A stretch of DNA of 64,000 nucleotides from Streptomyces sp. DT2A-34 (GTDB lineage: Bacteria > Actinomycetota > Actinomycetes > Streptomycetales > Streptomycetaceae): contig NZ_JASTWJ010000001.1 in assembly GCF_030499515.1 (NCBI RefSeq), forward strand, positions 3,266,001 to 3,330,000, given 5' to 3'. The notes beneath the pieces were generated by a model. It worked only from the letters and a program-made list of their open reading frames with translations, was not told the origin of the DNA and made no database searches. The position numbers and the translations under genes are program-made. Positions 1 to 64,000 of the stretch are shown in pieces (within the stretch, counting starts at the first letter, position 1; each line of letters begins with the position of its first letter).

Positions 1-18
1 CGACTGCCGCACCAACTG

Positions 19-3000
19 TCACTCGACCACGTGCCGCCCCTCGGGCCGCGCACTGCACGACGCCCGGAACGCGCAGTGTGTGCAGTGCTGGCCCGCGCTG
101 GGCGTGAACCGCTCGTCGAGGACCTTGCCCGCCGCCGTGGCCAGCAGGTCGCCGACCCACTCCCCCTCAGGGCCGTCCAGGGGCTCCTGCCCCTGCACCT
201 TGGGCAGCGTTTCGCCGCCGTCCCGCTTGGCGGCGCCCTGGCGCAGCTGGACGAGTTCGGCGCCGCCCGGCTCGGGGCGTACGCCGTCGAAGGCCTCGTC
301 GACGGCGCCCTCGCGGACGGCGAGCTGGTAGACGGCGAGCTGCGGGTGGCGGGCCACCTCGGCGGCGCTGGGTGCCTGTTTGCCGGTCTTGAAGTCGACT
401 ACGTAGGCCCGTCCTTCGCCGTCGGTCTCGACGCGGTCCATCTGGCCGCGGATGCGGACCTCGACGTCGCCCGCCGCGAGGGTGACGTCGAAGTCGTGCT
501 CGCTCGCCACCGGTGTCCGCCCCGCGCGGTCCATCACGTGCCACTTCAGGAAGCGTTCGAGTGCCACGCGCGCGTTGTCCTTCTCCTGCGCCGACTTCCA
601 CGGCGCGTCGAAGGCCAGCGCGTTCCACACGGAGTCGAGGCGCTCCATGAGGACGGCGAGGTCGGCCGGGGTGTGTCCGGAGGCGACCTCGTCGGCGAGG
701 ACGTGCACCACGTTGCCGAAGCCCTGGGCGGCGGTCGCGGGTGCGTCGGCCTTCACCTCGCGGCCCAGGAACCACTGCAGGGCGCAGGTGTTGGCGAGCT
801 GGTCGAGGGCGCTTCCGGAGAGCACGACGGGCTGGTCGCGGTTGCGCAGCGGCACCTTGGACTCGGTCGGCTCGAACATGCCCCACCAGCGGTAGGGGTG
901 CGCGGACGGGACCAGCGGGCGGCCCTCCTCGTCGGCGAGCGCGGCGAGCCGGGCCAGTCTGCGGGCGGCGGCCTCCCTGAGGGTGTCCGACGCGCGCGGG
1001 TCGACCGTCGTCGCCCGGAGTTCGGCGACGAGCGCGGCGACGGCCAGCGGGCGGCGCGGGCGACCCGTCACGTCTTTCGGCTCTACGCCGAGTTCGGTCA
1101 GGAAACGGGAGGGCTGGTCCCCGTCGTCGGCCGGGGCCTTCACCGCCGTGACGACAAGGCGTTCACGCGCGCGCGTGGCGGCGACGTAGAACAGGCGGCG
1201 CTCCTCCGCCAGCAGCGCCCCCGGGGTGAGCGGTTCGGCGAGCCCGTCGCGGCCGATGCGGTCGGCTTCCAGGAGGGAGCCGCGGCGGCGCAGGTCCGGC
1301 CACAGGCCCTCCTGGACGCCCGCGACGACGACCAGGCGCCACTCCAGCCCCTTGGAGCGGTGCGCGGTCATCAGGCGCACGGCGTCGGGGCGTACGGCAC
1401 GCCGCGTGAGCGTGTCGGCGGCGATGTCCTCGGCCTCGATCTCCTCGAGGAAGTTCAGGGTGCCCCGGCCGCCGGTGCGCTCCTCCGCGCGGGCCGCGGT
1501 CGCGAACAGTGCGCACACGGCGTCGAGGTCACGGTCGGCGTTGCGTCCGGCCGCGCCGCCGCGGCGGGCGGCCCGCTCCAGGCGCGTGGGCCACGGTGTG
1601 CCCTCCCACAGGTCCCACAGCGCCTCCTCGGCCGTACCGCCGCCCGCGAGGCGCGCACGGGCCTTGCCGAGCAGCGCGCCGAGGCGCTGGGCGCCACGTG
1701 CGTACGTGGGGTCGTGCACCGCCAGCCGCTCCGGCTCGGCCAGCGCCCGGGCGAGCAGTTCGTCCGAGGGCGGCGGCAGGGGGTTGCCCGCGGCCCGCTC
1801 CTCGTCGCGCAGGGCACGCCCGAGGCGGCGCAGGTCGGCGGCGTCCATGCCGGCGAGAGGGGAGGCGAGCAGGGTGAGCGCGGTCTCGGTGTCGAGCCAG
1901 GAGGCACCGGGGTCGAGCCGGTCGGTCACGGCGTCGTCCTCGGCTTCGGCCGCAGCCTCGGTACGTACGTCACCATCGCCCCGCGCGGGCTGCGCCTCCG
2001 CCGTGGCCACCGCCCGCAACGCCGTCAGCAGCGGCGCCACCGCCGGCTCGTGCCGCAGGGGCAGGTCGTCGCCGTCGATGTCCAAGGGCACCCCGGCGGC
2101 GGTGAGCGCCCGGCGCACCATCGGGATCGTGCGCGACCCGGCGCGCACCAGGACGGCCATCTCGCTCCAGGGCACGCCGTCCTCCAGGTGCGCCCTGCGC
2201 AGGATGTCGGCGATGTTGTCCAGCTCGGTGCCGGGGGTCGGGTACGTGAAGACCTCGACGCGGCCGCCGCCCTCGCGGACGGGGGCGAGCTCTCGGTGGG
2301 CGCGTACCTTCTCCGCCGGGAGCCGGGTGAGCGGCATGCGCTGGGTCAGCAGCCGGGTCGCGGTCAGCAGGGCGGCGCCGGAGCGGCGGGAGGTGCGCAG
2401 GACCTCGACGGGTGCGGGGCGGCCGTCCGCGCGCGGGAAGGCGTGCGGGAACTCCAGGATGCCGTTCACGTCGGCGCCCCGGAACGCGTAGATCGACTGG
2501 TCGGGGTCCCCGAAGGCGACCAGGGTGCGGCCACCGCCCGCCAGGGCGTGCAGCAGCCGTACCTGGGCAGGGTCGGTGTCCTGGTACTCGTCGACGTACA
2601 CGGCGTCGTACTGCGCGGCGAGCCGCTCGGCGGCCTCGGGGCGGCGGGCGAGGAGCACCGCGCGATGGACCAGCTCGGCGTAGTCGAGGACGCCCTGCAG
2701 GTCGAGCACGTCGAGGTACTCGGCGAGGAAGGACGCCGCGGCACGCCAGTCGGGTCGCCCGATACGGCGGGCGAAGGCGTCCAGGGCGTCGGGGCCGAGG
2801 CCCAGTTCGCGGCTGCGGGCGAGGACCGCGCGGACCTCGTCGGCGAAGCCCCGGGTGGTCAGGCAGGCGCGCAGCTCGTCCGGCCAGCGCACGTTGGCCA
2901 GGCCGAGCCGCTCCAGGTCCGGCTGGCCCGCGAGCAGTTCCCGTACGGTCACGTCCTGCTCGGGGCCGGACAGCAGCCGCAGGGGCTCCACGAACAGGTC

Positions 3001-3390
3001 GCTGTCCTGGTGGGCGCGGACCAGGGCGTAGCAGAACGAGTGGAACGTGGTCGCCTGAGGCGCGCGTGCCGCCCCTATACGCAGCGCCATACGGTCGCGC
3101 AGTTCGACGGCGGCCTTGCGGCTGAACGTCAGCACCAGGATGCGCTCGGGGTCCCCGCCACGGGCGATGCGCGCCGCCACGGACTCGACGAGGGTGGTGG
3201 TCTTCCCGGTGCCCGGACCTGCGAGGACGAGCATCGGGCCGGTCGCGTGGTCAACCACGGCGCGCTGTGCGGCGTCCAGACGAGGGGGAGCCACCTGGAC
3301 CGGAGGGGTACGCACCAGCCGGTAAGCGCCACGGGCCCCCTGTCGCACCTGGGGGTGCGACAGGCGCTTGGTGGAGGAAGAGGAGCTCAC
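19..3390 (-). CDS. adnA: UvrD/PcrA-type DNA helicase with C-terminal PD-(D/E)XK nuclease (AdnA-like)
   Basis: About 1123 aa. SF1 helicase motifs in order: Walker A GPGTGKTTT near residue 58, Walker B VYVDEYQDTD, GDPDQSIYAFRG, and motif V/VI MTAHRSKGLEW. The C-terminus has a RecB-like nuclease core (VVDFKTGKQ, then QLAVYQLAV) and a Cys cluster CTHCAFRASC with an earlier Cys in NTCALQWFL, the layout of an AddB/AdnAB iron-sulfur nuclease. The family resects double-strand breaks as an AdnA-AdnB heterodimer. This would be the first subunit, with the partner expected downstream beyond the window's left edge. The GTG start (VSSSSSTKRL) is chosen because the upstream in-frame part is low-complexity and has no clear ribosome site. 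The AdnA rather than AdnB assignment rests on gene order. Confidence 0.85.
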   Translation of the reverse strand: MSSSSSTKRLSHPQVRQGARGAYRLVRTPPVQVAPPRLDAAQRAVVDHATGPMLVLAGPGTGKTTTLVESVAARIARGGDPERILVLTFSRKAAVELRDRMALRIGAARAPQATTFHSFCYALVRAHQDSDLFVEPLRLLSGPEQDVTVRELLAGQPDLERLGLANVRWPDELRACLTTRGFADEVRAVLARSRELGLGPDALDAFARRIGRPDWRAAASFLAEYLDVLDLQGVLDYAELVHRAVLLARRPEAAERLAAQYDAVYVDEYQDTDPAQVRLLHALAGGGRTLVAFGDPDQSIYAFRGADVNGILEFPHAFPRADGRPAPVEVLRTSRRSGAALLTATRLLTQRMPLTRLPAEKVRAHRELAPVREGGGRVEVFTYPTPGTELDNIADILRRAHLEDGVPWSEMAVLVRAGSRTIPMVRRALTAAGVPLDIDGDDLPLRHEPAVAPLLTALRAVATAEAQPARGDGDVRTEAAAEAEDDAVTDRLDPGASWLDTETALTLLASPLAGMDAADLRRLGRALRDEERAAGNPLPPPSDELLARALAEPERLAVHDPTYARGAQRLGALLGKARARLAGGGTAEEALWDLWEGTPWPTRLERAARRGGAAGRNADRDLDAVCALFATAARAEERTGGRGTLNFLEEIEAEDIAADTLTRRAVRPDAVRLMTAHRSKGLEWRLVVVAGVQEGLWPDLRRRGSLLEADRIGRDGLAEPLTPGALLAEERRLFYVAATRARERLVVTAVKAPADDGDQPSRFLTELGVEPKDVTGRPRRPLAVAALVAELRATTVDPRASDTLREAAARRLARLAALADEEGRPLVPSAHPYRWWGMFEPTESKVPLRNRDQPVVLSGSALDQLANTCALQWFLGREVKADAPATAAQGFGNVVHVLADEVASGHTPADLAVLMERLDSVWNALAFDAPWKSAQEKDNARVALERFLKWHVMDRAGRTPVASEHDFDVTLAAGDVEVRIRGQMDRVETDGEGRAYVVDFKTGKQAPSAAEVARHPQLAVYQLAVREGAVDEAFDGVRPEPGGAELVQLRQGAAKRDGGETLPKVQGQEPLDGPEGEWVGDLLATAAGKVLDERFTPSAGQHCTHCAFRASCSARPEGRHVVE

Positions 3391-3701
3391 GTGGTTCGCC
3401 GGTCCTGGTGGGTGTGCAAGTTGTCGTTGGCGGCAAGGAGCGCCGTCGTTCAGGGGTGGTGGTCGGGTGGCGGGTGGGCCGCCCCTCGCGCGTGGCGGGC
3501 GGTGGCGGCGGGGTGAGGGGGACACGCGCAGCCGACGCTACGCCGACGGGCGGTACGGAAGCAGGGCTTCCGATTCATCCCTCGGTTCACTTCTGGCACG
3601 TGCGTCCCTCGACTCACGAACGTACGCCATGCCACGCACGTGCCCCCCTTCCCCCGTTCGGATCACAGGTCACACAGCGGGCCGTCCGATGGCGGAAGCT
3701 G
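3391..3701. other. Intergenic region upstream of adnA
   Basis: No gene supported. It must hold the adnA promoter unless adnA is read through from the ATL gene. It contains a 7-bp hairpin (3556-3572) and a 10-bp inverted repeat GGCACGTGCG/CGCACGTGCC at 3595-3604 and 3635-3644 separated by 30 bases. No convincing SOS box (GAAC...GTTC) was found. Confidence 0.5.
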
Positions 3702-4109
3702 TCAGGTGTGACCCTGTGCGCGTTCGCCGCCGTCCCAGCGCGCCCGCCTCATGTCGAGGCGCGGCAGGTGGCCCTCCGCGGCCCTGCTCGCCTCCTTCAG
3801 CGGCGTGCCCTCGGCGCGGTAGTGCTCCAGCGCTCTCAGCTCGTGGCCCGGCAGCAGGACCCCGTCCGCGCGGACCACCCGCCACCACGGGACGGCTCCC
3901 CCGTAGAGGGCCATCACCCGGCCGACCTGCCGGGGCCCGCCCTCCTCCAGCCACTCCGCGACGTCCCCGTACGTCATGACGCGGCCCGGCGGGATCAGCT
4001 CGGCGACCTCAAGGACCCGCTCGGCGTACTCGGGCAGCGCGTCCTCGGACTCCGGGTGGGCGTCGTCGTACTCCAGGCAGGCGTCGTCCGGAAGGCTCTC
4101 CTCGCTCAT
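3702..4109 (-). CDS. Alkyltransferase-like protein (MGMT fold without the acceptor cysteine)
   Basis: About 135 aa. The DNA-binding core of the O6-alkylguanine transferase family is clear (GRVMTYGDVAEWL, RQVGRVMAL). Where MGMT has PCHRV around the acceptor Cys, this protein has PWWRVV. A Trp/Cys exchange here is the hallmark of ATL proteins, which bind O6-alkylguanine, bend the DNA and hand the lesion to nucleotide excision repair. The N-terminus carries an acidic extension (EYDDAHPESEDALPEY). Start taken at MSEES; an in-frame ATG three codons upstream (4118) is equally possible. Its position next to the adn helicase-nuclease fits a repair block. Confidence 0.85.
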   Translation of the reverse strand: MSEESLPDDACLEYDDAHPESEDALPEYAERVLEVAELIPPGRVMTYGDVAEWLEEGGPRQVGRVMALYGGAVPWWRVVRADGVLLPGHELRALEHYRAEGTPLKEASRAAEGHLPRLDMRRARWDGGERAQGHT

Positions 4110-4221
4110 CCGGCCCATCCTGCCCCACCCCACCGACAATGTGACGTGCTCGCCACTGTGCGTATGCCTCGCTCCGCGGCGGCGCTTCGGGCAGACTGTG
4201 CGCCCCCGCATTTGCACCCTG

Positions 4222-4246
4222 ATGCCCCCGTGTGTCGGTGGGGCAT
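4222..4246. promoter_or_regulatory. Hairpin in the divergent ATL / flippase-like intergenic region
   Basis: Perfect 7-bp inverted repeat ATGCCCC...GGGGCAT with an 11-base spacer, lying about 50 bases before the 4296 start codon. It could be an operator or 5' leader hairpin; nothing decides which. Confidence 0.35.
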
Positions 4247-4295
4247 GCCACCATCGTGCGGGCGGTGACTGGTGATACGAGATCAAGAAGAGACG

Positions 4296-7091
4296 ATGAA
4301 GCAACAGGGTGCACACCCGGAGGGCGCGGAGAGCACCTCTGACGCTTCGTCGCGCCCGGACACCGCGAACGTCGGCAAGAAGGACCTCGGCGAGAGCGAC
4401 GGCGGCAAGAAGGACGAGGTCAGCAAGGGCGCCGACACGAGCGACGCCGGCCGCAAGGCCATCGAGGGGAAGGCCCCGTACGACCTCGAAGAGGCGCACG
4501 TCGACGAGGTGGAGGGCGACGAACCGCTGCTCCCCGCGCGCGTGCACCGTCCGTCCGACCTGATGCGACTCCTCGTGGGCGCGCTGGGCATCGCCCTGCT
4601 GCTCGCGATCGCCGCGTTCGCACACGGCACCACCTCGGGTCTCGAACAGGACATCAACAAGGGCACCGGGCAGGCGCCCGACCTGTTCAGCAAGATGGCC
4701 GGACTGGTGTCCAGCATCGCGATCCTCCTGGTGCCCGTCGCCTTCGCGATCGAGCGGCTGATCAAGCGGGACGGGCTGCGCATCGCCGACGGCGTCCTCG
4801 CGGCCGTCCTCGCGCACGGGGTGACACTCGCCACCGACCTGTGGGTGGCGCGGGCCGCCCCGGAGTCCATCCGGGACGCGCTCACCCAGCCGTCGCCCGG
4901 CGACCTCGGCTCCCTCACCGACCCGGTGCACGGCTATCTCGCGCCGGTCATCGCGTACATGACGGCCGTGGGCATGTCCCGCAGACCTCGCTGGCGCGCG
5001 GTCCTCTGGGCGGTCCTGGTCCTGTACGCCTTCTCCATGCTGGTCACCGGCTACACCACGCCGTTCTCGATCCTCCTGACGCTGCTGATCGGCTGGACCG
5101 TCGCCTACGGCACGCTGTACGCGGTCGGCTCGCCCAACGTCCGTCCCACCGGACGGACGCTGATGGCGGGTCTCAGGCACGTCGGCTTCCGCCCGGTGAG
5201 CGCGGCCCGCGAGGAGATCTCCGACACACAGGAGACCGGCGATCGCGGCCGGCGCTACTTCGTCACCCTCGAGGACGGTCCGCCGCTCGATGTGACGGTG
5301 GTCGACCGGGAGCAGCAGGCGCAGGGGTTCTTCTATCGCGCGTGGCGCAATCTGACGCTGCGCGGCTTCGCCACCCGAAGCAGCCTCCAGTCGCTGCGCC
5401 AGGCCCTGGAGCAGGAGGCGCTGCTCGCCTACGCGGCCATCGCGGCCGGTGCCAACGCGCCCAAGCTCATCGCAACCTCCGAGCTCGGCCCGGACGCCGT
5501 GATGCTCGTCTACGAGCACACCGGCGGGCACACCCTGGACTCGCTGCCGGACGAGGAGATCACCGACGAGCTGCTGCGCGGCACCTGGCTCCAGGTCAAG
5601 GCGCTGCAGTCCCGGCGTATCGCGCACCGTCGGCTGGTGGGTGACGCGATTCTGGTGGATCGTTCCGGCAAGGTGATCATCAGCGACCTGCGCATCGGCG
5701 AGATCGCGGCCAACAGTCTGCTGCTGCGCATGGACATCTCCCAGCTGCTGGTGACGCTCGGCCTCCGGGTGGGCGCCGAGCGTGCGGTGGCGTCGGCGGT
5801 GAGCGTGCTCGGCCCCGACGCCGTGGCCGACTGTCTGCCGATGCTGCAGCCCATCGCGCTGAGCCGCTCCACGCGCGCGACGCTGCGCAGACTGGCCCGG
5901 GAGAGGGCCGAGCGCGAGCGCGAGGCGGTGCTGGAGGCGTCCCGGCTCGCCAAGCACGCCCGCAGCGAGGAAGCCACGGGCGACCCCGGGGCCGTACCGG
6001 ACAAGCCGGACAAGAAGACCGTACGGGCGCAGACGCGGGCCGAGAAGCGGGCCATCGACGAGGCCCTGGACGAGGCGCGCGAGGAGGACCTGCTCACGCA
6101 GATCCGCCACGAGGTACTGCTGATCAGGCCGCAGGCGCCGGTCGAGCCGGCCCGCCTGGAGCGAGTGCGGCCGCGCACACTGATCAGTTTCATCGCCGGT
6201 GCGATCGCCGCGTACTTCCTGCTGACGCAGCTCACCCACATCGAGTTCGGCCCGCTCATCGCCAACGCCCAGTGGGGCTGGGTGGCCGCGGCCGTGCTGT
6301 TCTCGGCGTGCAGCTACTTCGCGGCGGCCATGGCGCTGCTGGGCTTCGTGCCCGAGCGGGTGCCGTTCCGGCGGACCGTGACGGCCCAGGTCGCCGGGTC
6401 GTTCGTGAAGATCGTCGCCCCGGCGGCGGTCGGCGGCGTCGCGCTCAACACGCGCTTCCTGCAGCGCGCGGGAGTGCGACCGGGGCTCGCGGTGGCGAGC
6501 GTCGGCGCATCACAGCTGTTCGGGCTCGGCTGCCACATCCTGATGCTGCTGTCCTTCGGCTATCTGACCGGCATCGAGAAGACGCCCTCGCTGTCGCCGT
6601 CCCGGACCGTCATCGCGGGTCTGCTGACGGTGGCGGTGCTGGTGCTCGTGGTGACCTCGGTGCCGTTCCTGCGGAAATTCGTCGTCACGCGCGTGAGGTC
6701 GCTGTTCGCGGGTGTCGTGCCGCGCATGCTCGACGTGCTCCAGCGGCCGCAGAAGCTGGTCACCGGCATCGGCGGCATGCTGCTGCTGACCGCCTGCTTC
6801 GTGATGTGCCTGGACGCGTCGATCCGGGCGTTCGGCAGCGAGGGGACCTCGCTCAGCATCGCCAGCGTGGCCGTCGTCTTCCTCGCGGGCAACGCGCTCG
6901 GCTCGGCGGCCCCGACCCCGGGCGGCGTGGGCGCCGTGGACGTGACCTTGACGGTCGGTCTGATCGCCGTAGGTCTGGAGAGCGAGGTCGCCGCGCCTGC
7001 GGTGCTGCTGTTCCGGATGCTGACGCTGTGGCTGCCGGTACTGCCGGGCTGGCTGGCCTTCAACCACCTGACACGCAAGGGCGCGCTGTAG
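4296..7091 (+). CDS. Multispan membrane protein: kinase-like domain plus LPG-synthase-type transmembrane domain
   Basis: About 931 aa. A charged Lys/Asp-rich N-terminus is followed by roughly six membrane segments (residues ~90-280). Next comes a soluble domain with the look of a degenerate protein/RIO kinase: LVGDAILVDRSGKVIISDL resembles the catalytic and metal-binding loops. A basic linker and then a C-terminal UPF0104/AglD-like bundle follow, with the characteristic PTPGGVGAVDVTLT. The C-terminal fold moves lipids or lipid-linked substrates across the membrane (MprF flippase-type). The ATG at 4296 is preceded by AAGAAGAG; the GTG at 4272 is less likely. The substrate is unknown. Confidence 0.8.
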   Translation: MKQQGAHPEGAESTSDASSRPDTANVGKKDLGESDGGKKDEVSKGADTSDAGRKAIEGKAPYDLEEAHVDEVEGDEPLLPARVHRPSDLMRLLVGALGIALLLAIAAFAHGTTSGLEQDINKGTGQAPDLFSKMAGLVSSIAILLVPVAFAIERLIKRDGLRIADGVLAAVLAHGVTLATDLWVARAAPESIRDALTQPSPGDLGSLTDPVHGYLAPVIAYMTAVGMSRRPRWRAVLWAVLVLYAFSMLVTGYTTPFSILLTLLIGWTVAYGTLYAVGSPNVRPTGRTLMAGLRHVGFRPVSAAREEISDTQETGDRGRRYFVTLEDGPPLDVTVVDREQQAQGFFYRAWRNLTLRGFATRSSLQSLRQALEQEALLAYAAIAAGANAPKLIATSELGPDAVMLVYEHTGGHTLDSLPDEEITDELLRGTWLQVKALQSRRIAHRRLVGDAILVDRSGKVIISDLRIGEIAANSLLLRMDISQLLVTLGLRVGAERAVASAVSVLGPDAVADCLPMLQPIALSRSTRATLRRLARERAEREREAVLEASRLAKHARSEEATGDPGAVPDKPDKKTVRAQTRAEKRAIDEALDEAREEDLLTQIRHEVLLIRPQAPVEPARLERVRPRTLISFIAGAIAAYFLLTQLTHIEFGPLIANAQWGWVAAAVLFSACSYFAAAMALLGFVPERVPFRRTVTAQVAGSFVKIVAPAAVGGVALNTRFLQRAGVRPGLAVASVGASQLFGLGCHILMLLSFGYLTGIEKTPSLSPSRTVIAGLLTVAVLVLVVTSVPFLRKFVVTRVRSLFAGVVPRMLDVLQRPQKLVTGIGGMLLLTACFVMCLDASIRAFGSEGTSLSIASVAVVFLAGNALGSAAPTPGGVGAVDVTLTVGLIAVGLESEVAAPAVLLFRMLTLWLPVLPGWLAFNHLTRKGAL

Positions 7092-7153
7092 CGCGATCCC
7101 TCGTACGGCTCGCGCCCCGAGCGTCCCACCTCGTACGACCGCAGGATGGGACC

Positions 7154-8698
7154 ATGCCGAACCCTCCCCGGATGCGTGCAGCCGCCCTGACCGCCACGGC
7201 CCTGCTGGTGCCCGCCCTGCTGGCGGGTTGCAGCGACGACGACTCCGGGGACGAGGATCTGACGGTCCAGGAGCTGAGCTGGAAGGACTGTCCGGCCCCC
7301 TCCCAGGCGCAGGGCGGCAGGGGCAGCCCGTCACCTCTGCCGGACGGCGGCGCATGGCAGTGCGCCACGATGAAGGCACCGCGCGACTGGGACGAGCCCA
7401 GGGGCGACACGATCGGCATCGCGCTGATCCGGGTGAAGGCCAGCGGCGACGAGAACCGCCGCATCGGCTCGCTGATCTTCAACTTCGGCGGTCCCGGCGG
7501 CTCGGGCGTCACCAGCCTGCCCTCCTTCGCCGAGGGATACGAGAAACTGCGCACCCGCTACGACCTGGTGAGCTTCGACCCGCGCGGGGTCGGCCGCAGC
7601 GAGCCCGTACGGTGCGAGAACGACCAGCAGCTCGACGCCTACTTCCAGCAGGACGCCACGCCGGACGACGTCGCCGAGCGGACCGAACGGCTGGACAGCG
7701 CCAAGGAGTTCAACGCGGCGTGCGAGAAGAACTCCAAGGGGATGCTGCCGTATGTGATCACCACCGACGCGGCTCGTGACCTGGACCTGATGCGACAGGT
7801 CCTCGGCGACGACAAGCTGCACTACTTCGGCATCTCGTACGGCACCGAACTCGGCGGCGTCTACGCCCACCTGTTCCCCAAGAACGTGGGACGCGCCGTC
7901 TTCGACGCGGTCGTCGACCCGACGCAGAACCCCGAGCAGAACGCGCTCGCGCAGGCCAAGGGATTTCAGCTCGCGCTGGACAACTTCGCCGAGGACTGCG
8001 CGTCAAAGACGGACTGCCCGATCGGCGACAGCCCCCAGGACGTCAAGGACCGCATCGCCAAGCTGCTGAAGGACCTCGACAGCAAACCGATCCAGGGCAT
8101 CTTCCCCCGCGAGCTGACCCAGAGCACCGCGACCTCCGGCATCATGCAGGCTCTGTATTCGAAGAACTTCTGGGAGTACCTCACCCAGGGCCTGGTGCAG
8201 GCGTACGACGGTGACGGCAGCGCCCTGATGCTGCTGGCCGACTCGAGCAACGGACGCCGCGAGAACGGCGAGTACAGCAACATCATCCCGGCCAACGTGG
8301 CGATCAACTGCGCCGATGACAAGCCCCGTTACACAGCCGAGGACGTGGAGCGGAGGCTGCCCGAGTTCCGGGCCGCCTCGAACCTGTTCGGCGACTCCCT
8401 GGCCTGGTCCATGCTCAGCTGCACCGACTGGGCCGTGGCCGGGGCCACCGACCATCCCGAGGTCAGCGCGCCCGGCTCGGCGCCGATCCTCGTGGTGGGC
8501 AACACGGGCGACCCGGCCACGCCGTACGAGGGCGCGCGGAGGATGGTCCAGGCACTGGGCAAGGGGGTGGGCGTCGAGCTGACGTACAAGGGCCAGGGAC
8601 ACGGGGCGTACAACAGCAAGAACAAGTGCGTGCAGGACGCGGTGGACGGTTATCTGCTGGACGGGAAGGTGCCGGCGGGGGGCACCGTCTGCTCCTGA
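7154..8698 (+). CDS. Secreted alpha/beta-hydrolase, tripeptidyl aminopeptidase (TAP) family lipoprotein
   Basis: About 514 aa. Lipoprotein signal with lipobox LLAGC near residues 18-22. The nucleophile elbow GISYG lies in YFGISYGTELGG, and the oxyanion stretch is FNFGGPGGSG. The C-terminal TAP-like domain carries the expected catalytic Asp (NTGDPATP) and His (GQGHGAY). The family cleaves N-terminal tripeptides from secreted proteins, as in the Streptomyces Tap/SlpD/SlpE proteases. It starts 62 bases after the membrane protein, so co-transcription is possible. The next gene is a paralogue. Confidence 0.9.
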   Translation: MPNPPRMRAAALTATALLVPALLAGCSDDDSGDEDLTVQELSWKDCPAPSQAQGGRGSPSPLPDGGAWQCATMKAPRDWDEPRGDTIGIALIRVKASGDENRRIGSLIFNFGGPGGSGVTSLPSFAEGYEKLRTRYDLVSFDPRGVGRSEPVRCENDQQLDAYFQQDATPDDVAERTERLDSAKEFNAACEKNSKGMLPYVITTDAARDLDLMRQVLGDDKLHYFGISYGTELGGVYAHLFPKNVGRAVFDAVVDPTQNPEQNALAQAKGFQLALDNFAEDCASKTDCPIGDSPQDVKDRIAKLLKDLDSKPIQGIFPRELTQSTATSGIMQALYSKNFWEYLTQGLVQAYDGDGSALMLLADSSNGRRENGEYSNIIPANVAINCADDKPRYTAEDVERRLPEFRAASNLFGDSLAWSMLSCTDWAVAGATDHPEVSAPGSAPILVVGNTGDPATPYEGARRMVQALGKGVGVELTYKGQGHGAYNSKNKCVQDAVDGYLLDGKVPAGGTVCS

Positions 8699-8748
8699 AG
8701 CTGCTCATGAAGCCGAGCGGCGAAGCAACAAATCAGCAGGTCAGAGAG

Positions 8749-8757
8749 TTATCCACA
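8749..8757 (+). other. Perfect DnaA-box sequence TTATCCACA
   Basis: A single exact match to the classical DnaA 9-mer in the 147-base gap between the two hydrolase genes. Isolated boxes can regulate transcription or titrate DnaA; one box is not an origin. Function is inferred from the match only. Confidence 0.4.
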
Positions 8758-8845
8758 GGCCGCTACAGCCCTTTCGGGATCCGCCTACTATGGCCTGACC
8801 GCCATCCGCGGCACGGTGCGGACGGCCCGCGAGGGGGGAAGTGAC

Positions 8846-10393
8846 ATGGCGCGATTCGTACGGTGGACGGCCCTGACGGCCACCGCCGCGCTGCTGGTGA
8901 CGGCCTGCAGCGGCGGCTCGTCCGACGGCGGCGGGGCCGGTGGGAAGGCGAGCGGGACGAGTTCCTCGGCCGCGTCCGCCGGCTCGGCGACTCCACTGCC
9001 GTCCTCGCTGACCTCGCAGAAGCTCGACTGGGGACGCTGCAAGGCCACCGGGGACTCCCCCGCGCCCGGCGACGAGTGGCAGTGCGCGACGCTCGAGGCG
9101 CCGCTGGACTGGAAGAAACCGGACGGCAGGACGATCGACCTCGCGCTGATCCGCGCCAGGGCCAGTGGCGACGACCGCATCGGTTCTCTCCTGTTCAACT
9201 TCGGCGGCCCCGGCAGCTCGGGGTTGTCCACGCTGCCGTGGTACGCCTCCGCCACGTCCGAGCTCGGCAAGCGGTACGACCTGGTGAGCTGGGACCCGCG
9301 CGGGGTCGGCGCCAGCGAAGGCGTGCGCTGCCGCACCGACAAGGAGATCCAGGCCTCCGAGTCCATGGACATCACGCCGGACACCCCGGCCGAGGAGACG
9401 GCGTATCTGCGGGACGCCGCCGACTTCGGCCAGGGCTGCCAGAAGTCCGAGGGGGCGCTGATCGCGCATGTGTCGACCACCGACACCGCCCGCGACATGG
9501 ACCTGATGCGCCAGGTCCTGGGCGACACGCAGATGCACTACTTCGGCATCTCCTACGGCACCGAACTCGGCGGCGTCTACGCCCACTTGTTCCCCAAGAA
9601 CGTGGGGCGGCTGATCCTGGACGCGGTCGTCGACCCGAGCGCCGACGGGGAGGGACACACCGAGAACCAGGCCAGGGGCTTCCAGCGCGCGCTGAACAAC
9701 TACCTCGACTCCACCGGCCAGGGCGCCGAAGAGGGCTCGCGGAAGATCGTGGACCTGCTGAAGCGAATCGACGCGAGCCCACTGCCGACGTCGTCCGGGC
9801 GGAAACTCACCGAGGCACTCGCCCTCACCGGCATCATCAGGCCGCTGTACAGCGAGGCGAGCTGGCCGACCCTGACCAGCGCCCTGGAGGCGGCCGAGGA
9901 GGGAGACGGCTCGGAACTCCTGGCGCTCGCCGACGACTACAACGAACGCAGCGCCTCGGGGCACTACGGCACGGGGACCCACTCACAACGGGTCATATCG
10001 TGCCTGGACACCAGGCAGCGGCCGACCCTCGAGGAGACGAGGAAGCTGTTGCCGCGGTTCGAGAAGGTCTCGCCCGTGTTCGGTCCCATGCTCGGCTGGG
10101 ACACGGCCGGCTGGTGCCACGACTGGCCGGTGGCCGGACAGCACGACACCCCGGAGGTGAGTGCGCCGGGTGCGGCACCGATCCTGCTGGTCGGCAACAC
10201 CGGCGACCCGGCGACGCCCTACGAGGGCACCCGGAAAATGGCGGACGAACTGGGCAAGGGCGTCGGCGTGATGCTCACCTGGAAGGGCGAGGGTCACGCC
10301 TCGTACGGGAAGGGGAGCGACTGCGTCGACTCCACGGTGAACGCCTATCTGCTGCAGGGGACGGTACCGAAGGACGGCAAGGTCTGCTCATGA
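8846..10393 (+). CDS. Second secreted TAP-family alpha/beta-hydrolase lipoprotein
   Basis: About 515 aa, homologous along its length to the preceding hydrolase: same lipobox-type signal (LLVTAC), same elbow YFGISYGTELGG, same C-terminal NTGDPATP and GEGHASY. Differences lie in a Ser/Gly-rich linker after the lipid-anchor Cys and in the middle lid region. A strong ribosome site GAGGGGGGAAG precedes the ATG. Likely a tandem duplicate with a different peptide preference. It ends in a strong bidirectional terminator shared with moeZ. Confidence 0.9.
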   Translation: MARFVRWTALTATAALLVTACSGGSSDGGGAGGKASGTSSSAASAGSATPLPSSLTSQKLDWGRCKATGDSPAPGDEWQCATLEAPLDWKKPDGRTIDLALIRARASGDDRIGSLLFNFGGPGSSGLSTLPWYASATSELGKRYDLVSWDPRGVGASEGVRCRTDKEIQASESMDITPDTPAEETAYLRDAADFGQGCQKSEGALIAHVSTTDTARDMDLMRQVLGDTQMHYFGISYGTELGGVYAHLFPKNVGRLILDAVVDPSADGEGHTENQARGFQRALNNYLDSTGQGAEEGSRKIVDLLKRIDASPLPTSSGRKLTEALALTGIIRPLYSEASWPTLTSALEAAEEGDGSELLALADDYNERSASGHYGTGTHSQRVISCLDTRQRPTLEETRKLLPRFEKVSPVFGPMLGWDTAGWCHDWPVAGQHDTPEVSAPGAAPILLVGNTGDPATPYEGTRKMADELGKGVGVMLTWKGEGHASYGKGSDCVDSTVNAYLLQGTVPKDGKVCS

Positions 10394-10396
10394 CGG

Positions 10397-10439
10397 CGGC
10401 GGGGGCTTCGAGCACCCGTGGTGCCCCAAGCCCCCGCCG
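10397..10439. terminator. Bidirectional terminator between the hydrolase and moeZ
   Basis: 12-bp perfect stem CGGCGGGGGCTT / AAGCCCCCGCCG with a 19-base loop that itself folds (GCACC-CGT-GGTGC). It lies between convergent stop codons and so can serve both genes. Confidence 0.8.
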
Positions 10440-10476
10440 TCCGAGCGAGGCCCGCCCTGCGGGCGAGGGAGTCCGC

Positions 10477-11655
10477 TCAGTAGACCGGCTTGTGCGGCTC
10501 GATCTGGTTGACCCAGCCGATCACGCCGCCACCGACGTGCACGGCGTCGGCGAAGCCCGCGGACTTCAGGACCGCGAGGACTTCCGCACTGCGGACACCC
10601 GTCTTGCAGTGCAAGACGATCTTCTTGTCCTGCGGGAGGTTCTCCAGAGCGGTGCCCATGAGGAACTCGTTCTTCGGGATCAGCGTGGCGCCGGGGATCG
10701 AGACGATCTCGTACTCGTTGATCTCGCGGACGTCGATGATCTCGATGTTCTCGCCGTCGTCGATCCACTCCTTGAGCTGCTTGGGAGTGATCGTCGAGCC
10801 GGCGGCAGCCTCCTGGGCCTCCTCGGAGACGACGCCGCAGAAGGCCTCGTAGTCGATGAGCTCGGTGACGGTCGGGTTCTCGCCGCAGACCGCGCAGTTC
10901 GGGTCCTTGCGGACCTTGACCTGGCGGTACTGCATCTCCAGGGCGTCGTAGATCATGAGTCGGCCGACCAGCGGCTCGCCGATGCCCGCGAGGAGCTTGA
11001 TGGCCTCGTTGACCTGGATGGAGCCGATGGACGCGCAGAGCACGCCCAGCACGCCGCCCTCGGCGCAGGAGGGGACCATGCCCGGCGGCGGGGGCTCCGG
11101 GTAGAGGCAGCGGTAGCAGGGGCCGTGCTCGGACCAGAAGACCGAGGCCTGGCCGTCGAAGCGGTAGATCGAGCCCCACACGTACGGCTTGTTCAGCAGC
11201 ACGCAGGCGTCGTTGACCAGGTAGCGGGTCGCGAAGTTGTCCGTGCCGTCGACGATCAGGTCGTACTGGCTGAAGATGTCCATCACGTTGTCGGCCTCGA
11301 GCCGCTCCTCGTGAAGGATCACGTTCACGTACGGGTTGATGCCGAGGACGGAGTCGCGGGCGGACTCGGCCTTGGAGCGGCCGATGTCGGCCTGGCTGTG
11401 GATGATCTGGCGCTGCAGGTTCGACTCGTCGACCTCGTCGAACTCCACGATTCCGAGCGTGCCGACGCCCGCGGCGGCCAGGTACATCAGCGCCGGCGAG
11501 CCCAGGCCGCCGGCGCCCACACACAGCACCTTGGCGTTCTTCAGCCGCTTCTGCCCGTCCATCCCCACGTCGGGGATGATCAGGTGGCGGGAGTACCTGC
11601 GGACCTCGTCTACGGTGAGCTCGGATGCGGGCTCGACCAGGGGTGGCAGCGACAC
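10477..11655 (-). CDS. moeZ: Adenylyltransferase/sulfurtransferase MoeZ (MoeB-rhodanese fusion)
   Basis: 392 aa. N-terminal ThiF/E1-like domain with nucleotide motif GAGGLGSPALMYLAAAG and two Zn Cys pairs (CYRC and CAVC), then a C-terminal rhodanese domain with active-site HCKTGVRS. It adenylates and then sulfurates the C-terminal GG of ubiquitin-like sulfur carriers (MoaD, CysO, ThiS-like) for molybdopterin, cysteine and thiocarboxylate-containing products. Start MSLPPL. A sigma-R-type promoter lies just upstream, which fits a sulfur-transfer enzyme controlled by disulfide stress. Confidence 0.93.
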   Translation of the reverse strand: MSLPPLVEPASELTVDEVRRYSRHLIIPDVGMDGQKRLKNAKVLCVGAGGLGSPALMYLAAAGVGTLGIVEFDEVDESNLQRQIIHSQADIGRSKAESARDSVLGINPYVNVILHEERLEADNVMDIFSQYDLIVDGTDNFATRYLVNDACVLLNKPYVWGSIYRFDGQASVFWSEHGPCYRCLYPEPPPPGMVPSCAEGGVLGVLCASIGSIQVNEAIKLLAGIGEPLVGRLMIYDALEMQYRQVKVRKDPNCAVCGENPTVTELIDYEAFCGVVSEEAQEAAAGSTITPKQLKEWIDDGENIEIIDVREINEYEIVSIPGATLIPKNEFLMGTALENLPQDKKIVLHCKTGVRSAEVLAVLKSAGFADAVHVGGGVIGWVNQIEPHKPVY

Positions 11656-11699
11656 GGGGACTCCGTTGGTCGGTCGATCACTACGGTTGTTCTCTCCGT

Positions 11700-11725
11700 A
11701 ACAGTGCCATGGGCTTTTTCATTCC
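11700..11725 (-). promoter_or_regulatory. Sigma-R-type promoter of moeZ
   Basis: On the minus strand GGAAT, then exactly 18 bases, then GTTAC, matching the Streptomyces sigma-R consensus GGAAT-N18-GTT. The predicted start of transcription is about 35-40 bases before the moeZ codon. The site sits in the 63-base gap after the upstream hydrolase gene and touches that gene's stop. Confidence 0.7.
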
Positions 11726-12522
11726 GAGACACCTGTTCCGATCCGCGAGACGATTTCGTCCCAGTAGCCGGGCATGGTCCCCCAGGCGTCGGTGCGGCCG
11801 CCGCGGTCGGTGCGGTCCGTGCGGTCGGTGAAGTAGATGGTCGCCGCGCCCTGCCAGCGGGCGATGCGCAGTGCCTCGTCCAGGTGGGGGCGGGGCACCC
11901 CGTGCACGAAGTGGCAGAAGCGGTCGGGCGGGTAGTCGGCGGTCCACTCCGCCACCTGCGACCAGCGGTAGTCGCTCCACGAGCCCCGGAAGGTGACCAA
12001 CTGGTCGGCGCACTCCGCGTAGCCCGGGTGGGGGTGGGTGCCGTGGCCGAGGACGATGTGGGCCTTGTCACGCAACGCGCGGAGTGTGGTGATCGTGCGG
12101 CGGATCTGGGACAGGGCGGCGCGTTCGGTCGGACAGCGGTCCAGGAAGAAGCCGTCGACCCGGTACCAGTCGAGGTAGCGGCGCGCCTCGGAGATCACCT
12201 CGCCGAAGGCGCGGGCGCCATCGGCCGTGTCGAAGTGCGCCGCTTCCGGGTGGACCGTGCCCAGGTGAGCGGTGTCGAGGTGGCCCAGGATGCGGACTCC
12301 CGCGTTGTGGAGTCTTCCGGCGGTCTCGAGGCAGTGCGGGTCGGGGCGGGTGCCGGGGCCGTCCGCGACGTTCAGGACCACCCAGTGCACGGGGGTGCCG
12401 GGGCGGGTGAGTTCGCCCCACTCGGTGGGGGCGAGGAGGGGATGTGCGTAGCCGGGGATGCCGAGGCCGGTGCGGAGGTGTGTGCTCGTGACAGTCGGTG
12501 GTGTGCCGGTCAGATACGGCAT
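11719..12522 (-). CDS. Spherulation-specific family 4 protein (spherulin-4 / GH135-like glycoside hydrolase)
   Basis: 267 aa, no obvious signal peptide. A TIM-barrel pattern typical of spherulin-4 proteins is visible: VHWVVLNVADGPG (strand 1), GVRILGHLDT (strand 2), WYRVDGFFLDRCP carrying the acidic residues of the active site, and late HIVLGHGTHPHP. Fungal Sph3, the best known relative, cleaves galactosaminogalactan, and the related GH114 fold acts on alpha-1,4-galactosamine polymers. It overlaps the epimerase gene by 13 bases and is the last gene of the polysaccharide group. Lack of an export signal is odd for a matrix hydrolase, so an intracellular or quality-control role is possible. Confidence 0.8.
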   Translation of the reverse strand: MPYLTGTPPTVTSTHLRTGLGIPGYAHPLLAPTEWGELTRPGTPVHWVVLNVADGPGTRPDPHCLETAGRLHNAGVRILGHLDTAHLGTVHPEAAHFDTADGARAFGEVISEARRYLDWYRVDGFFLDRCPTERAALSQIRRTITTLRALRDKAHIVLGHGTHPHPGYAECADQLVTFRGSWSDYRWSQVAEWTADYPPDRFCHFVHGVPRPHLDEALRIARWQGAATIYFTDRTDRTDRGGRTDAWGTMPGYWDEIVSRIGTGVSE

Positions 12523-13505
12523 GCCGCCTCCATCCAGATGTCACCCAGGGACTCTTCGAGGTTGATCCGGGGGCGCCAGCCGAGCCGGTCGCGTGCGGTG
12601 CGCACGTCGGCCTGCTGCCAGCTGCCGCAGCCGTCCGGGTACGGGTACGCGGCCGGGGCGCCGTGGCCCGCCTGCGTCGCATGGGCCGTGTGGGTCATGT
12701 GGTCCGAGTCGGCGCGGGGGTGGCCGATGGACGACCGCAACAGGCCGGGCGGGCCGTCGAGTTCGTGGAGGGCGCCGCCGTATCCGGCCACGCGGGCGAG
12801 GACGGCGGCGGCGTCCCGGAGGCGGACGGCCCGTCCCGAGCCGATGTTGATGACGCCCTGCGCTGCGGACAGCGAGGCGGCGTGGACGGCGCGGGCCACG
12901 TCGCGGACGTCGACGAAGTCGCGCTGCGCGCCGAGGCCGGTGAGTTTGAGCTCGCCGTCGCCGGACTGCATGGCGCGGCGCATGGCCTCGGCCAGGCGGC
13001 CGAGGGGGGAGCCGGCCGGGGTGCCGGGGCCCGCGGGTGAGAAGACGCGGAGAACCACGGCGTCCAGGCCGGAGCCCAGGACCAGTTCGGTGGCGGCGAG
13101 TTTGCTGACGCCGTACGGCCCTCCGGGGCGGGGGACGGCGTCCTCGGCCGTGGAGGAGCCGGGCTGGCTCGGGCCGTACTCGGCGCCGCAGCCGATCTGG
13201 ACGAGGCGGGCGCCGCAGCCGCTGCGGCGCAGGGCCTCGCAGACGGTGGCGACGGCGACGGTGTTGTGGCGGGTGAGTTCGCGGGCGCCGCCTCGGGTGG
13301 CGCCGGCGCAGTTGATGACGACGCCGGGGTGGACCGCGTCGAGGAAGCGGGTGAGGGCGCCGGGGCTGCCGGACGCGAGGTCGAAACGCACGTCGGCGTC
13401 GTCGCCTCGGCCCAGTGCGGTGAGTTGGACGGCGGGGTCGGCGAGGAGGCGGTCGGCTACGAAGCGGCCGAGGTAGCCGTTGGCTCCGATCAGCAGAACT
13501 CTCAT
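12510..13505 (-). CDS. NAD-dependent sugar-nucleotide epimerase/dehydratase
   Basis: 331 aa extended-SDR enzyme: GANGYLG dinucleotide loop at residues 7-13, YGVSK catalytic Tyr/Lys, RVFSPAGPG substrate loop and a C-terminal GWRPRINLEES typical of GalE/RmlB-like enzymes. An unusual His-rich insert (DHMTHTAHATQAGHG followed by PYPDG) lies near residues 275-300, where relatives have a short loop. With a PelF-like transferase and a galactosaminidase-type hydrolase beside it, a UDP-GlcNAc 4-epimerase role (PelX-like) is an inference; substrate not proven. Confidence 0.8.
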   Translation of the reverse strand: MRVLLIGANGYLGRFVADRLLADPAVQLTALGRGDDADVRFDLASGSPGALTRFLDAVHPGVVINCAGATRGGARELTRHNTVAVATVCEALRRSGCGARLVQIGCGAEYGPSQPGSSTAEDAVPRPGGPYGVSKLAATELVLGSGLDAVVLRVFSPAGPGTPAGSPLGRLAEAMRRAMQSGDGELKLTGLGAQRDFVDVRDVARAVHAASLSAAQGVINIGSGRAVRLRDAAAVLARVAGYGGALHELDGPPGLLRSSIGHPRADSDHMTHTAHATQAGHGAPAAYPYPDGCGSWQQADVRTARDRLGWRPRINLEESLGDIWMEAACRI

Positions 13506-13586
13506 CGGGCGGCTCCCGGGGCCGAGGCGTGGTCGGGTCGGGAGGTGATCATTTGGGGGTCTCCTTCACGGACAAGGACTTCAGGC

Positions 13587-13614
13587 AGAGGGGCTTTCAG
13601 AGAGGGGCTTTCAG
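13587..13614. repeat. Short tandem repeat between epimerase and membrane-protein genes
   Basis: Two perfect 14-base copies of AGAGGGGCTTTCAG, followed by a degenerate third. Nothing else convincing is seen in the 274-base gap. Confidence 0.5.
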
Positions 13615-13779
13615 ACAGAAGGGGTTCAGCGGGTTTCTGGGCGTGTATGCCTTCGGCAGCCCGTGCGGCTGAGTGGCGGTTCGCGTAGCTCCCACGGTTT
13701 CGTCGTGGGTCGGGGCCGCGCGGGAGGGTGCCCCCTACCCGCCGTACGCGGGTGCGGCACGTCGCTGATGCCTGTCGCG

Positions 13780-15045
13780 TCAGCATGGGTCGTCCGCCCG
13801 TGCGTGCGCCGACGCCCTCGTGAGGGTGCGGGTCGCGTGGAGCAGGAGGGTCAGGGCGCCCGTGCCGCAGGCGATGGTGGGGATGGCGGCCGGGCCCCAT
13901 GTGTCGATCAGGGACTGGACTGGGGTTGCCAGCCAGGCGCAGCCGGGGAGGCGGGCTGTGAAGAGGGCGGCCAGGGCCGTGGCCTCGGCTGTGACTGTGG
14001 CGGTGAGGACCAGTGCGGGGGCGTGGGTGAAACCGTGGGTGGTGAGGAGACGGGAGAGGAACAGGAAAGCGCCCAGGGTGAGGGTCTGGGGGTAGGCGGC
14101 GGGCTCGTCCAGGACCGTGGCGGTAACGGTCAGTAGGGCTGTCAGGGCGCCGAGGTAGAGGGCGAACGTGCCCAGGAGCAGGGGCTTCACGGAGGTGGCG
14201 AAGTCCTCCAGGGCTCGGCTGGCCGACAGCTTGCGGCGGGCTCGTACGGCAAGGAGGTGGGCGCACCATGCCGCGGGGGCGCAGGAGAGGGTGAGGGCCA
14301 GGAGGGGGGCGGTGGTGAGGGGCCAAGGACCCCCGGTGGTGCCGCTGGGGAGGGCGTCGGGGCCTCCGGTGGCGGCTGCCTGGAGAAGGCCGTCGCCGAG
14401 GAGGGCGTAGGCGAGGAGCCAGCAGGTGCGGGTGGCCGCCGGGTGTGTGGCCTGTGCGGCGGCGAGGGGGCCTCGGGCCAGTGCGGCGCGCAGGGCGAGG
14501 GTCACGGCGAGGGCTCCCGCGGCGGCCGCGATCAGGCGGGACTGCCCGTGGGTGAGGTGCAGGGCGGTCACGGCCGCCGCGCAGAGGGCTCCGGGGAGGA
14601 GGGTGAGGAGAATCCAGTCGGCTCGTGCGCGGGGGGCGGGGAAGGGCGGGGAGCTGGGGGGCGTTTCGCCGTCGCGGGCCACTCGGGCGTACATCTCCTC
14701 CGCGAGGGAGAAGACGTCCCGGTGCAGGAAGCGTGCCGCGGTGCGGTCGGTGATGCCGTGGGCTTCCAGGCCGGCGGCGATCTCCAGGGGGTCCACCGCG
14801 CGTTCGCAGAGGTCGCGGTGACGGTGCATCAGCGCCTTCACGGGGTCGGCGCCGGTGCGGCGGGTGGGAGTCGGCCGGGGGCCGGTGGGACGGGTGGCGG
14901 TTGGTTCCTGGCCGACGGTGGGTGGCGCGTCGGCTCCGCTCTCGCGTACGTCCGTCTCCGCCACGAGCCACTCCCCCGACCGCTCGTCCCAGGCCCCGGG
15001 GCTGGTCGGGGCCCCGGGACGGTCCAGGCCTCCCAGGCCGCTCAT
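13780..15045 (-). CDS. Multispan membrane protein of the polysaccharide group
   Basis: 421 aa. A soluble N-terminus (~1-130) contains a conserved-looking segment DPVKALMHRHRDLCERAVDPLEIAAGLEAHGITDRTAARFL (cut here only for orientation), followed by eight to nine hydrophobic segments. The start codon overlaps the stop of the glycosyltransferase by four bases (ATGA), so the two are translationally coupled. I do not recognise the family with certainty. Coupling to a PelF-like enzyme makes a PelG/Wzx-type transporter or polymer-export partner plausible, but no diagnostic motif was seen. Confidence 0.7.
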   Translation of the reverse strand: MSGLGGLDRPGAPTSPGAWDERSGEWLVAETDVRESGADAPPTVGQEPTATRPTGPRPTPTRRTGADPVKALMHRHRDLCERAVDPLEIAAGLEAHGITDRTAARFLHRDVFSLAEEMYARVARDGETPPSSPPFPAPRARADWILLTLLPGALCAAAVTALHLTHGQSRLIAAAAGALAVTLALRAALARGPLAAAQATHPAATRTCWLLAYALLGDGLLQAAATGGPDALPSGTTGGPWPLTTAPLLALTLSCAPAAWCAHLLAVRARRKLSASRALEDFATSVKPLLLGTFALYLGALTALLTVTATVLDEPAAYPQTLTLGAFLFLSRLLTTHGFTHAPALVLTATVTAEATALAALFTARLPGCAWLATPVQSLIDTWGPAAIPTIACGTGALTLLLHATRTLTRASAHARADDPC

Positions 15046-16802
15046 CGCGCCGCCTCCGTCGCGGGCAACGCGGTGGCGCGTACGGGGGCTCCCGTCGGGC
15101 GGCCGGGGCCGCCGCGGGCCACCAGGCGTGCGGATCGCTCGGTCCAGCGGCCGGGGACATGGGCCTCGGCGGGGACGGCGAAGGGCAGGGGGGCGCCGGC
15201 CTCGTCGAGGACGACGCGGCGGACCGGCGTACGCGAGACGATCTCCAGGTAAATGCCGTGAAATGCCGCGACGTTCTGCTCGACGGTGAACAGTTCGAGC
15301 GCCCGCGCGCGTGCCGCCGCGCCCAGGCGCTCACGGCGCTCGGGGTCGCGCAACAGCGCCACACAGGCCTCCGCGAGCGCCCGGGGGTTACGCGGTGGTA
15401 CGACGAGACCGGTGCCGCCGATGACCTCCACCACCGCGCCTACGTCCGTGGACACCGTCACGCGGCCGCAGAACATGGCCTCGACCAGACTGATGGGGAA
15501 GCCCTCGACGACGCTGGACAGGACGACCACGGCGCCCGCGGCGTACGCGTCGGCGAGCGTGGGGATCTCGGGGCCGCCGATCTCCTCGAAGGAGACCGGG
15601 TTGTCGCCGACGGTGTGCGGGCCCTCGGCCTCGTCGGGGAAGAGCTGCGCGGCGAGCGCCCTGCAGTGGCCGAGGTAGGCGTCGCCCTCGGGGCCCGCGG
15701 GGGAGCCGACGATCCGCAGCCGCGTCTTCGGTTCCTCCTTGCGGACCTCGGCGAAGGCGTGCAGCAACGACACCAGGTCCTTGGCGGGTTCGACACGGCC
15801 GACCCAGACCAGCGTGTCCGGGTCCGCGCACTCCTGGGCCTCGCCGACTTCGGCGAAGCGGGAGGCGTCCATGCCGGGGTAGACGGTGCGCAGCTTCGCG
15901 CGGTCGGCGCCGCAGCGCTCCTGCCAGCGGCGGGCGTGGGCGTTGCCGGGTGTGACGAGGGCGGCCCGGGCGTAGGTCTCGGCGGCGAGCCTGCCGTGGA
16001 AGGCGGCGAGCAGCGACCGTACGGCGGGCGAGGACTCGGTGGCGGCCAGGTAGTGCGTGCGGAGCCGTACCCCGTACTCGGTCAGCAGCAGCGGTACGCC
16101 GCAGAAGTGCTGGGCGAGCAGGCCGGTCAGGGCCGCCGAGCCGCCGGAGGCGGCGTGACACAGGTCGGCCGAGCCCAGGTCGTCGTCCTCGTACCAGTCG
16201 AGCGAGAGGGGGCGCAGGGCGCGTTCCAGCTGCGCGGCGAAGGCCAGCAGATCGGGTACGCGCGCCTCACGCGCCGGGCGCAGGGCGCCCCGCGCCCTGC
16301 AGGCGCGCTCAAGGGCGCGTACGGCGGACTCGGAGCGGAGCGCTCCCACCAGTCCGCCCTCGTCACGGGCGAGTTCGGCGAGCCCGTACAGCGCGTTGCC
16401 GAAACGGTCCGCCTCAGTGGCCGACGTGTCCTCGGAGGCTCCGGAAGGGCCCCCGGTCCCCCCTGCGCAGAGCACGGCCACCAACTCGCCGTAGCACTCG
16501 GCGAACCGCCGGCGCGCACGGCGCCCATACGCCCACCCGTCGCCCGCCACCGCCCTTCCAACGGGTCCCTTCGGGCCGCCCCTCCCATAGTCATCCTCGC
16601 CCGCCCACAGCGGCGCCGTACGCACGCGGCTGACCTGCGGTGGCAGCGGGACCCAGCCCTCGTCCTCCTGGCGCTCGCTGCGGCTGAGCGCGTAGATGTC
16701 GAACTCGTGCTGTCCGAGCCCGCGCACGAGCCGGTCGCACCAGAGCCTGGCGTCACCGTCCACATACGGATAGCCGCCCTCCGCGATCAGTGCGATGCGC
16801 AC
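15042..16802 (-). CDS. DUF3492 (PelF-like) family 4 glycosyltransferase
   Basis: About 586 aa. Starts VRIALIAEGGYPYV with the N-terminal DUF3492 region of PelF-type enzymes, then a GT-B C-terminal half: VWVGRVEPAKDL, donor site ADAYAAGAVVVLSSVVEGFPISLVEA and GAVVEVIGG. PelF uses a UDP-hexosamine to build the Pel polymer. The GTG at 16802 follows GGGGGTG; the longer ATG at 16835 is possible. It is the first gene of a four-gene run on this strand, with about 190 non-coding bases upstream. Confidence 0.85.
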   Translation of the reverse strand: MRIALIAEGGYPYVDGDARLWCDRLVRGLGQHEFDIYALSRSERQEDEGWVPLPPQVSRVRTAPLWAGEDDYGRGGPKGPVGRAVAGDGWAYGRRARRRFAECYGELVAVLCAGGTGGPSGASEDTSATEADRFGNALYGLAELARDEGGLVGALRSESAVRALERACRARGALRPAREARVPDLLAFAAQLERALRPLSLDWYEDDDLGSADLCHAASGGSAALTGLLAQHFCGVPLLLTEYGVRLRTHYLAATESSPAVRSLLAAFHGRLAAETYARAALVTPGNAHARRWQERCGADRAKLRTVYPGMDASRFAEVGEAQECADPDTLVWVGRVEPAKDLVSLLHAFAEVRKEEPKTRLRIVGSPAGPEGDAYLGHCRALAAQLFPDEAEGPHTVGDNPVSFEEIGGPEIPTLADAYAAGAVVVLSSVVEGFPISLVEAMFCGRVTVSTDVGAVVEVIGGTGLVVPPRNPRALAEACVALLRDPERRERLGAAARARALELFTVEQNVAAFHGIYLEIVSRTPVRRVVLDEAGAPLPFAVPAEAHVPGRWTERSARLVARGGPGRPTGAPVRATALPATEAAR

Positions 16803-16991
16803 GAGTACACCCCCGATCTCCCTAAGGGGAGCCACCGTTCCTCCGGCGGCTCACAGCGGGACGAACGTATGCGGACAAGCCGGTGGCCCGATGGACGGTT
16901 GTCCATCGCGCCACCAAAAGGGGTGAACGGTCGTAACTTTCCCGTGCAGGTCGCGTTCCGTCGCGCTAAGAGATCAAACGCCTACGGATCG

Positions 16992-17253
16992 TCACACCAT
17001 GGCCAACTCCCGTCGCGCGGCCCGCCGCTGGGCCGCGATCAGCGGATCGAGTGCCGGTACGGCGGCCAGGAGTTGCTTGGCGCATGGGTCCTGCGGGTTG
17101 TCGTACACCTCGTCGGCGGGGCCTTCCTCGACGATCCGCCCGCGCCGCATCACCGCGACCCGGTCGCTGACCTGGCGTACGACGGTGAGGTCGTGCGCGA
17201 CGAAGACGAGCGCGAGGCCGAGTTCGCGCTGCAACTCGCCGAGCAGGGCGACC
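16992..17253 (-). pseudogene. Remnant of a peptide/nickel ABC transporter ATP-binding protein (DppD/OppD type)
   Basis: Only the C-terminal ~87 residues survive: LLGELQRELGLALVFVAHD (H-loop), DRVAVMRRGRIVEEG and the oligopeptide-type tail DPLIAAQRRAARRELAMV. Walker A, the signature motif and Walker B are missing. Similarity begins abruptly near 17253, where unrelated sequence is joined, so a deletion removed the first two thirds. The fragment cannot form an ATPase. Confidence 0.85.
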
Positions 17254-18047
17254 ATTGACCACGGACGCGATCCGTGTCGCCGCCCGGGATGCGAAAGCGG
17301 ACGACCAGCGCGCCCAAGACCGTTCGGGGCGTGCCAGTGCGCGGGCTCACTTCCGCTCACCGCTTAGGAACGGTGACGTGGAAGACGACGCAGGTCGTCA
17401 CCGCCCCAGGACGGCGTCGGCGGTTCTACGTTCACCCGGCGCGGAAGGACAGCGCCGCCTCGACGGTGATGTTCGTCGGTACAAGAATCGCGGCGAAGGT
17501 GATGACGGGCGCGGCGAGTCCGGGAAGCAGCTCCCGGCGGGCGATCCGGAACATGCCCCACCCGCTGAGCCGGTCGGCGGCGACGTAGTCGAGCTCCTTG
17601 AGGGTGAGCGTCTGCGCGCACACCATCTTGGCGAGCGTGCCCCAGCCGCAGACCAGCCCGACGACCAGCGCCACCAGGACGGGGCGCGGGAAGCTCGTGG
17701 GCACGATGGCGAGCAGCGCGAGCGCGACGACCATCAGCGGCATGGCCACGAAGATGTCGGCGATCCGGGTCAGGACGAGGTCCACCCAGCGGTTGCCGAG
17801 CCCGGCCGCGACGCCGATGACGACGCCCAGTACGAGCTGCACGACCGTCGCCGCCAGCGCGACCCCGAGCGACACGCGCGTGCCGTGGACCAGCCGCGCG
17901 AACAGGTCCCGGCCGGCCTGCGGTTCGACGCCGAGCCAGTCATCGGCGCTCACTCCCCCGAACGACCCGATCGGCACGCCTCCGCGCGGCGAGCGCGACC
18001 AGGACGAGCAGCGCGACGACGACCGCCATGACGGACGGTTGGCGCAT
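17254..18047 (-). pseudogene. Remnant of a DppC-type ABC permease with frameshifts and an internal gap
   Basis: An ATG at 18047 with ribosome site GAGAGG starts MRQPSVMAVVVALLVLVAL (first membrane segment). The reading frame is then lost near 17990, and the rest (SFGGVSADDWLGVEPQ, permease loop GWGTLAKMVCAQTLTLKELDYVAA, then PTNITVEAALSF) continues in another frame. A second frame change follows near 17430, with the conserved PPTPSWG in yet another frame before a stop. About 20-30 residues normally found after TM1 also seem to be missing. Same transcriptional direction as the ATPase remnant, consistent with one decayed operon. Confidence 0.85.
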
Positions 18048-18168
18048 CGGAGACGACCTCTCGAAATGATGAATCTCGAATAGCGAGACAGTTTGACGAG
18101 AAGTGAGACGGAAATGGGCAGACATCTGCCCCCGCGCCGGATCGCCACGCGAACGCGAGGGGCGGGCG

Positions 18169-18261
18169 TCAGGGACAGTGGACGTCGGCCACGCACAGTG
18201 CGGTCACACCGATGAGCGCCAGCTCGATGGCGGCGCAAGAGGAGGCGTGACGGGTCGACAT
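18169..18261 (-). CDS. 30-residue Cys-containing leader peptide
   Basis: ATG to TGA, 30 codons, beginning MSTRHASSCAAIEL and ending LCVADVHCP, with Cys codons at positions 9, 23 and 29. Short peptides of this form occur in Streptomyces ahead of transporter and sulfur genes. They resemble the Cys-rich attenuator peptides described in mycobacteria, where ribosome pausing at Cys codons controls the downstream operon. Here it stands in front of the decayed dpp-like permease. No strong Shine-Dalgarno is present and the promoter spacing suggests leaderless translation. Confidence 0.65.
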   Translation of the reverse strand: MSTRHASSCAAIELALIGVTALCVADVHCP

Positions 18262-18268
18262 GCGCAGA

Positions 18269-18297
18269 TATATGTATGAACTCGCTGCACATGCCAA
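18269..18297 (-). promoter_or_regulatory. Candidate promoter of the leader peptide
   Basis: Minus strand TTGGCA, 17 bases, CATATA, with the ATG of the leader peptide eight bases after the -10 element. This spacing places the RNA start at or next to the start codon. Confidence 0.5.
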
Positions 18298-18298
18298 T

Positions 18299-18314
18299 GT
18301 GACTCGTGAGTCAC
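18299..18314. terminator. Small hairpin after the DUF3152 gene
   Basis: Perfect 7-bp stem GTGACTC-GT-GAGTCAC directly downstream of the DUF3152 stop on the minus strand. No T-run follows; a weak terminator or an operator for the leader-peptide promoter are both possible. Confidence 0.35.
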
Positions 18315-18317
18315 TCG

Positions 18318-20060
18318 TCAACTCGCGGGATACGCCCAGGGGTTGGCCCGGCAGTGGATCCCGTCGTGGTCGAGGAACTTGGTCTGCTGCTGCATGACCG
18401 GCGCGAGGTCACCGTCCTTGTCACAGGTGACGTGGCTGTAGCCGAGCCGGTGGCCGACCTCGTGGTTGATCAGCATCTGTCGGTACGCGTGGATCCGATC
18501 ACCGTATGTCTCCGACCCCTGCGCCCATCTGTACGCATTGATCATCACGCGCTCGGTGGCGGCGGAGTCGCACGACACATTGTCGACGGTGGTGTCCAGA
18601 CCGGACTTGGCGCACCAGTCGGCCGTCGTACCGGGGCTGGCCAGCGTGATCACGAAGTCGGGCTTGCCGGAGTAGATGCGCTCGAAGGTGCGGGCGCCGT
18701 TGTGGGACCAGCTGCGGTCGTCGTTGAGCGTCTTCTGCACCGCCTGCGCGAAGAGCTCGCCGTCGAGCCCGAGTCCCTGCTCCACATCCACGCGGTAGGT
18801 GAACTTCTGCCCCGTGCCGGGCGCCTTGTCGATCCCCGGGACCGCGTCGAACTTCCCCGAGCCCTTGAGCGTGGCGCTGAGCGCGTACCTCTTGCCGATC
18901 TTCTGCTCGTACGTCAGCGGTGCCACGCTCGGCGACCCGGACGGCGTCGGCCGCCCGTCGCTGCGCGAGGCCGAGTCACGGGCGTCCCGCGCCTGATCGG
19001 CGGCGGACTGCGACTGTACGTCGCTGCCCTCCCGCCCCTTCGCGACCTGCCCGGCGACGACCACGGCCAGCACGGTGACGACGGCGGCGGCCGCGATGCC
19101 GGTGAAGGCCCGGCCCTTGGCGCCCTTCGCCGGCACGGGCTCGCCGGTCGGCGGGGCGTCATCGTCGAGGTCGGCGTCGTTCGCGACGCCGACACGGGAC
19201 CCGGCCTCGGTGTCCCAGTCGGTGACCGAGGCGTACGGGTCGGCGGGGTGCGCGGCGTCGGACGTACGGGGCGCGAAGACGTCGACGTCCCCGTCGAAGG
19301 CGTCGAGGTAGTCCTGCCGGGGCCCCTCGGACGGCGATGCCCGCCGGGGTCGCGGAAGGGGAACGCCGGTCGCCGGAGGAGCGCCGACCGCCGGGGAAAC
19401 CCCGTACGCAACCCCGGTGCGCCCCCTCAACTCACCCCAGCCCCCACCCGGTTCACGCTGCTCGGGGTGGCCGCCGCGGGCCTGGGGGGTGCCGTGGGCC
19501 GGGGTGCCGCCCGCGAAGCGGGGGACGCCCTGGGCGGGAGTGCCGTCCGGCAGCCGAGGAACGCCGCGGGCGGGGGTGCCGTCGGGGAGCCGGGGGAAGC
19601 CATGCGCGGGGGTGCCGTCGGGCAGCCTCTGGACACCATGCGCGGGCGTGCCGTCGGGCAACCTCGGAAAGCCATGCGCGGGCGTGCCGTCCGGGAACGC
19701 CCGCCCTCCATACGCCGGCGCCCCACCCGTCGGCATCCCCTGCCGAGCGGGCGGCGGACCGGGCACCCTGCGACCGCCAGGACCACCGGCACCACCGGGA
19801 CCACCCGGACCGCCAGGACCACCGGCACCGCCAGGACCACCAGGACCACCGGCCTGCACCCAACCGCCCTGCCCCGCGCCCGGAGCCGCACCCTGCCTCG
19901 CCGTCGGGACCCTGCCCGATCCCGCACCCGGCGCGGACGGACCCCGCTGGGCCGCGCCCGTCTCCGGCTGTGCTCCCCGAGAGCCCTGTCGTGCAGTTGT
20001 GTCCGCGGTGTCCGCGGTGTCGCGTTTGGCGGCAGACCCGCGGCGGCTGTGGCGTCCCAC
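18318..20060 (-). CDS. DUF3152 membrane-anchored protein with metzincin-like zinc site
   Basis: 580 aa. Starts MGRHSRRG, then ~270 residues of Gly/Pro/Ala-rich low complexity including a 12-residue repeat (LPDGTPAHGFPR and variants, about six copies). One membrane segment (FTGIAAAAVVTVLAVVVAG) is followed by the extracellular DUF3152 domain. Near residue 535 it has HEVGHRLGYSH, an HExxHxxGxxH signature of metzincin zinc proteases. Cys residues in the domain (NVSCD, VTCD, IHCR) may form disulfides. Predicted role: surface metalloprotease. Catalytic activity of DUF3152 is inferred from the motif. Confidence 0.85.
   Translation of the reverse strand: MGRHSRRGSAAKRDTADTADTTARQGSRGAQPETGAAQRGPSAPGAGSGRVPTARQGAAPGAGQGGWVQAGGPGGPGGAGGPGGPGGPGGAGGPGGRRVPGPPPARQGMPTGGAPAYGGRAFPDGTPAHGFPRLPDGTPAHGVQRLPDGTPAHGFPRLPDGTPARGVPRLPDGTPAQGVPRFAGGTPAHGTPQARGGHPEQREPGGGWGELRGRTGVAYGVSPAVGAPPATGVPLPRPRRASPSEGPRQDYLDAFDGDVDVFAPRTSDAAHPADPYASVTDWDTEAGSRVGVANDADLDDDAPPTGEPVPAKGAKGRAFTGIAAAAVVTVLAVVVAGQVAKGREGSDVQSQSAADQARDARDSASRSDGRPTPSGSPSVAPLTYEQKIGKRYALSATLKGSGKFDAVPGIDKAPGTGQKFTYRVDVEQGLGLDGELFAQAVQKTLNDDRSWSHNGARTFERIYSGKPDFVITLASPGTTADWCAKSGLDTTVDNVSCDSAATERVMINAYRWAQGSETYGDRIHAYRQMLINHEVGHRLGYSHVTCDKDGDLAPVMQQQTKFLDHDGIHCRANPWAYPAS
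19491..19700. repeat. 36-bp coding tandem repeat in the DUF3152 gene
   Basis: About six degenerate 36-base units encoding LPDGTPAHGFPR-type repeats, continuing into Gly-Gly-Pro triplets at 19770-19860. Copy number is likely to vary between strains. Confidence 0.75.
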
Positions 20061-20068
20061 GTCGCGCC

Positions 20069-21229
20069 TCAGCTCCCCGCGTTCTCGGTCACGGCCTCGT
20101 CCTCGCCCGCGGCGGCGGCCCTGTCGCCGGCGTCATCCGCGCCCCGGCCGACGGCCCCGGCCGCACCCTCACCGCGCCTTGTGCGCCCGTCGGCGGCCGA
20201 CACACCCGTCTTCCCCGCATCCAGGGTCCCCGCCGTCTCCGCCGTCCACGCCGTCTCCGCCGTCCCCGCCGTCCCCGCCGTCTCCACGAGGAGTTCACGG
20301 ACCGCCCGGGCGACCACCTCCGGGTACTCCATCATCGCCACGTGCCCGGCCTCCGGCAGGCTCAGCAGGCGGGAGTCGCGGAAGGCGCGCGCTGCCCGCC
20401 GACGCATGCGGTAGCCCACGAGCTGGTCGCGGCCGCCGTAGATGAGCAGCGTCGGCGCCAGCACCCGTTCGGCCTGGCGCCACAGCGCGTGCTGGCCGCC
20501 CAGCGTGTAGGCGTTGACGAGCCCGCGCGCGGAGCGGGTCATCGCGTCCCAGAAGTACGGCAGTTGCAGCCGCCGTTCCATCTCCTCGACGGCGTTGCGG
20601 AATCCCTCCGGAGTCACCCGCTCGGGGGCGCCGTAACAGAGTTGCATCACGCCGCGGACCCGCTGCTCCGCCGTCCAGCCCCTGGTGAGCCGGGTGAAGA
20701 GCGCGGTCACTCCGGGCACCGCGAGCAGTGCCGTGGGCGCGGCCGTGCGCTGGACGCGGATTTCCGGCAGTGCAGGTGACACGAGAGTGAGCGTACGGAC
20801 CAGGTCGGGACGTACCGCTGCGACGCGCGTGGTGACCGCGCCGCCGAGCGAGTTGCCGAAGAGGTGTACGGGGCCGCGGCCGGAGGCGTCGAGATAACGA
20901 ATCACCGCGCGTGCGTGCGCGGTGATCGAGTAGTCGCCGTCATCCGGTGGGGGAGAGTCGCCGAAGCCCGGCAGGTCGACGGCCTCGCCGTCGACCTCGC
21001 CTTCGAGCTGCTCCATCAGCGCCGACCAGTTCTGCGAGGAACCGCCGAGTCCGTGGACGTACAGCGCGGGCGGCAGCCCCTCGCGCGCGGGTGGTCTCGA
21101 ACGCACCGTCAGCGTGATCCCCGGCAGCCCGACCGATCGAAGCCTCTCCCCCTCCGCGACCCTGACGGTCGCCACCTTGGGCAGCACATTGGCAGTCGCC
21201 GGCGCGGACGGGAGTTCGGTCGAAGACAT
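20069..21229 (-). CDS. Alpha/beta-fold hydrolase
   Basis: 386 aa. Classic order: oxyanion HGLGGSSQNW, nucleophile elbow GNSLGG, acid near LIYGGRDQLVG and His in EAGHVAMME. The C-terminal ~90 residues are low complexity and encoded by a 9-bp tandem repeat (TAGTAETAW pattern). Only eight bases separate its stop from the DUF3152 start, so the two genes form an operon. Substrate unknown. Confidence 0.85.
   Translation of the reverse strand: MSSTELPSAPATANVLPKVATVRVAEGERLRSVGLPGITLTVRSRPPAREGLPPALYVHGLGGSSQNWSALMEQLEGEVDGEAVDLPGFGDSPPPDDGDYSITAHARAVIRYLDASGRGPVHLFGNSLGGAVTTRVAAVRPDLVRTLTLVSPALPEIRVQRTAAPTALLAVPGVTALFTRLTRGWTAEQRVRGVMQLCYGAPERVTPEGFRNAVEEMERRLQLPYFWDAMTRSARGLVNAYTLGGQHALWRQAERVLAPTLLIYGGRDQLVGYRMRRRAARAFRDSRLLSLPEAGHVAMMEYPEVVARAVRELLVETAGTAGTAETAWTAETAGTLDAGKTGVSAADGRTRRGEGAAGAVGRGADDAGDRAAAAGEDEAVTENAGS
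20231..20285. repeat. 9-bp tandem repeat in the hydrolase gene tail
   Basis: About six units of CCGCCGTCTCC-type 9-mers (GCCGTCNCC) encoding a Thr/Ala-rich tail. This is an in-frame microsatellite-like stretch. Confidence 0.7.
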
Positions 21230-21516
21230 GCGGCAATGTTACGAGACGATCACGCCCTGGTTCATGTGTTCGCCGTCACAAGTCGACACGTACATGGCAC
21301 ACGTACGTGGCACCCGCACACGGCAGTCGTACGGCCCTGCCCGCCAGGCCTGAAACCCGCCCGCAAAACCCACCCGCATCGCCCGCAGGTCCCCCGCGGA
21401 TCGCATAGCGTCCGGAACTTGTGTCTCCTAGGCTCATACGCAGGGCACCCGCATATGGACCCCTGCTACCCAGGGACGTTGTGCCCCACGGGGACGTTCA
21501 AGGAAGGGAGCCCGCC

Positions 21517-21741
21517 ATGACCGTCGATCCCACCGATCCCGAGACATTCGTGAACGACGACACCGAGGAAGCCCAGGAGTTCGACGTCGAGGCCCCCGCG
21601 GCCGACGCGGCCGAGCAGCACGCCGAGGTCCGGCCCGACCGCGACGATCCGGTGACCGGCGAGGACCAGGACCGGGCCAGCGAGGCCGATCTGGCCGAAC
21701 AGGCGCGCGTCGTCTCCATCGACGAGGACGACTATCGGTGA
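21517..21741 (+). CDS. Small acidic conserved protein
   Basis: 74 aa, strongly acidic (Asp/Glu about one third), no hydrophobic segment: starts MTVDPTDPETF and ends VVSIDEDDYR. A strong ribosome site AAGGAAGGGAG precedes the ATG. Not recognised beyond a streptomycete-type hypothetical protein. It lies between a divergent hydrolase and a TetR gene. Confidence 0.65.
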   Translation: MTVDPTDPETFVNDDTEEAQEFDVEAPAADAAEQHAEVRPDRDDPVTGEDQDRASEADLAEQARVVSIDEDDYR

Positions 21742-21975
21742 ACGAAGGTGCGGTCGGCGAAGGTGCGACCGGACGCGAAAAAGCGCGGAAGAGAGCGCCA
21801 CTGAGCAGGAATGAGGCTATTTGTTGCCCGTTCCGGACCGGTTTCAAACCTTCTGCACGACTTTCGTCACCGTCCGGTCCGTGAAATTCTGCGCTCGCAC
21901 CGCGCACAGCAGGGTTACCGAAAAGTACGATGGCGGCGCGGCGCACACCGCATGTGGACGACATTGGGAGGCGGC

Positions 21976-22617
21976 GTGACAGCCATCGAGCAGACAGAGG
22001 CGGCACGCCCGCGGGGCACTCGCCTGCCGCGCCGTGCCCGACGGAACCAGCTCTTGGGCGCCGCCCAGGAGGTCTTCGTCGCGCAGGGCTACCACGCTGC
22101 CGCGATGGACGACATCGCCGAGCGTGCCGGCGTCAGCAAGCCGGTGCTCTACCAGCACTTCCCGGGCAAGCTCGACCTGTACCTCGCCCTGCTGGACCAG
22201 CACTGCGAGTCCCTGATCCAGGCCGTACGGAACGCGCTGGCGTCGACGACCGACAACAAGCAGCGCGTGCGGGCGACGATGGACGCGTACTTCGCGTACG
22301 TCGAGGACGACGGCGGCGCCTTCCGTCTGGTCTTCGAGTCGGACCTGACGAACGAACCGGCCGTGCGCCAGCGCGTCGACAAGGTCACCAACGAGTGCGC
22401 CGAGGCGATCTGCGACGTCATCGCCGAGGACACCGGCCTCTCGCGCGCGGAGTCGATGCTGCTCGCCTCCGGCCTCGGCGGCCTCGCCCAGGTCGTGGCC
22501 CGCTCCTGGCTGCACAGCGACCGCAGCGTTCCGCGCGACCAGGCGGTGCAGCTGCTGACGTCCCTTGCGTGGCGCGGCATCGCGGGCTTCCCGCTGCACG
22601 GCACGGAGCACCACTGA
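21976..22617 (+). CDS. TetR-family transcriptional regulator
   Basis: 213 aa. N-terminal HTH: LLGAAQEVFVAQGYHAAAMDDIAERAGVSKPVLYQHF contains the canonical helix-turn-helix ending VLYQHFPGK; C-terminal ligand-binding helices follow. GTG start after GGGAGGC. It matches in position the TetR gene (Rv3208-like) that precedes the DUF3107 gene in mycobacteria. Target genes unknown; neighbours of the same strand are candidates. Confidence 0.88.
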   Translation: MTAIEQTEAARPRGTRLPRRARRNQLLGAAQEVFVAQGYHAAAMDDIAERAGVSKPVLYQHFPGKLDLYLALLDQHCESLIQAVRNALASTTDNKQRVRATMDAYFAYVEDDGGAFRLVFESDLTNEPAVRQRVDKVTNECAEAICDVIAEDTGLSRAESMLLASGLGGLAQVVARSWLHSDRSVPRDQAVQLLTSLAWRGIAGFPLHGTEHH

Positions 22618-22768
22618 CACGCACGCGCGTGTGCGGGGCGTTTGTTCCCGTCCGCTGTTCGCTCCTGGCGTTCTCGGGCGGAGGGTGTACGTCCCCTCAC
22701 CGGGCTAATGTGTGCTGGGTACGGCGCGGAAGATCGCGCACTTCACTGACCGTCGGAGGGACATAGCC

Positions 22769-22996
22769 GTGGAGGTCAAGATCGGCGTGCAGCACGCGCC
22801 CCGCGAGATCGTTCTGGAGAGCGGTCAGAGTGCCGAGGAGGTCGAGCGGGCCGTGTCCGAGGCACTGGCCGGGAAGTCACAGCTGCTGACCCTCGTGGAC
22901 GAGCACGGCCGCAAGGTCCTGGTCCCGGCCGACCGCCTCGCGTACGTGGAGCTCGGTGAGCCGGCCCCGCGCAAGGTGGGCTTCGGCGCGCTGTAG
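22769..22996 (+). CDS. DUF3107 small protein
   Basis: 75 aa, MEVKIGVQHAPREIVLESGQ start and VGFGAL end, the compact family found across actinobacteria (TB9.4-like in M. tuberculosis). No catalytic motif. GTG start after GGAGGG. It lies directly after the TetR gene and ends in a strong terminator. Confidence 0.85.
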   Translation: MEVKIGVQHAPREIVLESGQSAEEVERAVSEALAGKSQLLTLVDEHGRKVLVPADRLAYVELGEPAPRKVGFGAL

Positions 22997-23019
22997 GAAG
23001 GCGCCGCCGGACAGGCGTG

Positions 23020-23061
23020 ACGGGAGGGGCCCGACGACTACGCTCGCCGGGCCCCTCCCGT
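23020..23061 (+). terminator. Terminator after the DUF3107 gene
   Basis: 14-bp perfect stem ACGGGAGGGGCCCG / CGGGCCCCTCCCGT, 14-base loop, followed by a short T/C tract. Confidence 0.8.
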
Positions 23062-23076
23062 TCCCCACACATGAGA

Positions 23077-23124
23077 TTTCTCCACGGACGAGTTTCTCCA
23101 CGGACGAGTTTCTCCACGGATGGA
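23077..23124. repeat. Three 16-bp tandem repeats upstream of a small membrane protein
   Basis: Units TTTCTCCACGGACGAG, TTTCTCCACGGACGAG and TTTCTCCACGGATGGA in direct succession about 100 bases before the next gene. Possible regulator-binding array or slippage product. Confidence 0.8.
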
Positions 23125-23225
23125 GCACAGACCAACCACAGGGGAGGATTGCATTCCGCAGGTCAGGGGTATGACGGGCTACGACCGTTTCGAGCAGGCC
23201 GGCCATGTGGGAGGGACCCCAACAC

Positions 23226-23495
23226 ATGCTCTTGGAAGCGCTCAGCTCCGCGATCCTCGGCCTGGCCCTGGCATGGGCTGCCGCCCACCGCCTGCCGCAC
23301 CGTCTCCCGGCCCGTTCCCTGGTCCTGCCGACGGGTGTCGCCGGCGCCCTCTTCGGCGCCTTCATCACGCACACCGCGCTGGACTTCGGCAACCTCTTCC
23401 TGATCCTCATCGGCGCGGCCGCGGTCTCCACCGCCTCCCTCTCCCTGCTGGTACGCCCCGCGGGAAGACTCCACCGCCACTCGGCGACCGCGTAA
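23226..23495 (+). CDS. Small two-to-three-helix membrane protein
   Basis: 89 aa. Three hydrophobic stretches: LSSAILGLALAWAAAH, LVLPTGVAGALFGAFI and LFLILIGAAAVSTASLSLLV. The start at ATG 23226 follows GGGAGGG by eight bases; an earlier ATG at 23205 has none. Function not recognised. Confidence 0.7.
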   Translation: MLLEALSSAILGLALAWAAAHRLPHRLPARSLVLPTGVAGALFGAFITHTALDFGNLFLILIGAAAVSTASLSLLVRPAGRLHRHSATA

Positions 23496-23592
23496 ACCCA
23501 GAGGACCGGCCGCCAAATCCCTGACGCCCCTCACCCGCAGGGCGCTCGCCTCCTCACCGCCCCCCGGGCCCCAACCACCCACAGGGGGCTTC

Positions 23593-23740
23593 ACCTCTCA
23601 ACGCCGGCCCAGGCATTTCAGCCCGTCCGGCGTTTGAGGACGAGGCCGTTCAGGCCGACGGGGGTCCAGGGGGCGGAGCCCCCTGGCGGGGTCGAAGGGC
23701 AGCGCCCCTGGGGATGGGACGGGTAGGGGCGGCGGGGGCG
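23593..23740. repeat. Intergenic repeat family A, copy 1
   Basis: A stretch of about 150 bases containing GCCCGTCCGGCGTTTGAGGA, a GGGGGCGGAGCCCCC palindrome and GAAGGGCAGCGCCCC. It reappears as a near-identical reverse complement at 51245-51403. It occupies the gap between two convergent genes. Confidence 0.8.
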
Positions 23741-23746
23741 AAAAAC

Positions 23747-24502
23747 CTACGCGGCCAACCCCAGCGCAGCCATCCGCTTGGTGTGCGCCTCAGTGATCCG
23801 CGAGAACATCCGCCCGACCTCCGCGAGATCGAACCCGTCCGCGACCCCACCCACGAGCATCGTCGACAACGCGTCCCGGTCGGCCACCACCCGCTGCGAC
23901 TGCGACAACGCCTCCCCCATCAACCGCCGAGCCCACAACGCAAGCCGCCCACCCACACGAGGATCCGCATCGATAGCGGCCCGCACCTTCTCCACGGCGA
24001 ACGACGCATGCCCGGTGTCGTCGAGCACGGCCAGCACCAGCCCCCGCGTGTCCGAGTCGAGCCGAGCCGCGACCTCCCGGTAGAAGTCACTGGCGATCGA
24101 GTCACCGACGTACGCCTTGACAAGCCCTTCCAGCCAGTCAGAAGGCGCCGTCTGCTTGTGGAACCCGTCCAGCGCCGCGACGAACGGCTCCATGGACTCC
24201 GTCGGCTCGGCCCCGATCTCGGTCAGCCGGTCCCGCAGCTTCTCGTAGTGGTGGAACTCCGCCGACGCCATCTTCGCCAGCTCCGCCTTGTCCGCCAGCG
24301 TCGGCGCCAGCTTGGCGTCCTCCGCCAGCCGCTCGAACGCCGCCAGCTCCCCGTACGCCAGCGCGCCCAGCAGATCCACGACAGCGGCCCGGTACTGCGG
24401 ATCGGCGGAGGCCTGCGCCCAGTCCTGGGCGGCGACCCCGGTGTGTTCGACGGTGGAGTCAGCGGTGTCGGGGGCGTCAGGGGTGTTGTCAGGCGTCGTC
24501 AT
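23747..24502 (-). CDS. Ferritin-like fold protein (MiaE-like)
   Basis: 251 aa, mostly helical. Carboxylate/His motifs of a diiron four-helix bundle are visible: GELAAFERL, SAEFHHYEKL (ExxH) and later DDTGHASFAVEK. Actinobacterial homologues (Rv3210c-like) are annotated as ferritin-like or tRNA-hydroxylase-like. MTTPDN is taken as the start. Divergent from the DEAD-box helicase gene, as in mycobacteria. Confidence 0.8.
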   Translation of the reverse strand: MTTPDNTPDAPDTADSTVEHTGVAAQDWAQASADPQYRAAVVDLLGALAYGELAAFERLAEDAKLAPTLADKAELAKMASAEFHHYEKLRDRLTEIGAEPTESMEPFVAALDGFHKQTAPSDWLEGLVKAYVGDSIASDFYREVAARLDSDTRGLVLAVLDDTGHASFAVEKVRAAIDADPRVGGRLALWARRLMGEALSQSQRVVADRDALSTMLVGGVADGFDLAEVGRMFSRITEAHTKRMAALGLAA

Positions 24503-24894
24503 GAAGCGCACAATAGCCCGCTCACCGCGTCGGGGAAGTCCCTGGTCAATGACTGTGACGCCGACTACGTGACCAATTCGGCCATCGCATGTGCGCGTTT
24601 CCGGGGTATGGTGGTAATGCGCCCGCTGAGTACTCAGACGTATCTCGACGGGCCGCACGTTATGAGGATGCCCGGTCGGTGGCCCGATCGGCTCCGACCC
24701 GACAGCCCTCCACGGCCGTACGGCACTCTGCGTACGGAGCCCGGAGGGGGACACCCTCAGCGGTACGAGCGCTAGAGCGTCGGCAGTGGTCCCGTGCCTT
24801 ACGGCCCGACCGTATGGCAGCCGACGTCCCCCGGCACGGTCCGTCAAGAACCCCCGCGCTCGCCTCGCACCGCGTACACAGAAGAGGCAGCACC
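24503..24894. other. Divergent promoter region, ferritin-like / DEAD-box helicase
   Basis: 392 bases. The helicase appears to have a long 5' leader with GC-rich inverted repeats, for example CCGTACGG/CCGTACG-type stretches at 24715-24745. No riboswitch class was recognised and no gene is supported. Confidence 0.4.
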
Positions 24895-27558
24895 CTGACT
24901 ACGACTTTCCGAGAGCTCGGAATCCTTCCCGAGACCGCCGAGGCCCTTGAGGCCGTCGGCATCGTCACCCCCTTCCCCATCCAGGAGATGACCCTCCCCG
25001 TCGCCCTCTCCGGCACGGACGTCATCGGCCAGGCCAAGACCGGTACCGGCAAGACGCTGGGCTTCGGTCTCCCGCTCCTGGAGCGCGTCACCGTCCCCGC
25101 CGACGTGGAGGCCGGGCGCGCCAAGCCCGAGGCCCTCACCGACGCCCCGCAGGCGCTCGTCGTCGTCCCCACGCGCGAGCTGTGCACGCAGGTCACCAAC
25201 GACCTGCTGACCGCGGGCAAGGTGCGCAACGTACGCGTCCTCGCCATCTACGGCGGCCGGGCCTACGAGCCCCAGGTCGAGGCCCTCAAGAAGGGCGTCG
25301 ACGTCATCGTCGGCACCCCGGGCCGACTGCTGGACCTCGCGGGCCAGAAGAAGCTCGACCTCAAGCACATCAAGGCGCTCGTCCTCGACGAGGCCGACGA
25401 GATGCTCGACCTGGGCTTCCTGCCCGACGTCGAGAAGATCATCAACATGCTGCCGGCCCGCCGCCAGACCATGCTGTTCTCGGCGACCATGCCGGGCGCG
25501 GTCATCGGCCTCGCGCGCCGCTACATGTCGCAGCCCACCCACATCCGCGCCACCGCGCCGGACGACGAGGGCGCGACGGTCGCGAACACCGCGCAGTTCG
25601 TCTACCGCGCGCACAACATGGACAAGCCGGAGATGGTCGCGCGCATACTGCAGGCCGACGGCCGGGGACTGGCCATGGTCTTCTGCCGTACGAAGCGCAC
25701 CGCGGCCGACCTCGCCGACCAGCTCCAGCAGCGCGGTTTCGCCGCCGGCGCGGTCCACGGCGACCTCGGCCAGGGCGCCCGCGAGCAGGCCCTGCGCGCT
25801 TTCCGCAACGGCAAGGTGGACGTCCTCGTCTGCACCGACGTCGCCGCGCGCGGCATCGACGTCGAGGGCGTGACGCACGTCATCAACTACCAGTCGCCGG
25901 AAGAGGAGAAGACGTACCTGCACCGCATCGGCCGCACCGGCCGCGCGGGCGCCAAGGGCATCGCGATCACCCTCGTCGACTGGGACGACATCCCGCGCTG
26001 GCAGCTGATCAACAAGGCGCTGGAGCTCAACTTCAACGACCCGCCGGAGACGTACTCCACGTCCCCGCACCTCTTCGAGGAACTGAACATCCCCGCGGGC
26101 ACCAAGGGCGTCCTGCCCCGCGCGGAGCGTAAGCGCGCCGGGCTGGCGGCGGAGGAGCTGGAGGACCTCGGCGAGACCGGCGGACGCGGTGGACGCGGTC
26201 GCGGTGGCCGGGGCGGCCGGGACGAGTCCCGCTCGTCCGCGTCCTCGCCCTCGTCGGACCGCGAGCGCTCGGCGCGCACGCCGCGTCGCCGCCGCCGTAC
26301 GCGCGGCGGAGCATCGCTGGACGAGACGCCGGCACCGGCCGCCGGTCCCGCGACGGCGGACGAGACCGTCGAGGCCACCGCGGCGGAGTCCGTGACCGCG
26401 CCTCGCACCCCGCGCCGCCGTCGCCGCACCCGCGGCGGGGCGTCCTCGGAGCCGGCCGCTGCCGTGACGGCCCCTTCCTCGGCGCCCGAGCCCGCGGAGG
26501 CCGCTGAGGCGGCCGTCGCGACGGCGGAGGGCCCGTCCCTGGACGCCTCCGAGGAGGCCGCGGCGAAGCCGCGCCGCCGCCGGACGCGCAAGTCGGCGGA
26601 GCCGAAGGCGACTTCGGCCGAGGCGGCGACGACGCCGGAGGCGGAGGCCACGACGGTCTCGGAGCCCGCGAAGGTCACGGAGGCCGTGCAGGCGTCCGAG
26701 CCCGCTACGGCTCCTGCGGCTGAGCAGGTCTCGGAGCCCGAGGAGGCTCCCGCCACCAAGCCCCGCCGCCGCACCCGCAAGGCAACGACCGCCGCCGAAA
26801 CGGCCGTCGACACGGCCGAGGACACCACCGAGGCCGCACAGGAGACCCCGGAGGCGGCGGAGTCCAAGCCGCGCCGCCGGACGACCCGTAAGGCAACGAC
26901 CGCCGCCGAGACGGCCGTCGACACGGCCGAGGCCACCGAGGCCAAGCCCAAGACGCGCCGCACCCGCAAGACCGCGGCGTCCGCCACCCTGGCCGCCGAC
27001 ATCCCGGCGCAGCCTGCCGGGGAGCCGGAGGCCGCCGAGGCGAAGCCCAAGCGCACCCGCAAGGCCACGGCCACGGCCGCAGAGGCTGCCGTCGACACGG
27101 CCGAGGCCGCGGAGGCCAAGCCCAAGGCTCGCCGCACCCGCAAGGCCACGGCCACGGCCGAAGCCGCCGTGGACACGGCCGAGGGCACGGAGGCGAAGCC
27201 GCGCCGTACGCGCAAGGCCGCCGCGACCGTCGCGGAGCCGGAGGCCGCCGAGGCCAAGCCGCGGCGCACCCGCAAGGCGACGGCCGCTGCCGCCGAGACG
27301 GCCGTCGACACGGCCGAGGCCACCGAGGCCAAGCCCAAGGCACGCCGCACCCGCAAGACCGCGGCGTCCGCCACCCTGGCCGCCGACATCCCGGCCCAGG
27401 CCACGCAGGAGCCGACGGCCACGGAGGCGCCCGCGCCCCGTCGCCGTACCCGCAAGGCCGCGGCGACCGTGGAGGCGGCCGACGCCACGGCCGAGGCGAA
27501 GCCCAAGGTGCGCCGTACCCGTAAGGCCACGGCCGCCACGGAGCCCGCGGAGAGCTGA
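24895..27558 (+). CDS. DEAD-box RNA helicase with long basic repetitive C-terminal tail (RhlE-like)
   Basis: About 887 aa. All helicase motifs present: PFPIQEMT (Q), AKTGTGKT (I), PTRELCTQ (Ia), DEAD (LDEADEMLDLGF), SAT, and HRIGRTGRAG (VI). After residue ~410 comes a ~470-residue tail of Ala/Glu/Thr and KPRRRTRKAT-type repeats, likely RNA-binding and disordered. The best start is CTG 24895 (AGAAGAGGCAGCACC upstream, then TTTFRELGI where the domain begins); ATG 24814 would add 27 residues of no family similarity. Remodels RNA in ribosome assembly or decay. Followed by a strong terminator. Confidence 0.88.
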   Translation: MTTTFRELGILPETAEALEAVGIVTPFPIQEMTLPVALSGTDVIGQAKTGTGKTLGFGLPLLERVTVPADVEAGRAKPEALTDAPQALVVVPTRELCTQVTNDLLTAGKVRNVRVLAIYGGRAYEPQVEALKKGVDVIVGTPGRLLDLAGQKKLDLKHIKALVLDEADEMLDLGFLPDVEKIINMLPARRQTMLFSATMPGAVIGLARRYMSQPTHIRATAPDDEGATVANTAQFVYRAHNMDKPEMVARILQADGRGLAMVFCRTKRTAADLADQLQQRGFAAGAVHGDLGQGAREQALRAFRNGKVDVLVCTDVAARGIDVEGVTHVINYQSPEEEKTYLHRIGRTGRAGAKGIAITLVDWDDIPRWQLINKALELNFNDPPETYSTSPHLFEELNIPAGTKGVLPRAERKRAGLAAEELEDLGETGGRGGRGRGGRGGRDESRSSASSPSSDRERSARTPRRRRRTRGGASLDETPAPAAGPATADETVEATAAESVTAPRTPRRRRRTRGGASSEPAAAVTAPSSAPEPAEAAEAAVATAEGPSLDASEEAAAKPRRRRTRKSAEPKATSAEAATTPEAEATTVSEPAKVTEAVQASEPATAPAAEQVSEPEEAPATKPRRRTRKATTAAETAVDTAEDTTEAAQETPEAAESKPRRRTTRKATTAAETAVDTAEATEAKPKTRRTRKTAASATLAADIPAQPAGEPEAAEAKPKRTRKATATAAEAAVDTAEAAEAKPKARRTRKATATAEAAVDTAEGTEAKPRRTRKAAATVAEPEAAEAKPRRTRKATAAAAETAVDTAEATEAKPKARRTRKTAASATLAADIPAQATQEPTATEAPAPRRRTRKAAATVEAADATAEAKPKVRRTRKATAATEPAES
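26750..27545. repeat. Coding repeats in the DEAD-box helicase tail
   Basis: Imperfect direct repeats encoding TRKATTAAETAVDTAEA and similar units separated by KPKARRTRK-type basic blocks. Two long copies of the TRKTAASATLAADIPAQ segment occur around 26965 and 27350. Confidence 0.75.
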
Positions 27559-27568
27559 TCTCCCGCAC

Positions 27569-27605
27569 GACGGCCCGGTCCCGCCTCACGCGGGGCCGGG
27601 CCGTC
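27569..27605 (+). terminator. Terminator after the DEAD-box helicase
   Basis: 15-bp stem GACGGCCCGGTCCCG / CGGGGCCGGGCCGTC with one G-U pair and a 7-base loop. Confidence 0.8.
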
Positions 27606-27683
27606 GGCGTACCCGGGCCGCCTTGCGCAGGACCCAGCCACCACCAGGTAGGGCTCCGGCGGCGCACCGGCTACCCTCCCCCC

Positions 27684-28589
27684 GTGACCACCCAACCCGC
27701 CTTCACGCCGCCCCCGAACGCCCGCGCCTACCCCCTCGACACCTCCCGCGGGACCTTCGCCGTCGTCGACTCCCCCGCTGCCCCTGGCGTCGAGTCCCGA
27801 GGTGTGGCCCTGCTGCTCCCCGGATTCACCGGCAGCAAGGAGGACTTCACGCTGATGCACGAGCCGCTCGCGGCGCGCGGCTACCGTACGGTCGCCGTCG
27901 ACGGTCGCGGACAGCACGAGTCGGACGGGCCCGAGCAGGACGAATCCGCGTACGCACAGGGCGAGTTGGCCCGGGACGTCCTCGCCCAGGCGGCAGCCCT
28001 GGGAGGCACCCTCGACACCCCCCTCCACCTCTTCGGCCACTCCCTCGGCGGCCAGATCGCCCGCGCGGCCGTCCTCCTCGACCACTCTCCGTTCCGCTCA
28101 CTCACCCTCATGGCGTCGGGCCCCGCCCAGATCTCCGACTCCCAGCAGCAGCGCGTGAAGCTGTTGCGGGACGCGCTCGCGGTGATGACCATGGCCGAGA
28201 CCTGGGAGGCGATCCGCGCCATGGGGCCGCCCGAGGAGGTCGGCGGGCCGGCGCGCGGCATCGGTGGCCAGGAGTTGCTGCGCCGCCGTTGGCTCGGCAC
28301 GAAGCCCGCGCAACTCCTCGCGACGGGACGTCAGTTGTGCACGGAACCGGACCGCGTCGACGAACTGGCCGCCGTACCGCTCCCGTTCCACGTCCTGTCG
28401 GGTGCCAGCGACGACACGTGGCCGGTCCCGGTCCTGGACGACATGGCCGCACGGCTGAACGCCCGCCGGACGATCATCCCCGGCGCCGAGCACTCCCCCA
28501 ACGCCGACCAGCCCCTGCGCACCGCCGAGGCCGTGGCCGACTTCTGGAACAGCGTCGACGGCGCCGGCGCACGCCCGACAGAGGCCTAA
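27684..28589 (+). CDS. Alpha/beta-fold hydrolase
   Basis: 301 aa. Oxyanion LLLPGFTGSKEDF, elbow GHSLGG, acid loop VLSGASDDTWP and His in PGAEHSPN. Monoglyceride-lipase/peptidase-like. GTG start (MTTQPAF). The stop overlaps the convergent NYN gene by four bases. Confidence 0.85.
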   Translation: MTTQPAFTPPPNARAYPLDTSRGTFAVVDSPAAPGVESRGVALLLPGFTGSKEDFTLMHEPLAARGYRTVAVDGRGQHESDGPEQDESAYAQGELARDVLAQAAALGGTLDTPLHLFGHSLGGQIARAAVLLDHSPFRSLTLMASGPAQISDSQQQRVKLLRDALAVMTMAETWEAIRAMGPPEEVGGPARGIGGQELLRRRWLGTKPAQLLATGRQLCTEPDRVDELAAVPLPFHVLSGASDDTWPVPVLDDMAARLNARRTIIPGAEHSPNADQPLRTAEAVADFWNSVDGAGARPTEA

Positions 28590-29479
28590 TACTGCGCCTG
28601 CAGGTGCTCCCAGAACCCGTCCCGCAGCGCCCGCCGCAGATCCGCCTGCCCGCGCAGCGAGTACTGCAGCAGCCCCTCCGCCTCCACCAGCAGGTCCTGG
28701 TCGACGGACCCGGGCAGATAGGGATGCCCGGGCAGTAGTTCCACGAGCGACTCCCGCCCGCGCGCCGCGAGCCACTTCGCGGCGATCTGCGCGCCGACGA
28801 ACCGGACGTCCTCCCGCGTCGGCCGGGCCCCCGCCACCTCGTACGCGGCGGCCGTGCGCCGAGAGACGTACGGCTTGAAGAAGTCGAGGTCGAGGGTGCG
28901 CTGGCTGTCGACCTCCCAGAGCAGGGGCTCGGCCTGGTTGCGGCCTTCCGGCGCCTCGATGCCCCACAGGTGCACCCGCGCCCCGTACCCCTGCGCCGCC
29001 TCGACCGCCGACACCAGGTCCTCGTCCCCGCCGAGGAGTGCCGCGTCGCTGACGGCGCGGTGTCTGGCCAGGGACTCCAGGTCGGTCCTGATCAGTGAGT
29101 CGACGCCCTTTTGCTGGTTGTTGGCGTTGAGGTTCCCCAGCCGCACCTTCACATCGGGGAGCTCGGCGATGGACTGCTGCTCCGCCGTGTGGATACGGCG
29201 CCGCGCACCGTCGTACCAGTAGACCCGCAGCAGCCTGCTGTCCGCGAAGATCGTGCGTGCCCGGTCGATGAGCGCCTCGATCAGTCCTTCGGCGTCCACG
29301 TCGAAGGCGCGACGGTCCTCCGTGCCGGCGACGAGCCGTCCCGCGGCGGCGTAGAGATAGCCCGCGTCGACGAAGATCGCATGGGTCGAGGGCGTCTTCG
29401 CCACCTCGGCGAGCATGCGTTGCAGCAGCTCGTTGGTGTGGTCGATGCGGGCGGCGAGTGCCGCGAGGTCGTCGTTCAT
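28586..29479 (-). CDS. NYN-domain (PIN-like) putative ribonuclease
   Basis: About 297 aa. Starts MNDDLAALAARID, followed by a short coiled region, then the NYN core with the acidic residues expected for metal binding: IFVDAGYL, VRLGN...KGVDSLIRTD and DAALLGGDEDLVSAVEAA. It matches the group annotated as NYN domain proteins in Streptomyces. An upstream ATG at 29503 (MTARTMEA) is possible. RNA target unknown. Confidence 0.82.
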   Translation of the reverse strand: MNDDLAALAARIDHTNELLQRMLAEVAKTPSTHAIFVDAGYLYAAAGRLVAGTEDRRAFDVDAEGLIEALIDRARTIFADSRLLRVYWYDGARRRIHTAEQQSIAELPDVKVRLGNLNANNQQKGVDSLIRTDLESLARHRAVSDAALLGGDEDLVSAVEAAQGYGARVHLWGIEAPEGRNQAEPLLWEVDSQRTLDLDFFKPYVSRRTAAAYEVAGARPTREDVRFVGAQIAAKWLAARGRESLVELLPGHPYLPGSVDQDLLVEAEGLLQYSLRGQADLRRALRDGFWEHLQAQY

Positions 29480-29599
29480 CGCCTCCATTGTCCTGGCGGT
29501 CACGCTGCGAACACAACCGGTCCCGGTCAGTCCCCCGGCGATCTCTCACCAGCCACTTACCGGTCAGTAGTTAGCCGTTCGAAAAATTTCCTTAGCGTA

Positions 29600-29627
29600 G
29601 GGAATGTTTGTAACACGCAAGCCGTTG
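29600..29627 (+). promoter_or_regulatory. Sigma-R-type promoter upstream of the 50-aa protein gene
   Basis: GGGAAT, exactly 18 bases, GTTG: a full match to the sigma-R consensus. Predicted RNA start near 29634, leaving a ~60-base leader that contains the ribosome site of the next gene. Confidence 0.7.
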
Positions 29628-29696
29628 CATACGTGTGTAACCAAGTGTGAACCCAGTAGTTCTCCTCAGGAGGATGACCAGACGAAGGGAGAAGCC

Positions 29697-29849
29697 ATGC
29701 GCTTCGAAATCATGCGACTCGACGAGGTCGACGGCACGCCCGTGGACAGCACCGTCGTAGACGCCGCCTCCGTCAACCGGATCGTTCAGCAGGCCGCGGC
29801 AATCGGTCAGCGGCTTTGGATCCGACCGGCCGAGACCACGGCCTCATAA
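29697..29849 (+). CDS. 50-residue conserved small protein
   Basis: Starts MRFEIMRLDEVDGTPVDST and ends RLWIRPAETTAS. It has AAGGGAGAAG just before the ATG and a second purine-rich block CAGGAGGATG further up. No motif known to me. Bounded by a sigma-R-type promoter and a strong terminator, so it looks like a self-standing stress gene. Confidence 0.75.
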   Translation: MRFEIMRLDEVDGTPVDSTVVDAASVNRIVQQAAAIGQRLWIRPAETTAS

Positions 29850-29875
29850 CAGACGCGGATCACCGCAGAAGCTTC

Positions 29876-29913
29876 GAAGCCCCCGTACGGCACTCAGGCC
29901 GTACGGGGGCTTC
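29876..29913. terminator. Bidirectional terminator between the 50-aa gene and marC
   Basis: 15-bp perfect stem GAAGCCCCCGTACGG / CCGTACGGGGGCTTC with an 8-base loop between convergent genes. Confidence 0.85.
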
Positions 29914-29928
29914 GCGCATACGTCGGGC

Positions 29929-30534
29929 TCAGGCGCCCTGGATCACCTGCGTGACGCCGTTGATGATCTGCTGCACGGCGATCGCCGACAGCATCATGCC
30001 CGCGAGCCGCGTCACCAGGACCACGCCGCCGTCCTTGATGACCCGGATGATCAGCAGCGAGTACCGCATCACGAGCCACAGCACGACATGGATGGCGAGG
30101 ATCGCCGTCCACACCGACACCCGCATGCCGACGCCGTCGGCCTTCTGCACGGCGAGGATGACCGACACGATCGCACCCGGCCCGGCCAGCAGCGGCATGC
30201 CCAGCGGGACGAGGGCGACGTTGACGTCCTTGGTCTGCTTGGGCTCGTCGGTCTTGCCGGTGAGCAGGTCGAGCGCGATCAGCAGGAGCAGCAGCCCGCC
30301 CGCGATCATCAGCGCGGGGACGGAGACGTGCAGGTAGTTGAGGATCTGGTGGCCGAGGAGCCCGAACACCGTGATCACACCGCCCGCCACACAGACGGCC
30401 TGGAAGGCCATCCGCTTCTGCACCTTGGCCGGCCGACCGGCGGTGAGCGCGAGGAAGATCGGGGTGATCCCGGGGGGATCCATGATGACGAAGAGGGTCA
30501 GGAACAGGGAGCCGAAGACGGCGAGGTCGAACAT
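29929..30534 (-). CDS. MarC-family inner-membrane protein
   Basis: 201 aa, six membrane segments with the family hallmark MDPPGITPIFLALT near residue 18. Once linked to multiple antibiotic resistance, but that role was withdrawn; transport substrate unknown. ATG start; downstream partner none. Confidence 0.88.
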   Translation of the reverse strand: MFDLAVFGSLFLTLFVIMDPPGITPIFLALTAGRPAKVQKRMAFQAVCVAGGVITVFGLLGHQILNYLHVSVPALMIAGGLLLLLIALDLLTGKTDEPKQTKDVNVALVPLGMPLLAGPGAIVSVILAVQKADGVGMRVSVWTAILAIHVVLWLVMRYSLLIIRVIKDGGVVLVTRLAGMMLSAIAVQQIINGVTQVIQGA

Positions 30535-30600
30535 GGGTGATGGGCCTTGCGAAGTGGAGGAAACGAGCGGTGGGCAGGACTGGGCTGAGCTGGGCTACGG

Positions 30601-30680
30601 CCGCTGTGCCGCTACCGCTGTGGGCAAACGTTCCGCAGGGCGGAACGGGTGGGCACAGCCGACAGCGCCGGGTGCCTCGA
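30601..30680. repeat. Intergenic repeat family C, copy 1
   Basis: Core hairpin CGTTCCGC-AGG-GCGGAACG flanked by CTGTGGGCA and GGGTGGGCACAGCC. The reverse complement of this ~80-base unit recurs at 55640-55725. Confidence 0.8.
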
Positions 30681-30702
30681 AACGAACGTGAAGGCGGCCG
30701 AC

Positions 30703-31560
30703 CTAGACCCCGCCGGCCCCCGGGACGGGAAACGCCCCGGTCGCCCGTCGCGTGATCTCGCCGTACACCTCGGGATCCGTCGTGTACTCGCCGAGCACAC
30801 ACGTCTTGCGGCTGCCGTGGTAGTCGCTGGACCCGGTCGTCAGCAGCCCGAGCTCCTTCGCGAGCCCGCGCAGCCGCGCGCGCGTGTCGGGATCGTGGTC
30901 CATGTGGTCGACCTCGATGCCGTCGAGCCCGGCCGCGGCCATATCGGCGATCGCGGACTCCGGCACCGTACGCCCCCGCTTGCTCGCCGCCGGATGCGCG
31001 AAGACGGCGACGCCCCCCGCGTCCTTGATCAGCCGGATCGCCTCGAACGGGTCGGTCTCGTGCTTCTCCACGAAGGCCCGCCCGCCGTCGGCCAGCCAGT
31101 CCTGCGTGAAGGCGTCCCCCACGGTCGGTACGACCCCGAGCTCGACCAGCGCGGTGGCGACATGCGGCCGGCCGACCGAGCCGTCACCGGCGATCCGCAG
31201 CACCTGCTCCCAGGTGACGGGAACGCCCAGCTCGTTGAGCTTGGCGACCATGCCCTGGGCCCGGGGCACCCGGTCGTCGCGCACCAGCTCCCGCTCGGCG
31301 AGCAGCGCCGGCTCCTCGGGGTCGAAGAGGTAGGCCAGCATGTGCATGCTGATGCCGTCGATACGGCAGGACAGCTCGGCGCCGGTGACGAGGCTGAGCC
31401 CCGGCGGCAGCGCGGCGATCGCCTCGGCGTACCCGCGGGTGGTGTCGTGATCGGTGAGTGCCACGACGTCCAGTCCGGCCGCCGCGGCATTGCGCACGAG
31501 CTCGGCTGGGGTGTCCGTGCCGTCGGAGGCGGTGGAGTGGGTGTGCAGATCGATACGCAC
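30703..31560 (-). CDS. PHP-domain phosphoesterase
   Basis: About 285 aa. Metal-binding motifs of the polymerase-and-histidinol-phosphatase fold in order: DLHTHSTASDGT, ALTDHDT, GAELSC, FAHPA and TGSSDYHG. Homologues hydrolyse nucleoside 3',5'-bisphosphate or act as 5'-to-3' nucleases (RnaseAM/TrpH type). GTG start VRIDLHTHS has GGAG upstream; a TTG seven codons earlier is the alternative. Confidence 0.88.
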   Translation of the reverse strand: MRIDLHTHSTASDGTDTPAELVRNAAAAGLDVVALTDHDTTRGYAEAIAALPPGLSLVTGAELSCRIDGISMHMLAYLFDPEEPALLAERELVRDDRVPRAQGMVAKLNELGVPVTWEQVLRIAGDGSVGRPHVATALVELGVVPTVGDAFTQDWLADGGRAFVEKHETDPFEAIRLIKDAGGVAVFAHPAASKRGRTVPESAIADMAAAGLDGIEVDHMDHDPDTRARLRGLAKELGLLTTGSSDYHGSRKTCVLGEYTTDPEVYGEITRRATGAFPVPGAGGV

Positions 31561-31670
31561 GACGCGAACTCCAGACGGCAACGGGACGGAAGGGGCCGCT
31601 CAAGGATAACCAGATTTTCAACGACCCCGGTCACACCCGCACAGCAATACGCCCCTTACACAGGCACCCC

Positions 31671-31744
31671 TAGGGGCGCGGGGCTGTATCGATATGCGGC
31701 TCCGCCCGCGGGGGCGCGACCAGCCACAGACGACCCGCACCCGC
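31671..31744. repeat. Intergenic repeat family B, copy 1
   Basis: About 75 bases including GGGGCTGTATCGATATGCGG and CGCGACCAGCCACA. A reverse-complement copy lies at 49221-49295 and a shortened relative at 59521-59570. Confidence 0.8.
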
Positions 31745-31776
31745 CCCTCGACAGGGGCACCCCACCCCCGTAGGCG

Positions 31777-32418
31777 CTACGGTTCAAGCAAGCGCGGCGA
31801 CAACGCCCCACAGGGCACCAGCTCCACCTCGGCCCCCGCGTCCCGCAGGTCCGTCAGCACCAGCTCGTCGTACATCAACAACCCGGACTGCTCGGGCCAC
31901 ACGACCGCCCACAGCCACATCCCGAGCGCCTCCCCCGCGAAGACGGCGCGGTCCTCGGGGGTGCCGGAGACATGCCACAGCGGCGTCGGGCGGCCGGCGG
32001 CCAGAACCTTGGCCTGGGGCGGCTTCTCGACGTTCATGTGCGGCCCCGGGTCCGGTCCGTCCATGCCCGCGTAGCGCGCGCCGAGGCCGACGCCGAGTTC
32101 CTCGGCGACCAGGATCAGCTCGCCCATGCCGCCGAGCGGGCCGGGTCCGGAGCAGGCCACGGCGGTCGCGCGGCCGCCACTGCGGTCGTCGCCCGCACTG
32201 GCGACACCCGTGAACAGCCAGCCGATCGGCAGCGGCCACGGCATCCACACCGGCACCTGCGTGCGGTGCACCACAACTCCGAGGGCCTCGACGCTGGGCG
32301 GGATCACGGGCTGCACCGGATGCACGGTGCCGTGCACATCGCACTGCCAGGTGTCGGCGAAGAGTCCGGGAGCCCTGACCCGGCCACCACACTTCGGGCA
32401 ACTGGGTTCGCCCCTCAT
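31777..32418 (-). CDS. DUF6758 family protein with N-terminal zinc ribbon
   Basis: 213 aa. A CPKCGG pair and a later WQCDVHG give a zinc-ribbon-like start (residues ~7-28), followed by a domain with LGGMGELILVAEELGVGLGARYAG. Function unknown. No operon partner is obvious. Confidence 0.75.
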   Translation of the reverse strand: MRGEPSCPKCGGRVRAPGLFADTWQCDVHGTVHPVQPVIPPSVEALGVVVHRTQVPVWMPWPLPIGWLFTGVASAGDDRSGGRATAVACSGPGPLGGMGELILVAEELGVGLGARYAGMDGPDPGPHMNVEKPPQAKVLAAGRPTPLWHVSGTPEDRAVFAGEALGMWLWAVVWPEQSGLLMYDELVLTDLRDAGAEVELVPCGALSPRLLEP

Positions 32419-32493
32419 AGGGCCCCACGGTCCTACCCCTCGTGCGTCACGTCAAGGACGATCACCCGTCCGGACGGAACCGGTTCACGAAGG

Positions 32494-32507
32494 AGGCGGA
32501 TCCGCCT
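32494..32507. promoter_or_regulatory. 14-bp palindrome upstream of the MFS promoter
   Basis: Perfect AGGCGGATCCGCCT just before the -35 box. Could be a second operator or a hairpin. Confidence 0.4.
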
Positions 32508-32536
32508 TTGCATCGTTAGCATGTCTAACTTAATAT
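32508..32536 (+). promoter_or_regulatory. MFS promoter with embedded palindromic operator
   Basis: TTGCAT, 17 bases, TAATAT. The spacer contains the inverted repeat GTTAG-CATGT-CTAAC (32515-32529), a MarR-like operator shape. The predicted RNA start coincides with ATG 32543, so the transcript would be leaderless and repressed by a protein binding between -35 and -10. Confidence 0.65.
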
Positions 32537-32542
32537 ATGTAC

Positions 32543-33751
32543 ATGCCATCTATCTTTCTGCGTCAGCCGAAGGCCGTGTGGGCGACCGCCGGTGCGTCCG
32601 TCGTCGCCTTCATGGGCATCGGACTGGTCGACCCGATCCTGCCGTCCATCGCGAGCGGCCTGAACGCCACGGCCGGACAGGTCTCCCTGCTCTTCACCTC
32701 GTACTTCCTCATCACCGCCGTGGCGATGCTGGTCACCGGCTTCGTCTCCAGCCGGATCGGCGGCCGCAAGACCCTGCTGCTCGGCCTCGCGTTCGTGGTC
32801 GTCTTCGCCGGGCTCGCGGGCACGTCCGGATCGGTCGGCGAACTGGTCGGGTTCCGGGCGGGCTGGGGGCTCGGCAACGCGCTCTTCGTCTCCACGGCCC
32901 TCGCCGTAATAGTCGGCGCGGCGGCCGGCGGCAGCGCGGCGGCGATCCGGCTGTACGAGTCCGCCCTCGGCCTCGGCATGGCGTGCGGGCCCCTGCTGGG
33001 CGCGCTGCTCGGGGACGCCAGCTGGCGCTACCCGTTCTTCGGTACGGCCTTCCTGATGGCTGTCGGCTTCCTGTGCATCGCGGTGTTCCTGAAGGAGCAG
33101 CCGAAGCCGGCCCGCAAGACCTCGCTGCTGGACCCGCTCAAGGCGCTCGGTCACGGCGGCCTCGCGTCCGCGGCGGTCTCGGCGTTCTTCTACAACTACA
33201 CGTTCTTCACCGTGCTGGCCTTCACACCGTTCGTACTGGACATGAGCCCGTACCGGTCGGGTGCGGTGTTCTTCGCGTGGGGTGTGCTGCTCGCCGTGTT
33301 CTCGGTGGTCGTGGCGCCGCGCCTGCAGGAGCGGTTCGGTTCGCTGAAGGTGCTCGGCGGCTCGCTGGTGCTGCTCGCCGTGGACGTACTGGTCCTCGGC
33401 TACGGCGGCCACACCACCGCCGTCGTCTGCACGGTCCTGTCCGGCGCGTTCATCGGCGTGAACAACACCGTCTATACGGAGCTGGCACTCGGCGTCTCCC
33501 ACGCGCCTCGCCCCGTGGCGAGCGCGGGCTACAACTTCGTGCGCTGGTTCGCGGCGGCGGCCGCGCCCTTCTTCGCACCGCGGATCGAGGAGTGGACCGG
33601 CAGCATCCACGTCCCGTTCGTGGTGGCGGCGGTCACGGCGGTCGCGGGCGCGCTCGTGGTCGTCGTACGGCGCGGGGCGCTCGCGCACGATGCCGAGGAA
33701 CTGGAGACCAAGCACGCGGTCGAGGACAGCGTCACCGTGTTCGCCAACTGA
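32543..33751 (+). CDS. Major facilitator superfamily transporter (drug-efflux type)
   Basis: About 402 aa, 12 membrane segments. DHA1-like features: GIGLVDPILPSIA in TM1 and the motif A region GFVSSRIGGRKTLLLG after TM2; AYESALGLGMACGPLLGALLG-like TM5 motif C is present as ALGLGMACGPLLG. Start at ATG 32543 is preferred over ATG 32537 because of the promoter position. Likely exports a small toxic compound that also releases the repressor; no repressor gene is adjacent. Confidence 0.88.
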   Translation: MPSIFLRQPKAVWATAGASVVAFMGIGLVDPILPSIASGLNATAGQVSLLFTSYFLITAVAMLVTGFVSSRIGGRKTLLLGLAFVVVFAGLAGTSGSVGELVGFRAGWGLGNALFVSTALAVIVGAAAGGSAAAIRLYESALGLGMACGPLLGALLGDASWRYPFFGTAFLMAVGFLCIAVFLKEQPKPARKTSLLDPLKALGHGGLASAAVSAFFYNYTFFTVLAFTPFVLDMSPYRSGAVFFAWGVLLAVFSVVVAPRLQERFGSLKVLGGSLVLLAVDVLVLGYGGHTTAVVCTVLSGAFIGVNNTVYTELALGVSHAPRPVASAGYNFVRWFAAAAAPFFAPRIEEWTGSIHVPFVVAAVTAVAGALVVVVRRGALAHDAEELETKHAVEDSVTVFAN

Positions 33752-33792
33752 CGCTTTTCAGCCACCGGTTGGTGAGGTTCCTCACGCCACGG

Positions 33793-34377
33793 TCACTCCA
33801 GCGGGACGGACGTGCGGACGGGGTCGCGAAGGTCCGTCCCGTTCGTCAGCCAGCGCTCCTGGAGGGCCTGGGCGCCGTGCACGCGCTTCCAGGCGGCCTC
33901 GTTCGGGGTCATGGGGAGCAGCGGCAGGAAGCACACGGGGTCGGCGGGCTCGTCGAGTTCCAGGTCCTCCACCAGGCCGCCCGGCTCGGCGACCAGGACC
34001 GAGGTGAACGGGGCGCCGGGCCACAGCGGCTCGCCGACGTCCAGGGAAGCGCCGGGGGCCACGATCACGCCCTCCACCTGCGGGGACGCGGCGAGCACGG
34101 CGAGCGGGCGGAGCACCTTGTCGGTGTCGGCTTGGCCGGAACGGACGGAGAGGATCAGCTCGGCGCGCGGGCCCTTGACCGGGTCGGCGAGCACCGCGGT
34201 GGGGTCGCTCATGGGCTGCGCGGCCATGCCGAGCGTGGCGTAGCGGACGATGTCGCCCTCCTGGAAACGGAGCACCTCGATGCGGTCCGTACCGAGGAAG
34301 GTGACCGCCGCGCGCGCGTCCGGTTCGCCCAGCGCGGTGCGCAACCGGGCCTCGACCAGAGGAAGAACATCAGCCAT
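33793..34377 (-). CDS. Suppressor-of-fused (SUFU) domain protein
   Basis: 194 aa. SUFU-like features: RAELILSVRSGQ, PFTSVLVAEPGGLVEDLELD and FLPLLPMTPNEAAWKR. The bacterial versions of this domain are of unknown cellular role, often discussed as immunity or protein-interaction modules. Convergent with the MFS gene. Start MADVLPL. Confidence 0.78.
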   Translation of the reverse strand: MADVLPLVEARLRTALGEPDARAAVTFLGTDRIEVLRFQEGDIVRYATLGMAAQPMSDPTAVLADPVKGPRAELILSVRSGQADTDKVLRPLAVLAASPQVEGVIVAPGASLDVGEPLWPGAPFTSVLVAEPGGLVEDLELDEPADPVCFLPLLPMTPNEAAWKRVHGAQALQERWLTNGTDLRDPVRTSVPLE

Positions 34378-34516
34378 GCGGCGAGCATAGAACTCGTCAG
34401 TACCGGGCAAAGCAGCGCCTTGACACTTCAGTCGGCTGATACTCTTGCCCGGTGTTCGGGGCAGCACGCAGAAGCGTCGCGATCGAGTCCCGACGCCAAG
34501 TTTGACTCCCCTACGG

Positions 34517-34543
34517 GGAACCCCGAACGGGGTATGGAACGTC
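34517..34543 (+). promoter_or_regulatory. ECF-type promoter candidate in the corA leader region
   Basis: GGAACC, 17 bases, CGTC, the pattern of Streptomyces envelope-stress sigma-E promoters. It overlaps the hairpin cluster, so the match may be fortuitous. Confidence 0.35.
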
Positions 34544-34579
34544 CCTCACGAGGGACCGGCCGGAGGAGGTGGGGCTGTC

Positions 34580-34627
34580 ATGGATCGAAGTCGACCGTGC
34601 AGTACCACTCGCTCTTCCCGCCGCTGA
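34580..34627 (+). CDS. Possible 15-residue leader peptide upstream of the CorA-like gene
   Basis: ATG after GGAGGAGGT with a 9-base gap, sequence MDRSRPCSTTRSSRR, four Arg codons at the ends and one Pro. Basic/Pro leader peptides (MgtL, CorL) control Mg transporter genes in enterobacteria by translation-coupled termination. The comparison is by analogy only. Confidence 0.4.
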   Translation: MDRSRPCSTTRSSRR

Positions 34628-34884
34628 TGTAGCTGATTCGGCTGTTCCGCTCCGGCTGACCGCCGCCCTTTCACGCTCGCGTCCTCACACGGAAGAGCAC
34701 TTCGTTTCGCTTTGCCTGATCTGTCTGATCTGAATCAGCAACGAAGCCCGCCACCGCGACGGTGCGGTGCTCCCCGCTTTGTGGACGTGCCAAACATCCT
34801 GAGGTCAGGACGTCCCCATTCCGGGCAGTTCCACCCGTCCGGCGGCCCTCCGCGCTTCGTTGCCCGTTGCGAAGGAGCCTGCCC

Positions 34885-36000
34885 ATGTCGATGATCCGCG
34901 ACCTGCGTGCCGTGGTCCGCCCGTCCCGTATCTCCCTGCGCAAGGACACCGGCGCGTACGACACCACCCGCGACCCGGCGACGCCCTCCGCCGTCGTCGA
35001 CTGCGCCGTCTACCGCAACGGCGCCCGCGTGGAGAGCCCGAAGCCGCTGACCCCGCACGAGGCGATGCGTCAGGTGCGGCGTGACGGGGGCTTCGTGTGG
35101 ATCGGCCTGCACGAGCCGACCGAGGCCGAATTCTCCGGTATCGCCGGCGAGTTCGGGCTGCACCCACTGGCCGTGGAGGACGCGGTGCAGGCCCACCAGC
35201 GCCCGAAGCTGGAGCGGTACGACGACTCCCTGTTCACCGTCTTCAAGACCATCCACTACGTCGAGCACGACGAACTCACCGCCAACAGCGAGATCGTCGA
35301 GACCGGCGAGGTCATGTGCTTCACCGGGCGGGACTTCTTCATCACCGTCCGGCACGGCGGCCAGGGCTCGCTGCGGGCGCTGCGGCACCGGCTGCAGGAC
35401 GACCCCGAGCTGCTCGCCAAGGGGCCGTCGGCCGTGCTGCACGCGATCGCCGACCATGTCGTCGACGGGTACGTCGCCGTCGCCGACGCGGTGCAGGACG
35501 ACATCGACGAGGTGGAGACGGAGGTGTTCTCGCCGGGCCGCAAGGGGACACCGCGCGGTACGGACGCGGGGCGGATCTACCAACTCAAGCGTGAGGTGCT
35601 GGAGTTCAAGCGTGCGGTGTCGCCCCTGCTGCGGCCCATGCAGCTGCTGAGCGAGCGGCCGATGCGGCTGATCGACCCGGACATCCAGAAGTACTTCCGG
35701 GACGTCGCCGACCACCTCGCCCGGGTGCAGGAGCAGGTCATCGGCTTCGACGAACTCCTCAACTCCATCCTCCAGGCCAACCTCGCGCAGGCGTCCGTGG
35801 CGCAGAACGAGGACATGCGGAAGATCACCTCGTGGGCCGCGATCATCGCCGTACCGACGATGGTGTGCGGTGTGTACGGGATGAACTTCAAGCACATGCC
35901 CGAGCTGCACTGGAAGTACGGCTACCCGGTGATCATGAGCATCACGGTGGCCATCTGTCTGGGCATCCACCGCACGCTGAAGCGGAACGGATGGCTCTGA
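34885..36000 (+). CDS. corA: CorA-family magnesium/cobalt transporter
   Basis: 371 aa. Long cytoplasmic domain ending in the stalk helix (NSILQANLAQASVAQNEDMRKIT region), TM1 AAIIAVPTMVCGVYGMNF with the selectivity motif YGMNF at residues 331-335, then TM2 GYPVIMSITVAICLGI. Pentameric Mg2+ channel. The start MSMIRDL follows GAAGGAG. Other magnesium-type genes lie within 4 kb. Confidence 0.9.
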   Translation: MSMIRDLRAVVRPSRISLRKDTGAYDTTRDPATPSAVVDCAVYRNGARVESPKPLTPHEAMRQVRRDGGFVWIGLHEPTEAEFSGIAGEFGLHPLAVEDAVQAHQRPKLERYDDSLFTVFKTIHYVEHDELTANSEIVETGEVMCFTGRDFFITVRHGGQGSLRALRHRLQDDPELLAKGPSAVLHAIADHVVDGYVAVADAVQDDIDEVETEVFSPGRKGTPRGTDAGRIYQLKREVLEFKRAVSPLLRPMQLLSERPMRLIDPDIQKYFRDVADHLARVQEQVIGFDELLNSILQANLAQASVAQNEDMRKITSWAAIIAVPTMVCGVYGMNFKHMPELHWKYGYPVIMSITVAICLGIHRTLKRNGWL

Positions 36001-36032
36001 CCGGGCCGGGGACCGCTGGATAGTCTTGGGCC

Positions 36033-36545
36033 ATGACAAGCGAGCTGCTCGACCAGGCCCTCGTCGAGGAGGCCACGAAGAAGTCCGGCCTCATCTGGGT
36101 CAAGGGCCCCGGTGTCCCCGCCCGGGCGCTGTGGCACGTGTGGCACGAGGGTGCGGCGTGTGTCGTGGGCGACGGGCCGGGCGAGCAGCCACTGCCGGGG
36201 CTGGCCGACGGGGCGGAGGCCGAGGTGACGGTCCGCAGCAAGGACAAGGGCGGCCGGCTGGTCTCCTGGAGCGCGAAGGTCGTCGAGCTGGTGTCGGGCT
36301 CCGAGGAGTGGGAGGCGACGGTCGGCGAGCTGAAGGGCAAGCGGCTCAACGCTCCCGACGGCGAGGCCATGCCGGCCCGCTGGGCCCGCGAGTGCCGGGT
36401 GCTGCGCCTGGAGCCGACGGGCACCACCGCCCCGCTGCCGGACGGCTCCCTGGCCGAGGCGCCGTTGCCGTCCCCGGCGACGACGCGTCAGCCGATCCCC
36501 GCGGGCCTTCCTCGGCTGCTGCTGAAGAAGAAGCGGCGCCGGTAG
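36033..36545 (+). CDS. Conserved hypothetical protein with basic tail
   Basis: 170 aa. Starts MTSELLDQALVEEATKKSGLIWVKGPG; the compact beta-rich pattern (ALWHVWHEGAACVVGDG) resembles flavin/F420-type split-barrel proteins, but no cofactor motif is certain. Ends in KKKRRR. Only 32 bases after corA. Confidence 0.75.
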   Translation: MTSELLDQALVEEATKKSGLIWVKGPGVPARALWHVWHEGAACVVGDGPGEQPLPGLADGAEAEVTVRSKDKGGRLVSWSAKVVELVSGSEEWEATVGELKGKRLNAPDGEAMPARWARECRVLRLEPTGTTAPLPDGSLAEAPLPSPATTRQPIPAGLPRLLLKKKRRR

Positions 36546-36549
36546 GCGG

Positions 36550-37305
36550 TCACGACGTCGGCAGCTGCCTGCCGTAGTCCACCGTCTCGTCCTTCGCGGG
36601 CTTCTCCAGGGTGAAGTCCTTGCCCCAGGACGAGAAGGTCAAGGTGCCCGCGCCGCCGGCCCGGGTCAGGCGCAGGGGGTACGGGGTGCCCTCCAGGGAG
36701 ACGTCGAGGGTGCCGCCGGAGCCCGAGTCGCCGGTGATGCGGATGGTGCGGGTGCCGGCCTGCTCGTGGTGGCCGTCCGTCGCCAGCGTGCCGTGGAGGG
36801 TCAGCAGGCCGTCGAGGAGGACGTCCTTGTCGGTGAAGCCGCTGAACTTCTTGTACGAGGGGTCGCCCTGCGGCACCTTCACGAACTTGCCGTTCAGCTT
36901 GTCCGCGGCAGCGGTGTCCGTCTTGTCCGCGCCGCCCTGCGCGCCCGCATCGCTCCAGAAACCGGCGTCGGCCTTCAGATACAGCTGCTCACCGATCCGC
37001 AGCAGCTGGAACGTCGCCCCCCGCACGGTGACCGAGCCCGTCGCTCCGTCGGACTTCAGCCGCATGTCGAGTTCGTAAGTGCGCCCACTGGTCACCACGT
37101 TCCCGGAGAGGCGCACCGCGTCGGTGGCGTCGGCGGCCGCGCGGGTCTTGCGCTGGATCTCGGCGGCGGGCAGCTTACCGACCCCGTTGGCGCCCTCGTC
37201 GGGGTCCTCGCTGCATCCCGTCAGTGCCGTTCCCGACACGACCAGGGCGCACACGGCGCTCACCAGCGCGGCCCGGCGAGTACGACCCTGGGGAATCGCA
37301 GTCAC
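36550..37305 (-). CDS. Lipoprotein of the LppX/LprAFG-like class
   Basis: 251 aa. Signal with lipobox LTGC near residue 30, then a single beta-rich domain (AAADATDAVRLSGNV, VRGATFQLLRIGEQLYLKAD) similar in pattern to actinobacterial lipid-carrying lipoproteins with a LolA-like fold. Convergent with the preceding gene, divergent from the MgtE-like gene. Confidence 0.8.
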   Translation of the reverse strand: MTAIPQGRTRRAALVSAVCALVVSGTALTGCSEDPDEGANGVGKLPAAEIQRKTRAAADATDAVRLSGNVVTSGRTYELDMRLKSDGATGSVTVRGATFQLLRIGEQLYLKADAGFWSDAGAQGGADKTDTAAADKLNGKFVKVPQGDPSYKKFSGFTDKDVLLDGLLTLHGTLATDGHHEQAGTRTIRITGDSGSGGTLDVSLEGTPYPLRLTRAGGAGTLTFSSWGKDFTLEKPAKDETVDYGRQLPTS

Positions 37306-37538
37306 AGGTGGGGCTGCCTTTCTGTCATGGGACCCGAGCGGCGTACGGCAGCGTACCGGGCGGTCAGGTCCCCGGCGGAGCCAGTCCGTCCGGACCGCTC
37401 ACCAGGGCGTATCGGATCCGGACGGGCTAGCCTGAAGCCCACCCGAGCGGGCAATTCGGAAAACCGGCACAGCACGCGAAACAGCGAACGAACAGCGACA
37501 GCAACACGGCACACCCCGCACACAAAGGAGCCGCAGCC

Positions 37539-38834
37539 ATGGCAGCCGGCGCCCCCCGGATCTTCGTCTCGCACCTCGCCGGCGTCGCCGCCTTCGACCC
37601 GAACGGCGACCAGGTGGGCCGCGTCCGCGATCTGGTCGTCATGCTGCGCGTCGGCCGGCGCCCCCCGCGGCTGCTCGGCCTCGTCGTCGAACTCTCCACC
37701 CGGCGCCGTATCTTCCTGCCCATGACCCGCGTCACCAGCATCGAGTCCGGCCAGGTCATCACCACCGGCGTGCTCAACGTCCGCCGCTTCGAGCAGCGCC
37801 CCACCGAGCGCCTCGTCTTCGGCGAGCTGCTCGACCGGCGCGTCACCCTCGTCGAGACCGGCGAGGAGGTCACCGTCCTCGATCTGTCGGTGCACCAGCT
37901 GCCGGCCCGCCGGGAGTGGGAGATCGACAAGGTGTTCGTACGGAAGGCCGGCAAGAGCGGCACCTTCCGGCGCGCCAAGGGCGAGTCGCTGACCGTCGAG
38001 TGGTCCGCCGTGACCGGCTTCTCCGCGGAGGAGAAGGGACAGGGCGCCGAGAGCCTCCTCGCCACCTTCGAGCAGCTGCGCCCGGCCGACCTCGCCAACG
38101 TCCTGCACCACCTCTCCCCCAAGCGCCGCGCCGAGGTCGCCGCCGCCCTCGACGACGACCGTCTCGCCGACGTCCTCGAAGAGCTCCCCGAGGACGACCA
38201 GATCGAGATCCTCGGCAAGCTGAAGGAGGAGCGCGCCGCGGACGTCCTGGAGGCCATGGACCCGGACGACGCGGCCGACCTGCTCGGCGAGCTCCCGGAG
38301 GACGACCAGGAGCGGCTGCTGAGCCTGATGCAGCCCGCCGACGCGGCCGACATGCGCCGCCTGATGGCGTACGAGGAGCACACGGCCGGCGGTCTGATGA
38401 CGACGGAGCCGATCATCCTGCGCCCCGACGCCACCGTCGCCGACGCTCTCGCCCGCGTCCGCAACCCCGACCTGTCCCCCGCCCTCGCCGCACAGGTCTA
38501 CGTCTGCCGCCCGCCCGACGAGACACCCACCGGCAAGTACCTCGGCACGGTCCACTTCCAGCGCCTGCTGCGCGACCCGCCGTACACCCTGGTCAGCTCG
38601 CTCGTCGACGAGGCCCTGGAGGCCCTGGCACCGGACGCCGCGCTGCCGGTCGTGGCCGGCTTCTTCGCGACGTACGACATGGTCGCGGCGCCCGTCGTCG
38701 ACGAGTCCGGGTCGCTGCTGGGCGCGGTGACCGTGGACGACGTGCTGGACCACATGCTGCCCGAGGACTGGCGGGAGACGGAGTTCCACCTGGACGAGGA
38801 CACGGGCGAGGAGGTGGCGGCCCATGGCTCCTGA
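37539..38834 (+). CDS. MgtE N-domain / CBS protein lacking the Mg channel domain
   Basis: 431 aa. A PRC-barrel-like N-terminus (residues ~5-80, GRVRDLVVMLRVGRR), then the MgtE intracellular N domain as superhelical repeats (LRPADLANVLHHLSPKRRAEV, LPEDDQIEIL, MDPDDAADLLGELPEDDQ), then two CBS motifs (TTEPIILRPDATVADAL, VDESGSLLGAVTVDDVLDHML). No transmembrane domain follows, so it should be a soluble Mg-sensing regulator. Its end overlaps the DUF1003 gene by 11 bases. Confidence 0.88.
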   Translation: MAAGAPRIFVSHLAGVAAFDPNGDQVGRVRDLVVMLRVGRRPPRLLGLVVELSTRRRIFLPMTRVTSIESGQVITTGVLNVRRFEQRPTERLVFGELLDRRVTLVETGEEVTVLDLSVHQLPARREWEIDKVFVRKAGKSGTFRRAKGESLTVEWSAVTGFSAEEKGQGAESLLATFEQLRPADLANVLHHLSPKRRAEVAAALDDDRLADVLEELPEDDQIEILGKLKEERAADVLEAMDPDDAADLLGELPEDDQERLLSLMQPADAADMRRLMAYEEHTAGGLMTTEPIILRPDATVADALARVRNPDLSPALAAQVYVCRPPDETPTGKYLGTVHFQRLLRDPPYTLVSSLVDEALEALAPDAALPVVAGFFATYDMVAAPVVDESGSLLGAVTVDDVLDHMLPEDWRETEFHLDEDTGEEVAAHGS

Positions 38835-39420
38835 GCGGGAGGGCACACGCGAGCGCGTGGCATCGGGCGCCACCGCGACCACCCGGGCGCCCCGCCCGCG
38901 CCTCGACCAACCCCGCCCGCCACGCCGCCGCATCCTGCCCGAGTGGGACCCGGATGCCTTCGGACGGTTCTCGGAGCGCATCGCCCGCTTCATCGGCACC
39001 GGGCGGTTCCTCGTCTGGATGACGGTCGTGATCGTCGTGTGGGTGCTGTGGAACATCGCCGCACCGAGCGACCTGCGCTGGGACGAATACCCGTTCATCT
39101 TCCTGACCCTGGTCCTGTCCCTGCAGGCCTCCTACGCCGCCCCGCTGATCCTGCTCGCGCAGAACCGGCAGGACGACCGCGACCGGGTCAACCTCGAACA
39201 GGACCGCAAGCAGAACGAGCGGTCGATCGCCGACACCGAGTACCTGACCAGGGAGATCGCCGCGCTCAGGATCGGACTCGGCGAGGTGGCCACCCGCGAC
39301 TGGATGCGCTCGGAGCTGCAGGACGTGATGAAAGAGCTGGAGGATCGGGGCAACGGTCACCGCGAGCACGGGGTATTCCCGGCAGATCGGTCGCCGGGAC
39401 GTGACGTAGACGACCGCTGA
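38824..39420 (+). CDS. DUF1003 membrane protein
   Basis: 198 aa. Two membrane helices (FLVWMTVVIVVWVLWNI and FIFLTLVLSLQASYAAPLILLAQNRQ, the DUF1003 hallmark) and a C-terminal coiled coil. Overlap with the upstream gene implies translational coupling, so it may anchor or be controlled by the MgtE-N protein. Confidence 0.88.
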   Translation: MAPEREGTRERVASGATATTRAPRPRLDQPRPPRRRILPEWDPDAFGRFSERIARFIGTGRFLVWMTVVIVVWVLWNIAAPSDLRWDEYPFIFLTLVLSLQASYAAPLILLAQNRQDDRDRVNLEQDRKQNERSIADTEYLTREIAALRIGLGEVATRDWMRSELQDVMKELEDRGNGHREHGVFPADRSPGRDVDDR

Positions 39421-39463
39421 CGGGCTTTCCGGGGCATGGCCGCCGCGCCGTACCATCGTCCTT

Positions 39464-40597
39464 ATGGCTACGGAAGACGCGGTGCGCGAAGCACTGGCGA
39501 CGGTGAACGACCCGGAGATCAACCGACCCATCACGGAGCTCGGGATGGTCAAGTCGGTGCAGATCGGCGCGGACGGAGCGGTCGCGGTCACCGTGTACCT
39601 GACGGTCTCCGGCTGCCCGATGCGCGAGACGATCACGCAGCGTGTGACGGACGCGGTCTCCGGGGTCGAGGGCGTCACCCGCGTCGACGTCACGCTCGAC
39701 GTGATGAGCGACGAGCAGCGCAAGGAGCTGGCGAACGCCCTGCGCGGCGGCACCGCCGAGCGCGAGGTCCCCTTCGCCAAGCCGGGCTCGCTGACCCGCG
39801 TGTACGCGGTCGCCTCCGGCAAGGGCGGCGTCGGCAAGTCGTCGGTGACGGTGAACCTGGCGGCGGCGATGGCGGCCGACGGCCTGAAGGTGGGCGTCGT
39901 CGACGCCGACATCTACGGCCACAGCGTGCCGCGCATGCTGGGCGCCGACGGGCGTCCGACCCAGGTCGAGAACATGATCATGCCGCCGTCCGCGAACGGC
40001 GTGAAGGTCATCTCCATCGGCATGTTCACGCCGGGCAACGCCCCGGTCGTCTGGCGCGGCCCGATGCTGCACAGGGCGCTGCAGCAGTTCCTGGCGGACG
40101 TGTACTGGGGCGACTTGGACGTGCTGCTCCTGGACCTCCCGCCGGGCACGGGCGACATCGCGATCTCCGTGGCCCAGCTGGTCCCGAACGCCGAGATCCT
40201 GGTCGTCACGACCCCGCAGCAGGCGGCCGCGGAAGTGGCCGAGCGGGCGGGCTCCATCGCCGTCCAGACCCACCAGAAGATCGTCGGCGTGGTCGAGAAC
40301 ATGTCCGGCCTGCCCTGCCCGCACTGCGACGAGATGGTCGACGTCTTCGGCACGGGCGGCGGCCAGGTCGTCGCCGACGGCCTCACGCGCACGACGGGTA
40401 CGAACGTCCCGGTCCTCGGCAGCATCCCCATCGACGTCCGCCTCCGCGAGGGCGGCGACGAGGGCAAGCCGGTGGTCCTGACGGACCCGGACTCCCCGGC
40501 GGGCTCAGCCCTGCGGGCGATCGCGGGGAAGCTGGGCGGACGGCAGCGGGGCCTGTCGGGCATGTCGCTGGGGATCACACCGCGCAACAAGTTCTGA
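39464..40597 (+). CDS. mrp: Mrp/NBP35-type iron-sulfur cluster carrier ATPase
   Basis: 377 aa. N-terminal MIP18/DUF59 domain (LATVNDPEINRPITELGMV), P-loop SGKGGVGKSS at ~118-127, DADIYGHSVPRML, and C-terminal CPHC that holds a bridging [4Fe-4S] cluster. Carries Fe-S clusters to apo-proteins. Terminated by a strong hairpin. Confidence 0.93.
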   Translation: MATEDAVREALATVNDPEINRPITELGMVKSVQIGADGAVAVTVYLTVSGCPMRETITQRVTDAVSGVEGVTRVDVTLDVMSDEQRKELANALRGGTAEREVPFAKPGSLTRVYAVASGKGGVGKSSVTVNLAAAMAADGLKVGVVDADIYGHSVPRMLGADGRPTQVENMIMPPSANGVKVISIGMFTPGNAPVVWRGPMLHRALQQFLADVYWGDLDVLLLDLPPGTGDIAISVAQLVPNAEILVVTTPQQAAAEVAERAGSIAVQTHQKIVGVVENMSGLPCPHCDEMVDVFGTGGGQVVADGLTRTTGTNVPVLGSIPIDVRLREGGDEGKPVVLTDPDSPAGSALRAIAGKLGGRQRGLSGMSLGITPRNKF

Positions 40598-40616
40598 TTC
40601 CCGTACGACTTCCCCT

Positions 40617-40660
40617 ACGACGATGGGGCGCCGTCCCACCGGGCGGCGCCCCATCGTCGT
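40617..40660. terminator. Bidirectional terminator after mrp
   Basis: 17-bp perfect stem ACGACGATGGGGCGCCG / CGGCGCCCCATCGTCGT, 10-base loop, between convergent genes. Confidence 0.9.
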
Positions 40661-40686
40661 AACTCTGTCCTTGTGCGGGACGACAC

Positions 40687-41355
40687 CTAGGCGTACGCGG
40701 AGATGTCCTTGATCATCGCGAAGCCCAGCCCGTACGCGCTCAGGCCTCTCCCGTACGCCCCCACGTGCACCCCCTCCTGAGTCGAGCCGGCCAGCACCCA
40801 GCCGAACTCGGACTCCCGGTAGTGGAAGGGCGTGGGCACGCCGTCCACCGGCAGGGAGAGCGTCGACCACTCCGACCCGTCAAGATCGTCGGCCAGCGCC
40901 CACGCGGTCTCCGTCTGCTGCTCCAGCCAGTCGTCGCGCAGCGAGTGGTCCATCTGCCCGGGCCAGGTGAACGACAGCAGCCCCACCCCCGCGAGCCACG
41001 CCGCCGAGGACACCGTCGTGGCCTCCAGCAGGCCCGTACCGTCGGCGCTCCTGCGGGACGGATTCGCCGCGACGGTCACCACCACCGCGAACCTGTCCTT
41101 GTCCTCCGTCGCCTCGTTCCGTACGGAGGGCTCGTCGCCGTGCCCGATCGACCCGTGTTCCACGGCCCCGTCGGCCGACATGCCGACCTGCATCAGCCAG
41201 CGCGGCCCCGTGAAGGCCTCGTCCAGGCCGTACCACGGGAAGGGCGCCAACAGGTAGCCGTCGACCGTGCGCCGGGCGGAGGGGACCTGCTGTCCGCTCT
41301 CCGCGGCCGGCGTCTGCGCGACTGCCCGACTCGTCGTCTGACTCGTCGTCTCCAT
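40687..41355 (-). CDS. Conserved hypothetical protein
   Basis: 222 aa. Starts METTSQTTSRAVAQ; a soluble mixed alpha/beta protein with Trp-rich segments (APFPWYGLDEAFTGPRW, SEFGWVLAGSTQEG). No signal peptide or known motif. In Streptomyces such proteins sit between mrp and tatB. Function unknown. Confidence 0.7.
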   Translation of the reverse strand: METTSQTTSRAVAQTPAAESGQQVPSARRTVDGYLLAPFPWYGLDEAFTGPRWLMQVGMSADGAVEHGSIGHGDEPSVRNEATEDKDRFAVVVTVAANPSRRSADGTGLLEATTVSSAAWLAGVGLLSFTWPGQMDHSLRDDWLEQQTETAWALADDLDGSEWSTLSLPVDGVPTPFHYRESEFGWVLAGSTQEGVHVGAYGRGLSAYGLGFAMIKDISAYA

Positions 41356-41592
41356 TGCCCGGACGCCTCCTAGCTCTCGCCGGACCAACCGGCCCGCCCC
41401 CCTTCGGGCGTACTCGTCCGGTCCGCACAACAACTCGGCAGCATAACCACACCACTCCGAGCAGTATGGAAAGCGCCCGGCGCGCGAGGCGCGCAGGGAG
41501 CGCGTTCAGGCCGTGTGCGACCCGCGCAGGGTATGAGAAGCGTCACGTATGAGTGGTGTTCCGCCCCTGTGTTCGTACGGCTTTCGTACGGC

Positions 41593-42054
41593 TCAGGTCG
41601 CGTCCGCGTCGTAGGGCGGGCGCTCGTCGCGGGGGTTCTCGGGCTTCTTCGTCATGTCGATGCTGCCGCCGGAGGAACCCGAGGTGGAGGACGACGACGA
41701 TGACGACGAGGAGGACCCGGACGACTCCGAGTCACGGCTGTGCACCGCGTCGGTGACCTCGGCCATCTCCTTCTTCAGGTCGAAGCCGTTGCGGATCTCC
41801 TTCAGCCCCAGTTCGTCGTTGTCCAGCTGCTTGCGGATGAACGTCTTGGGGTTGAGGTCCTCGAACTCGAAGTCCTTGAACTCCGGGCCCAGCTCCTCAC
41901 GGATGTCCTGCTTGGCGCTCTCCGAGAACTCGCGGATCTTGCGGATCGTCCGCGTGGCGTCCTGGATGAGCTTCGGGAGCTTGTCCGGACCGAAGACGAG
42001 CACGGCGAGGACGATGAGCGTCACCAGCTCGAGCGGTCCTATGTCATTGAACAC
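41593..42054 (-). CDS. tatB: Twin-arginine translocase subunit TatB
   Basis: 153 aa. VFNDIGPLELVTLIVLAVLVFGPDKLPKLIQ is the TatB N-terminal membrane helix, with the hinge GPDKLP and then an amphipathic helix. The poly-Ser tail (SSGSSSSSSSSSSTSG) is unusual. GTG start. The last gene of the htrA-tatB pair, same order as in mycobacteria. It docks folded Tat substrates with TatC. Confidence 0.93.
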   Translation of the reverse strand: MFNDIGPLELVTLIVLAVLVFGPDKLPKLIQDATRTIRKIREFSESAKQDIREELGPEFKDFEFEDLNPKTFIRKQLDNDELGLKEIRNGFDLKKEMAEVTDAVHSRDSESSGSSSSSSSSSSTSGSSGGSIDMTKKPENPRDERPPYDADAT

Positions 42055-42270
42055 CTGAAGCTCCTTGCGATGTCCTCGGTCCTCGGCCCTCGGCGGTCTT
42101 GGCGGGTCTTCCGTGGTCCGGGCCGGATCCAAGGTACCCGGCGATCCGCTACGACCGGTACTGTCCCGAGGCCTCCGAATGCGATGAACGTGCGGTTTTC
42201 CGGGTTGTTTGCCTTGTCAGGGCCCGTTCGGGGTGGTCATACGGGCCGCGCTGTGAGGTTTATCTGAGTC

Positions 42271-44742
42271 TCAGTCCCCGCCCGACGAGCCGAGTGTCAG
42301 CGAGATCCTGATCTCCTTGCCGCTGCGCTCCAGGGTCAGTTCGAGCCGGTCGCCGGGGCGGTGGGCGCGGGTCTTGACGATGAGTTCCTCGCCGGAGTGG
42401 ACGCGCTGGCCGTCGACCTCGGTGATGACGTCGCCCGACTTGATGCCGGCCCTGTCACCGGGGCCGCCCTCGGAGACCGCGGAGCCGCCGTCACCGCCCT
42501 TCGTGCCGACGCGGGCGCCGTCGCCGCTGTAGTCCATGTCGAGGGTGACGCCGATGACCGGGTGGGTCGCCCTGCCGGTGTTGATCAGCTCCTCGGCGAC
42601 GCGCTTGGCCTGGTTGACCGGTATGGCGAAGCCGAGGCCGATCGAGCCGGACTGGCCGCTGTCCAGGTCGGAGCCGGTGTCGGCGGAGCGGATGGCGGAG
42701 TTGATGCCGATGACGCGGGCGCGGGCGTCGAGGAGAGGGCCACCGGAGTTGCCGGGGTTGATGGGCGCGTCGGTCTGCAGAGCGTCGACGTACGACACAT
42801 CGCTCCCGTCGCCGCTCTCGCCGCCGGCCGTGATGGGCCGTTCCTTGGCGCTGATGATGCCGGAGGTGACGGTGCCGGCCAGGTCGAACGGGGCGCCGAT
42901 GGCGACGACGGGGTCGCCGACCTGGACGTTGTCGGAGTTGCCGAGCGGCAAGGGCTTCAGGCCGCTGACACCGGTGACCTTGACGACGGCGAGGTCATAG
43001 CCGCTGTCGCGTCCGACGACGGTGGCCTTGGCGGTGTCCCCGCTGTGGAAGGTCACCGATATCTCGCCGGCGTCCCCCGCGGGTTCGACGACGTGGTTGT
43101 TGGTGAGGATGTGACCACGGTCGTCGAGCACGAACCCGGTACCGGTGCCCTGCTCATCGCCCCCGCTCACATGCAGCGTCACGACGCTGGGCAGGGCGCG
43201 CGCGGCGATCCCGGCGACGCTGTCCGGCGCCCGCCCGGTCGGCTCGTCCCCGGCCTGCGGCAGCTCCACGTCCCCGACGCCACCGTTGCGCTCGAGATAC
43301 GCCCCCACGGCACCGCCGACACCACCGGACACGAGCGCGATCATCAGGGCCCCGACGAGGACCACCTTCTTCGCCCGCTTACGCCGCTGCCCCTCGGTGG
43401 CGACGGCGGCGCCGGTCTGTTGGAGGGGGGCGGAGGGGTGGAGGGGCTGGGTGGGATGACTGGGGTGGGTGGGAGGGGTGGATTGGGCGGGGTGGGTCGG
43501 GTGGGCCCAGGGGTCGTAGTTCTGCCAGGGGTTGGTGGGGGGTGGGGCGTCGGCGTAGGCGGGGTCGGGGGTTGCCTGGGCGGGGGCCGAGGTTGCCCGG
43601 GCGGGGATGGCGGCCGTCGGGGCCACCGGGGCGGAGGCGCCGGGGCCAGGGGCCGGAGGCGTGGGCACGCCGGTTCCAAGGGACGCTGCTTGGGTGGGCA
43701 CGCCGGGCGCCGGGGGCGCCGCCTGCGCGGGAATGCCATGTGTCGGCGCCGGGGCAGGAGCACCCGGGGCCGGATTCGGTACCGGAGCGGGTACGCCGGC
43801 TGCCGGGGCCGCGGCTGCCGACGGCACGGGCGTGCTGTGCGCTGCGGCCTGCGTGGGCTGCGTCGGGGCCGGAAGACCGGGCACGGGTGCCGGAAGGCTG
43901 TGCGTCGGTGGTGCCGGCATCGGTACGGCCGTCCCGTGCGCCGGCGTGGTGGCCGGGTGCTGTACCGGCGGAGCGGGCGCCCAGGGTCCGGGCTCGCCGT
44001 AGGGCGGGGTGCTGTAGGGGTCGGGGGCGTGGAGGGGCTTGGGGCGTTCGTCGACGGGCCCTGCGACAGCGGCGGCGCCGTCGGCGGGCACCGCGGGGAC
44101 GGTGATCGCACCCTCGGGGGACACCGCAGGGACAGTGACCGCACCCTCGGGGGACACCGCAGGGACAGTGACCGCACGACCGGCGGACTCCGCGCCCCCA
44201 GTACTTGCGTCGGCGGCAGCCCTCACCGCTGCGGCACCGGCGTCATCGGCAGCCCCCGCGGCTGCAGCACTGGCGTCACCGGCACCCCCCGCGACCACGG
44301 CAGCGTCACCCGCGGACGGTACCGACGCGGCCACCCCACCCGGCCGCGCCAGCTCGAAGTCACCGTCAGCGGAGGTCACGTCGCCACCGCTGCCGTTCAC
44401 AGCAGGCTGGCCAAGCTCGAAGTCACCCTCCGCCGAAGCCACACCACCACCGCCGTTCAAGGCAGGGCGAGGAAGCTCGAAGTCGCCCTCAGTCGAAGCC
44501 GCGGCGTCGGATGTGCGGGCGGCGGGCAGGGCCAGTTCGAAGTCGCCGTCGGCGTTCGTGTCGCCGCCATGGCCGGGATCACCGGTGCCGGCAGGTGCCG
44601 TGTGCTCGGTGGCGTTCGATGTTCCCGGCAGCGTCCCGCTCATCTCGTCCGGCGTCGGCTCCGCGTCCTCCGCCGGGGCCGAAGGGCCCTGTGGCCGGGG
44701 CCGGTTCCACCACTTCGCCTTCGCGGGCTTCCCCTCGTTCAT
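42271..44742 (-). CDS. htrA: HtrA/DegP-type serine protease with PDZ domain and long disordered cytoplasmic extension
   Basis: 823 aa. Residues 1-450 are low complexity (Ala/Pro/Val). They contain four copies of a GDFEL module (DGDFELALP, EGDFELPRP, EGDFELGQP, DGDFELARP) and VTVPAVSPEGA repeats. One membrane segment follows (KKVVLVGALMIALVSGGVGG), then a trypsin-like domain with catalytic His (TNNHVVEP), Asp (YDLAVVKV) and Ser (NPGNSGGPLL), and a C-terminal PDZ domain. It degrades misfolded envelope proteins and can act on RseA-type anti-sigma factors. Start MNEGKPAKA. Confidence 0.9.
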   Translation of the reverse strand: MNEGKPAKAKWWNRPRPQGPSAPAEDAEPTPDEMSGTLPGTSNATEHTAPAGTGDPGHGGDTNADGDFELALPAARTSDAAASTEGDFELPRPALNGGGGVASAEGDFELGQPAVNGSGGDVTSADGDFELARPGGVAASVPSAGDAAVVAGGAGDASAAAAGAADDAGAAAVRAAADASTGGAESAGRAVTVPAVSPEGAVTVPAVSPEGAITVPAVPADGAAAVAGPVDERPKPLHAPDPYSTPPYGEPGPWAPAPPVQHPATTPAHGTAVPMPAPPTHSLPAPVPGLPAPTQPTQAAAHSTPVPSAAAAPAAGVPAPVPNPAPGAPAPAPTHGIPAQAAPPAPGVPTQAASLGTGVPTPPAPGPGASAPVAPTAAIPARATSAPAQATPDPAYADAPPPTNPWQNYDPWAHPTHPAQSTPPTHPSHPTQPLHPSAPLQQTGAAVATEGQRRKRAKKVVLVGALMIALVSGGVGGAVGAYLERNGGVGDVELPQAGDEPTGRAPDSVAGIAARALPSVVTLHVSGGDEQGTGTGFVLDDRGHILTNNHVVEPAGDAGEISVTFHSGDTAKATVVGRDSGYDLAVVKVTGVSGLKPLPLGNSDNVQVGDPVVAIGAPFDLAGTVTSGIISAKERPITAGGESGDGSDVSYVDALQTDAPINPGNSGGPLLDARARVIGINSAIRSADTGSDLDSGQSGSIGLGFAIPVNQAKRVAEELINTGRATHPVIGVTLDMDYSGDGARVGTKGGDGGSAVSEGGPGDRAGIKSGDVITEVDGQRVHSGEELIVKTRAHRPGDRLELTLERSGKEIRISLTLGSSGGD

Positions 44743-45104
44743 GCTCTGCTTCCTGCTCGCTGCTGACCGTTGCCCGAGTAGGACGCTTCGCTCTTTGCCG
44801 CGTGCCAAGAGAAACGGTCGACCGTCATCCCGCAGTCCGCGGAGACGACTGAGGTCTGCCGGCCTGCCGACCTGGTTCCTCGGCAGGCCGCCACCGGGAA
44901 CATCCCGGCGCCCGAATGCCTACTCAACTCTGCGCTGTCGCGCTCAAGTCCCCTCAGAAACCGGCGACTTCGTGTTACCTCCCCCATCCGTCACGCGGCG
45001 TCAACGGCAGCCGCGGTTCATCGACTCCGCGCCCGGCCCACAGGCACGGCGCGCGGCCCACCCTGGATTCAACCAGGTTCGTGGGCCGCTGCGCAGAGGC
45101 CGGG
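44743..45104. other. Gap between rseA and htrA
   Basis: Contains the rseA terminator at 45053-45089 and by inference a separate htrA promoter. A minus-strand GGAACC at 44874-44879 has no -10 partner at the right distance. Confidence 0.45.
45053..45089 (-). terminator. Terminator after rseA
   Basis: 9-bp stem GCGGCCCAC / GTGGGCCGC enclosing a second stem CCTGG...CCAGG. Confidence 0.65.
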
Positions 45105-46076
45105 TCAGCGGCCGGTGGCGGGGAAGGTGGAGGGGGATGACGTCGCGTCGGGGACGGGCACGGCGAGCAGGTCGGGGCTCGCCGTGATCTCGGGGGTCGT
45201 GGACCACGCGGTCAGGGCGAGCGGCGGGGTCTCGCTGAGCGGGCGTATCAGCGGGGACATGGCGGCCGCGCCCACCACCACGGGTGCCGTCAGGGTGTGC
45301 ATGTCCTGGTCGGCGGGCTGGGCCGGCATCCCGGGCAGGAGGGGGGCCGATCCCTCGGTCGGGGCGACCGGGGTGTCGAGCGTCCGCTCGCCCTGACCTT
45401 GGGCGAGCAGCGGGCCGACGCCACGGCGGCGCTGGTTCTCGGGTGTCGTCGCCGCGCCGGTGCCCTGCGTCCGGGCCGGTGTCACATTGCTGCCGCCCGA
45501 GCCGCCACGCGCCTCCGTGTCGATCGGCACGCTCGACGTGACACCCCCCAGGGCGATCGCGGCCAGCGACACCGCGCCCGCCGCGACGAACGCGAACCGC
45601 ATCCGGGAGGACCCGGAGCGATCGGCGTCAGGACGGCCCACGGGATGGGTGCGGAAGCCCCGCTCCGAGGCGGGGAGCGCCGGGCCGTGCGGACGCGACG
45701 GGACGTATCCGAACTCGAAGCGGTCGCCCCGCTTCACTCCGAACACTCCGGTGGCGCCCGGCCGCCCGGACAGTCCGCCGAATCCTCCCCCGCCCAGCGG
45801 CGAGCCACCGCCGTCCAGGTCACCTCCCCCGGGGAGGCCCTGAAGGCGGGCCAGGAAACTCTCGGAGGGAGGCGGCGGGGCCGCCTCCGCGAAGACGTTC
45901 TTCAGTCGGCGCTGGGCGTCGACCTCGGCCTTGCACCTGGCGCAGGTCGCCAGGTGGGCCAGGACGCGCTCGCGCGTCTCATGACCGAGCTCTCCGTCGA
46001 CGAGGGCGGAGAGTCGGTCTCCCAGGTGTTGCTCGGCCAGGAGCCGTTCTGCGGGGTTGGGTCGAGAGCCACTCAC
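45105..46076 (-). CDS. rseA: Zinc-binding anti-sigma factor (RseA-like)
   Basis: 323 aa. N-terminal ZAS domain: [27 protein letters not shown] with H-x3-C-x2-C. A Pro-rich linker, one membrane helix ([18 protein letters not shown] near residue 170) and an extracellular low-complexity tail follow. It holds the SigE-type factor inactive until the envelope signal; start overlaps the sigE stop by four bases (coupled). Longer than the mycobacterial RseA. Confidence 0.88.
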
Positions 46077-46843
46077 GCGGTCGCGCCCCCTCCCCCCAGT
46101 GCGGCCACCCGCGGCACGAAGGAGCGACGCTCGGCGCGCGCCTCCGGCGAACGGTGGGCAAGGGCCTTGCGCAGCTGGGAGCGGCCACGGTGGATACGGG
46201 ACCGGACGGTGCCGAGCTTGACGCCCAGGGTCGCGGCGATCTCCTCGTACGACAGCCCTTCGATGTCACACAGGACGACCGCGGCGCGGAACTCCGGCGC
46301 GAGGGTGTCGAGGGCCTGCTGGACGTCCGCGTCGAAGTGGGCGTCGTTGAAGACCTGCTGGGGCGTGGGCTCCTTGCTGGGCAGCCGCTCGGCCGCGTCC
46401 TCGCCCAGCGCGTCGAAACGGATGCGCTGCTTGCGGCGGACCATGTCCAGGAAGAGGTTCGTGGTGATGCGGTGCAGCCAGCCCTCGAAGGTGCCGGGCG
46501 TGTACGTCGACAGGGAGCGGAAGACGCGGACGAAGACCTCCTGCGTGAGGTCCTCGGCGTCGTGCTGGTTGCCCGTCAGGCGGTAGGCCAGACGGTAGAC
46601 GCGGCCGCTGTGCGTGCTGACGATCTCCTCCCACGTGGGCGGAGTCCACGCCTGCCCGTCCGCGTCGGTGGAGAAGGTCGCGGTCTGGGCGTAGTCGCCG
46701 GCGTGGCTGTGGTCAGCGGTGTCGTTCACGGATTTCGGCCTGCCTGCCGATCCGAGGAAGCGCCGCAGCACTCCTCCCCGATCCACAGGCGCAGCCGCAC
46801 CTCCCCTGTCGGCTCTGGTGGTGTCCAGTGGAGCCCCTACCAT
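46073..46843 (-). CDS. sigE: ECF RNA polymerase sigma factor (mycobacterial SigE-type)
   Basis: 256 aa. Region 2: [31 protein letters not shown]; region 4: [25 protein letters not shown]. It closely resembles M. tuberculosis SigE in sequence and gene order (sigE - rseA - htrA - tatB). Note that S. coelicolor 'sigE' of the cell-wall system is a different gene; the symbol here follows the mycobacterial orthologue. Start MVGAPL; a shorter GTG start (VNDTADHS) is possible. Its own promoter has the matching ECF motif. Confidence 0.9.
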
Positions 46844-46992
46844 AGCCACCTCGCCCGTTAGCTCCGGATAAGCGGTTTTACGAGAAATTGATCTGGGCTG
46901 ACACGGCTGGTGTGCCTGCGTCAGCACTTGCTCGCGGCCCTGTTCGGCATCGTGATCCAACTGTGTCCCCCCGCTCGTCTTCCCACCCCTCT

Positions 46993-47019
46993 AAACGCCC
47001 GGTCCCATCTGCGGGTTCC
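46993..47019 (-). promoter_or_regulatory. ECF-type promoter of sigE (autoregulatory)
   Basis: Minus strand GGAACC, 16 bases, CGTTT, a full match to the SigE/ECF consensus GGAAC-N16/17-CGTT. RNA start near 46985, giving a ~140-base leader. Confidence 0.75.
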
Positions 47020-47072
47020 CGTCGGCAACGGATACAGTCACGCCCAGGCAACCACGGGGACAGGAGAGGGTC

Positions 47073-47705
47073 ATTACCGGCAACCGGCAGACGAGCTGGG
47101 CGTTCGCCGACGCCTACGTCGCCGAGGACGACGTCCTGCGCTGGGCCCGGGACCGGGCCCGTGAGGCGGGGCTGCGCTCGGTGTCGCCGGGCACGGGTGC
47201 CGCGCTGCGGTTGCTGGCCGCTTCGGTGGACGCGAAGGCGGTGGCGGAGATCGGTACCGGCACCGGCGTCTCCGGCATCCACCTCCTGCACGGTATGCGC
47301 CCCGACGGCGTCCTGACCACGGTGGACCCCGAACCCGAACACCAGCAGTTCGCCCGCCAGGCCTTCCGCGCCTCCGGCTTCGCCAGCAACCGCGCCCGCT
47401 TCATCCCGGGCCGCGCCCTGGACGTCCTGCCCCGCCTCGCGGACGCCGGTTACGACCTCGTCTTCTGTGACGGCGACCGGCTGGAGTTCCTCGACTATCT
47501 CGCTGAATCGTTGCGCCTTCTGCGTCCGGGTGGCCTCGTCGTCTTCGAGGGCGTCTTCGCCAACGGCCGCACGGTGGACTCGGGCCCACAGCCCACGGAA
47601 GTCATACGTATCCGGGAGCTGCTGCGCGCGGTGCGGGAGAGCCAGGAGCTGGTGCCGTCGCTGCTGCCGGTCGGGGACGGGCTGCTGTGCGCGGTCAAGC
47701 GGTGA
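47073..47705 (+). CDS. O-methyltransferase (class I, SAM-dependent)
   Basis: About 210 aa if initiated at ATT 47073 (GGAGAGGG just upstream; NRQTSWAFADAY follows as in homologues), or 174 aa from GTG 47181. SAM site VAEIGTGTGVSGIHLL, acidic DPEPEH, LVFCDGDRLEFLDYL metal/substrate loop, LRPGGLVVFEGVF. Catechol-OMT-like. Divergent from sigE, as in mycobacteria (Rv1220c). Substrate unknown. Confidence 0.82.
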   Translation: MTGNRQTSWAFADAYVAEDDVLRWARDRAREAGLRSVSPGTGAALRLLAASVDAKAVAEIGTGTGVSGIHLLHGMRPDGVLTTVDPEPEHQQFARQAFRASGFASNRARFIPGRALDVLPRLADAGYDLVFCDGDRLEFLDYLAESLRLLRPGGLVVFEGVFANGRTVDSGPQPTEVIRIRELLRAVRESQELVPSLLPVGDGLLCAVKR

Positions 47706-47741
47706 CCGTGCGGCCGACCGTACGTCATGGATGTACGGAAC

Positions 47742-47789
47742 AAGCGACGCGCTGAAGAAGCGACGTACTGAAGAAGCGACGTGCTGAAA
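47742..47789. repeat. Three 16-bp tandem repeats after the O-methyltransferase gene
   Basis: AAGCGACG followed by CGCTGAAG, TACTGAAG and TGCTGAAA in three consecutive units, ending at the terminator. Confidence 0.75.
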
Positions 47790-47795
47790 GAAGCA

Positions 47796-47829
47796 GCGAC
47801 CCCGGCACCATGTGCGATGCCGGGGTCGC
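47796..47829. terminator. Bidirectional terminator, O-methyltransferase / DUF3117
   Basis: 12-bp perfect stem GCGACCCCGGCA / TGCCGGGGTCGC with a 10-base loop between convergent genes. Confidence 0.8.
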
Positions 47830-47853
47830 CGAAAGGTAAGGGTCGCTGCCGCG

Positions 47854-48021
47854 TCAGCCGACGACCTTCTTGAGGGCGTCGCCGAGCGCGTCGGCCTCGT
47901 CAGGGGTCAGCTCGACGACGAGCCGACCGCCGCCTTCGAGCGGAACGCGCATGACGATGCCCCGCCCCTCCTTGGTCACCTCGAGCGGGCCATCGCCCGT
48001 CCGCGGCTTCATGGCCGCCAT
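47854..48021 (-). CDS. DUF3117 small protein
   Basis: 55 aa, MAAMKPRTGDGPLEVTKEGR start and DALGDALKKVVG end. Conserved single-domain family of actinobacteria; function unknown. Confidence 0.88.
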   Translation of the reverse strand: MAAMKPRTGDGPLEVTKEGRGIVMRVPLEGGGRLVVELTPDEADALGDALKKVVG

Positions 48022-48397
48022 GCTCGTTCCCCTTCCTGAAACCAGCTCATAGTCAAAGCCGACGGCCCCATGGAGGGCACGCGTGTCTGAAGTGAGACAC
48101 GCGACACCGGCATCGAACACATTGCTTCCAAGCCATTATCCCGCATCTCAGGACCCGATGACCAACATCAGTCGGCATCGCTTGGGAAACGCGCGCGAGC
48201 AAAACCACTCAATTCGGCGATGTGACTGCGATACTGCGCCACCGCACGCGCTTCGGCCGAACAGAACCGGACACGAATTCTTTGACGCAGGTCACACGTC
48301 CGGTCCGAGCCGTTGTCGGTGATCTCCGCCATGCTGTCCTTCAGACAAGTGCGTACCGACGAGTACGCCGATGCCGCGACACCGGAGGGGATACGCC
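48022..48397. other. Divergent promoter region DUF3117 / enoyl-CoA hydratase
   Basis: 376 bases, no gene supported. Apart from the palindrome at 48080-48103, nothing else was recognised. Confidence 0.4.
48080..48103. promoter_or_regulatory. 9-bp palindrome upstream of the DUF3117 gene
   Basis: CGCGTGTCT-GAAGTG-AGACACGCG, a perfect dyad about 60 bases upstream of the DUF3117 start; shape of a dimeric regulator site. Confidence 0.5.
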
Positions 48398-49201
48398 ATG
48401 GCCGACACCGTGCTCTACGAGGTGAGCGACGGGCTCGCGACGATCACGCTGAACCGCCCCGAGGCGATGAACGCGCTGAACATCGAGACCAAGGTCGCCC
48501 TGCGGGAGGCGGTCCAGGCTGCGGCGGGCGACGACGCCGTACGGGCCGTGCTGCTGACCGCGGCCGGGGAGCGGGCGTTCTGCGTGGGTCAGGACCTCAA
48601 GGAGCACATCGGGCTGCTGGTCTCGGACCGGGAGACCGGGTCGCGGCAGACGATGAGCACGGTGCGGGAGCATTACAACCCGGTCGTGACCGCGCTTACG
48701 TCCATGGCGAAGCCGGTGGTGGCCGGGGTGAACGGGGTTGCGGCGGGGGCGGGCTTCGGTTTCGCGTTGGCCGCGGACTATCGGGTCGTGGCGGACACGG
48801 CTGCGTTCAATACGTCCTTCGCCGGGGTCGCGCTGACCGCCGACTCCGGCATCTCGTGGACGCTGCCTCGGGTCGTGGGGCCCGGGCGGGCGGCTGACCT
48901 GCTGCTCTTCCCGCGGAGCATCAAGGCGCAGGAGGCGTACGAGCTGGGCATCGCGAACCGGGTTGTGCCTGCCGGTGAGCTGCACGAAGAGGCCGCGAAG
49001 GTGGCGCGGGCACTCGCCGAGGGGCCGACGGTGGCGTATGGGGCGATCAAGGAGGCAATGGCGTACGGGCTGTCGCACTCCTTGGAGGAGACCTTGGACA
49101 AGGAGGACGAGCTGCAGACGCGTGCCGGGTCGTCGGAGGACCATGCGATCGCTGTGCAGGCGTTTGTGAACAAGGAGAAGCCAAAGTATTTGGGCCGATG
49201 A
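48398..49201 (+). CDS. Enoyl-CoA hydratase/isomerase family protein
   Basis: 267 aa crotonase fold: ITLNRPEAMNALN, oxyanion ERAFCVGQDLKEH and VNGVAAGAGFGFALAADYRV; second catalytic position is ADSGISWTLPRVVG. The first Glu of classical hydratases is replaced by Ala/Gly around GVALTADSG, so PaaG-type isomerase chemistry is more likely than hydration. ATG 48398 after GGAGGGG. Confidence 0.88.
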   Translation: MADTVLYEVSDGLATITLNRPEAMNALNIETKVALREAVQAAAGDDAVRAVLLTAAGERAFCVGQDLKEHIGLLVSDRETGSRQTMSTVREHYNPVVTALTSMAKPVVAGVNGVAAGAGFGFALAADYRVVADTAAFNTSFAGVALTADSGISWTLPRVVGPGRAADLLLFPRSIKAQEAYELGIANRVVPAGELHEEAAKVARALAEGPTVAYGAIKEAMAYGLSHSLEETLDKEDELQTRAGSSEDHAIAVQAFVNKEKPKYLGR

Positions 49202-49220
49202 GCTCGGGGCGACAGCGCCG

Positions 49221-49295
49221 GCGGGGGTGCGGGTCCGATGTGGCTGGTCGCGCCCACGCGGCGGAGCCGCATATCGATACAGCCCCGCGCCCCTA
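49221..49295. repeat. Intergenic repeat family B, copy 2
   Basis: Reverse complement of the copy at 31671-31744, with GCGGAGCCGCATATCGATAC and CCCCGCGCCCCT. It sits between convergent enoyl-CoA hydratase and tag genes. Confidence 0.8.
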
Positions 49296-49880
49296 AAGGG
49301 CGCTTCTCGCGACGCAGGTTTCCAAGTGGTCGTCGACCAGGCCGCACGCTTGCATCAGGGCGTATGCCGTCGTCGGGCCCACGAAGCGCAGGCCGCGCTT
49401 CTTCAAGGCCTTGGACAGGGCTGTCGACTCCGGAGTGACCGCGGGGACGTCCGCCAAGGTCTTCGGGACCGGGCGGGTGGCCGGGTCCGGTGCGTGGGAC
49501 CAGATCAGGGCGTCCAGGTCGCCCGGGGTCCAGTCGGCGAGCACGCGTGCGTTGGCGAGGGTCGCGTCGATCTTGGCTCGGTTGCGGATGATGCCCTCGT
49601 CGGTGAGGAGGCGGTCCCTGTCGGAGTCGGTGAAGGTCGCGACCTTGGCGATCTCGAAGCCCGCGAAGGCGGTACGGAAGCCCTCGCGGCGGCGCAGGAT
49701 CGTGATCCAGGACAGGCCCGACTGGAAGGCCTCCAGGCTGAGGCGTTCGTAGAGCGCGTCGTCGCCGTGGACCGGGCGGCCCCATTCCTCGTCGTGGTAC
49801 GTCACGTAGTCCGCGGTGGACAGCGCCCAGGGGCAGCGCAGGGCGCCGTCCGGGCCGGCGAGGGCCGTACCGCCGCTCAT
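49293..49880 (-). CDS. tag: DNA-3-methyladenine glycosylase I
   Basis: 195 aa. Family start RCPWALSTADYVTYHDEEWG, with the zinc-snap Cys/His, ERLSLEAFQSGLSWITIL helix-hairpin region and FVGPTTAYALMQACGLVDDH end. Excises 3-methyladenine; pairs functionally with the ATL gene at the other end of the window. The start overlaps the DivIVA-like stop by four bases. Confidence 0.92.
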   Translation of the reverse strand: MSGGTALAGPDGALRCPWALSTADYVTYHDEEWGRPVHGDDALYERLSLEAFQSGLSWITILRRREGFRTAFAGFEIAKVATFTDSDRDRLLTDEGIIRNRAKIDATLANARVLADWTPGDLDALIWSHAPDPATRPVPKTLADVPAVTPESTALSKALKKRGLRFVGPTTAYALMQACGLVDDHLETCVARSAL

Positions 49881-50233
49881 CGCTGGTCGTCCTGGGCGTG
49901 CTTCTCCATCGACACATGGCCGGCCGACGCCTGCGCGCCCGCCAGCGCGGACTCCAGGTCGGCGATACGGGCGTCGCGCTCGGCGAGCTCGGCGCCGAGG
50001 CGGCTGAGGGCGTCGTCGACGTCGGACATGCGGTAGCCGCGGGCGGCGAGCGGAAAGCGGAGGGTCTCGATGTCCACGCGGTTGATCGGGCGGTCCAGCG
50101 GCAGCAGGTCCTGCAGGCGCTCGGGCGCGGCCTCCGGCAAAGGGCCGCCGCCCTCGCCGCCGCCCACCACGGCGAGTGTCACCGCGGCGACCACGACGGC
50201 GAGCGCGACGACCAGGAACAAGAACATAACCAT
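49877..50233 (-). CDS. DivIVA-domain membrane protein
   Basis: 118 aa. One N-terminal membrane helix (MVMFLFLVVALAVVVAAVTLAVV), then INRVDIETLRFPLAARGYRMSDVDDALSRLGAELAERD which is the DivIVA N-terminal motif and coiled coil. Possibly a polar or septal scaffold linked to tag expression by the overlapping start and stop. A 21-residue longer start at 50296 is possible. Confidence 0.82.
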   Translation of the reverse strand: MVMFLFLVVALAVVVAAVTLAVVGGGEGGGPLPEAAPERLQDLLPLDRPINRVDIETLRFPLAARGYRMSDVDDALSRLGAELAERDARIADLESALAGAQASAGHVSMEKHAQDDQR

Positions 50234-50372
50234 CGCTGTGGCCCCCACGGTCGGTGAATGCGAGCGGTCGAGTGTGTCAGTGTCCGATCGTGCCATGCGA
50301 CTCTGACAGTTAGGGTCGCAGGCGGCCGAAGGCCGGCGACTTGCCAGGACGTACTAGGAGAGGTCACAGGGG

Positions 50373-51233
50373 ATGCTCAGGCTGGGCAGGCGTGAGTTCG
50401 ACACGCACGAGCCGGTGATCATGGCGATCGTGAACCGGACCCCGGACTCCTTCTACGACCAAGGGGCCACGTTCCGCGACGAGCCCGCCCTCGCGCGCGT
50501 GGAGCAGGCCGTGGCCGAGGGGGCGGCGATCATCGACATCGGTGGGGTCAAGGCCGGGCCGGGGGAAGAGGTGACCGCCGAGGAGGAGGCGCGGCGGACG
50601 GTCGGGTTCGTGGCCGAGGTGCGGCGGCGTTTCCCGGATGTCGTGATCAGCGTGGACACCTGGCGGGCCTCGGTCGGGGCGGCGGTGTGCGAGGCGGGGG
50701 CGGATCTGCTGAACGACGCGTGGGGTGGGGTGGATCCGGGGCTGGCGGAGGTTGCCGCGCGGTACGGGGTGGGGCTGGTGTGTACGCATGCCGGAGGTAC
50801 CGAGCCTCGGACTCGGCCGCATCGGGTGACGTACGACGACGTCATGGCCGACATTCTTCGGGTGACGGTGGGGCTGGCCGAACGGGCGTTGGCGCTGGGG
50901 GTGCCGCGGGAGTCGATCCTGATCGATCCCGGGCACGACTTCGGGAAGAACACGCGGCACAGTCTTGAGGCGACTCGGCGGTTGGGGGAGATGGTCGCGA
51001 CGGGGTGGCCGGTGTTGGTGTCCCTGTCGAACAAGGACTTCGTCGGGGAGACGCTGGACCGGCCGGTGAAGGAGCGGGTGGTGGGGACGCTGGCCACGAC
51101 TGCTGTGTCTGCGTGGTTGGGGGCGCAGGTGTATCGGGTGCATGAGGTGGCGGAGACGCGGCAGGTGCTGGACATGGTCGCGTCGATCGCGGGGCGCCGG
51201 GCGCCGGCGGTGGCGCGGCGGGGGCTGGCGTGA
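50373..51233 (+). CDS. folP2: Dihydropteroate synthase family protein, FolP2 type
   Basis: 286 aa TIM barrel. DHPS landmarks: MAIVNRTPDSFYDQG, DIGGVKAGPGEEV, SVDTWRASV, LLNDAWGG and ILIDPGHDFGKN. True DHPS has DIGGESTRPG at the pterin/PABA site; here it is GGVKAGPG, as in mycobacterial FolP2, which does not act as a normal DHPS. A second paralogue elsewhere probably makes folate. Confidence 0.88.
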   Translation: MLRLGRREFDTHEPVIMAIVNRTPDSFYDQGATFRDEPALARVEQAVAEGAAIIDIGGVKAGPGEEVTAEEEARRTVGFVAEVRRRFPDVVISVDTWRASVGAAVCEAGADLLNDAWGGVDPGLAEVAARYGVGLVCTHAGGTEPRTRPHRVTYDDVMADILRVTVGLAERALALGVPRESILIDPGHDFGKNTRHSLEATRRLGEMVATGWPVLVSLSNKDFVGETLDRPVKERVVGTLATTAVSAWLGAQVYRVHEVAETRQVLDMVASIAGRRAPAVARRGLA

Positions 51234-51576
51234 ACGCCCTTCCTCGCCCCCGCCGCCCCTACCCGTCCCATCCTTAAGGGGCGCTGCCCCTTCGACCCCG
51301 GTCCCTGGGGGCCTGCGGCCCCCAGACCCCCGCTTCGGCCCTGAACGGGCCTCGTCCTCAAACGCCGGACGGGCTGGAATGCCCGGACCGGCGTTGAGAG
51401 GTGCCCCCCGGCGGGTGAGTGGGGGCCAGGGTTGGTGTGGCCTCGTTCTCGAACGCCGGACGGGGCGAGATGCACGGGCCCGTGTCAGGGGGAATCCCTG
51501 GCCGAGGGTGCGAGGGCGGCGGCCCAACAGACCGCCCCTTCCAGCACCCGCCCACCCCTCCCGCTCAAGCCCAGCG
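51234..51576. other. Repeat-filled gap between folP2 and the LOG gene
   Basis: 343 bases between convergent genes, almost wholly repeat: family A copy 2 followed by a truncated copy at 51441-51475. No gene supported. Confidence 0.6.
51245..51403. repeat. Intergenic repeat family A, copy 2
   Basis: Reverse complement of the 23593-23740 copy with few changes: GGGGCGCTGCCCCTTCGAC, the GGGGGCCTGCGGCCCCC palindrome and CTCGTCCTCAAACGCCGGAC all recur in order. Confidence 0.85.
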
Positions 51577-52335
51577 CTAGCGCCCCGCCTCCTTCGACAC
51601 CAGTGCCACCGCCTCCTCCACGTCGTCCGTGACGTGGAACAGGAGCAGGTCCTTCTCCGAGGCCTTGCCCTGGGCGATCAGTGTGTTCTTCAGCCAGTCG
51701 ACGAGGCCGCCCCAGTACTCGCTGCCGAAGAGGACGATCGGGAAGCGGGTGACCTTCTGGGTCTGGACCAGGGTGAGGGCCTCGAAGAGTTCGTCGAGGG
51801 TGCCGAGGCCGCCGGGGAGGACCACGAAGCCCTGGGCGTACTTGACGAACATCATCTTGCGGACGAAGAAGTACCGGAAGTTCAGGCCGATGTCGACGTA
51901 GGGGTTGAGCCCCTGCTCGAAGGGAAGCTCGATGCCGAGGCCGACCGAGATGCCGCCCGCCTCGCACGCGCCCTTGTTCGCCGCCTCCATGGCGCCGGGG
52001 CCGCCGCCCGTGATCACCGCGAAGCCCGCCTCGACCAGGCCTCGGCCGAGGCGGACTCCGGCGTCGTACTCGGGAGAGTCGACCGGTGTGCGGGCCGAGC
52101 CGAAGACGCTGATGGCCGACGGGAGTTCGGCGAGGGTGCCGAAGCCCTCGATGAACTCCGACTGGATGCGCAGGACTCGCCAGGGGTCCGTGTGGACCCA
52201 GTCGGAGGGCCCGCCCGCGTCCAGCAGTCGCTGGTCGGTCGTACTCGCCTTCACCTGGCTCCGCCTTCGGATGACCGGGCCCAGACGCTGCTCCGACGGT
52301 GGCTGCTTCTTCCCCTCGGGGTTGCCGGTAGCCAT
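51577..52335 (-). CDS. TIGR00730 Rossmann-fold protein (LOG-type cytokinin riboside phosphoribohydrolase)
   Basis: 252 aa. LOG motifs GGGPGAMEAANKGA and PGGLGTLDELFE, preceded by SVFGSART. The family cleaves adenosine monophosphate derivatives to free cytokinins or adenine; the mycobacterial orthologue (Rv1205) does so. The N-terminal ~55 residues are an actinobacterial extension. Start MATGNPEG. Confidence 0.9.
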   Translation of the reverse strand: MATGNPEGKKQPPSEQRLGPVIRRRSQVKASTTDQRLLDAGGPSDWVHTDPWRVLRIQSEFIEGFGTLAELPSAISVFGSARTPVDSPEYDAGVRLGRGLVEAGFAVITGGGPGAMEAANKGACEAGGISVGLGIELPFEQGLNPYVDIGLNFRYFFVRKMMFVKYAQGFVVLPGGLGTLDELFEALTLVQTQKVTRFPIVLFGSEYWGGLVDWLKNTLIAQGKASEKDLLLFHVTDDVEEAVALVSKEAGR

Positions 52336-52470
52336 GTGCGCTCCCTCCGCTGCGGGGCCTGCGGGTGTTGCAGGTCGTTCCACCTCAGCGTAGATCCACG
52401 CGGGTTACGGACGGGGGACGTGAGCATGACTGCCATGAAGCGCCGTCCCGGCAACCCTCTGGCCGCACCG

Positions 52471-53550
52471 CTACGCCGTGAGCCACGCCCTCAGCCGCTC
52501 CTCCCCCGCCAGGATCTTCGCCGTCTCGACGCGTTCGTCACGCTTGTGCGCCAAGTGCGGGTTGCCGGGGCCGTAGTTGACCGCCGGGATGCCCAGGGAC
52601 GAGAAGCGGGAGACGTCCGTCCAGCCGTACTTGGGGCGAGCAGTTCCTCCGACCGCCTCCATGAACGCCGCCGCCGCCGGGTGGGACAGCCCCGGCAGCG
52701 CGCCGCCGCTGTGGTCGTCCACCACGAACTCCTCGACCCCGCAGTCGGCGAAGACCTCGTGGACGTGCGCGATGGCCTCCTCCTCCGTACGGTCCGGCGC
52801 ATAGCGGAAGTTGACGGTCACCACGCACTCGTCCGGGATGACGTTGCCGGCCACACCGCCCTTGATGCCGACCGCGTTCAGGCCCTCGCGGTACTCCAGG
52901 CCGTCGATCACCGGGTAGCGCGGTTCGTACGAGGCCAGGCGCGCGAGGATCGGCGCCGCCGCGTGGATCGCGTTCGAGCCCATCCAGCTGCGCGCGGAGT
53001 GGGCGCGCTCGCCCTTGGTCTTGAGCAGGACCCTGAGCGTGCCCTGGCAGCCGCCCTCCACCTCGCCGTCCGACGGCTCGAGGAGGACCGCGAAGTCGCC
53101 CTCCAGCCACTCCGGACGGTTCTCCGCGACGTGCTTGAGGCCGTTGAGGTCCGCGGTCACCTCTTCGTTGTCGTAGAAGACGAAGGTCAGGTCGCGGTTC
53201 GGCGCGGGCACGGTGGCCGCGATGCGGAGCTGGACCGCCACGCCCGACTTCATGTCGCAGGTGCCGCAGCCCCACAGGACGCCGTCCTCGTCCAGCCTCG
53301 ACGGGACGTTGTCCGCGATCGGCACCGTGTCGATGTGACCGGCGAGGATCACGCGCTCGGGCCGCCCCAGGTTCGTACGCGCCACGACGTTGTTGCCGTA
53401 CCGCTCGACCGACAGATGCGGCAGGGCGCGCAGGGCGGCCTCGATGGCGTCAGCGAGGGGTTGCTCGGTGCCGCTGACGGAGGGGAAGTCGACGAGCTGC
53501 GCGGTGAGCCGCGCGGCGTCCAGCGTGAGGTCAAGGGAGGTGTCGGCCAT
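52471..53550 (-). CDS. dapE: Succinyl-diaminopimelate desuccinylase
   Basis: 359 aa, M20 metallopeptidase family: [32 protein letters not shown] with the catalytic Glu and bridging Asp, ERAHSARSW lid, and C-terminal [16 protein letters not shown] supplying the last His ligand. DAP/lysine pathway. Start MADTSLDL. Confidence 0.93.
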
Positions 53551-53635
53551 GGTGCCGACCCTAACGCGCCCGGTCGTCGGCCCACTTTCCCCACTCGACC
53601 CATACCCCCCAGTAACCTCGGCTACCTTGTAGGGC

Positions 53636-54610
53636 GTGCCAGCGTCGTCCCCCTCTTCCAAACGTCGTGGCCGCCTCCTGCGTCGCGGGGCGGCCTTCGT
53701 GGTCCTGCTCGCCGTCGCGGGATATCTCGCGGTGCGGTACGTCACCGGAGGCACGGGCGAGCCGGGCTGCGAGGTCGTCTCGGGCAAGGCCGGCGGGGGG
53801 AGGTACGAGTTCACGCCGGAGCAGGCGGTGAACGCGGCGACGATCGCCGCCGTCGGCACCAACCGCGGCCTGCCCGAGCGGGCCGTGACGATCGCGCTCG
53901 CCACCGCCCTGCAGGAGTCGGGACTGCGCAACATCAGTCACGGCGACCGTGACTCCCTGGGCCTGTTCCAGCAGCGGCCCTCGCAGGGCTGGGGCACGGA
54001 GCAGGAGATCCTTGACCCGATCTACTCGGCGGACATCTTCTACGAGCACCTGATCAAGGTCCGCGGCTATACGGAGTTGCCGCTCACCGTCGCCGCGCAG
54101 CGCGTGCAGCGCAGCGGCTTTCCGAAGGCGTACGCCAAGCACGAGCCGGACGCGACGCTGCTCGCCGCCGCACTCACCGGGCGTTCGGCCGCGACGCTGA
54201 CCTGCGAGGGGCGCCCCGGCGCCACACGGACCTCGGGTCCGGACGCTGTACGGGCCGCGCTCCTACGGGACTTCGGGCAGGACACGCTTCAGTCGGCCGC
54301 CGAGGTGGGCGCCCGGAAGGCCACGCCCACGCCCACTCCTACCGTGATCGAGCGCGACGGGCAGACCGTCCTGCTGCCGGTGACCGGAGGCTCCGGTTCC
54401 GGCGCCGGGCGCAGCGTCCGTGAGCGTGGGTGGCAGCTGGCCCACTGGGCCGTGGCCAACGCCTCCGACCTGCGCATCAAGCAGGTGTCGTATGCCGGGC
54501 GGGAGTGGACCGCCGGGAACACCGACAGTCAGTGGCGCGCGACTGCCACCGAGGGCGCCTCGGGGGCGGACAGCGGGCTGGGCTCGGTCCGGATCGTGAC
54601 CGCTCGGTAG
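53636..54610 (+). CDS. Membrane-anchored lysozyme-like cell-wall protein
   Basis: 324 aa. One N-terminal anchor ([16 protein letters not shown]), then a helical domain with [10 protein letters not shown] and [16 protein letters not shown], the glutamate and GLFQ-type pattern of lytic transglycosylase/NLP-linked modules of actinobacteria; a Thr-Pro linker and a C-terminal beta domain follow. Often mislabelled 'heavy metal transporter'. GTG start. Divergent from dapE, a cell-wall precursor gene. Confidence 0.78.
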
Positions 54611-55033
54611 ATGGCCCGGTAGGTGGTCAGCAGCCTGCCCAGCAGTCCTCGCGCGGCACCCGTGCGGCAGTTCGGAGCATCACCCGTGCGGGTTACCCGA
54701 GGTGTCGTTCGGCGGCGGTGTGGGCAGGTTTTCGCGCGGTCACCCTCGTATCCGTCAAAAGCCTTGAGAACAAAGGGCTGTAAGGATTCGGCAGGGATTC
54801 GGGCGCGGCTCCGTTTGCCCGTTTTTATCCGCAGGCGATAATGCGACGCATTGCCAACTCTTTACATTGGGGCGCCGCAACCTTCGCGGGCTTCGAGCGG
54901 TAGTCACTGCGTCCGAGCCCGGAGATCAACAGCCAGTCGGTCCACCGGCAGTCGGCCGTAGTGAGTCGGTCAACTGCCGGGCGCGGTCGGACATTTCATC
55001 GTCCTGATCCGACATACCCGTCGAAGGAGCATC
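54611..55033. other. Upstream region of the small secreted protein gene
   Basis: 423 bases, no gene. Holds the promoter at 54814-54842; otherwise nothing recognised. Confidence 0.5.
54814..54842 (+). promoter_or_regulatory. Housekeeping-type promoter candidate
   Basis: TTTGCC, 17 bases, GATAAT (or TTGCCC with 16). Predicted start near 54849, leaving a ~185-base leader before the 55034 gene. Confidence 0.5.
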
Positions 55034-55510
55034 ATGTCCCTCCCCCTGACCCGCCGGATCGCTCGTGCCGCGCTGCTCGTCGCTGCCGGAGCGGCTGCCG
55101 GGGTCGGTGCGGCCGGCTCCGCCAGCGCGGCCCCCGAACTGCCCGACGCCTCGAAGGTCGGCGGGCTGACCGCCCTGGACGGCGCCAGCGTCGTCGACGG
55201 CGCGGCCACGAACGCCACCGGGCTCGCGGGTGGCGCCGTCGACACCGCGGTCGACGGCGCGCTGCCGACCGCGACGAAGGCCGGCGACAAGGTGACCAAG
55301 ACCGGCGGCAAGGCCGCGAAGAAGGCGGTGCCGACCGCGGCCAAGGTCGGCGGCAAGGTTGCGAAGAAGGCGACGCCCGCGGCTCAGGAGACCGCGGGTG
55401 GTGTGGCCGGGTCGGTCGGAAGCGTCCTCGGCGACACGGCCGGTGTGGCCACGACGAGCGGCGTGCCGTCGACCGGCTCGCTGCCGGTGCAGGCGCTTCC
55501 CCTCAGCTGA
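55034..55510 (+). CDS. Small secreted Ala/Lys-rich protein
   Basis: 158 aa. Signal peptide AALLVAAGAAAGVGAAGSASA cleaved about residue 32, then a low-complexity Ala/Val/Gly/Lys chain with KVTKTGGKAAKKAV repeats and no Cys. Nothing supports an enzyme. Strong terminator follows, suggesting high expression. Confidence 0.78.
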   Translation: MSLPLTRRIARAALLVAAGAAAGVGAAGSASAAPELPDASKVGGLTALDGASVVDGAATNATGLAGGAVDTAVDGALPTATKAGDKVTKTGGKAAKKAVPTAAKVGGKVAKKATPAAQETAGGVAGSVGSVLGDTAGVATTSGVPSTGSLPVQALPLS

Positions 55511-55560
55511 CGGTTCGCCGCCGTTCGGCTGCGCGTTCGGCTGCGCCTGGCTTGAGCCGT

Positions 55561-55600
55561 CGACGGGGTCCAGGGAGTTCCCTGGGCCCCGTCGGTTTTT
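55561..55600 (+). terminator. Canonical rho-independent terminator
   Basis: 16-bp stem CGACGGGGTCCAGGGA / TCCCTGGGCCCCGTCG with one G-U pair, 2-base loop, then GTTTTT. Confidence 0.9.
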
Positions 55601-55639
55601 GTGTGCACTACGTGGGCAGGGGCCGGGGCGTGTTTGCGC

Positions 55640-55725
55640 GGTGCCCGGCGCTGCAGGCTGTGCCCACCCGTTCCGCCCTGCGGAACGACTGCCCACAGCG
55701 GCGGTCCAGCGGTGCCAGCGGTGCC
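55640..55725. repeat. Intergenic repeat family C, copy 2
   Basis: Core CGTTCCGC-CCT-GCGGAACG between GGCTGTGCCCACC and CTGCCCACAGCGGCGG; reverse complement of the 30601-30680 copy. Confidence 0.8.
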
Positions 55726-55733
55726 CCTGCGGT

Positions 55734-56852
55734 TTACGCCAAGCGGCGCACCGCTTCGCCCACCCGCTCGTCCGTCGCCGTGAACGCCACGCGTACGTGC
55801 CGGGCGCCCGCCTCGCCGTAGAAGTCGCCCGGGGCCACCAGGATGCCGAGGTCGGCCAGGTGGGAGACCGTGGTCCAGCAGGACTCGTCCCGTGTGGCCC
55901 AGAGGTAGAGGCTGGCCTCGCTGTGCTCGATGCGGAAGCCGTGTGCTTCCAAGGCCCCGCGGAGGGCCTCGCGGCGGGCCGCGTAGCGGTCGCGCTGGAC
56001 GCGGACGTGTTCGTCGTCGCCCAGGGCCGCGATCACCGCCGCCTGGGTCGGCGCCGACGTCATCATGCCGCCGTGCTTGCGGATCTCCAGGAGGGGGGCC
56101 AGGACCGCGGGGTCGCCCGCCAGGAACGCGGCGCGGTAGCCGGCCAGGTTCGAGCGCTTGGAGAGGCTGTGGACGGCGACAATGCCCTCGTACGAGCCGC
56201 CGTTCACGTCCGGGTGCAGGACCGAGACCGGGTCGGCCTCCCAGCCCAGCTCCAGGTAGCACTTGTCGGAGAAGAGCAGGATGCCGTGCTCGCGGGCCCA
56301 CGCCACGATCCGGGTGAGCTCCGCCTTGGACAGCACCTGGCCGGTGGGGTTCGACGGCGAGTTCAGCCAGAGCAGCTTCAGACCCTCGGGGTCCAGCTCC
56401 GTCCCCGCGGCGGTAGCCGCAAATGTCTCCGTGTCGTACACCTCGTAGTCCGCGCGGGCCAGACGGGCGCCCACCTCGTACGTCGGGTACGCCAGCCGCG
56501 GGTAGGCCACCTTGTCGCCGGGGCCGAGGCCCAGCTGGGTGGGGAGCCAGGCGACCAGTTCCTTGGAGCCGACGATGGGAAGCACGTGGCGGTGGGTGAC
56601 CTCGCGGGCGCCCAGGCGGCGCTCCACCCAGCCCGTGATCGCGTCACGCAGTGCCGGGGTGCCCCAGACCGTCGGATAGCCCGGGGAGTCCGCCGCGTCG
56701 ATCAGGGCCTTCTGGATCAGCTCGGGCACGGGGTCGACCGGCGTGCCGACGGAGAGGTCGACGATGCCGTCCGGGTGCGCGGCGGCCGTCTTCTTGTACG
56801 GCTCCAGCTTGTCCCAGGGGAAGGTCGGAAGGCGGTCGGAGACTGCGGACAC
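55734..56852 (-). CDS. dapC: Succinyl-diaminopimelate aminotransferase (bifunctional type)
   Basis: About 372 aa fold-type I PLP enzyme: NSPSNPTG, SDKCYLELGW, and the PLP lysine in HSLSKRSNLAGYR. N-acetyl-LL-DAP/succinyl-DAP aminotransferase of the actinobacterial type; pairs with dapE 2 kb away. GTG start VSAVSDRLPTFPWDKL is preferred; upstream ATG adds a low-complexity N-terminus. Confidence 0.88.
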   Translation of the reverse strand: MSAVSDRLPTFPWDKLEPYKKTAAAHPDGIVDLSVGTPVDPVPELIQKALIDAADSPGYPTVWGTPALRDAITGWVERRLGAREVTHRHVLPIVGSKELVAWLPTQLGLGPGDKVAYPRLAYPTYEVGARLARADYEVYDTETFAATAAGTELDPEGLKLLWLNSPSNPTGQVLSKAELTRIVAWAREHGILLFSDKCYLELGWEADPVSVLHPDVNGGSYEGIVAVHSLSKRSNLAGYRAAFLAGDPAVLAPLLEIRKHGGMMTSAPTQAAVIAALGDDEHVRVQRDRYAARREALRGALEAHGFRIEHSEASLYLWATRDESCWTTVSHLADLGILVAPGDFYGEAGARHVRVAFTATDERVGEAVRRLA

Positions 56853-56928
56853 GGGATCTGGCTCACTTTCTGGTACGGCCGCTGGTACTGCCATGCCACT
56901 GCTCACTGCTCATGGCGGATACGGCAAC

Positions 56929-56979
56929 GCCTCGGTCCCGTACGGCGATCATGGTGATCAGGCCGTACAGGACCGAGGC
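56929..56979 (-). terminator. Terminator after the ferredoxin gene
   Basis: 9-bp stem GCCTCGGTC / GACCGAGGC plus an inner 7-bp GTACGGC / GCCGTAC pair separated by a 2-base mismatch. Confidence 0.65.
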
Positions 56980-57007
56980 GGCACGCTGTGCGGGTCGCCG
57001 GTGGGGA

Positions 57008-57328
57008 TTACTCGGCCTGCGGCGGCAGCGCGGCGATGAAGGGGTGGTCCCGTTCGATCAGGCCCAGCTTGCTGGCGCCGCCGGGGGAGCCGAGCTCGTC
57101 GAAGAACTCGACGTTCGCCTTGTAGTAGTCCTTCCACTCCTCCGGAGTGTCGTCCTCGTAGAAGATCGCCTCGACCGGGCATACCGGCTCACAGGCACCA
57201 CAGTCGACGCATTCGTCCGGGTGGATGTACAAGGACCGCTGGCCCTCGTAGATGCAGTCGACCGGGCACTCCTCGATGCACGCCTTGTCCTTGACGTCGA
57301 CACAAGGCTGCGCGATGACGTAGGTCAC
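57008..57328 (-). CDS. fdxA: 7Fe ferredoxin
   Basis: 106 aa with the two-cluster Cys pattern: CVDVKDKACIEECPVDC (3Fe side) and CVDCGACEPVCPVEAI (4Fe side), plus the C-terminal helix typical of actinobacterial FdxA/FdxC. Electron donor to P450s or dehydrogenases. Co-directional upstream of dapC, same order as in mycobacteria. Confidence 0.92.
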   Translation of the reverse strand: MTYVIAQPCVDVKDKACIEECPVDCIYEGQRSLYIHPDECVDCGACEPVCPVEAIFYEDDTPEEWKDYYKANVEFFDELGSPGGASKLGLIERDHPFIAALPPQAE

Positions 57329-57468
57329 GCTGTCGTTCCTCCTCGATAGGGCGCTGGCGGGCCTCCTCAGGCTCCGCCGCCTGGCGCGCGGGAGCGCGGC
57401 GTCGTCGATGCCCGCCCCTAGTATCTCCGTTCTTGGGCATGATCCGAACAGGAGGGGTGAACTGACCT

Positions 57469-58590
57469 GTGGAAATCTCTGCGACGGGGCGCCTTGAGGT
57501 CCGTGTCACCGCTGCTGACGTGGGTAAACGAGTCTCCGTACGCCGCCTGAACGATCCTGCGCCTCCGGGTGAGAAGTTCACCGACACGGTGGGTGTTCTC
57601 GCATCATGGGACGACGGTGTGCTGCTGATCACACGGAAGAGTGGCGAGACCGTCCGCATCCCGGAAGCGTCGCTGGTCGCGGGCAAGGTGGTGCCCGCCG
57701 CTCCCGCCCGGCGCCGCGGGCCTGCCGCCTCGTACGAGGAGCTGGCGCAGGTCGCCACGCGCGCGTGGCGGCCGGTGGAGAGCGAGCGGCTCGGCGAGTG
57801 GGAGCTGCGGGCCGCGTCCGGCTTCACCCGGCGGGCCAACTCGGTGCTGCCGCTCGGCGACCCCGGGATGCCGCTCCAGGCGGCGCTCGATGTCGTACGG
57901 CGCTGGTACGGCGACCGCGGGCTCCCCGCGTACGTCCAGACCGCGACCGGGGCGAGGGCCTGTCCGGCGGATCAGGCCGGTGCCGCAGATGTGCGTGCCA
58001 GGCCCCGCGACGCCGGCATGATCCGCCGGGCCGGCCCTGAGGGCACGCAGGAGCCGCTGTGCGCGGAGCTGGAGCGGCTGGGGTGGGTGCGGGAGGTGTC
58101 CGCCGAGATGTGGATCGGGGCGTTGGCGCCGGTCGCCGACCGAGCCACCCCGGCCGAGGTGGCCGGGGTGGTGCTGTCCCGGGAGGCGGACGAGGCTTGG
58201 CTTGCCCGGTATCAGCGCAAGGGGGTGAGCGAGGTGGCTCTGGAGGTGCTGAGGAGCGGGCCGTCGGTGTGGTTCGCGACGGTTCCCGGTGCGGGCGGCG
58301 GTGCGCCTGCCGCCATCGGGCGGTGTGTCGTGGACGGGCGGTGGGCCGGGTTCGCCGCCGTGGAGGTCGATCCGGCGCTGCGGCGGCAGGGGCTGGCGAC
58401 CCGGGTGATGGCCGCGCTGGCCCGGCGTGCCCTCGACGAAGGGGCGTCGGCGGCGTGGCTGCAGGTCGAGACGGAGAACGCGGGGGCGCGGGAGATGTAC
58501 GCCCGGATGGGGTTCGCCGCGCATCACGCGTACCACCACTATCGCGAGCCAGGTGCCTGCGGCGGTGAGCCGCGAACCACCGGCTGCTGA
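57469..58590 (+). CDS. GNAT acetyltransferase with N-terminal SH3-like domain
   Basis: 373 aa. Residues 1-75 form a small beta domain (GRLEVRVTAADVGKRVSVRR, DDGVLLITRKSGETVRIPEA). The C-terminal GNAT core has the acetyl-CoA site RRQGLATRVMAALARRAL and YARMGFAAHHAYHHY. GTG start after AGGAGGGG. Substrate unknown; the two-domain layout resembles mycothiol-type and related actinobacterial acetyltransferases. Confidence 0.85.
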   Translation: MEISATGRLEVRVTAADVGKRVSVRRLNDPAPPGEKFTDTVGVLASWDDGVLLITRKSGETVRIPEASLVAGKVVPAAPARRRGPAASYEELAQVATRAWRPVESERLGEWELRAASGFTRRANSVLPLGDPGMPLQAALDVVRRWYGDRGLPAYVQTATGARACPADQAGAADVRARPRDAGMIRRAGPEGTQEPLCAELERLGWVREVSAEMWIGALAPVADRATPAEVAGVVLSREADEAWLARYQRKGVSEVALEVLRSGPSVWFATVPGAGGGAPAAIGRCVVDGRWAGFAAVEVDPALRRQGLATRVMAALARRALDEGASAAWLQVETENAGAREMYARMGFAAHHAYHHYREPGACGGEPRTTGC

Positions 58591-58607
58591 CGGTAGTACC
58601 GATCGCC

Positions 58608-59480
58608 GTGAAAGGGCACGAGCCAGCTATGCGTCCCCCCTACCCCCCACCGCCCGAACGTTCCGCCGAGCTGCGGCGGCGGTTCGCCGAAGAGGCGCGG
58701 TCCGAGCGGCCCGACCTGTCCACGCTGTGTCTGCTGGTGGGGGCCGAGGCGGACGGGGCGCTGGACGAGGCGGGCATGGACGCGGCGCAGGTGGAGCTGG
58801 ACGGGCTGGCGGGGCGGCTGCCGTTCCGGCCCGGAGGGCCGCGGTCGTGGGCGGTCGCTCTGCGGGAGCTGCTCGGGGAGCGGTACGGGTTTCGCGGCTC
58901 CGCCGCGGACTATCAGCGGCTGGAATCGTCGTTGCTGCATCAGGTGCTGGTGCGGCGCAGGGGGCTGCCGATCCTGCTGTCGGTGGTGTGGATGGAGGTG
59001 GCGCGGCGGGCGGGGGCGCCTGTGTACGGGGTCGCTCTGCCGGGACATTTCGTGGTGGGGTTCGGGCCGACTGAGGAGCAGGTGCTCGCCGACCCGTTCG
59101 ACGGGGGGCGGGTGCTGACCGGGAGCGATGCGCAGATGCTGGTGGCGGGGGCCACGGGGGCGCCGCTCCAGCCGTCGATGTTGACGCCGGCCGATCCCTT
59201 GGATGTGGTGCTGCGGATCCTGAACAACATCCGCGCCTGGGCGGCCACCCGGCCCGAGCGGACGGATGTGGGCTTGTGGGCGGTGGAGTTGTCGCTGTTG
59301 CTGCCGTCGCATCCGGCTCGGTTGCGGTTCGAGCGGGCGCAGTTGCTGGTGCAGCGGGGGGACTTCGTCGAGGGGGCGGCGGAGTTGGAGGCATACGCGG
59401 AGTTGATCAGTGTGGTGGATGAGGGGGCGGCGGAACGGGTGCGGGGGCAGGCTCGGGCTGCTCGGGCGATGTTGAACTGA
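58608..59480 (+). CDS. SirB1/transglutaminase-like protein with TPR end
   Basis: 290 aa. SirB1 family pattern: RLESSLLHQVLVRRRGLPILLSVVWMEVARRAG followed by GVALPGHFVVGF with the catalytic-type His, and DPLDVVLRILNNIRAW, then TPR-like helices. GTG 58608 or ATG 58629 both possible; AAAGGG before the latter. Substrate unknown. Confidence 0.82.
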   Translation: MKGHEPAMRPPYPPPPERSAELRRRFAEEARSERPDLSTLCLLVGAEADGALDEAGMDAAQVELDGLAGRLPFRPGGPRSWAVALRELLGERYGFRGSAADYQRLESSLLHQVLVRRRGLPILLSVVWMEVARRAGAPVYGVALPGHFVVGFGPTEEQVLADPFDGGRVLTGSDAQMLVAGATGAPLQPSMLTPADPLDVVLRILNNIRAWAATRPERTDVGLWAVELSLLLPSHPARLRFERAQLLVQRGDFVEGAAELEAYAELISVVDEGAAERVRGQARAARAMLN

Positions 59481-59520
59481 CGGGTGGCCCAATCGCCGTG
59501 GGAGGTTCGGTGATTGCGCG

Positions 59521-59570
59521 GGTGCGGGCGCGTCGTGGTTGCTCGGGCAGTTCCCCGCGCCCCTTGGGGG
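59521..59570. repeat. Shortened family B repeat
   Basis: GGTGCGGGCGCGTCGTGG and TTCCCCGCGCCCCTTGG flank a spacer; related to the ends of family B. It abuts the stop of the response-regulator remnant. Confidence 0.55.
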
Positions 59571-59571
59571 G

Positions 59572-60189
59572 CTACAGCCAGCCCTTTTCTCGTGCGAGCC
59601 GTACCGCCTCCGCCCTGTTCCGTGCCGCCAGTTTCTGGATCGCTGTCGACAGGTAGTTGCGGACCGTGCCCTGTGACAGGTGCAGGGCCGCCGCGAGTTC
59701 GGCGTTCGTGGAGCCGTCCTCCGCTGCTCGCAGTACCTCTCGCTCGCGGTCCGTCAAAGGGTTGGCGCCCTCCGCCAGGGCCGCTGCCGCGAGCGTGGGG
59801 TCGATGACGCGCTCGCCCGCGAGTACCTTCCGTACCGCCTGGGCCAGTTGGGCCGCCGGTGCGTCCTTGACCAGGAAGGCGTCGGCGCCCGACTCCATCG
59901 CGCTGCGGAGGTAGCCGGGGCGGCCGAAGGTGGTGAGGATGACCAGCTTCAGGGCCGGCAGCTCCGCGTGCACGAGGGCCGCCGCCTCGATGCCGGTCGC
60001 GCCGGGCATCTCTATGTCGAGGAGGGCCACGTCCACGTCGTGCGCGCGGGCCGCCGCCAGGACCTCGTCGCCGCGGGCCACCTGGACGACGACCTCGATG
60101 TCGTCCTCCAGGCCGAGCAGGGCGGCCAGGGCCTCGCGGACCATCGACTGGTCCTCGGCCAGGAGAACCTTGATCGTCCGGCTCGTGAC
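59572..60189 (-). pseudogene. NarL/LuxR response regulator with destroyed start codon
   Basis: Receiver (TIKVLLAEDQSMVREAL, phospho-acceptor LLDIEMPG, FLVKDA) and LuxR HTH (LTDREREVLRAAEDG, AALHLSQGTVRNYLS) are intact. In frame before TSRTIKVLL the codon is GTC, not GTG; no usable start precedes the first beta strand. The nearest ATG (60144) would drop the acidic pocket, so the protein should not be functional. Confidence 0.8.
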
Positions 60190-61029
60190 GGGGATCCTAC
60201 GTCCGCCGGGGCCGCGTCGGCCGAGGCGGCCCGGGCGGCCGGGACGCGGGCGATCAGGCGGAAGCCGTGCCGGGTCCCGCCCGCCCCCAGGGTGCCGCCC
60301 GCCTTCGCCAGGCGTTCCGCCAGGCCCGCCAGGCCGTTGCCGGGGCCGTTGCCCTGGTCGCCCGAGCCGTTGTCCTCGACGGAGAGTTCCAGGACGGGGC
60401 CGTCGAGGGTCTGGCGGCGCAGGAGTTCCACCGTGCAGCGCCGGGCACCGCTGTGGCGTACGACGTTGGTGACGGCCTCGCGCAGTGCCCAGGCCAGGGC
60501 CGTCTTGCTGGTCTCGGGGATGTCGGTGGGGTCCGGTTCGTCGGGCAGTTCCGCGATGATCCCGGCCGGTGTCAACGCGACCTTCGCGCCTGCCAGTTCG
60601 GCGGACAGGCGGGGGCGGCGGTAGCCCGACACGGCCTCCCGTACGTCGACCAGGCCTGGCGGCTGACCCGCTCGATGTCGGCGACCTGCTGGGCCGCCTT
60701 GTCGGGGTGGGCCGGGAGCATACGGCCCGCGAGTTCGCTCTTCAGCGTGATCAGCGAGAGGGAGTGGCCCAGCAGGTCGTGCAGGTCGCGGGCGAGGCGC
60801 AGGCGTTCCTCGTTGGCGGCGAGTTGGGCGACCGTGGCGCGGGCCTCGCGCAGCTCTATGGTCGTGCGGATGAGCTCGCGTACGCCGGTCATGGAGAAGC
60901 CGCCGAGAAGGGCCGGGAAGAGCAGTCCGGCCAGGAACGACGCGCCGCCGGGGACCGCGAGGGCGACCCCGGTCAGCAGGGCGGACACGGCCGGGATGGT
61001 CCAGCGGGCGAGGGCGAACGGCAGGCGGC
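60190..61029 (-). pseudogene. Histidine kinase remnant, truncated and frameshifted
   Basis: Retains membrane segments (TIPAVSALLTGVALAVPGG, LAGLLFPALLGGF), the DHp motif RLARDLHDLLGHSLS and a HATPase with AVTNVVRHSGARR and GNGLAGLAERL. The DHp and HATPase parts are in different frames, one base apart at about 60655 (GGCCTGG where GGCCCTGG would restore the frame). The N-terminus is missing and fused to the ABC ATPase remnant. The stop normally shared with the regulator is also lost. Confidence 0.85.
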
Positions 61030-61308
61030 GACGGTCACCTCGTCCATCAGCCCGCCGCTCTGCAGCATGGCGCCCTCCCGCCCGGCGACGATGGCCTCGC
61101 GCGGGCTGGTGTCGAAGACGCGGACCGTGCCACTGTCGGGCTGCTTGAGCCCGAGCAGCAGGTCGAGCGTGGTCGACTTGCCGGCGCCGTTGGGCCCCCG
61201 CAGGGCCACCGTCTCCCCCGGGTACAGCGCGAGTGTCAGCCCGTCGACGGCACGGACCTTCCCGTAGCTCTTGCTCACCTGTTCGAATGCGACCACTGTC
61301 GTCGTCAT
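61030..61308 (-). pseudogene. 5' fragment of an ABC transporter ATP-binding protein
   Basis: The first ~93 codons are normal (MTTTVVAFEQVSKSYGK, Walker A GPNGAGKSTT, Q-loop MLQSGGL) and end at MDEVTV, after which the sequence becomes kinase in another frame. Signature and Walker B are gone, and the permease usually next to this ATPase is absent. Confidence 0.85.
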
Positions 61309-61387
61309 GTGATCCAGAGTGGCCCGCGGGCCCCTTCACCCGGCAGTGTCGGTGATCCTGACTGCCGGATGACAGATGTCATACGAC

Positions 61388-61430
61388 GACCAGGGGGCAC
61401 CCGGCGGCGTGTGCCGGGTGCCCCCTGGTC
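61388..61430 (-). terminator. Terminator after the PG_binding_4 gene
   Basis: 18-bp perfect stem (left arm 61388-61405, right arm 61413-61430, core CAGGGGGCACCCGG) with a 7-base loop. Confidence 0.85.
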
Positions 61431-61442
61431 CGAGCGGTACCG

Positions 61443-63869
61443 CTAGCTCGGGTTGGTGTCGATGGTGACGGTGCGCTCCGCCGCTGTCTTGCCGCGCAGG
61501 GCCTTGCGCAGGGCGGAGGCGACGTCCTGCGGCAGGACGTCACGCTTGCCGCTCGCGCCGTTGATCTGCACGCCGTCGAAGGTGGCGCCGTACGCCTCCT
61601 TGAGCGCCTTGAGGTCGTACGTGTCCACGAGCTTGCCGTCGACGGCCTCGACGCCGAGGATCTTCGGCAGGGACAGGGAGCCGAACGGGATGCTGTGCGC
61701 GGCGTCCGTCTGGACCGTGACCTTGGTGGCCATCGCCGGCTCGGCGAACTCCTTCATGAACCGGTCGACCTCGGCGTTGGTCACCGTCGGCTGCTGGGTG
61801 GTCGTCGCGACCTGCACCGGGGAGGAGGTGCCCGTCTCCACCTGGGTGCGGTACGCCTCCTCGACCGCCGTGGTCGACTTGGCGACGTCGATGCCCTTGC
61901 CGGCCTTGCCGTACACGGCGACCGCCTTGCCGGTCTTGAAGGAGACCGTGCCCTCGGTCACCGAGCCGGAGCCGCCGGAGACGTCCTCCAGGGCGGCGTG
62001 CAGCTTCTCCTCGTCGATCGGCATGACCGGGTCCACGGTCCGGTGGTTGCCGAACAGGGAGCCGATGACCGAGACCGGGTTGTAGTCGCTGGTCGCGGCC
62101 GTACTGACCGTCTGCTGCATGTCGAACTGCAGCCCGGCCTTGTCCGGTTCGAGGGTGACGGTCTTGCCGCCGACCGACAGCTTCAGCGGCTTGTTGACCC
62201 GCTCGTCGAAGGCGTCGTTGAGCTTCTTGACCGCGTCGTCGCGAGTGCCGCCGCCGATGTCGACGCCGAGCACGGTGGTGCCCTTGGGCACGTCGGAGTG
62301 GTTCATCAGCAGGCCGGCGCCGTAGACGCCACCGGCGAGGACGATCACTCCGCCGACGAGCAGGGGCAGCTTGTTGCGGCCCTTCTTCTTGGGCGCGCGG
62401 GACGTCGACGCGTTCGTCGAGCCCGGCTCGGGCAGCTTCGGAGGCGTGTGCGGCGCCGGTCCGTCGGTGGCGCCCGGGCCGAAGGGACCGCTCTGGGCGC
62501 CGGAGGGTACGACGGGGATGCCGCTGGTGACGGTGTGACCGGAGACGTTGTCGGCGACACCGCCGTAGTGCGGGTTGCCGGGTTCGGGGGCCGGCTTCTG
62601 CGGGGTGAGGATCGCGGTGTCGTCGCTCAGGCCGCCGCCGGGGCCACGGCCCGGGGTGTGGGGGGCGCCGCCCGGGCCGGCGGGGCCCCCCGGGCCGCTG
62701 CCGGGAACGCCGGGGCCGGCGGGTCCGCCGGGCCGACTCGGACCGTTGGAGATGCCGGGCACACCGGAGCCACCCGGGCCGTTGGAGATGCCGGGCACAC
62801 CCGGACCAGCCGGGCCACCCGGGCCACCCGGACCGCCGGGCCCACCGCGGCCGCCCTGTCCACCGCCCGCGACCGGGGGCACGGGCGGGCCGTCGCCGGT
62901 GACCGGACCGGTCGTCGGACCTGCGGGGCCCTGCGGGCCGCCCTGGCCGCCACGGCCTTTCGGGCCGCCGAAGTCGTTCGGGCCGTTGAAGTCGTTCGGG
63001 CCGTTGAAATCGTTCGAGCCATTGAAGTCGTTGAGGCCGCCGAAGTCGGCGGAACCGTCGAAACCGCTCGGGCCGCCCTGGGCGCCGTAACCATGGGGGC
63101 CGTTCGGGCCGCCCTGGGTGCCATAGCCGTTCTGACCGTTCGGGCCGCCGTCGCCGTTCTCTGAGAAGTACGGCAGGTCGTCGCGGCGCGCCTCGCCGCC
63201 GGGGCGGGAACCATTGCCGTTGCCCAGCGGGCCCGCCGACAGTGCCTCGGTGACGTCGAAGGAACCGGTGCCTCCGCCGTGCCCGGGAGCCACCGGGCCG
63301 CCGGTCGCACCGGGGAGACCGGCGCCGTTCGTACCGCCGGGGACGCTCATCGCGCCGACGACACCACCGGGCCGCCCGGAACCGTCACCCGTCCGCGCAC
63401 CGCCGGGGGCACCGGGGCCCGAACCGCCGGGCAGACCTGCCCCGTTGGAGGGCGGGCCGCCCTGACCGCCCTTGGGCGCGCCGGACTTGCGCGGCGCGAA
63501 CCAGTCGCTCGTCTTCTCCCCCGGCTGCGCGGCGGGGTCGGCCGGGGGCTCGACGGTGCCCGTGGACATGGACGTGGCGGCGGACGGTGCCGGCGTCTCG
63601 GTCTCCGCCCTGTCCCCGGCGCCCTCGGCTTCGGCGACGGGCTTGCGCACGACGACCGGCGGAATGGGCCGCGACCCCGGGATGTTGATCCGGATCCGGG
63701 TCGTCAGCGTGGTCTCGGTCTTGCGTTCCTCCGGCTGCGCGGCCGAACGGCCCGCGCCCGTACCGCTGTCGGAAGCCATGGGGGTCCCGTACGGCGGCGT
63801 GCCCGAGGGGTATGCGGCTCCGCCGCGCCCGTTGGGCCCGGAGGACGGAGTGTCAGTTTCACGACTCAA
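61443..63869 (-). CDS. Gly-rich membrane protein with PG_binding_4 domain
   Basis: About 808 aa. N-terminal ~490 residues are Gly/Pro/Asn-rich, cytoplasmic by prediction, with NDFNGP and PGGPGGPG repeats; one membrane helix ([22 protein letters not shown]); then an extracellular region with a PG_binding_4-type motif ([37 protein letters not shown]). Often found with VanW, which is absent here. TTG 63869 ([11 protein letters not shown]) follows GGGAGAACC and is chosen over in-frame codons further upstream. Confidence 0.8.
62960..63060. repeat. 18-bp coding repeats in the PG_binding_4 gene
   Basis: Consecutive GTCGTTCGGGCCGTTGAA-type units encoding N-D-F-N-G-P/S, about five copies. Confidence 0.8.
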
Positions 63870-64000
63870 GGCAGGTTCTCCCGGTTGGCTCCACCGCCTG
63901 TTCGACCTCATTGCTTCGGACGGCTCGGCGGCGCGCACCACCATACTGGCCACTTCCGGCCCGTATCCCACGACCGCCTGGGAAACCCACACGGGACTCG

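What the first reader, a model, noticed from the sequence alone, without database searches (positions are those of the whole stretch)
11719..16802. Compact Pel-like exopolysaccharide locus ending in a spherulin-4 hydrolase
Seen: a DUF3492/PelF-like glycosyltransferase coupled by an ATGA overlap to a multispan membrane protein, followed by a sugar-nucleotide epimerase whose gene overlaps a spherulin-4 (GH135-like) hydrolase. Known: PelF uses a UDP-hexosamine, PelX-type epimerases make UDP-GalNAc, and GH135/GH114 enzymes cut galactosamine polymers. Inferred: the four genes make and trim a GalNAc-type polymer. No PelD, PelE or deacetylase is present, so this would be a reduced system in which the 421-aa protein replaces PelG or PelE.
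Basis: partly seen in the sequence, partly recalled or inferred. Interest (0 to 1): 0.7.

Follow-up and report, generated by a model that had tools for sequence, protein, structure and literature searches.

The report
Dismantled Pel-like sugar operon in Streptomyces
In 94 of 101 sampled Streptomyces genomes four linked genes look like the stripped-down remains of a sugar-polymer factory: a relative in the same family carries the fuller set near the same neighbour gene, and the hydrolase here lacks the acid residue that its relatives cut with, so it likely binds sugar instead of trimming it.

Summary
The four genes, the ATGA coupling and the overlap are real. The locus is near-universal in the sampled genus: 94 of 101 genomes have it, and in 90 of 90 loci where transferase, SDR and moeZ were found the order GT>MEM>EPI>SPH>moeZ is kept. 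It is a reduced paralogue of GAG/Pel-like clusters (deacetylase-like, PelF, MEM, often dehydratase-NTase-SDR, spherulin-4, GH114), one of which lies 4.2 Mb away. One relative (L153) carries the fuller set near moeZ; Wenjunlia tyrosinilytica (L154) has the four-gene set with hydrolase and SDR catalytic residues intact. In the window type the spherulin protein has lost the GH135 acid/base Glu (kept in 0 of 87; 28 of 28 in the paralogous clusters), the SDR has Cys for the catalytic Ser (91 of 91), and the transferase has lost PelF donor-loop residues. Selection is still purifying, strongest on the SDR (dN/dS 0.06-0.10). The core of an inverted repeat, single-copy in this genome, lies upstream in 87 of 91 loci. 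'Makes and trims a GalNAc polymer' is not supported; a repurposed, probably developmentally induced envelope-glycan module with a non-cutting hydrolase-fold partner fits better. The product is unknown.

The parts
15042..16802 (-). GT: PelF-type GT4 glycosyltransferase with DUF3492 domain (possible alternative start 16835); GG donor loop changed to G-D, TEHG to TEYG, NG to PG; EX7E kept
13780..15045 (-). MEM: 421-aa multispan membrane protein with a conserved N-terminal motif (residues about 67-124), ATGA-coupled to GT; no known family
12510..13505 (-). EPI: extended SDR (reductase/epimerase type), most constrained of the four; Cys106 at the catalytic Ser position, YxxxK kept
11719..12522 (-). 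SPH: spherulin-4 (PF12138, GH135-type) protein without the acid/base Glu (Arg179 here); no signal peptide evident by eye
10477..11655 (-). moeZ-type ThiF-rhodanese gene, constant downstream neighbour (63-bp gap here and in the commonest case)
16882..16915 (-). 34-bp inverted repeat (core GGACAACCGTCC) about 100 bp upstream of the GT start; only match in the genome at up to 3 mismatches; predicted operator or leader hairpin

Best explanation
The four genes are likely the repurposed remains of a fuller galactosaminogalactan/Pel-like cluster that was dismantled step by step near moeZ, and in Streptomyces they would work as a developmentally induced envelope-glycan module whose hydrolase-fold protein is predicted to bind sugar and not cut it. 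Shown: shared order and homology with the paralogous clusters; a fuller set near moeZ in one relative (L153); a four-gene set with intact hydrolase and SDR residues in another (L154); no GH135 acid/base Glu in any of 87 sequences of the window type; Ser-to-Cys in the SDR; purifying selection on all four genes. Inferred: the altered transferase (EX7E, Arg and Lys mostly kept) still moves a sugar, but with a changed donor or acceptor, onto a membrane acceptor handled by MEM; the SDR supplies or binds the sugar nucleotide; SPH holds the glycan; no long deacetylated GalN polymer is made here, because deacetylase, GH114, dehydratase and nucleotidyltransferase are missing from the locus. Expression rises in differentiating mycelium if the inferred mapping to SCO5174-SCO5177 is right.
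For: Synteny 90 of 90. Paralogous clusters (28 examined of 59 DUF3492 hits over 150 bits): GT loop residues, Arg, Lys and EX7E kept in 28 of 28, SPH Asp and Glu in 28 of 28, EPI Ser in 23 of 23. Window type: SPH Glu 0 of 87, EPI Cys 91 of 91, GT second Gly to E/D in 86 of 90, N309 to P in 90 of 90. L153: deacetylase-like piece, PelF with intact motifs, MEM, dehydratase, NTase, EPI (Ser), SPH (Asp, Glu), GH114, one predicted gene on the other strand, moeZ. L154: GT-MEM-EPI(Ser)-SPH(Asp, Glu)-moeZ without deacetylase, dehydratase, NTase or GH114 match. Trees place the EPI and SPH of L153 with the moeZ-site clade (L154 was not in them). dN/dS of six window pairs: EPI 0.06-0.10, SPH 0.21-0.31, GT 0.22-0.30, MEM 0.33-0.43. 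PMC3610822 table passage: SCO5174 'Transferase', SCO5175 and SCO5177 up log2 2.2-3.8 in second mycelium; PMC6585502 passages: SCO5174 mutants make less actinorhodin and are classed with cell-envelope genes; PMC4340878 passage: SCO5178 = moeB.
Against: E441 of EX7E is kept in 90 of 90 and E433 in 83 of 90 GTs of the genus, so a normal transferase is possible. Cys can sometimes stand in for Ser in an SDR (recalled). Only one genome (L153) shows the fuller set near moeZ, its deacetylase-like gene was seen only in its last part, and EPI support next to L153 is weak (0.155); the GT tree puts L153 with the paralogous-cluster GTs. In W. vitaminophila (L145/L178) and L140 EPI and moeZ were found but not GT, MEM or SPH, and in six of 17 other-genus GTs the aligned catalytic residues are gone, so a working transferase is not needed everywhere. 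Structure predictions failed (SPH pLDDT 38, MEM 51). The SCO mapping is inferred from order, not from sequence. The 'Agd3-like' label has no HMM or PDB support.
Confidence: 0.55

Rival explanations
1. One reading: a compact Pel system in which PelF polymerises UDP-GalNAc made by the epimerase, MEM exports it and SPH trims it.
For: PelF equivalog cut-off passed (104.9 vs 100); EX7E mostly kept; Pfam spherulin-4; the set resembles reduced forms of such clusters.
Against: SPH acid/base absent in 87 of 87; EPI Ser replaced in 91 of 91; donor-loop glycine replaced by E/D in 86 of 90 GTs; deacetylase and GH114 not at the locus; best solved relative of EPI is a 4-ketoreductase; MEM matches no exporter family.
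Confidence: 0.1
2. Sensor or regulator: the proteins no longer make a glycan. EPI binds NAD(P) and a sugar nucleotide and, with GT-, MEM- and SPH-derived partners at the membrane, reports sugar-nucleotide supply to development and secondary metabolism.
For: EPI is the core: lowest dN/dS of the four, found with the inverted-repeat core where GT, MEM and SPH were not found (L140, L145); aligned GT catalytic residues lost in six of 17 other-genus GTs, and 7 of 90 GTs of the genus lack the first EX7E Glu (Asp in 4 of them); mutant phenotype on actinorhodin (mapping inferred).
Against: Tyr and Lys of EPI are invariant (91 of 91) and EPI has Ser in 10 of 21 other-genus loci, which points to catalysis at least there; no sensing partner is known.
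Confidence: 0.25
3. SPH is still a hydrolase that uses other residues (changed substrate or mechanism), so the locus is an active but different glycan system.
For: Asp128 remains in 63 of 87; many residues are invariant in this type but not in the paralogous clusters (for example W47, W187, Q224, D236, W254, D255).
Against: Asp is not seen in 24 of 87 and no carboxylate replaces Glu in the 87; elsewhere Asp at that site was seen only in L149/L176, apparently one genome.
Confidence: 0.12
4. Non-functional relic drifting to loss.
For: Active-site residues lost in three of the genes; SPH not found in 5 of 90 loci; higher dN/dS for GT, MEM and SPH among L093/L101/L102/L104.
Against: 94 of 101 genomes keep it; EPI dN/dS 0.06-0.10; the inverted-repeat core is found upstream in 87 of 91.
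Confidence: 0.05

Closest known systems
Bacterial agd3/GAG-like operons, some of them in Actinobacteria (Bamford et al. 2020, PMC7229062; passages seen)
   Same: GT4-type transferase plus multispan membrane protein, spherulin-4 in some; the paralogous locus L003 fits this description
   Different: The window set lacks the deacetylase and GH114, has an SDR, and its hydrolase and SDR active sites are changed
Gram-positive Pel, pelDEADAFG (Whitfield et al. 2020, PMC7112168; passages seen)
   Same: PelF-type transferase; that paper also reports inactive-looking epimerase domains fused to PelD in several Gram-positives
   Different: No PelD, PelE, PelA or PelG found in the neighbourhood; a separate SDR
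Aspergillus GAG cluster (Sph3/GH135, Ega3/GH114, Agd3, Uge3, Gtb3; names partly recalled, partly from passages of PMC7229062 and PMC12054363)
   Same: Spherulin-4 protein, sugar-nucleotide SDR and transferase together
   Different: Sph3 uses Asp166/Glu222; the window protein has Asp128 and Arg179

Membership tests
PelF (NF038011) | Score above the curated cut-off | tested here: met
   104.9 vs 100 bits; paralogue in L003 169.7, L153 161.0
PelF (NF038011) | GG donor loop, TEHG and NG motifs as in the paralogous-cluster PelFs (motif meaning recalled) | tested here: not met
   G17 to E/D in 86 of 90, H243 to Y in 76 of 90, N309 to P in 90 of 90; 28 of 28 kept in the paralogous clusters
GH135 (Sph3) | Spherulin-4 sequence family | tested here: met
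   PF12138 82.9 bits; 5c5g/5d6t found at E about 0.001
GH135 (Sph3) | Nucleophile Asp and acid/base Glu | tested here: not met
   Glu 0 of 87, Asp 63 of 87; the window has Asp128, Arg179
UDP-glucose/GlcNAc 4-epimerase (GalE type) | Equivalog score | tested here: not met
   TIGR01179 30 bits vs cut-off 262.3
UDP-glucose/GlcNAc 4-epimerase (GalE type) | Ser/Thr-Tyr-Lys triad (recalled) | tested here: not met
   Cys106 in 91 of 91; Tyr and Lys kept
Pel locus | PelD, PelE, PelA deacetylase, PelG beside PelF | tested here: not met
   Neighbours scanned are TAP-lipase, moeZ and DUF3152; MEM has no PelG or transporter match. PelD, PelE and PelG were not sought elsewhere in the genome
GAG-type cluster | Deacetylase and GH114 with PelF-type GT | tested here: not met
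   Not at the window locus; present in L003 and L153; the deacetylase label is by resemblance only
Wzx/MATE-type exporter (MEM) | Fold | tested here: inconclusive
   AlphaFold model pLDDT 51, not searched

The most novel reading that the evidence does not exclude
A whole exopolysaccharide-synthesis operon has been turned, in place and in ordered steps, into a largely non-catalytic protein assembly that nearly all Streptomyces keep. An SDR with an active-site Cys, regulated through a unique leader hairpin next to moeZ, would be its core, and the transferase and hydrolase folds would serve as sugar-binding partners that tie envelope sugar supply, and perhaps sulfur or redox state, to development and antibiotic production.
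Probability: 0.2. Interest if true: 0.85.

Novelty: new variant of a known kind. Interest (0 to 1): 0.6.

Why it matters
It replaces a plausible reading (a trimming hydrolase) that fails its test, for genes present in 94 of 101 sampled genomes of the genus and named 'spherulation-specific family 4' in many records. It also gives a natural series (fuller cluster, reduced set with key residues kept, reduced set with residues lost, SDR alone) at one chromosomal site, which makes pseudoenzyme repurposing testable with simple knockouts in S. coelicolor.

Tried and rejected
Structure prediction of SPH (A3, 32 rows) and MEM (A2, 37 rows) gave pLDDT 38 and 51; no fold search was run on them. Rfam found nothing in 16600-17100. 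SCO5179-SCO5183 was a wrong guess for the S. coelicolor genes: the two papers found name SCO5183 a helicase. phmmer and a six-row profile of the deacetylase-like protein found no PDB relative, so 'Agd3-like' stays a resemblance; a few relatives are named polysaccharide deacetylase or NodB-homology by their sources. The PF12138 search missed the window's own SPH gene, so its 72 of 101 is a lower bound and was not used. I considered and dropped: chance adjacency (synteny), plain decay (dN/dS), and MEM = PelG. Papers: searches found none; the listings of 10 (20 of 40), (20 of 47; 12 of 4,037, mostly unrelated) and the SCO-tag searches showed no paper on this locus as such; only open-licence papers are held.
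Full report
Observation. The four minus-strand ORFs, the ATGA overlap of GT and MEM and the 13-bp overlap of EPI and SPH are present. Families: GT = DUF3492 plus GT4, NCBIfam PelF just above its cut-off; SPH = PF12138; EPI = extended SDR; MEM = none.

Conservation. Of 101 genomes of the genus (window's included), the MEM search hit 96; two of these (G001, G058) have only weak hits at paralogous loci. I fetched the other 93 loci and added the window (94). This is a lower bound: G099, without a MEM hit, has a window-like DUF3492 hit. GT, EPI and moeZ were all found in 90. Of the other four, three are cut by a contig end (L096, L105, L106), and L098, a 4.3-kb contig, shows only MEM, with no EPI in about 3 kb downstream. 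In 90 of 90 the order and strand are GT>MEM>EPI>SPH>moeZ for the genes found; all five were found in 82, and SPH was not found in 5. In a sample of 61 genomes of the family, an EPI homologue (313 bits or more) occurs in 54, 15 of 17 genera; in the 20 of these loci from other genera that I fetched, moeZ lies next to it or close by in 20. In a class sample of 296 genomes, 28 hits were in this genus, the only one of the family drawn, and two others were 46% identical (most genomes had only seven candidates scored).

Paralogues. The same genome has a second locus at 7.49 Mb (L003): deacetylase-like, PelF, MEM-like, spherulin-4, GH114. I examined 28 of the 59 DUF3492 hits over 150 bits: PelF-type, MEM-like and spherulin-4 genes in 28, the deacetylase-like gene in 27, GH114 in 17; 23 also carry a dehydratase, a nucleotidyltransferase and an SDR homologous to EPI between MEM and SPH. 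So the window set is PelF-MEM-SDR-spherulin without deacetylase, dehydratase, nucleotidyltransferase and GH114. The dehydratase tested (L153) is LegB-like (450.6 bits, cut-off 475), which suggests that EPI began as a 4-ketoreductase of a 6-deoxy-amino-sugar nucleotide (inference).

Active sites. Sph3 uses Glu222 as acid/base, and the D166A variant is inactive (passages of PMC12054363, and PMC8546845; the former prints Asp196, apparently a slip, since the Asp-to-Glu spacing in the alignment is 56). In 87 window-type SPH sequences the Glu is Ser 45, Arg 16, Ala 15, Gln 4, Thr 3, Cys 3, Tyr 1; Asp remains in 63. In the paralogous clusters Asp and Glu are kept in 28 of 28. EPI: position 106 is Cys in 91 of 91, Ser in 23 of 23 paralogous SDRs; Tyr131 and Lys135 are invariant. 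GT: the donor-loop glycine is E/D in 86 of 90, the TEHG His is changed in 77 of 90 and the NG Asn in 90 of 90, while E433 of EX7E is kept in 83 of 90 and E441 in 90 of 90; 28 of 28 paralogous GTs keep all. The meanings of SDR and GT4 motifs are recalled.

Evolutionary series. L153 (unnamed genus g15): end of a deacetylase-like gene (the fetched stretch starts inside it), PelF with intact motifs, MEM, dehydratase, nucleotidyltransferase, EPI (Ser), SPH (Asp, Glu), GH114, then one predicted gene on the other strand, then moeZ. L154 (Wenjunlia tyrosinilytica): GT, MEM, EPI (Ser), SPH (Asp, Glu), moeZ, with GT loop motifs already altered. L145/L178 (W. vitaminophila): EPI (Ser) and moeZ, no GT, MEM or SPH found. 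L146, L147, L148, L150, L151, L152: EPI (Ser), no SPH found; in one automatic alignment the GT positions of Arg336 and Glu433 are changed in six of six, Lys341 in six (Arg in two) and Glu441 in five. L134-L144 and the genus itself: EPI Cys. Among 27 named loci (several the same genomes), EPI is Ser in three and Cys in 24; SPH was found in 24, with Glu in one and Asp in one. Trees (FastTree, midpoint root, L154 not included): EPI and SPH of L153 fall with the moeZ-site clade (0.91 and 0.995; support inside the EPI clade next to L153 is 0.155); the GT of L153 falls with the paralogous-cluster GTs (1.0).

Selection. Six close pairs: dN/dS EPI 0.06-0.10, moeZ 0.02-0.18, SPH 0.21-0.31, GT 0.22-0.30, MEM 0.33-0.43. 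Three pairs among L093, L101, L102 and L104, where GT motifs are degraded: GT 0.49-0.58, MEM 0.54-0.70, SPH 0.38-0.62, EPI 0.07-0.10, moeZ 0.09-0.14.

Upstream element. The core GGACAACCGTCC of a 34-bp inverted repeat lies within 450 bp upstream of GT in 87 of 91 loci of the genus (two of the four misses, L026 and L034, are in poor sequence there), in 9 of 16 other-genus loci with GT, and in 0 of 28 paralogous clusters. The degenerate 34-bp pattern occurs once in the own genome at up to 3 mismatches, the reversed control never. In L140 and L145, where GT was not found, the core lies upstream of EPI. The outer stem is imperfect in many copies. On 47 distinct copies the pairing shows 26 cells with double changes against a shuffled mean of 11.3 (0 of 500 reach it; related sequences inflate this), and slid versions pair far less. 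Sense-strand G-U pairs outnumber A-C mismatches 54 to 19 on distinct copies, which leans towards an RNA hairpin. The window copy folds only mildly better than shuffles (z -1.83). Rfam: nothing.

Phenotype in print. By order, SCO5174 (Transferase), SCO5175, SCO5176, SCO5177 and SCO5178 (moeB) should be GT, MEM, EPI, SPH and moeZ (inferred). PMC3610822 (table passage and legend): log2 changes of 2.2/3.5/3.5, 2.4/3.8/3.5 and 2.6/3.3/3 for SCO5174, 5175 and 5177 at 24, 48 and 72 h against first mycelium. PMC6585502 (passages; supplements not seen): SCO5174 mutants produce less actinorhodin; the authors expect about a quarter of their mutants to be false positives.

Verdict. A conserved, repurposed remnant of a Pel/GAG-like cluster is the best reading; the trimming and GalNAc-epimerase claims fail the tests made here; the product is open.

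Noticed in passing
window 16993-18292, minus strand: Pieces of an oligopeptide-type ABC transporter (ATPase C-terminal end, truncated permease) lie between the GT gene and the DUF3152 gene; judged by eye from translations. They look like a decaying insertion.
   Followed up: no
window 16882-16915: Conserved 34-bp inverted repeat, single match in the genome, its core found even where only the SDR gene remains.
   Followed up: partly
L003 (G000:C1:7483000-7501000): A deacetylase-like/PelF/MEM/spherulin-4/GH114 cluster in the same genome, the more likely true exopolysaccharide locus.
   Followed up: partly
L109-L112, L114-L131, L133: Long paralogous clusters carry a dehydratase (LegB-like in L153), a nucleotidyltransferase and an SDR, which hints at a 6-deoxy-amino-sugar in the product.
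   Followed up: partly
L146, L147, L148, L150, L151, L152: GT-like genes at the moeZ site in which the aligned catalytic Arg and first Glu are lost.
   Followed up: no
window 11656-11718: The SPH-moeZ gap is 63 bp in 49 loci, and parts of it look well conserved in the 14 copies printed; a moeZ promoter may lie there.
   Followed up: no
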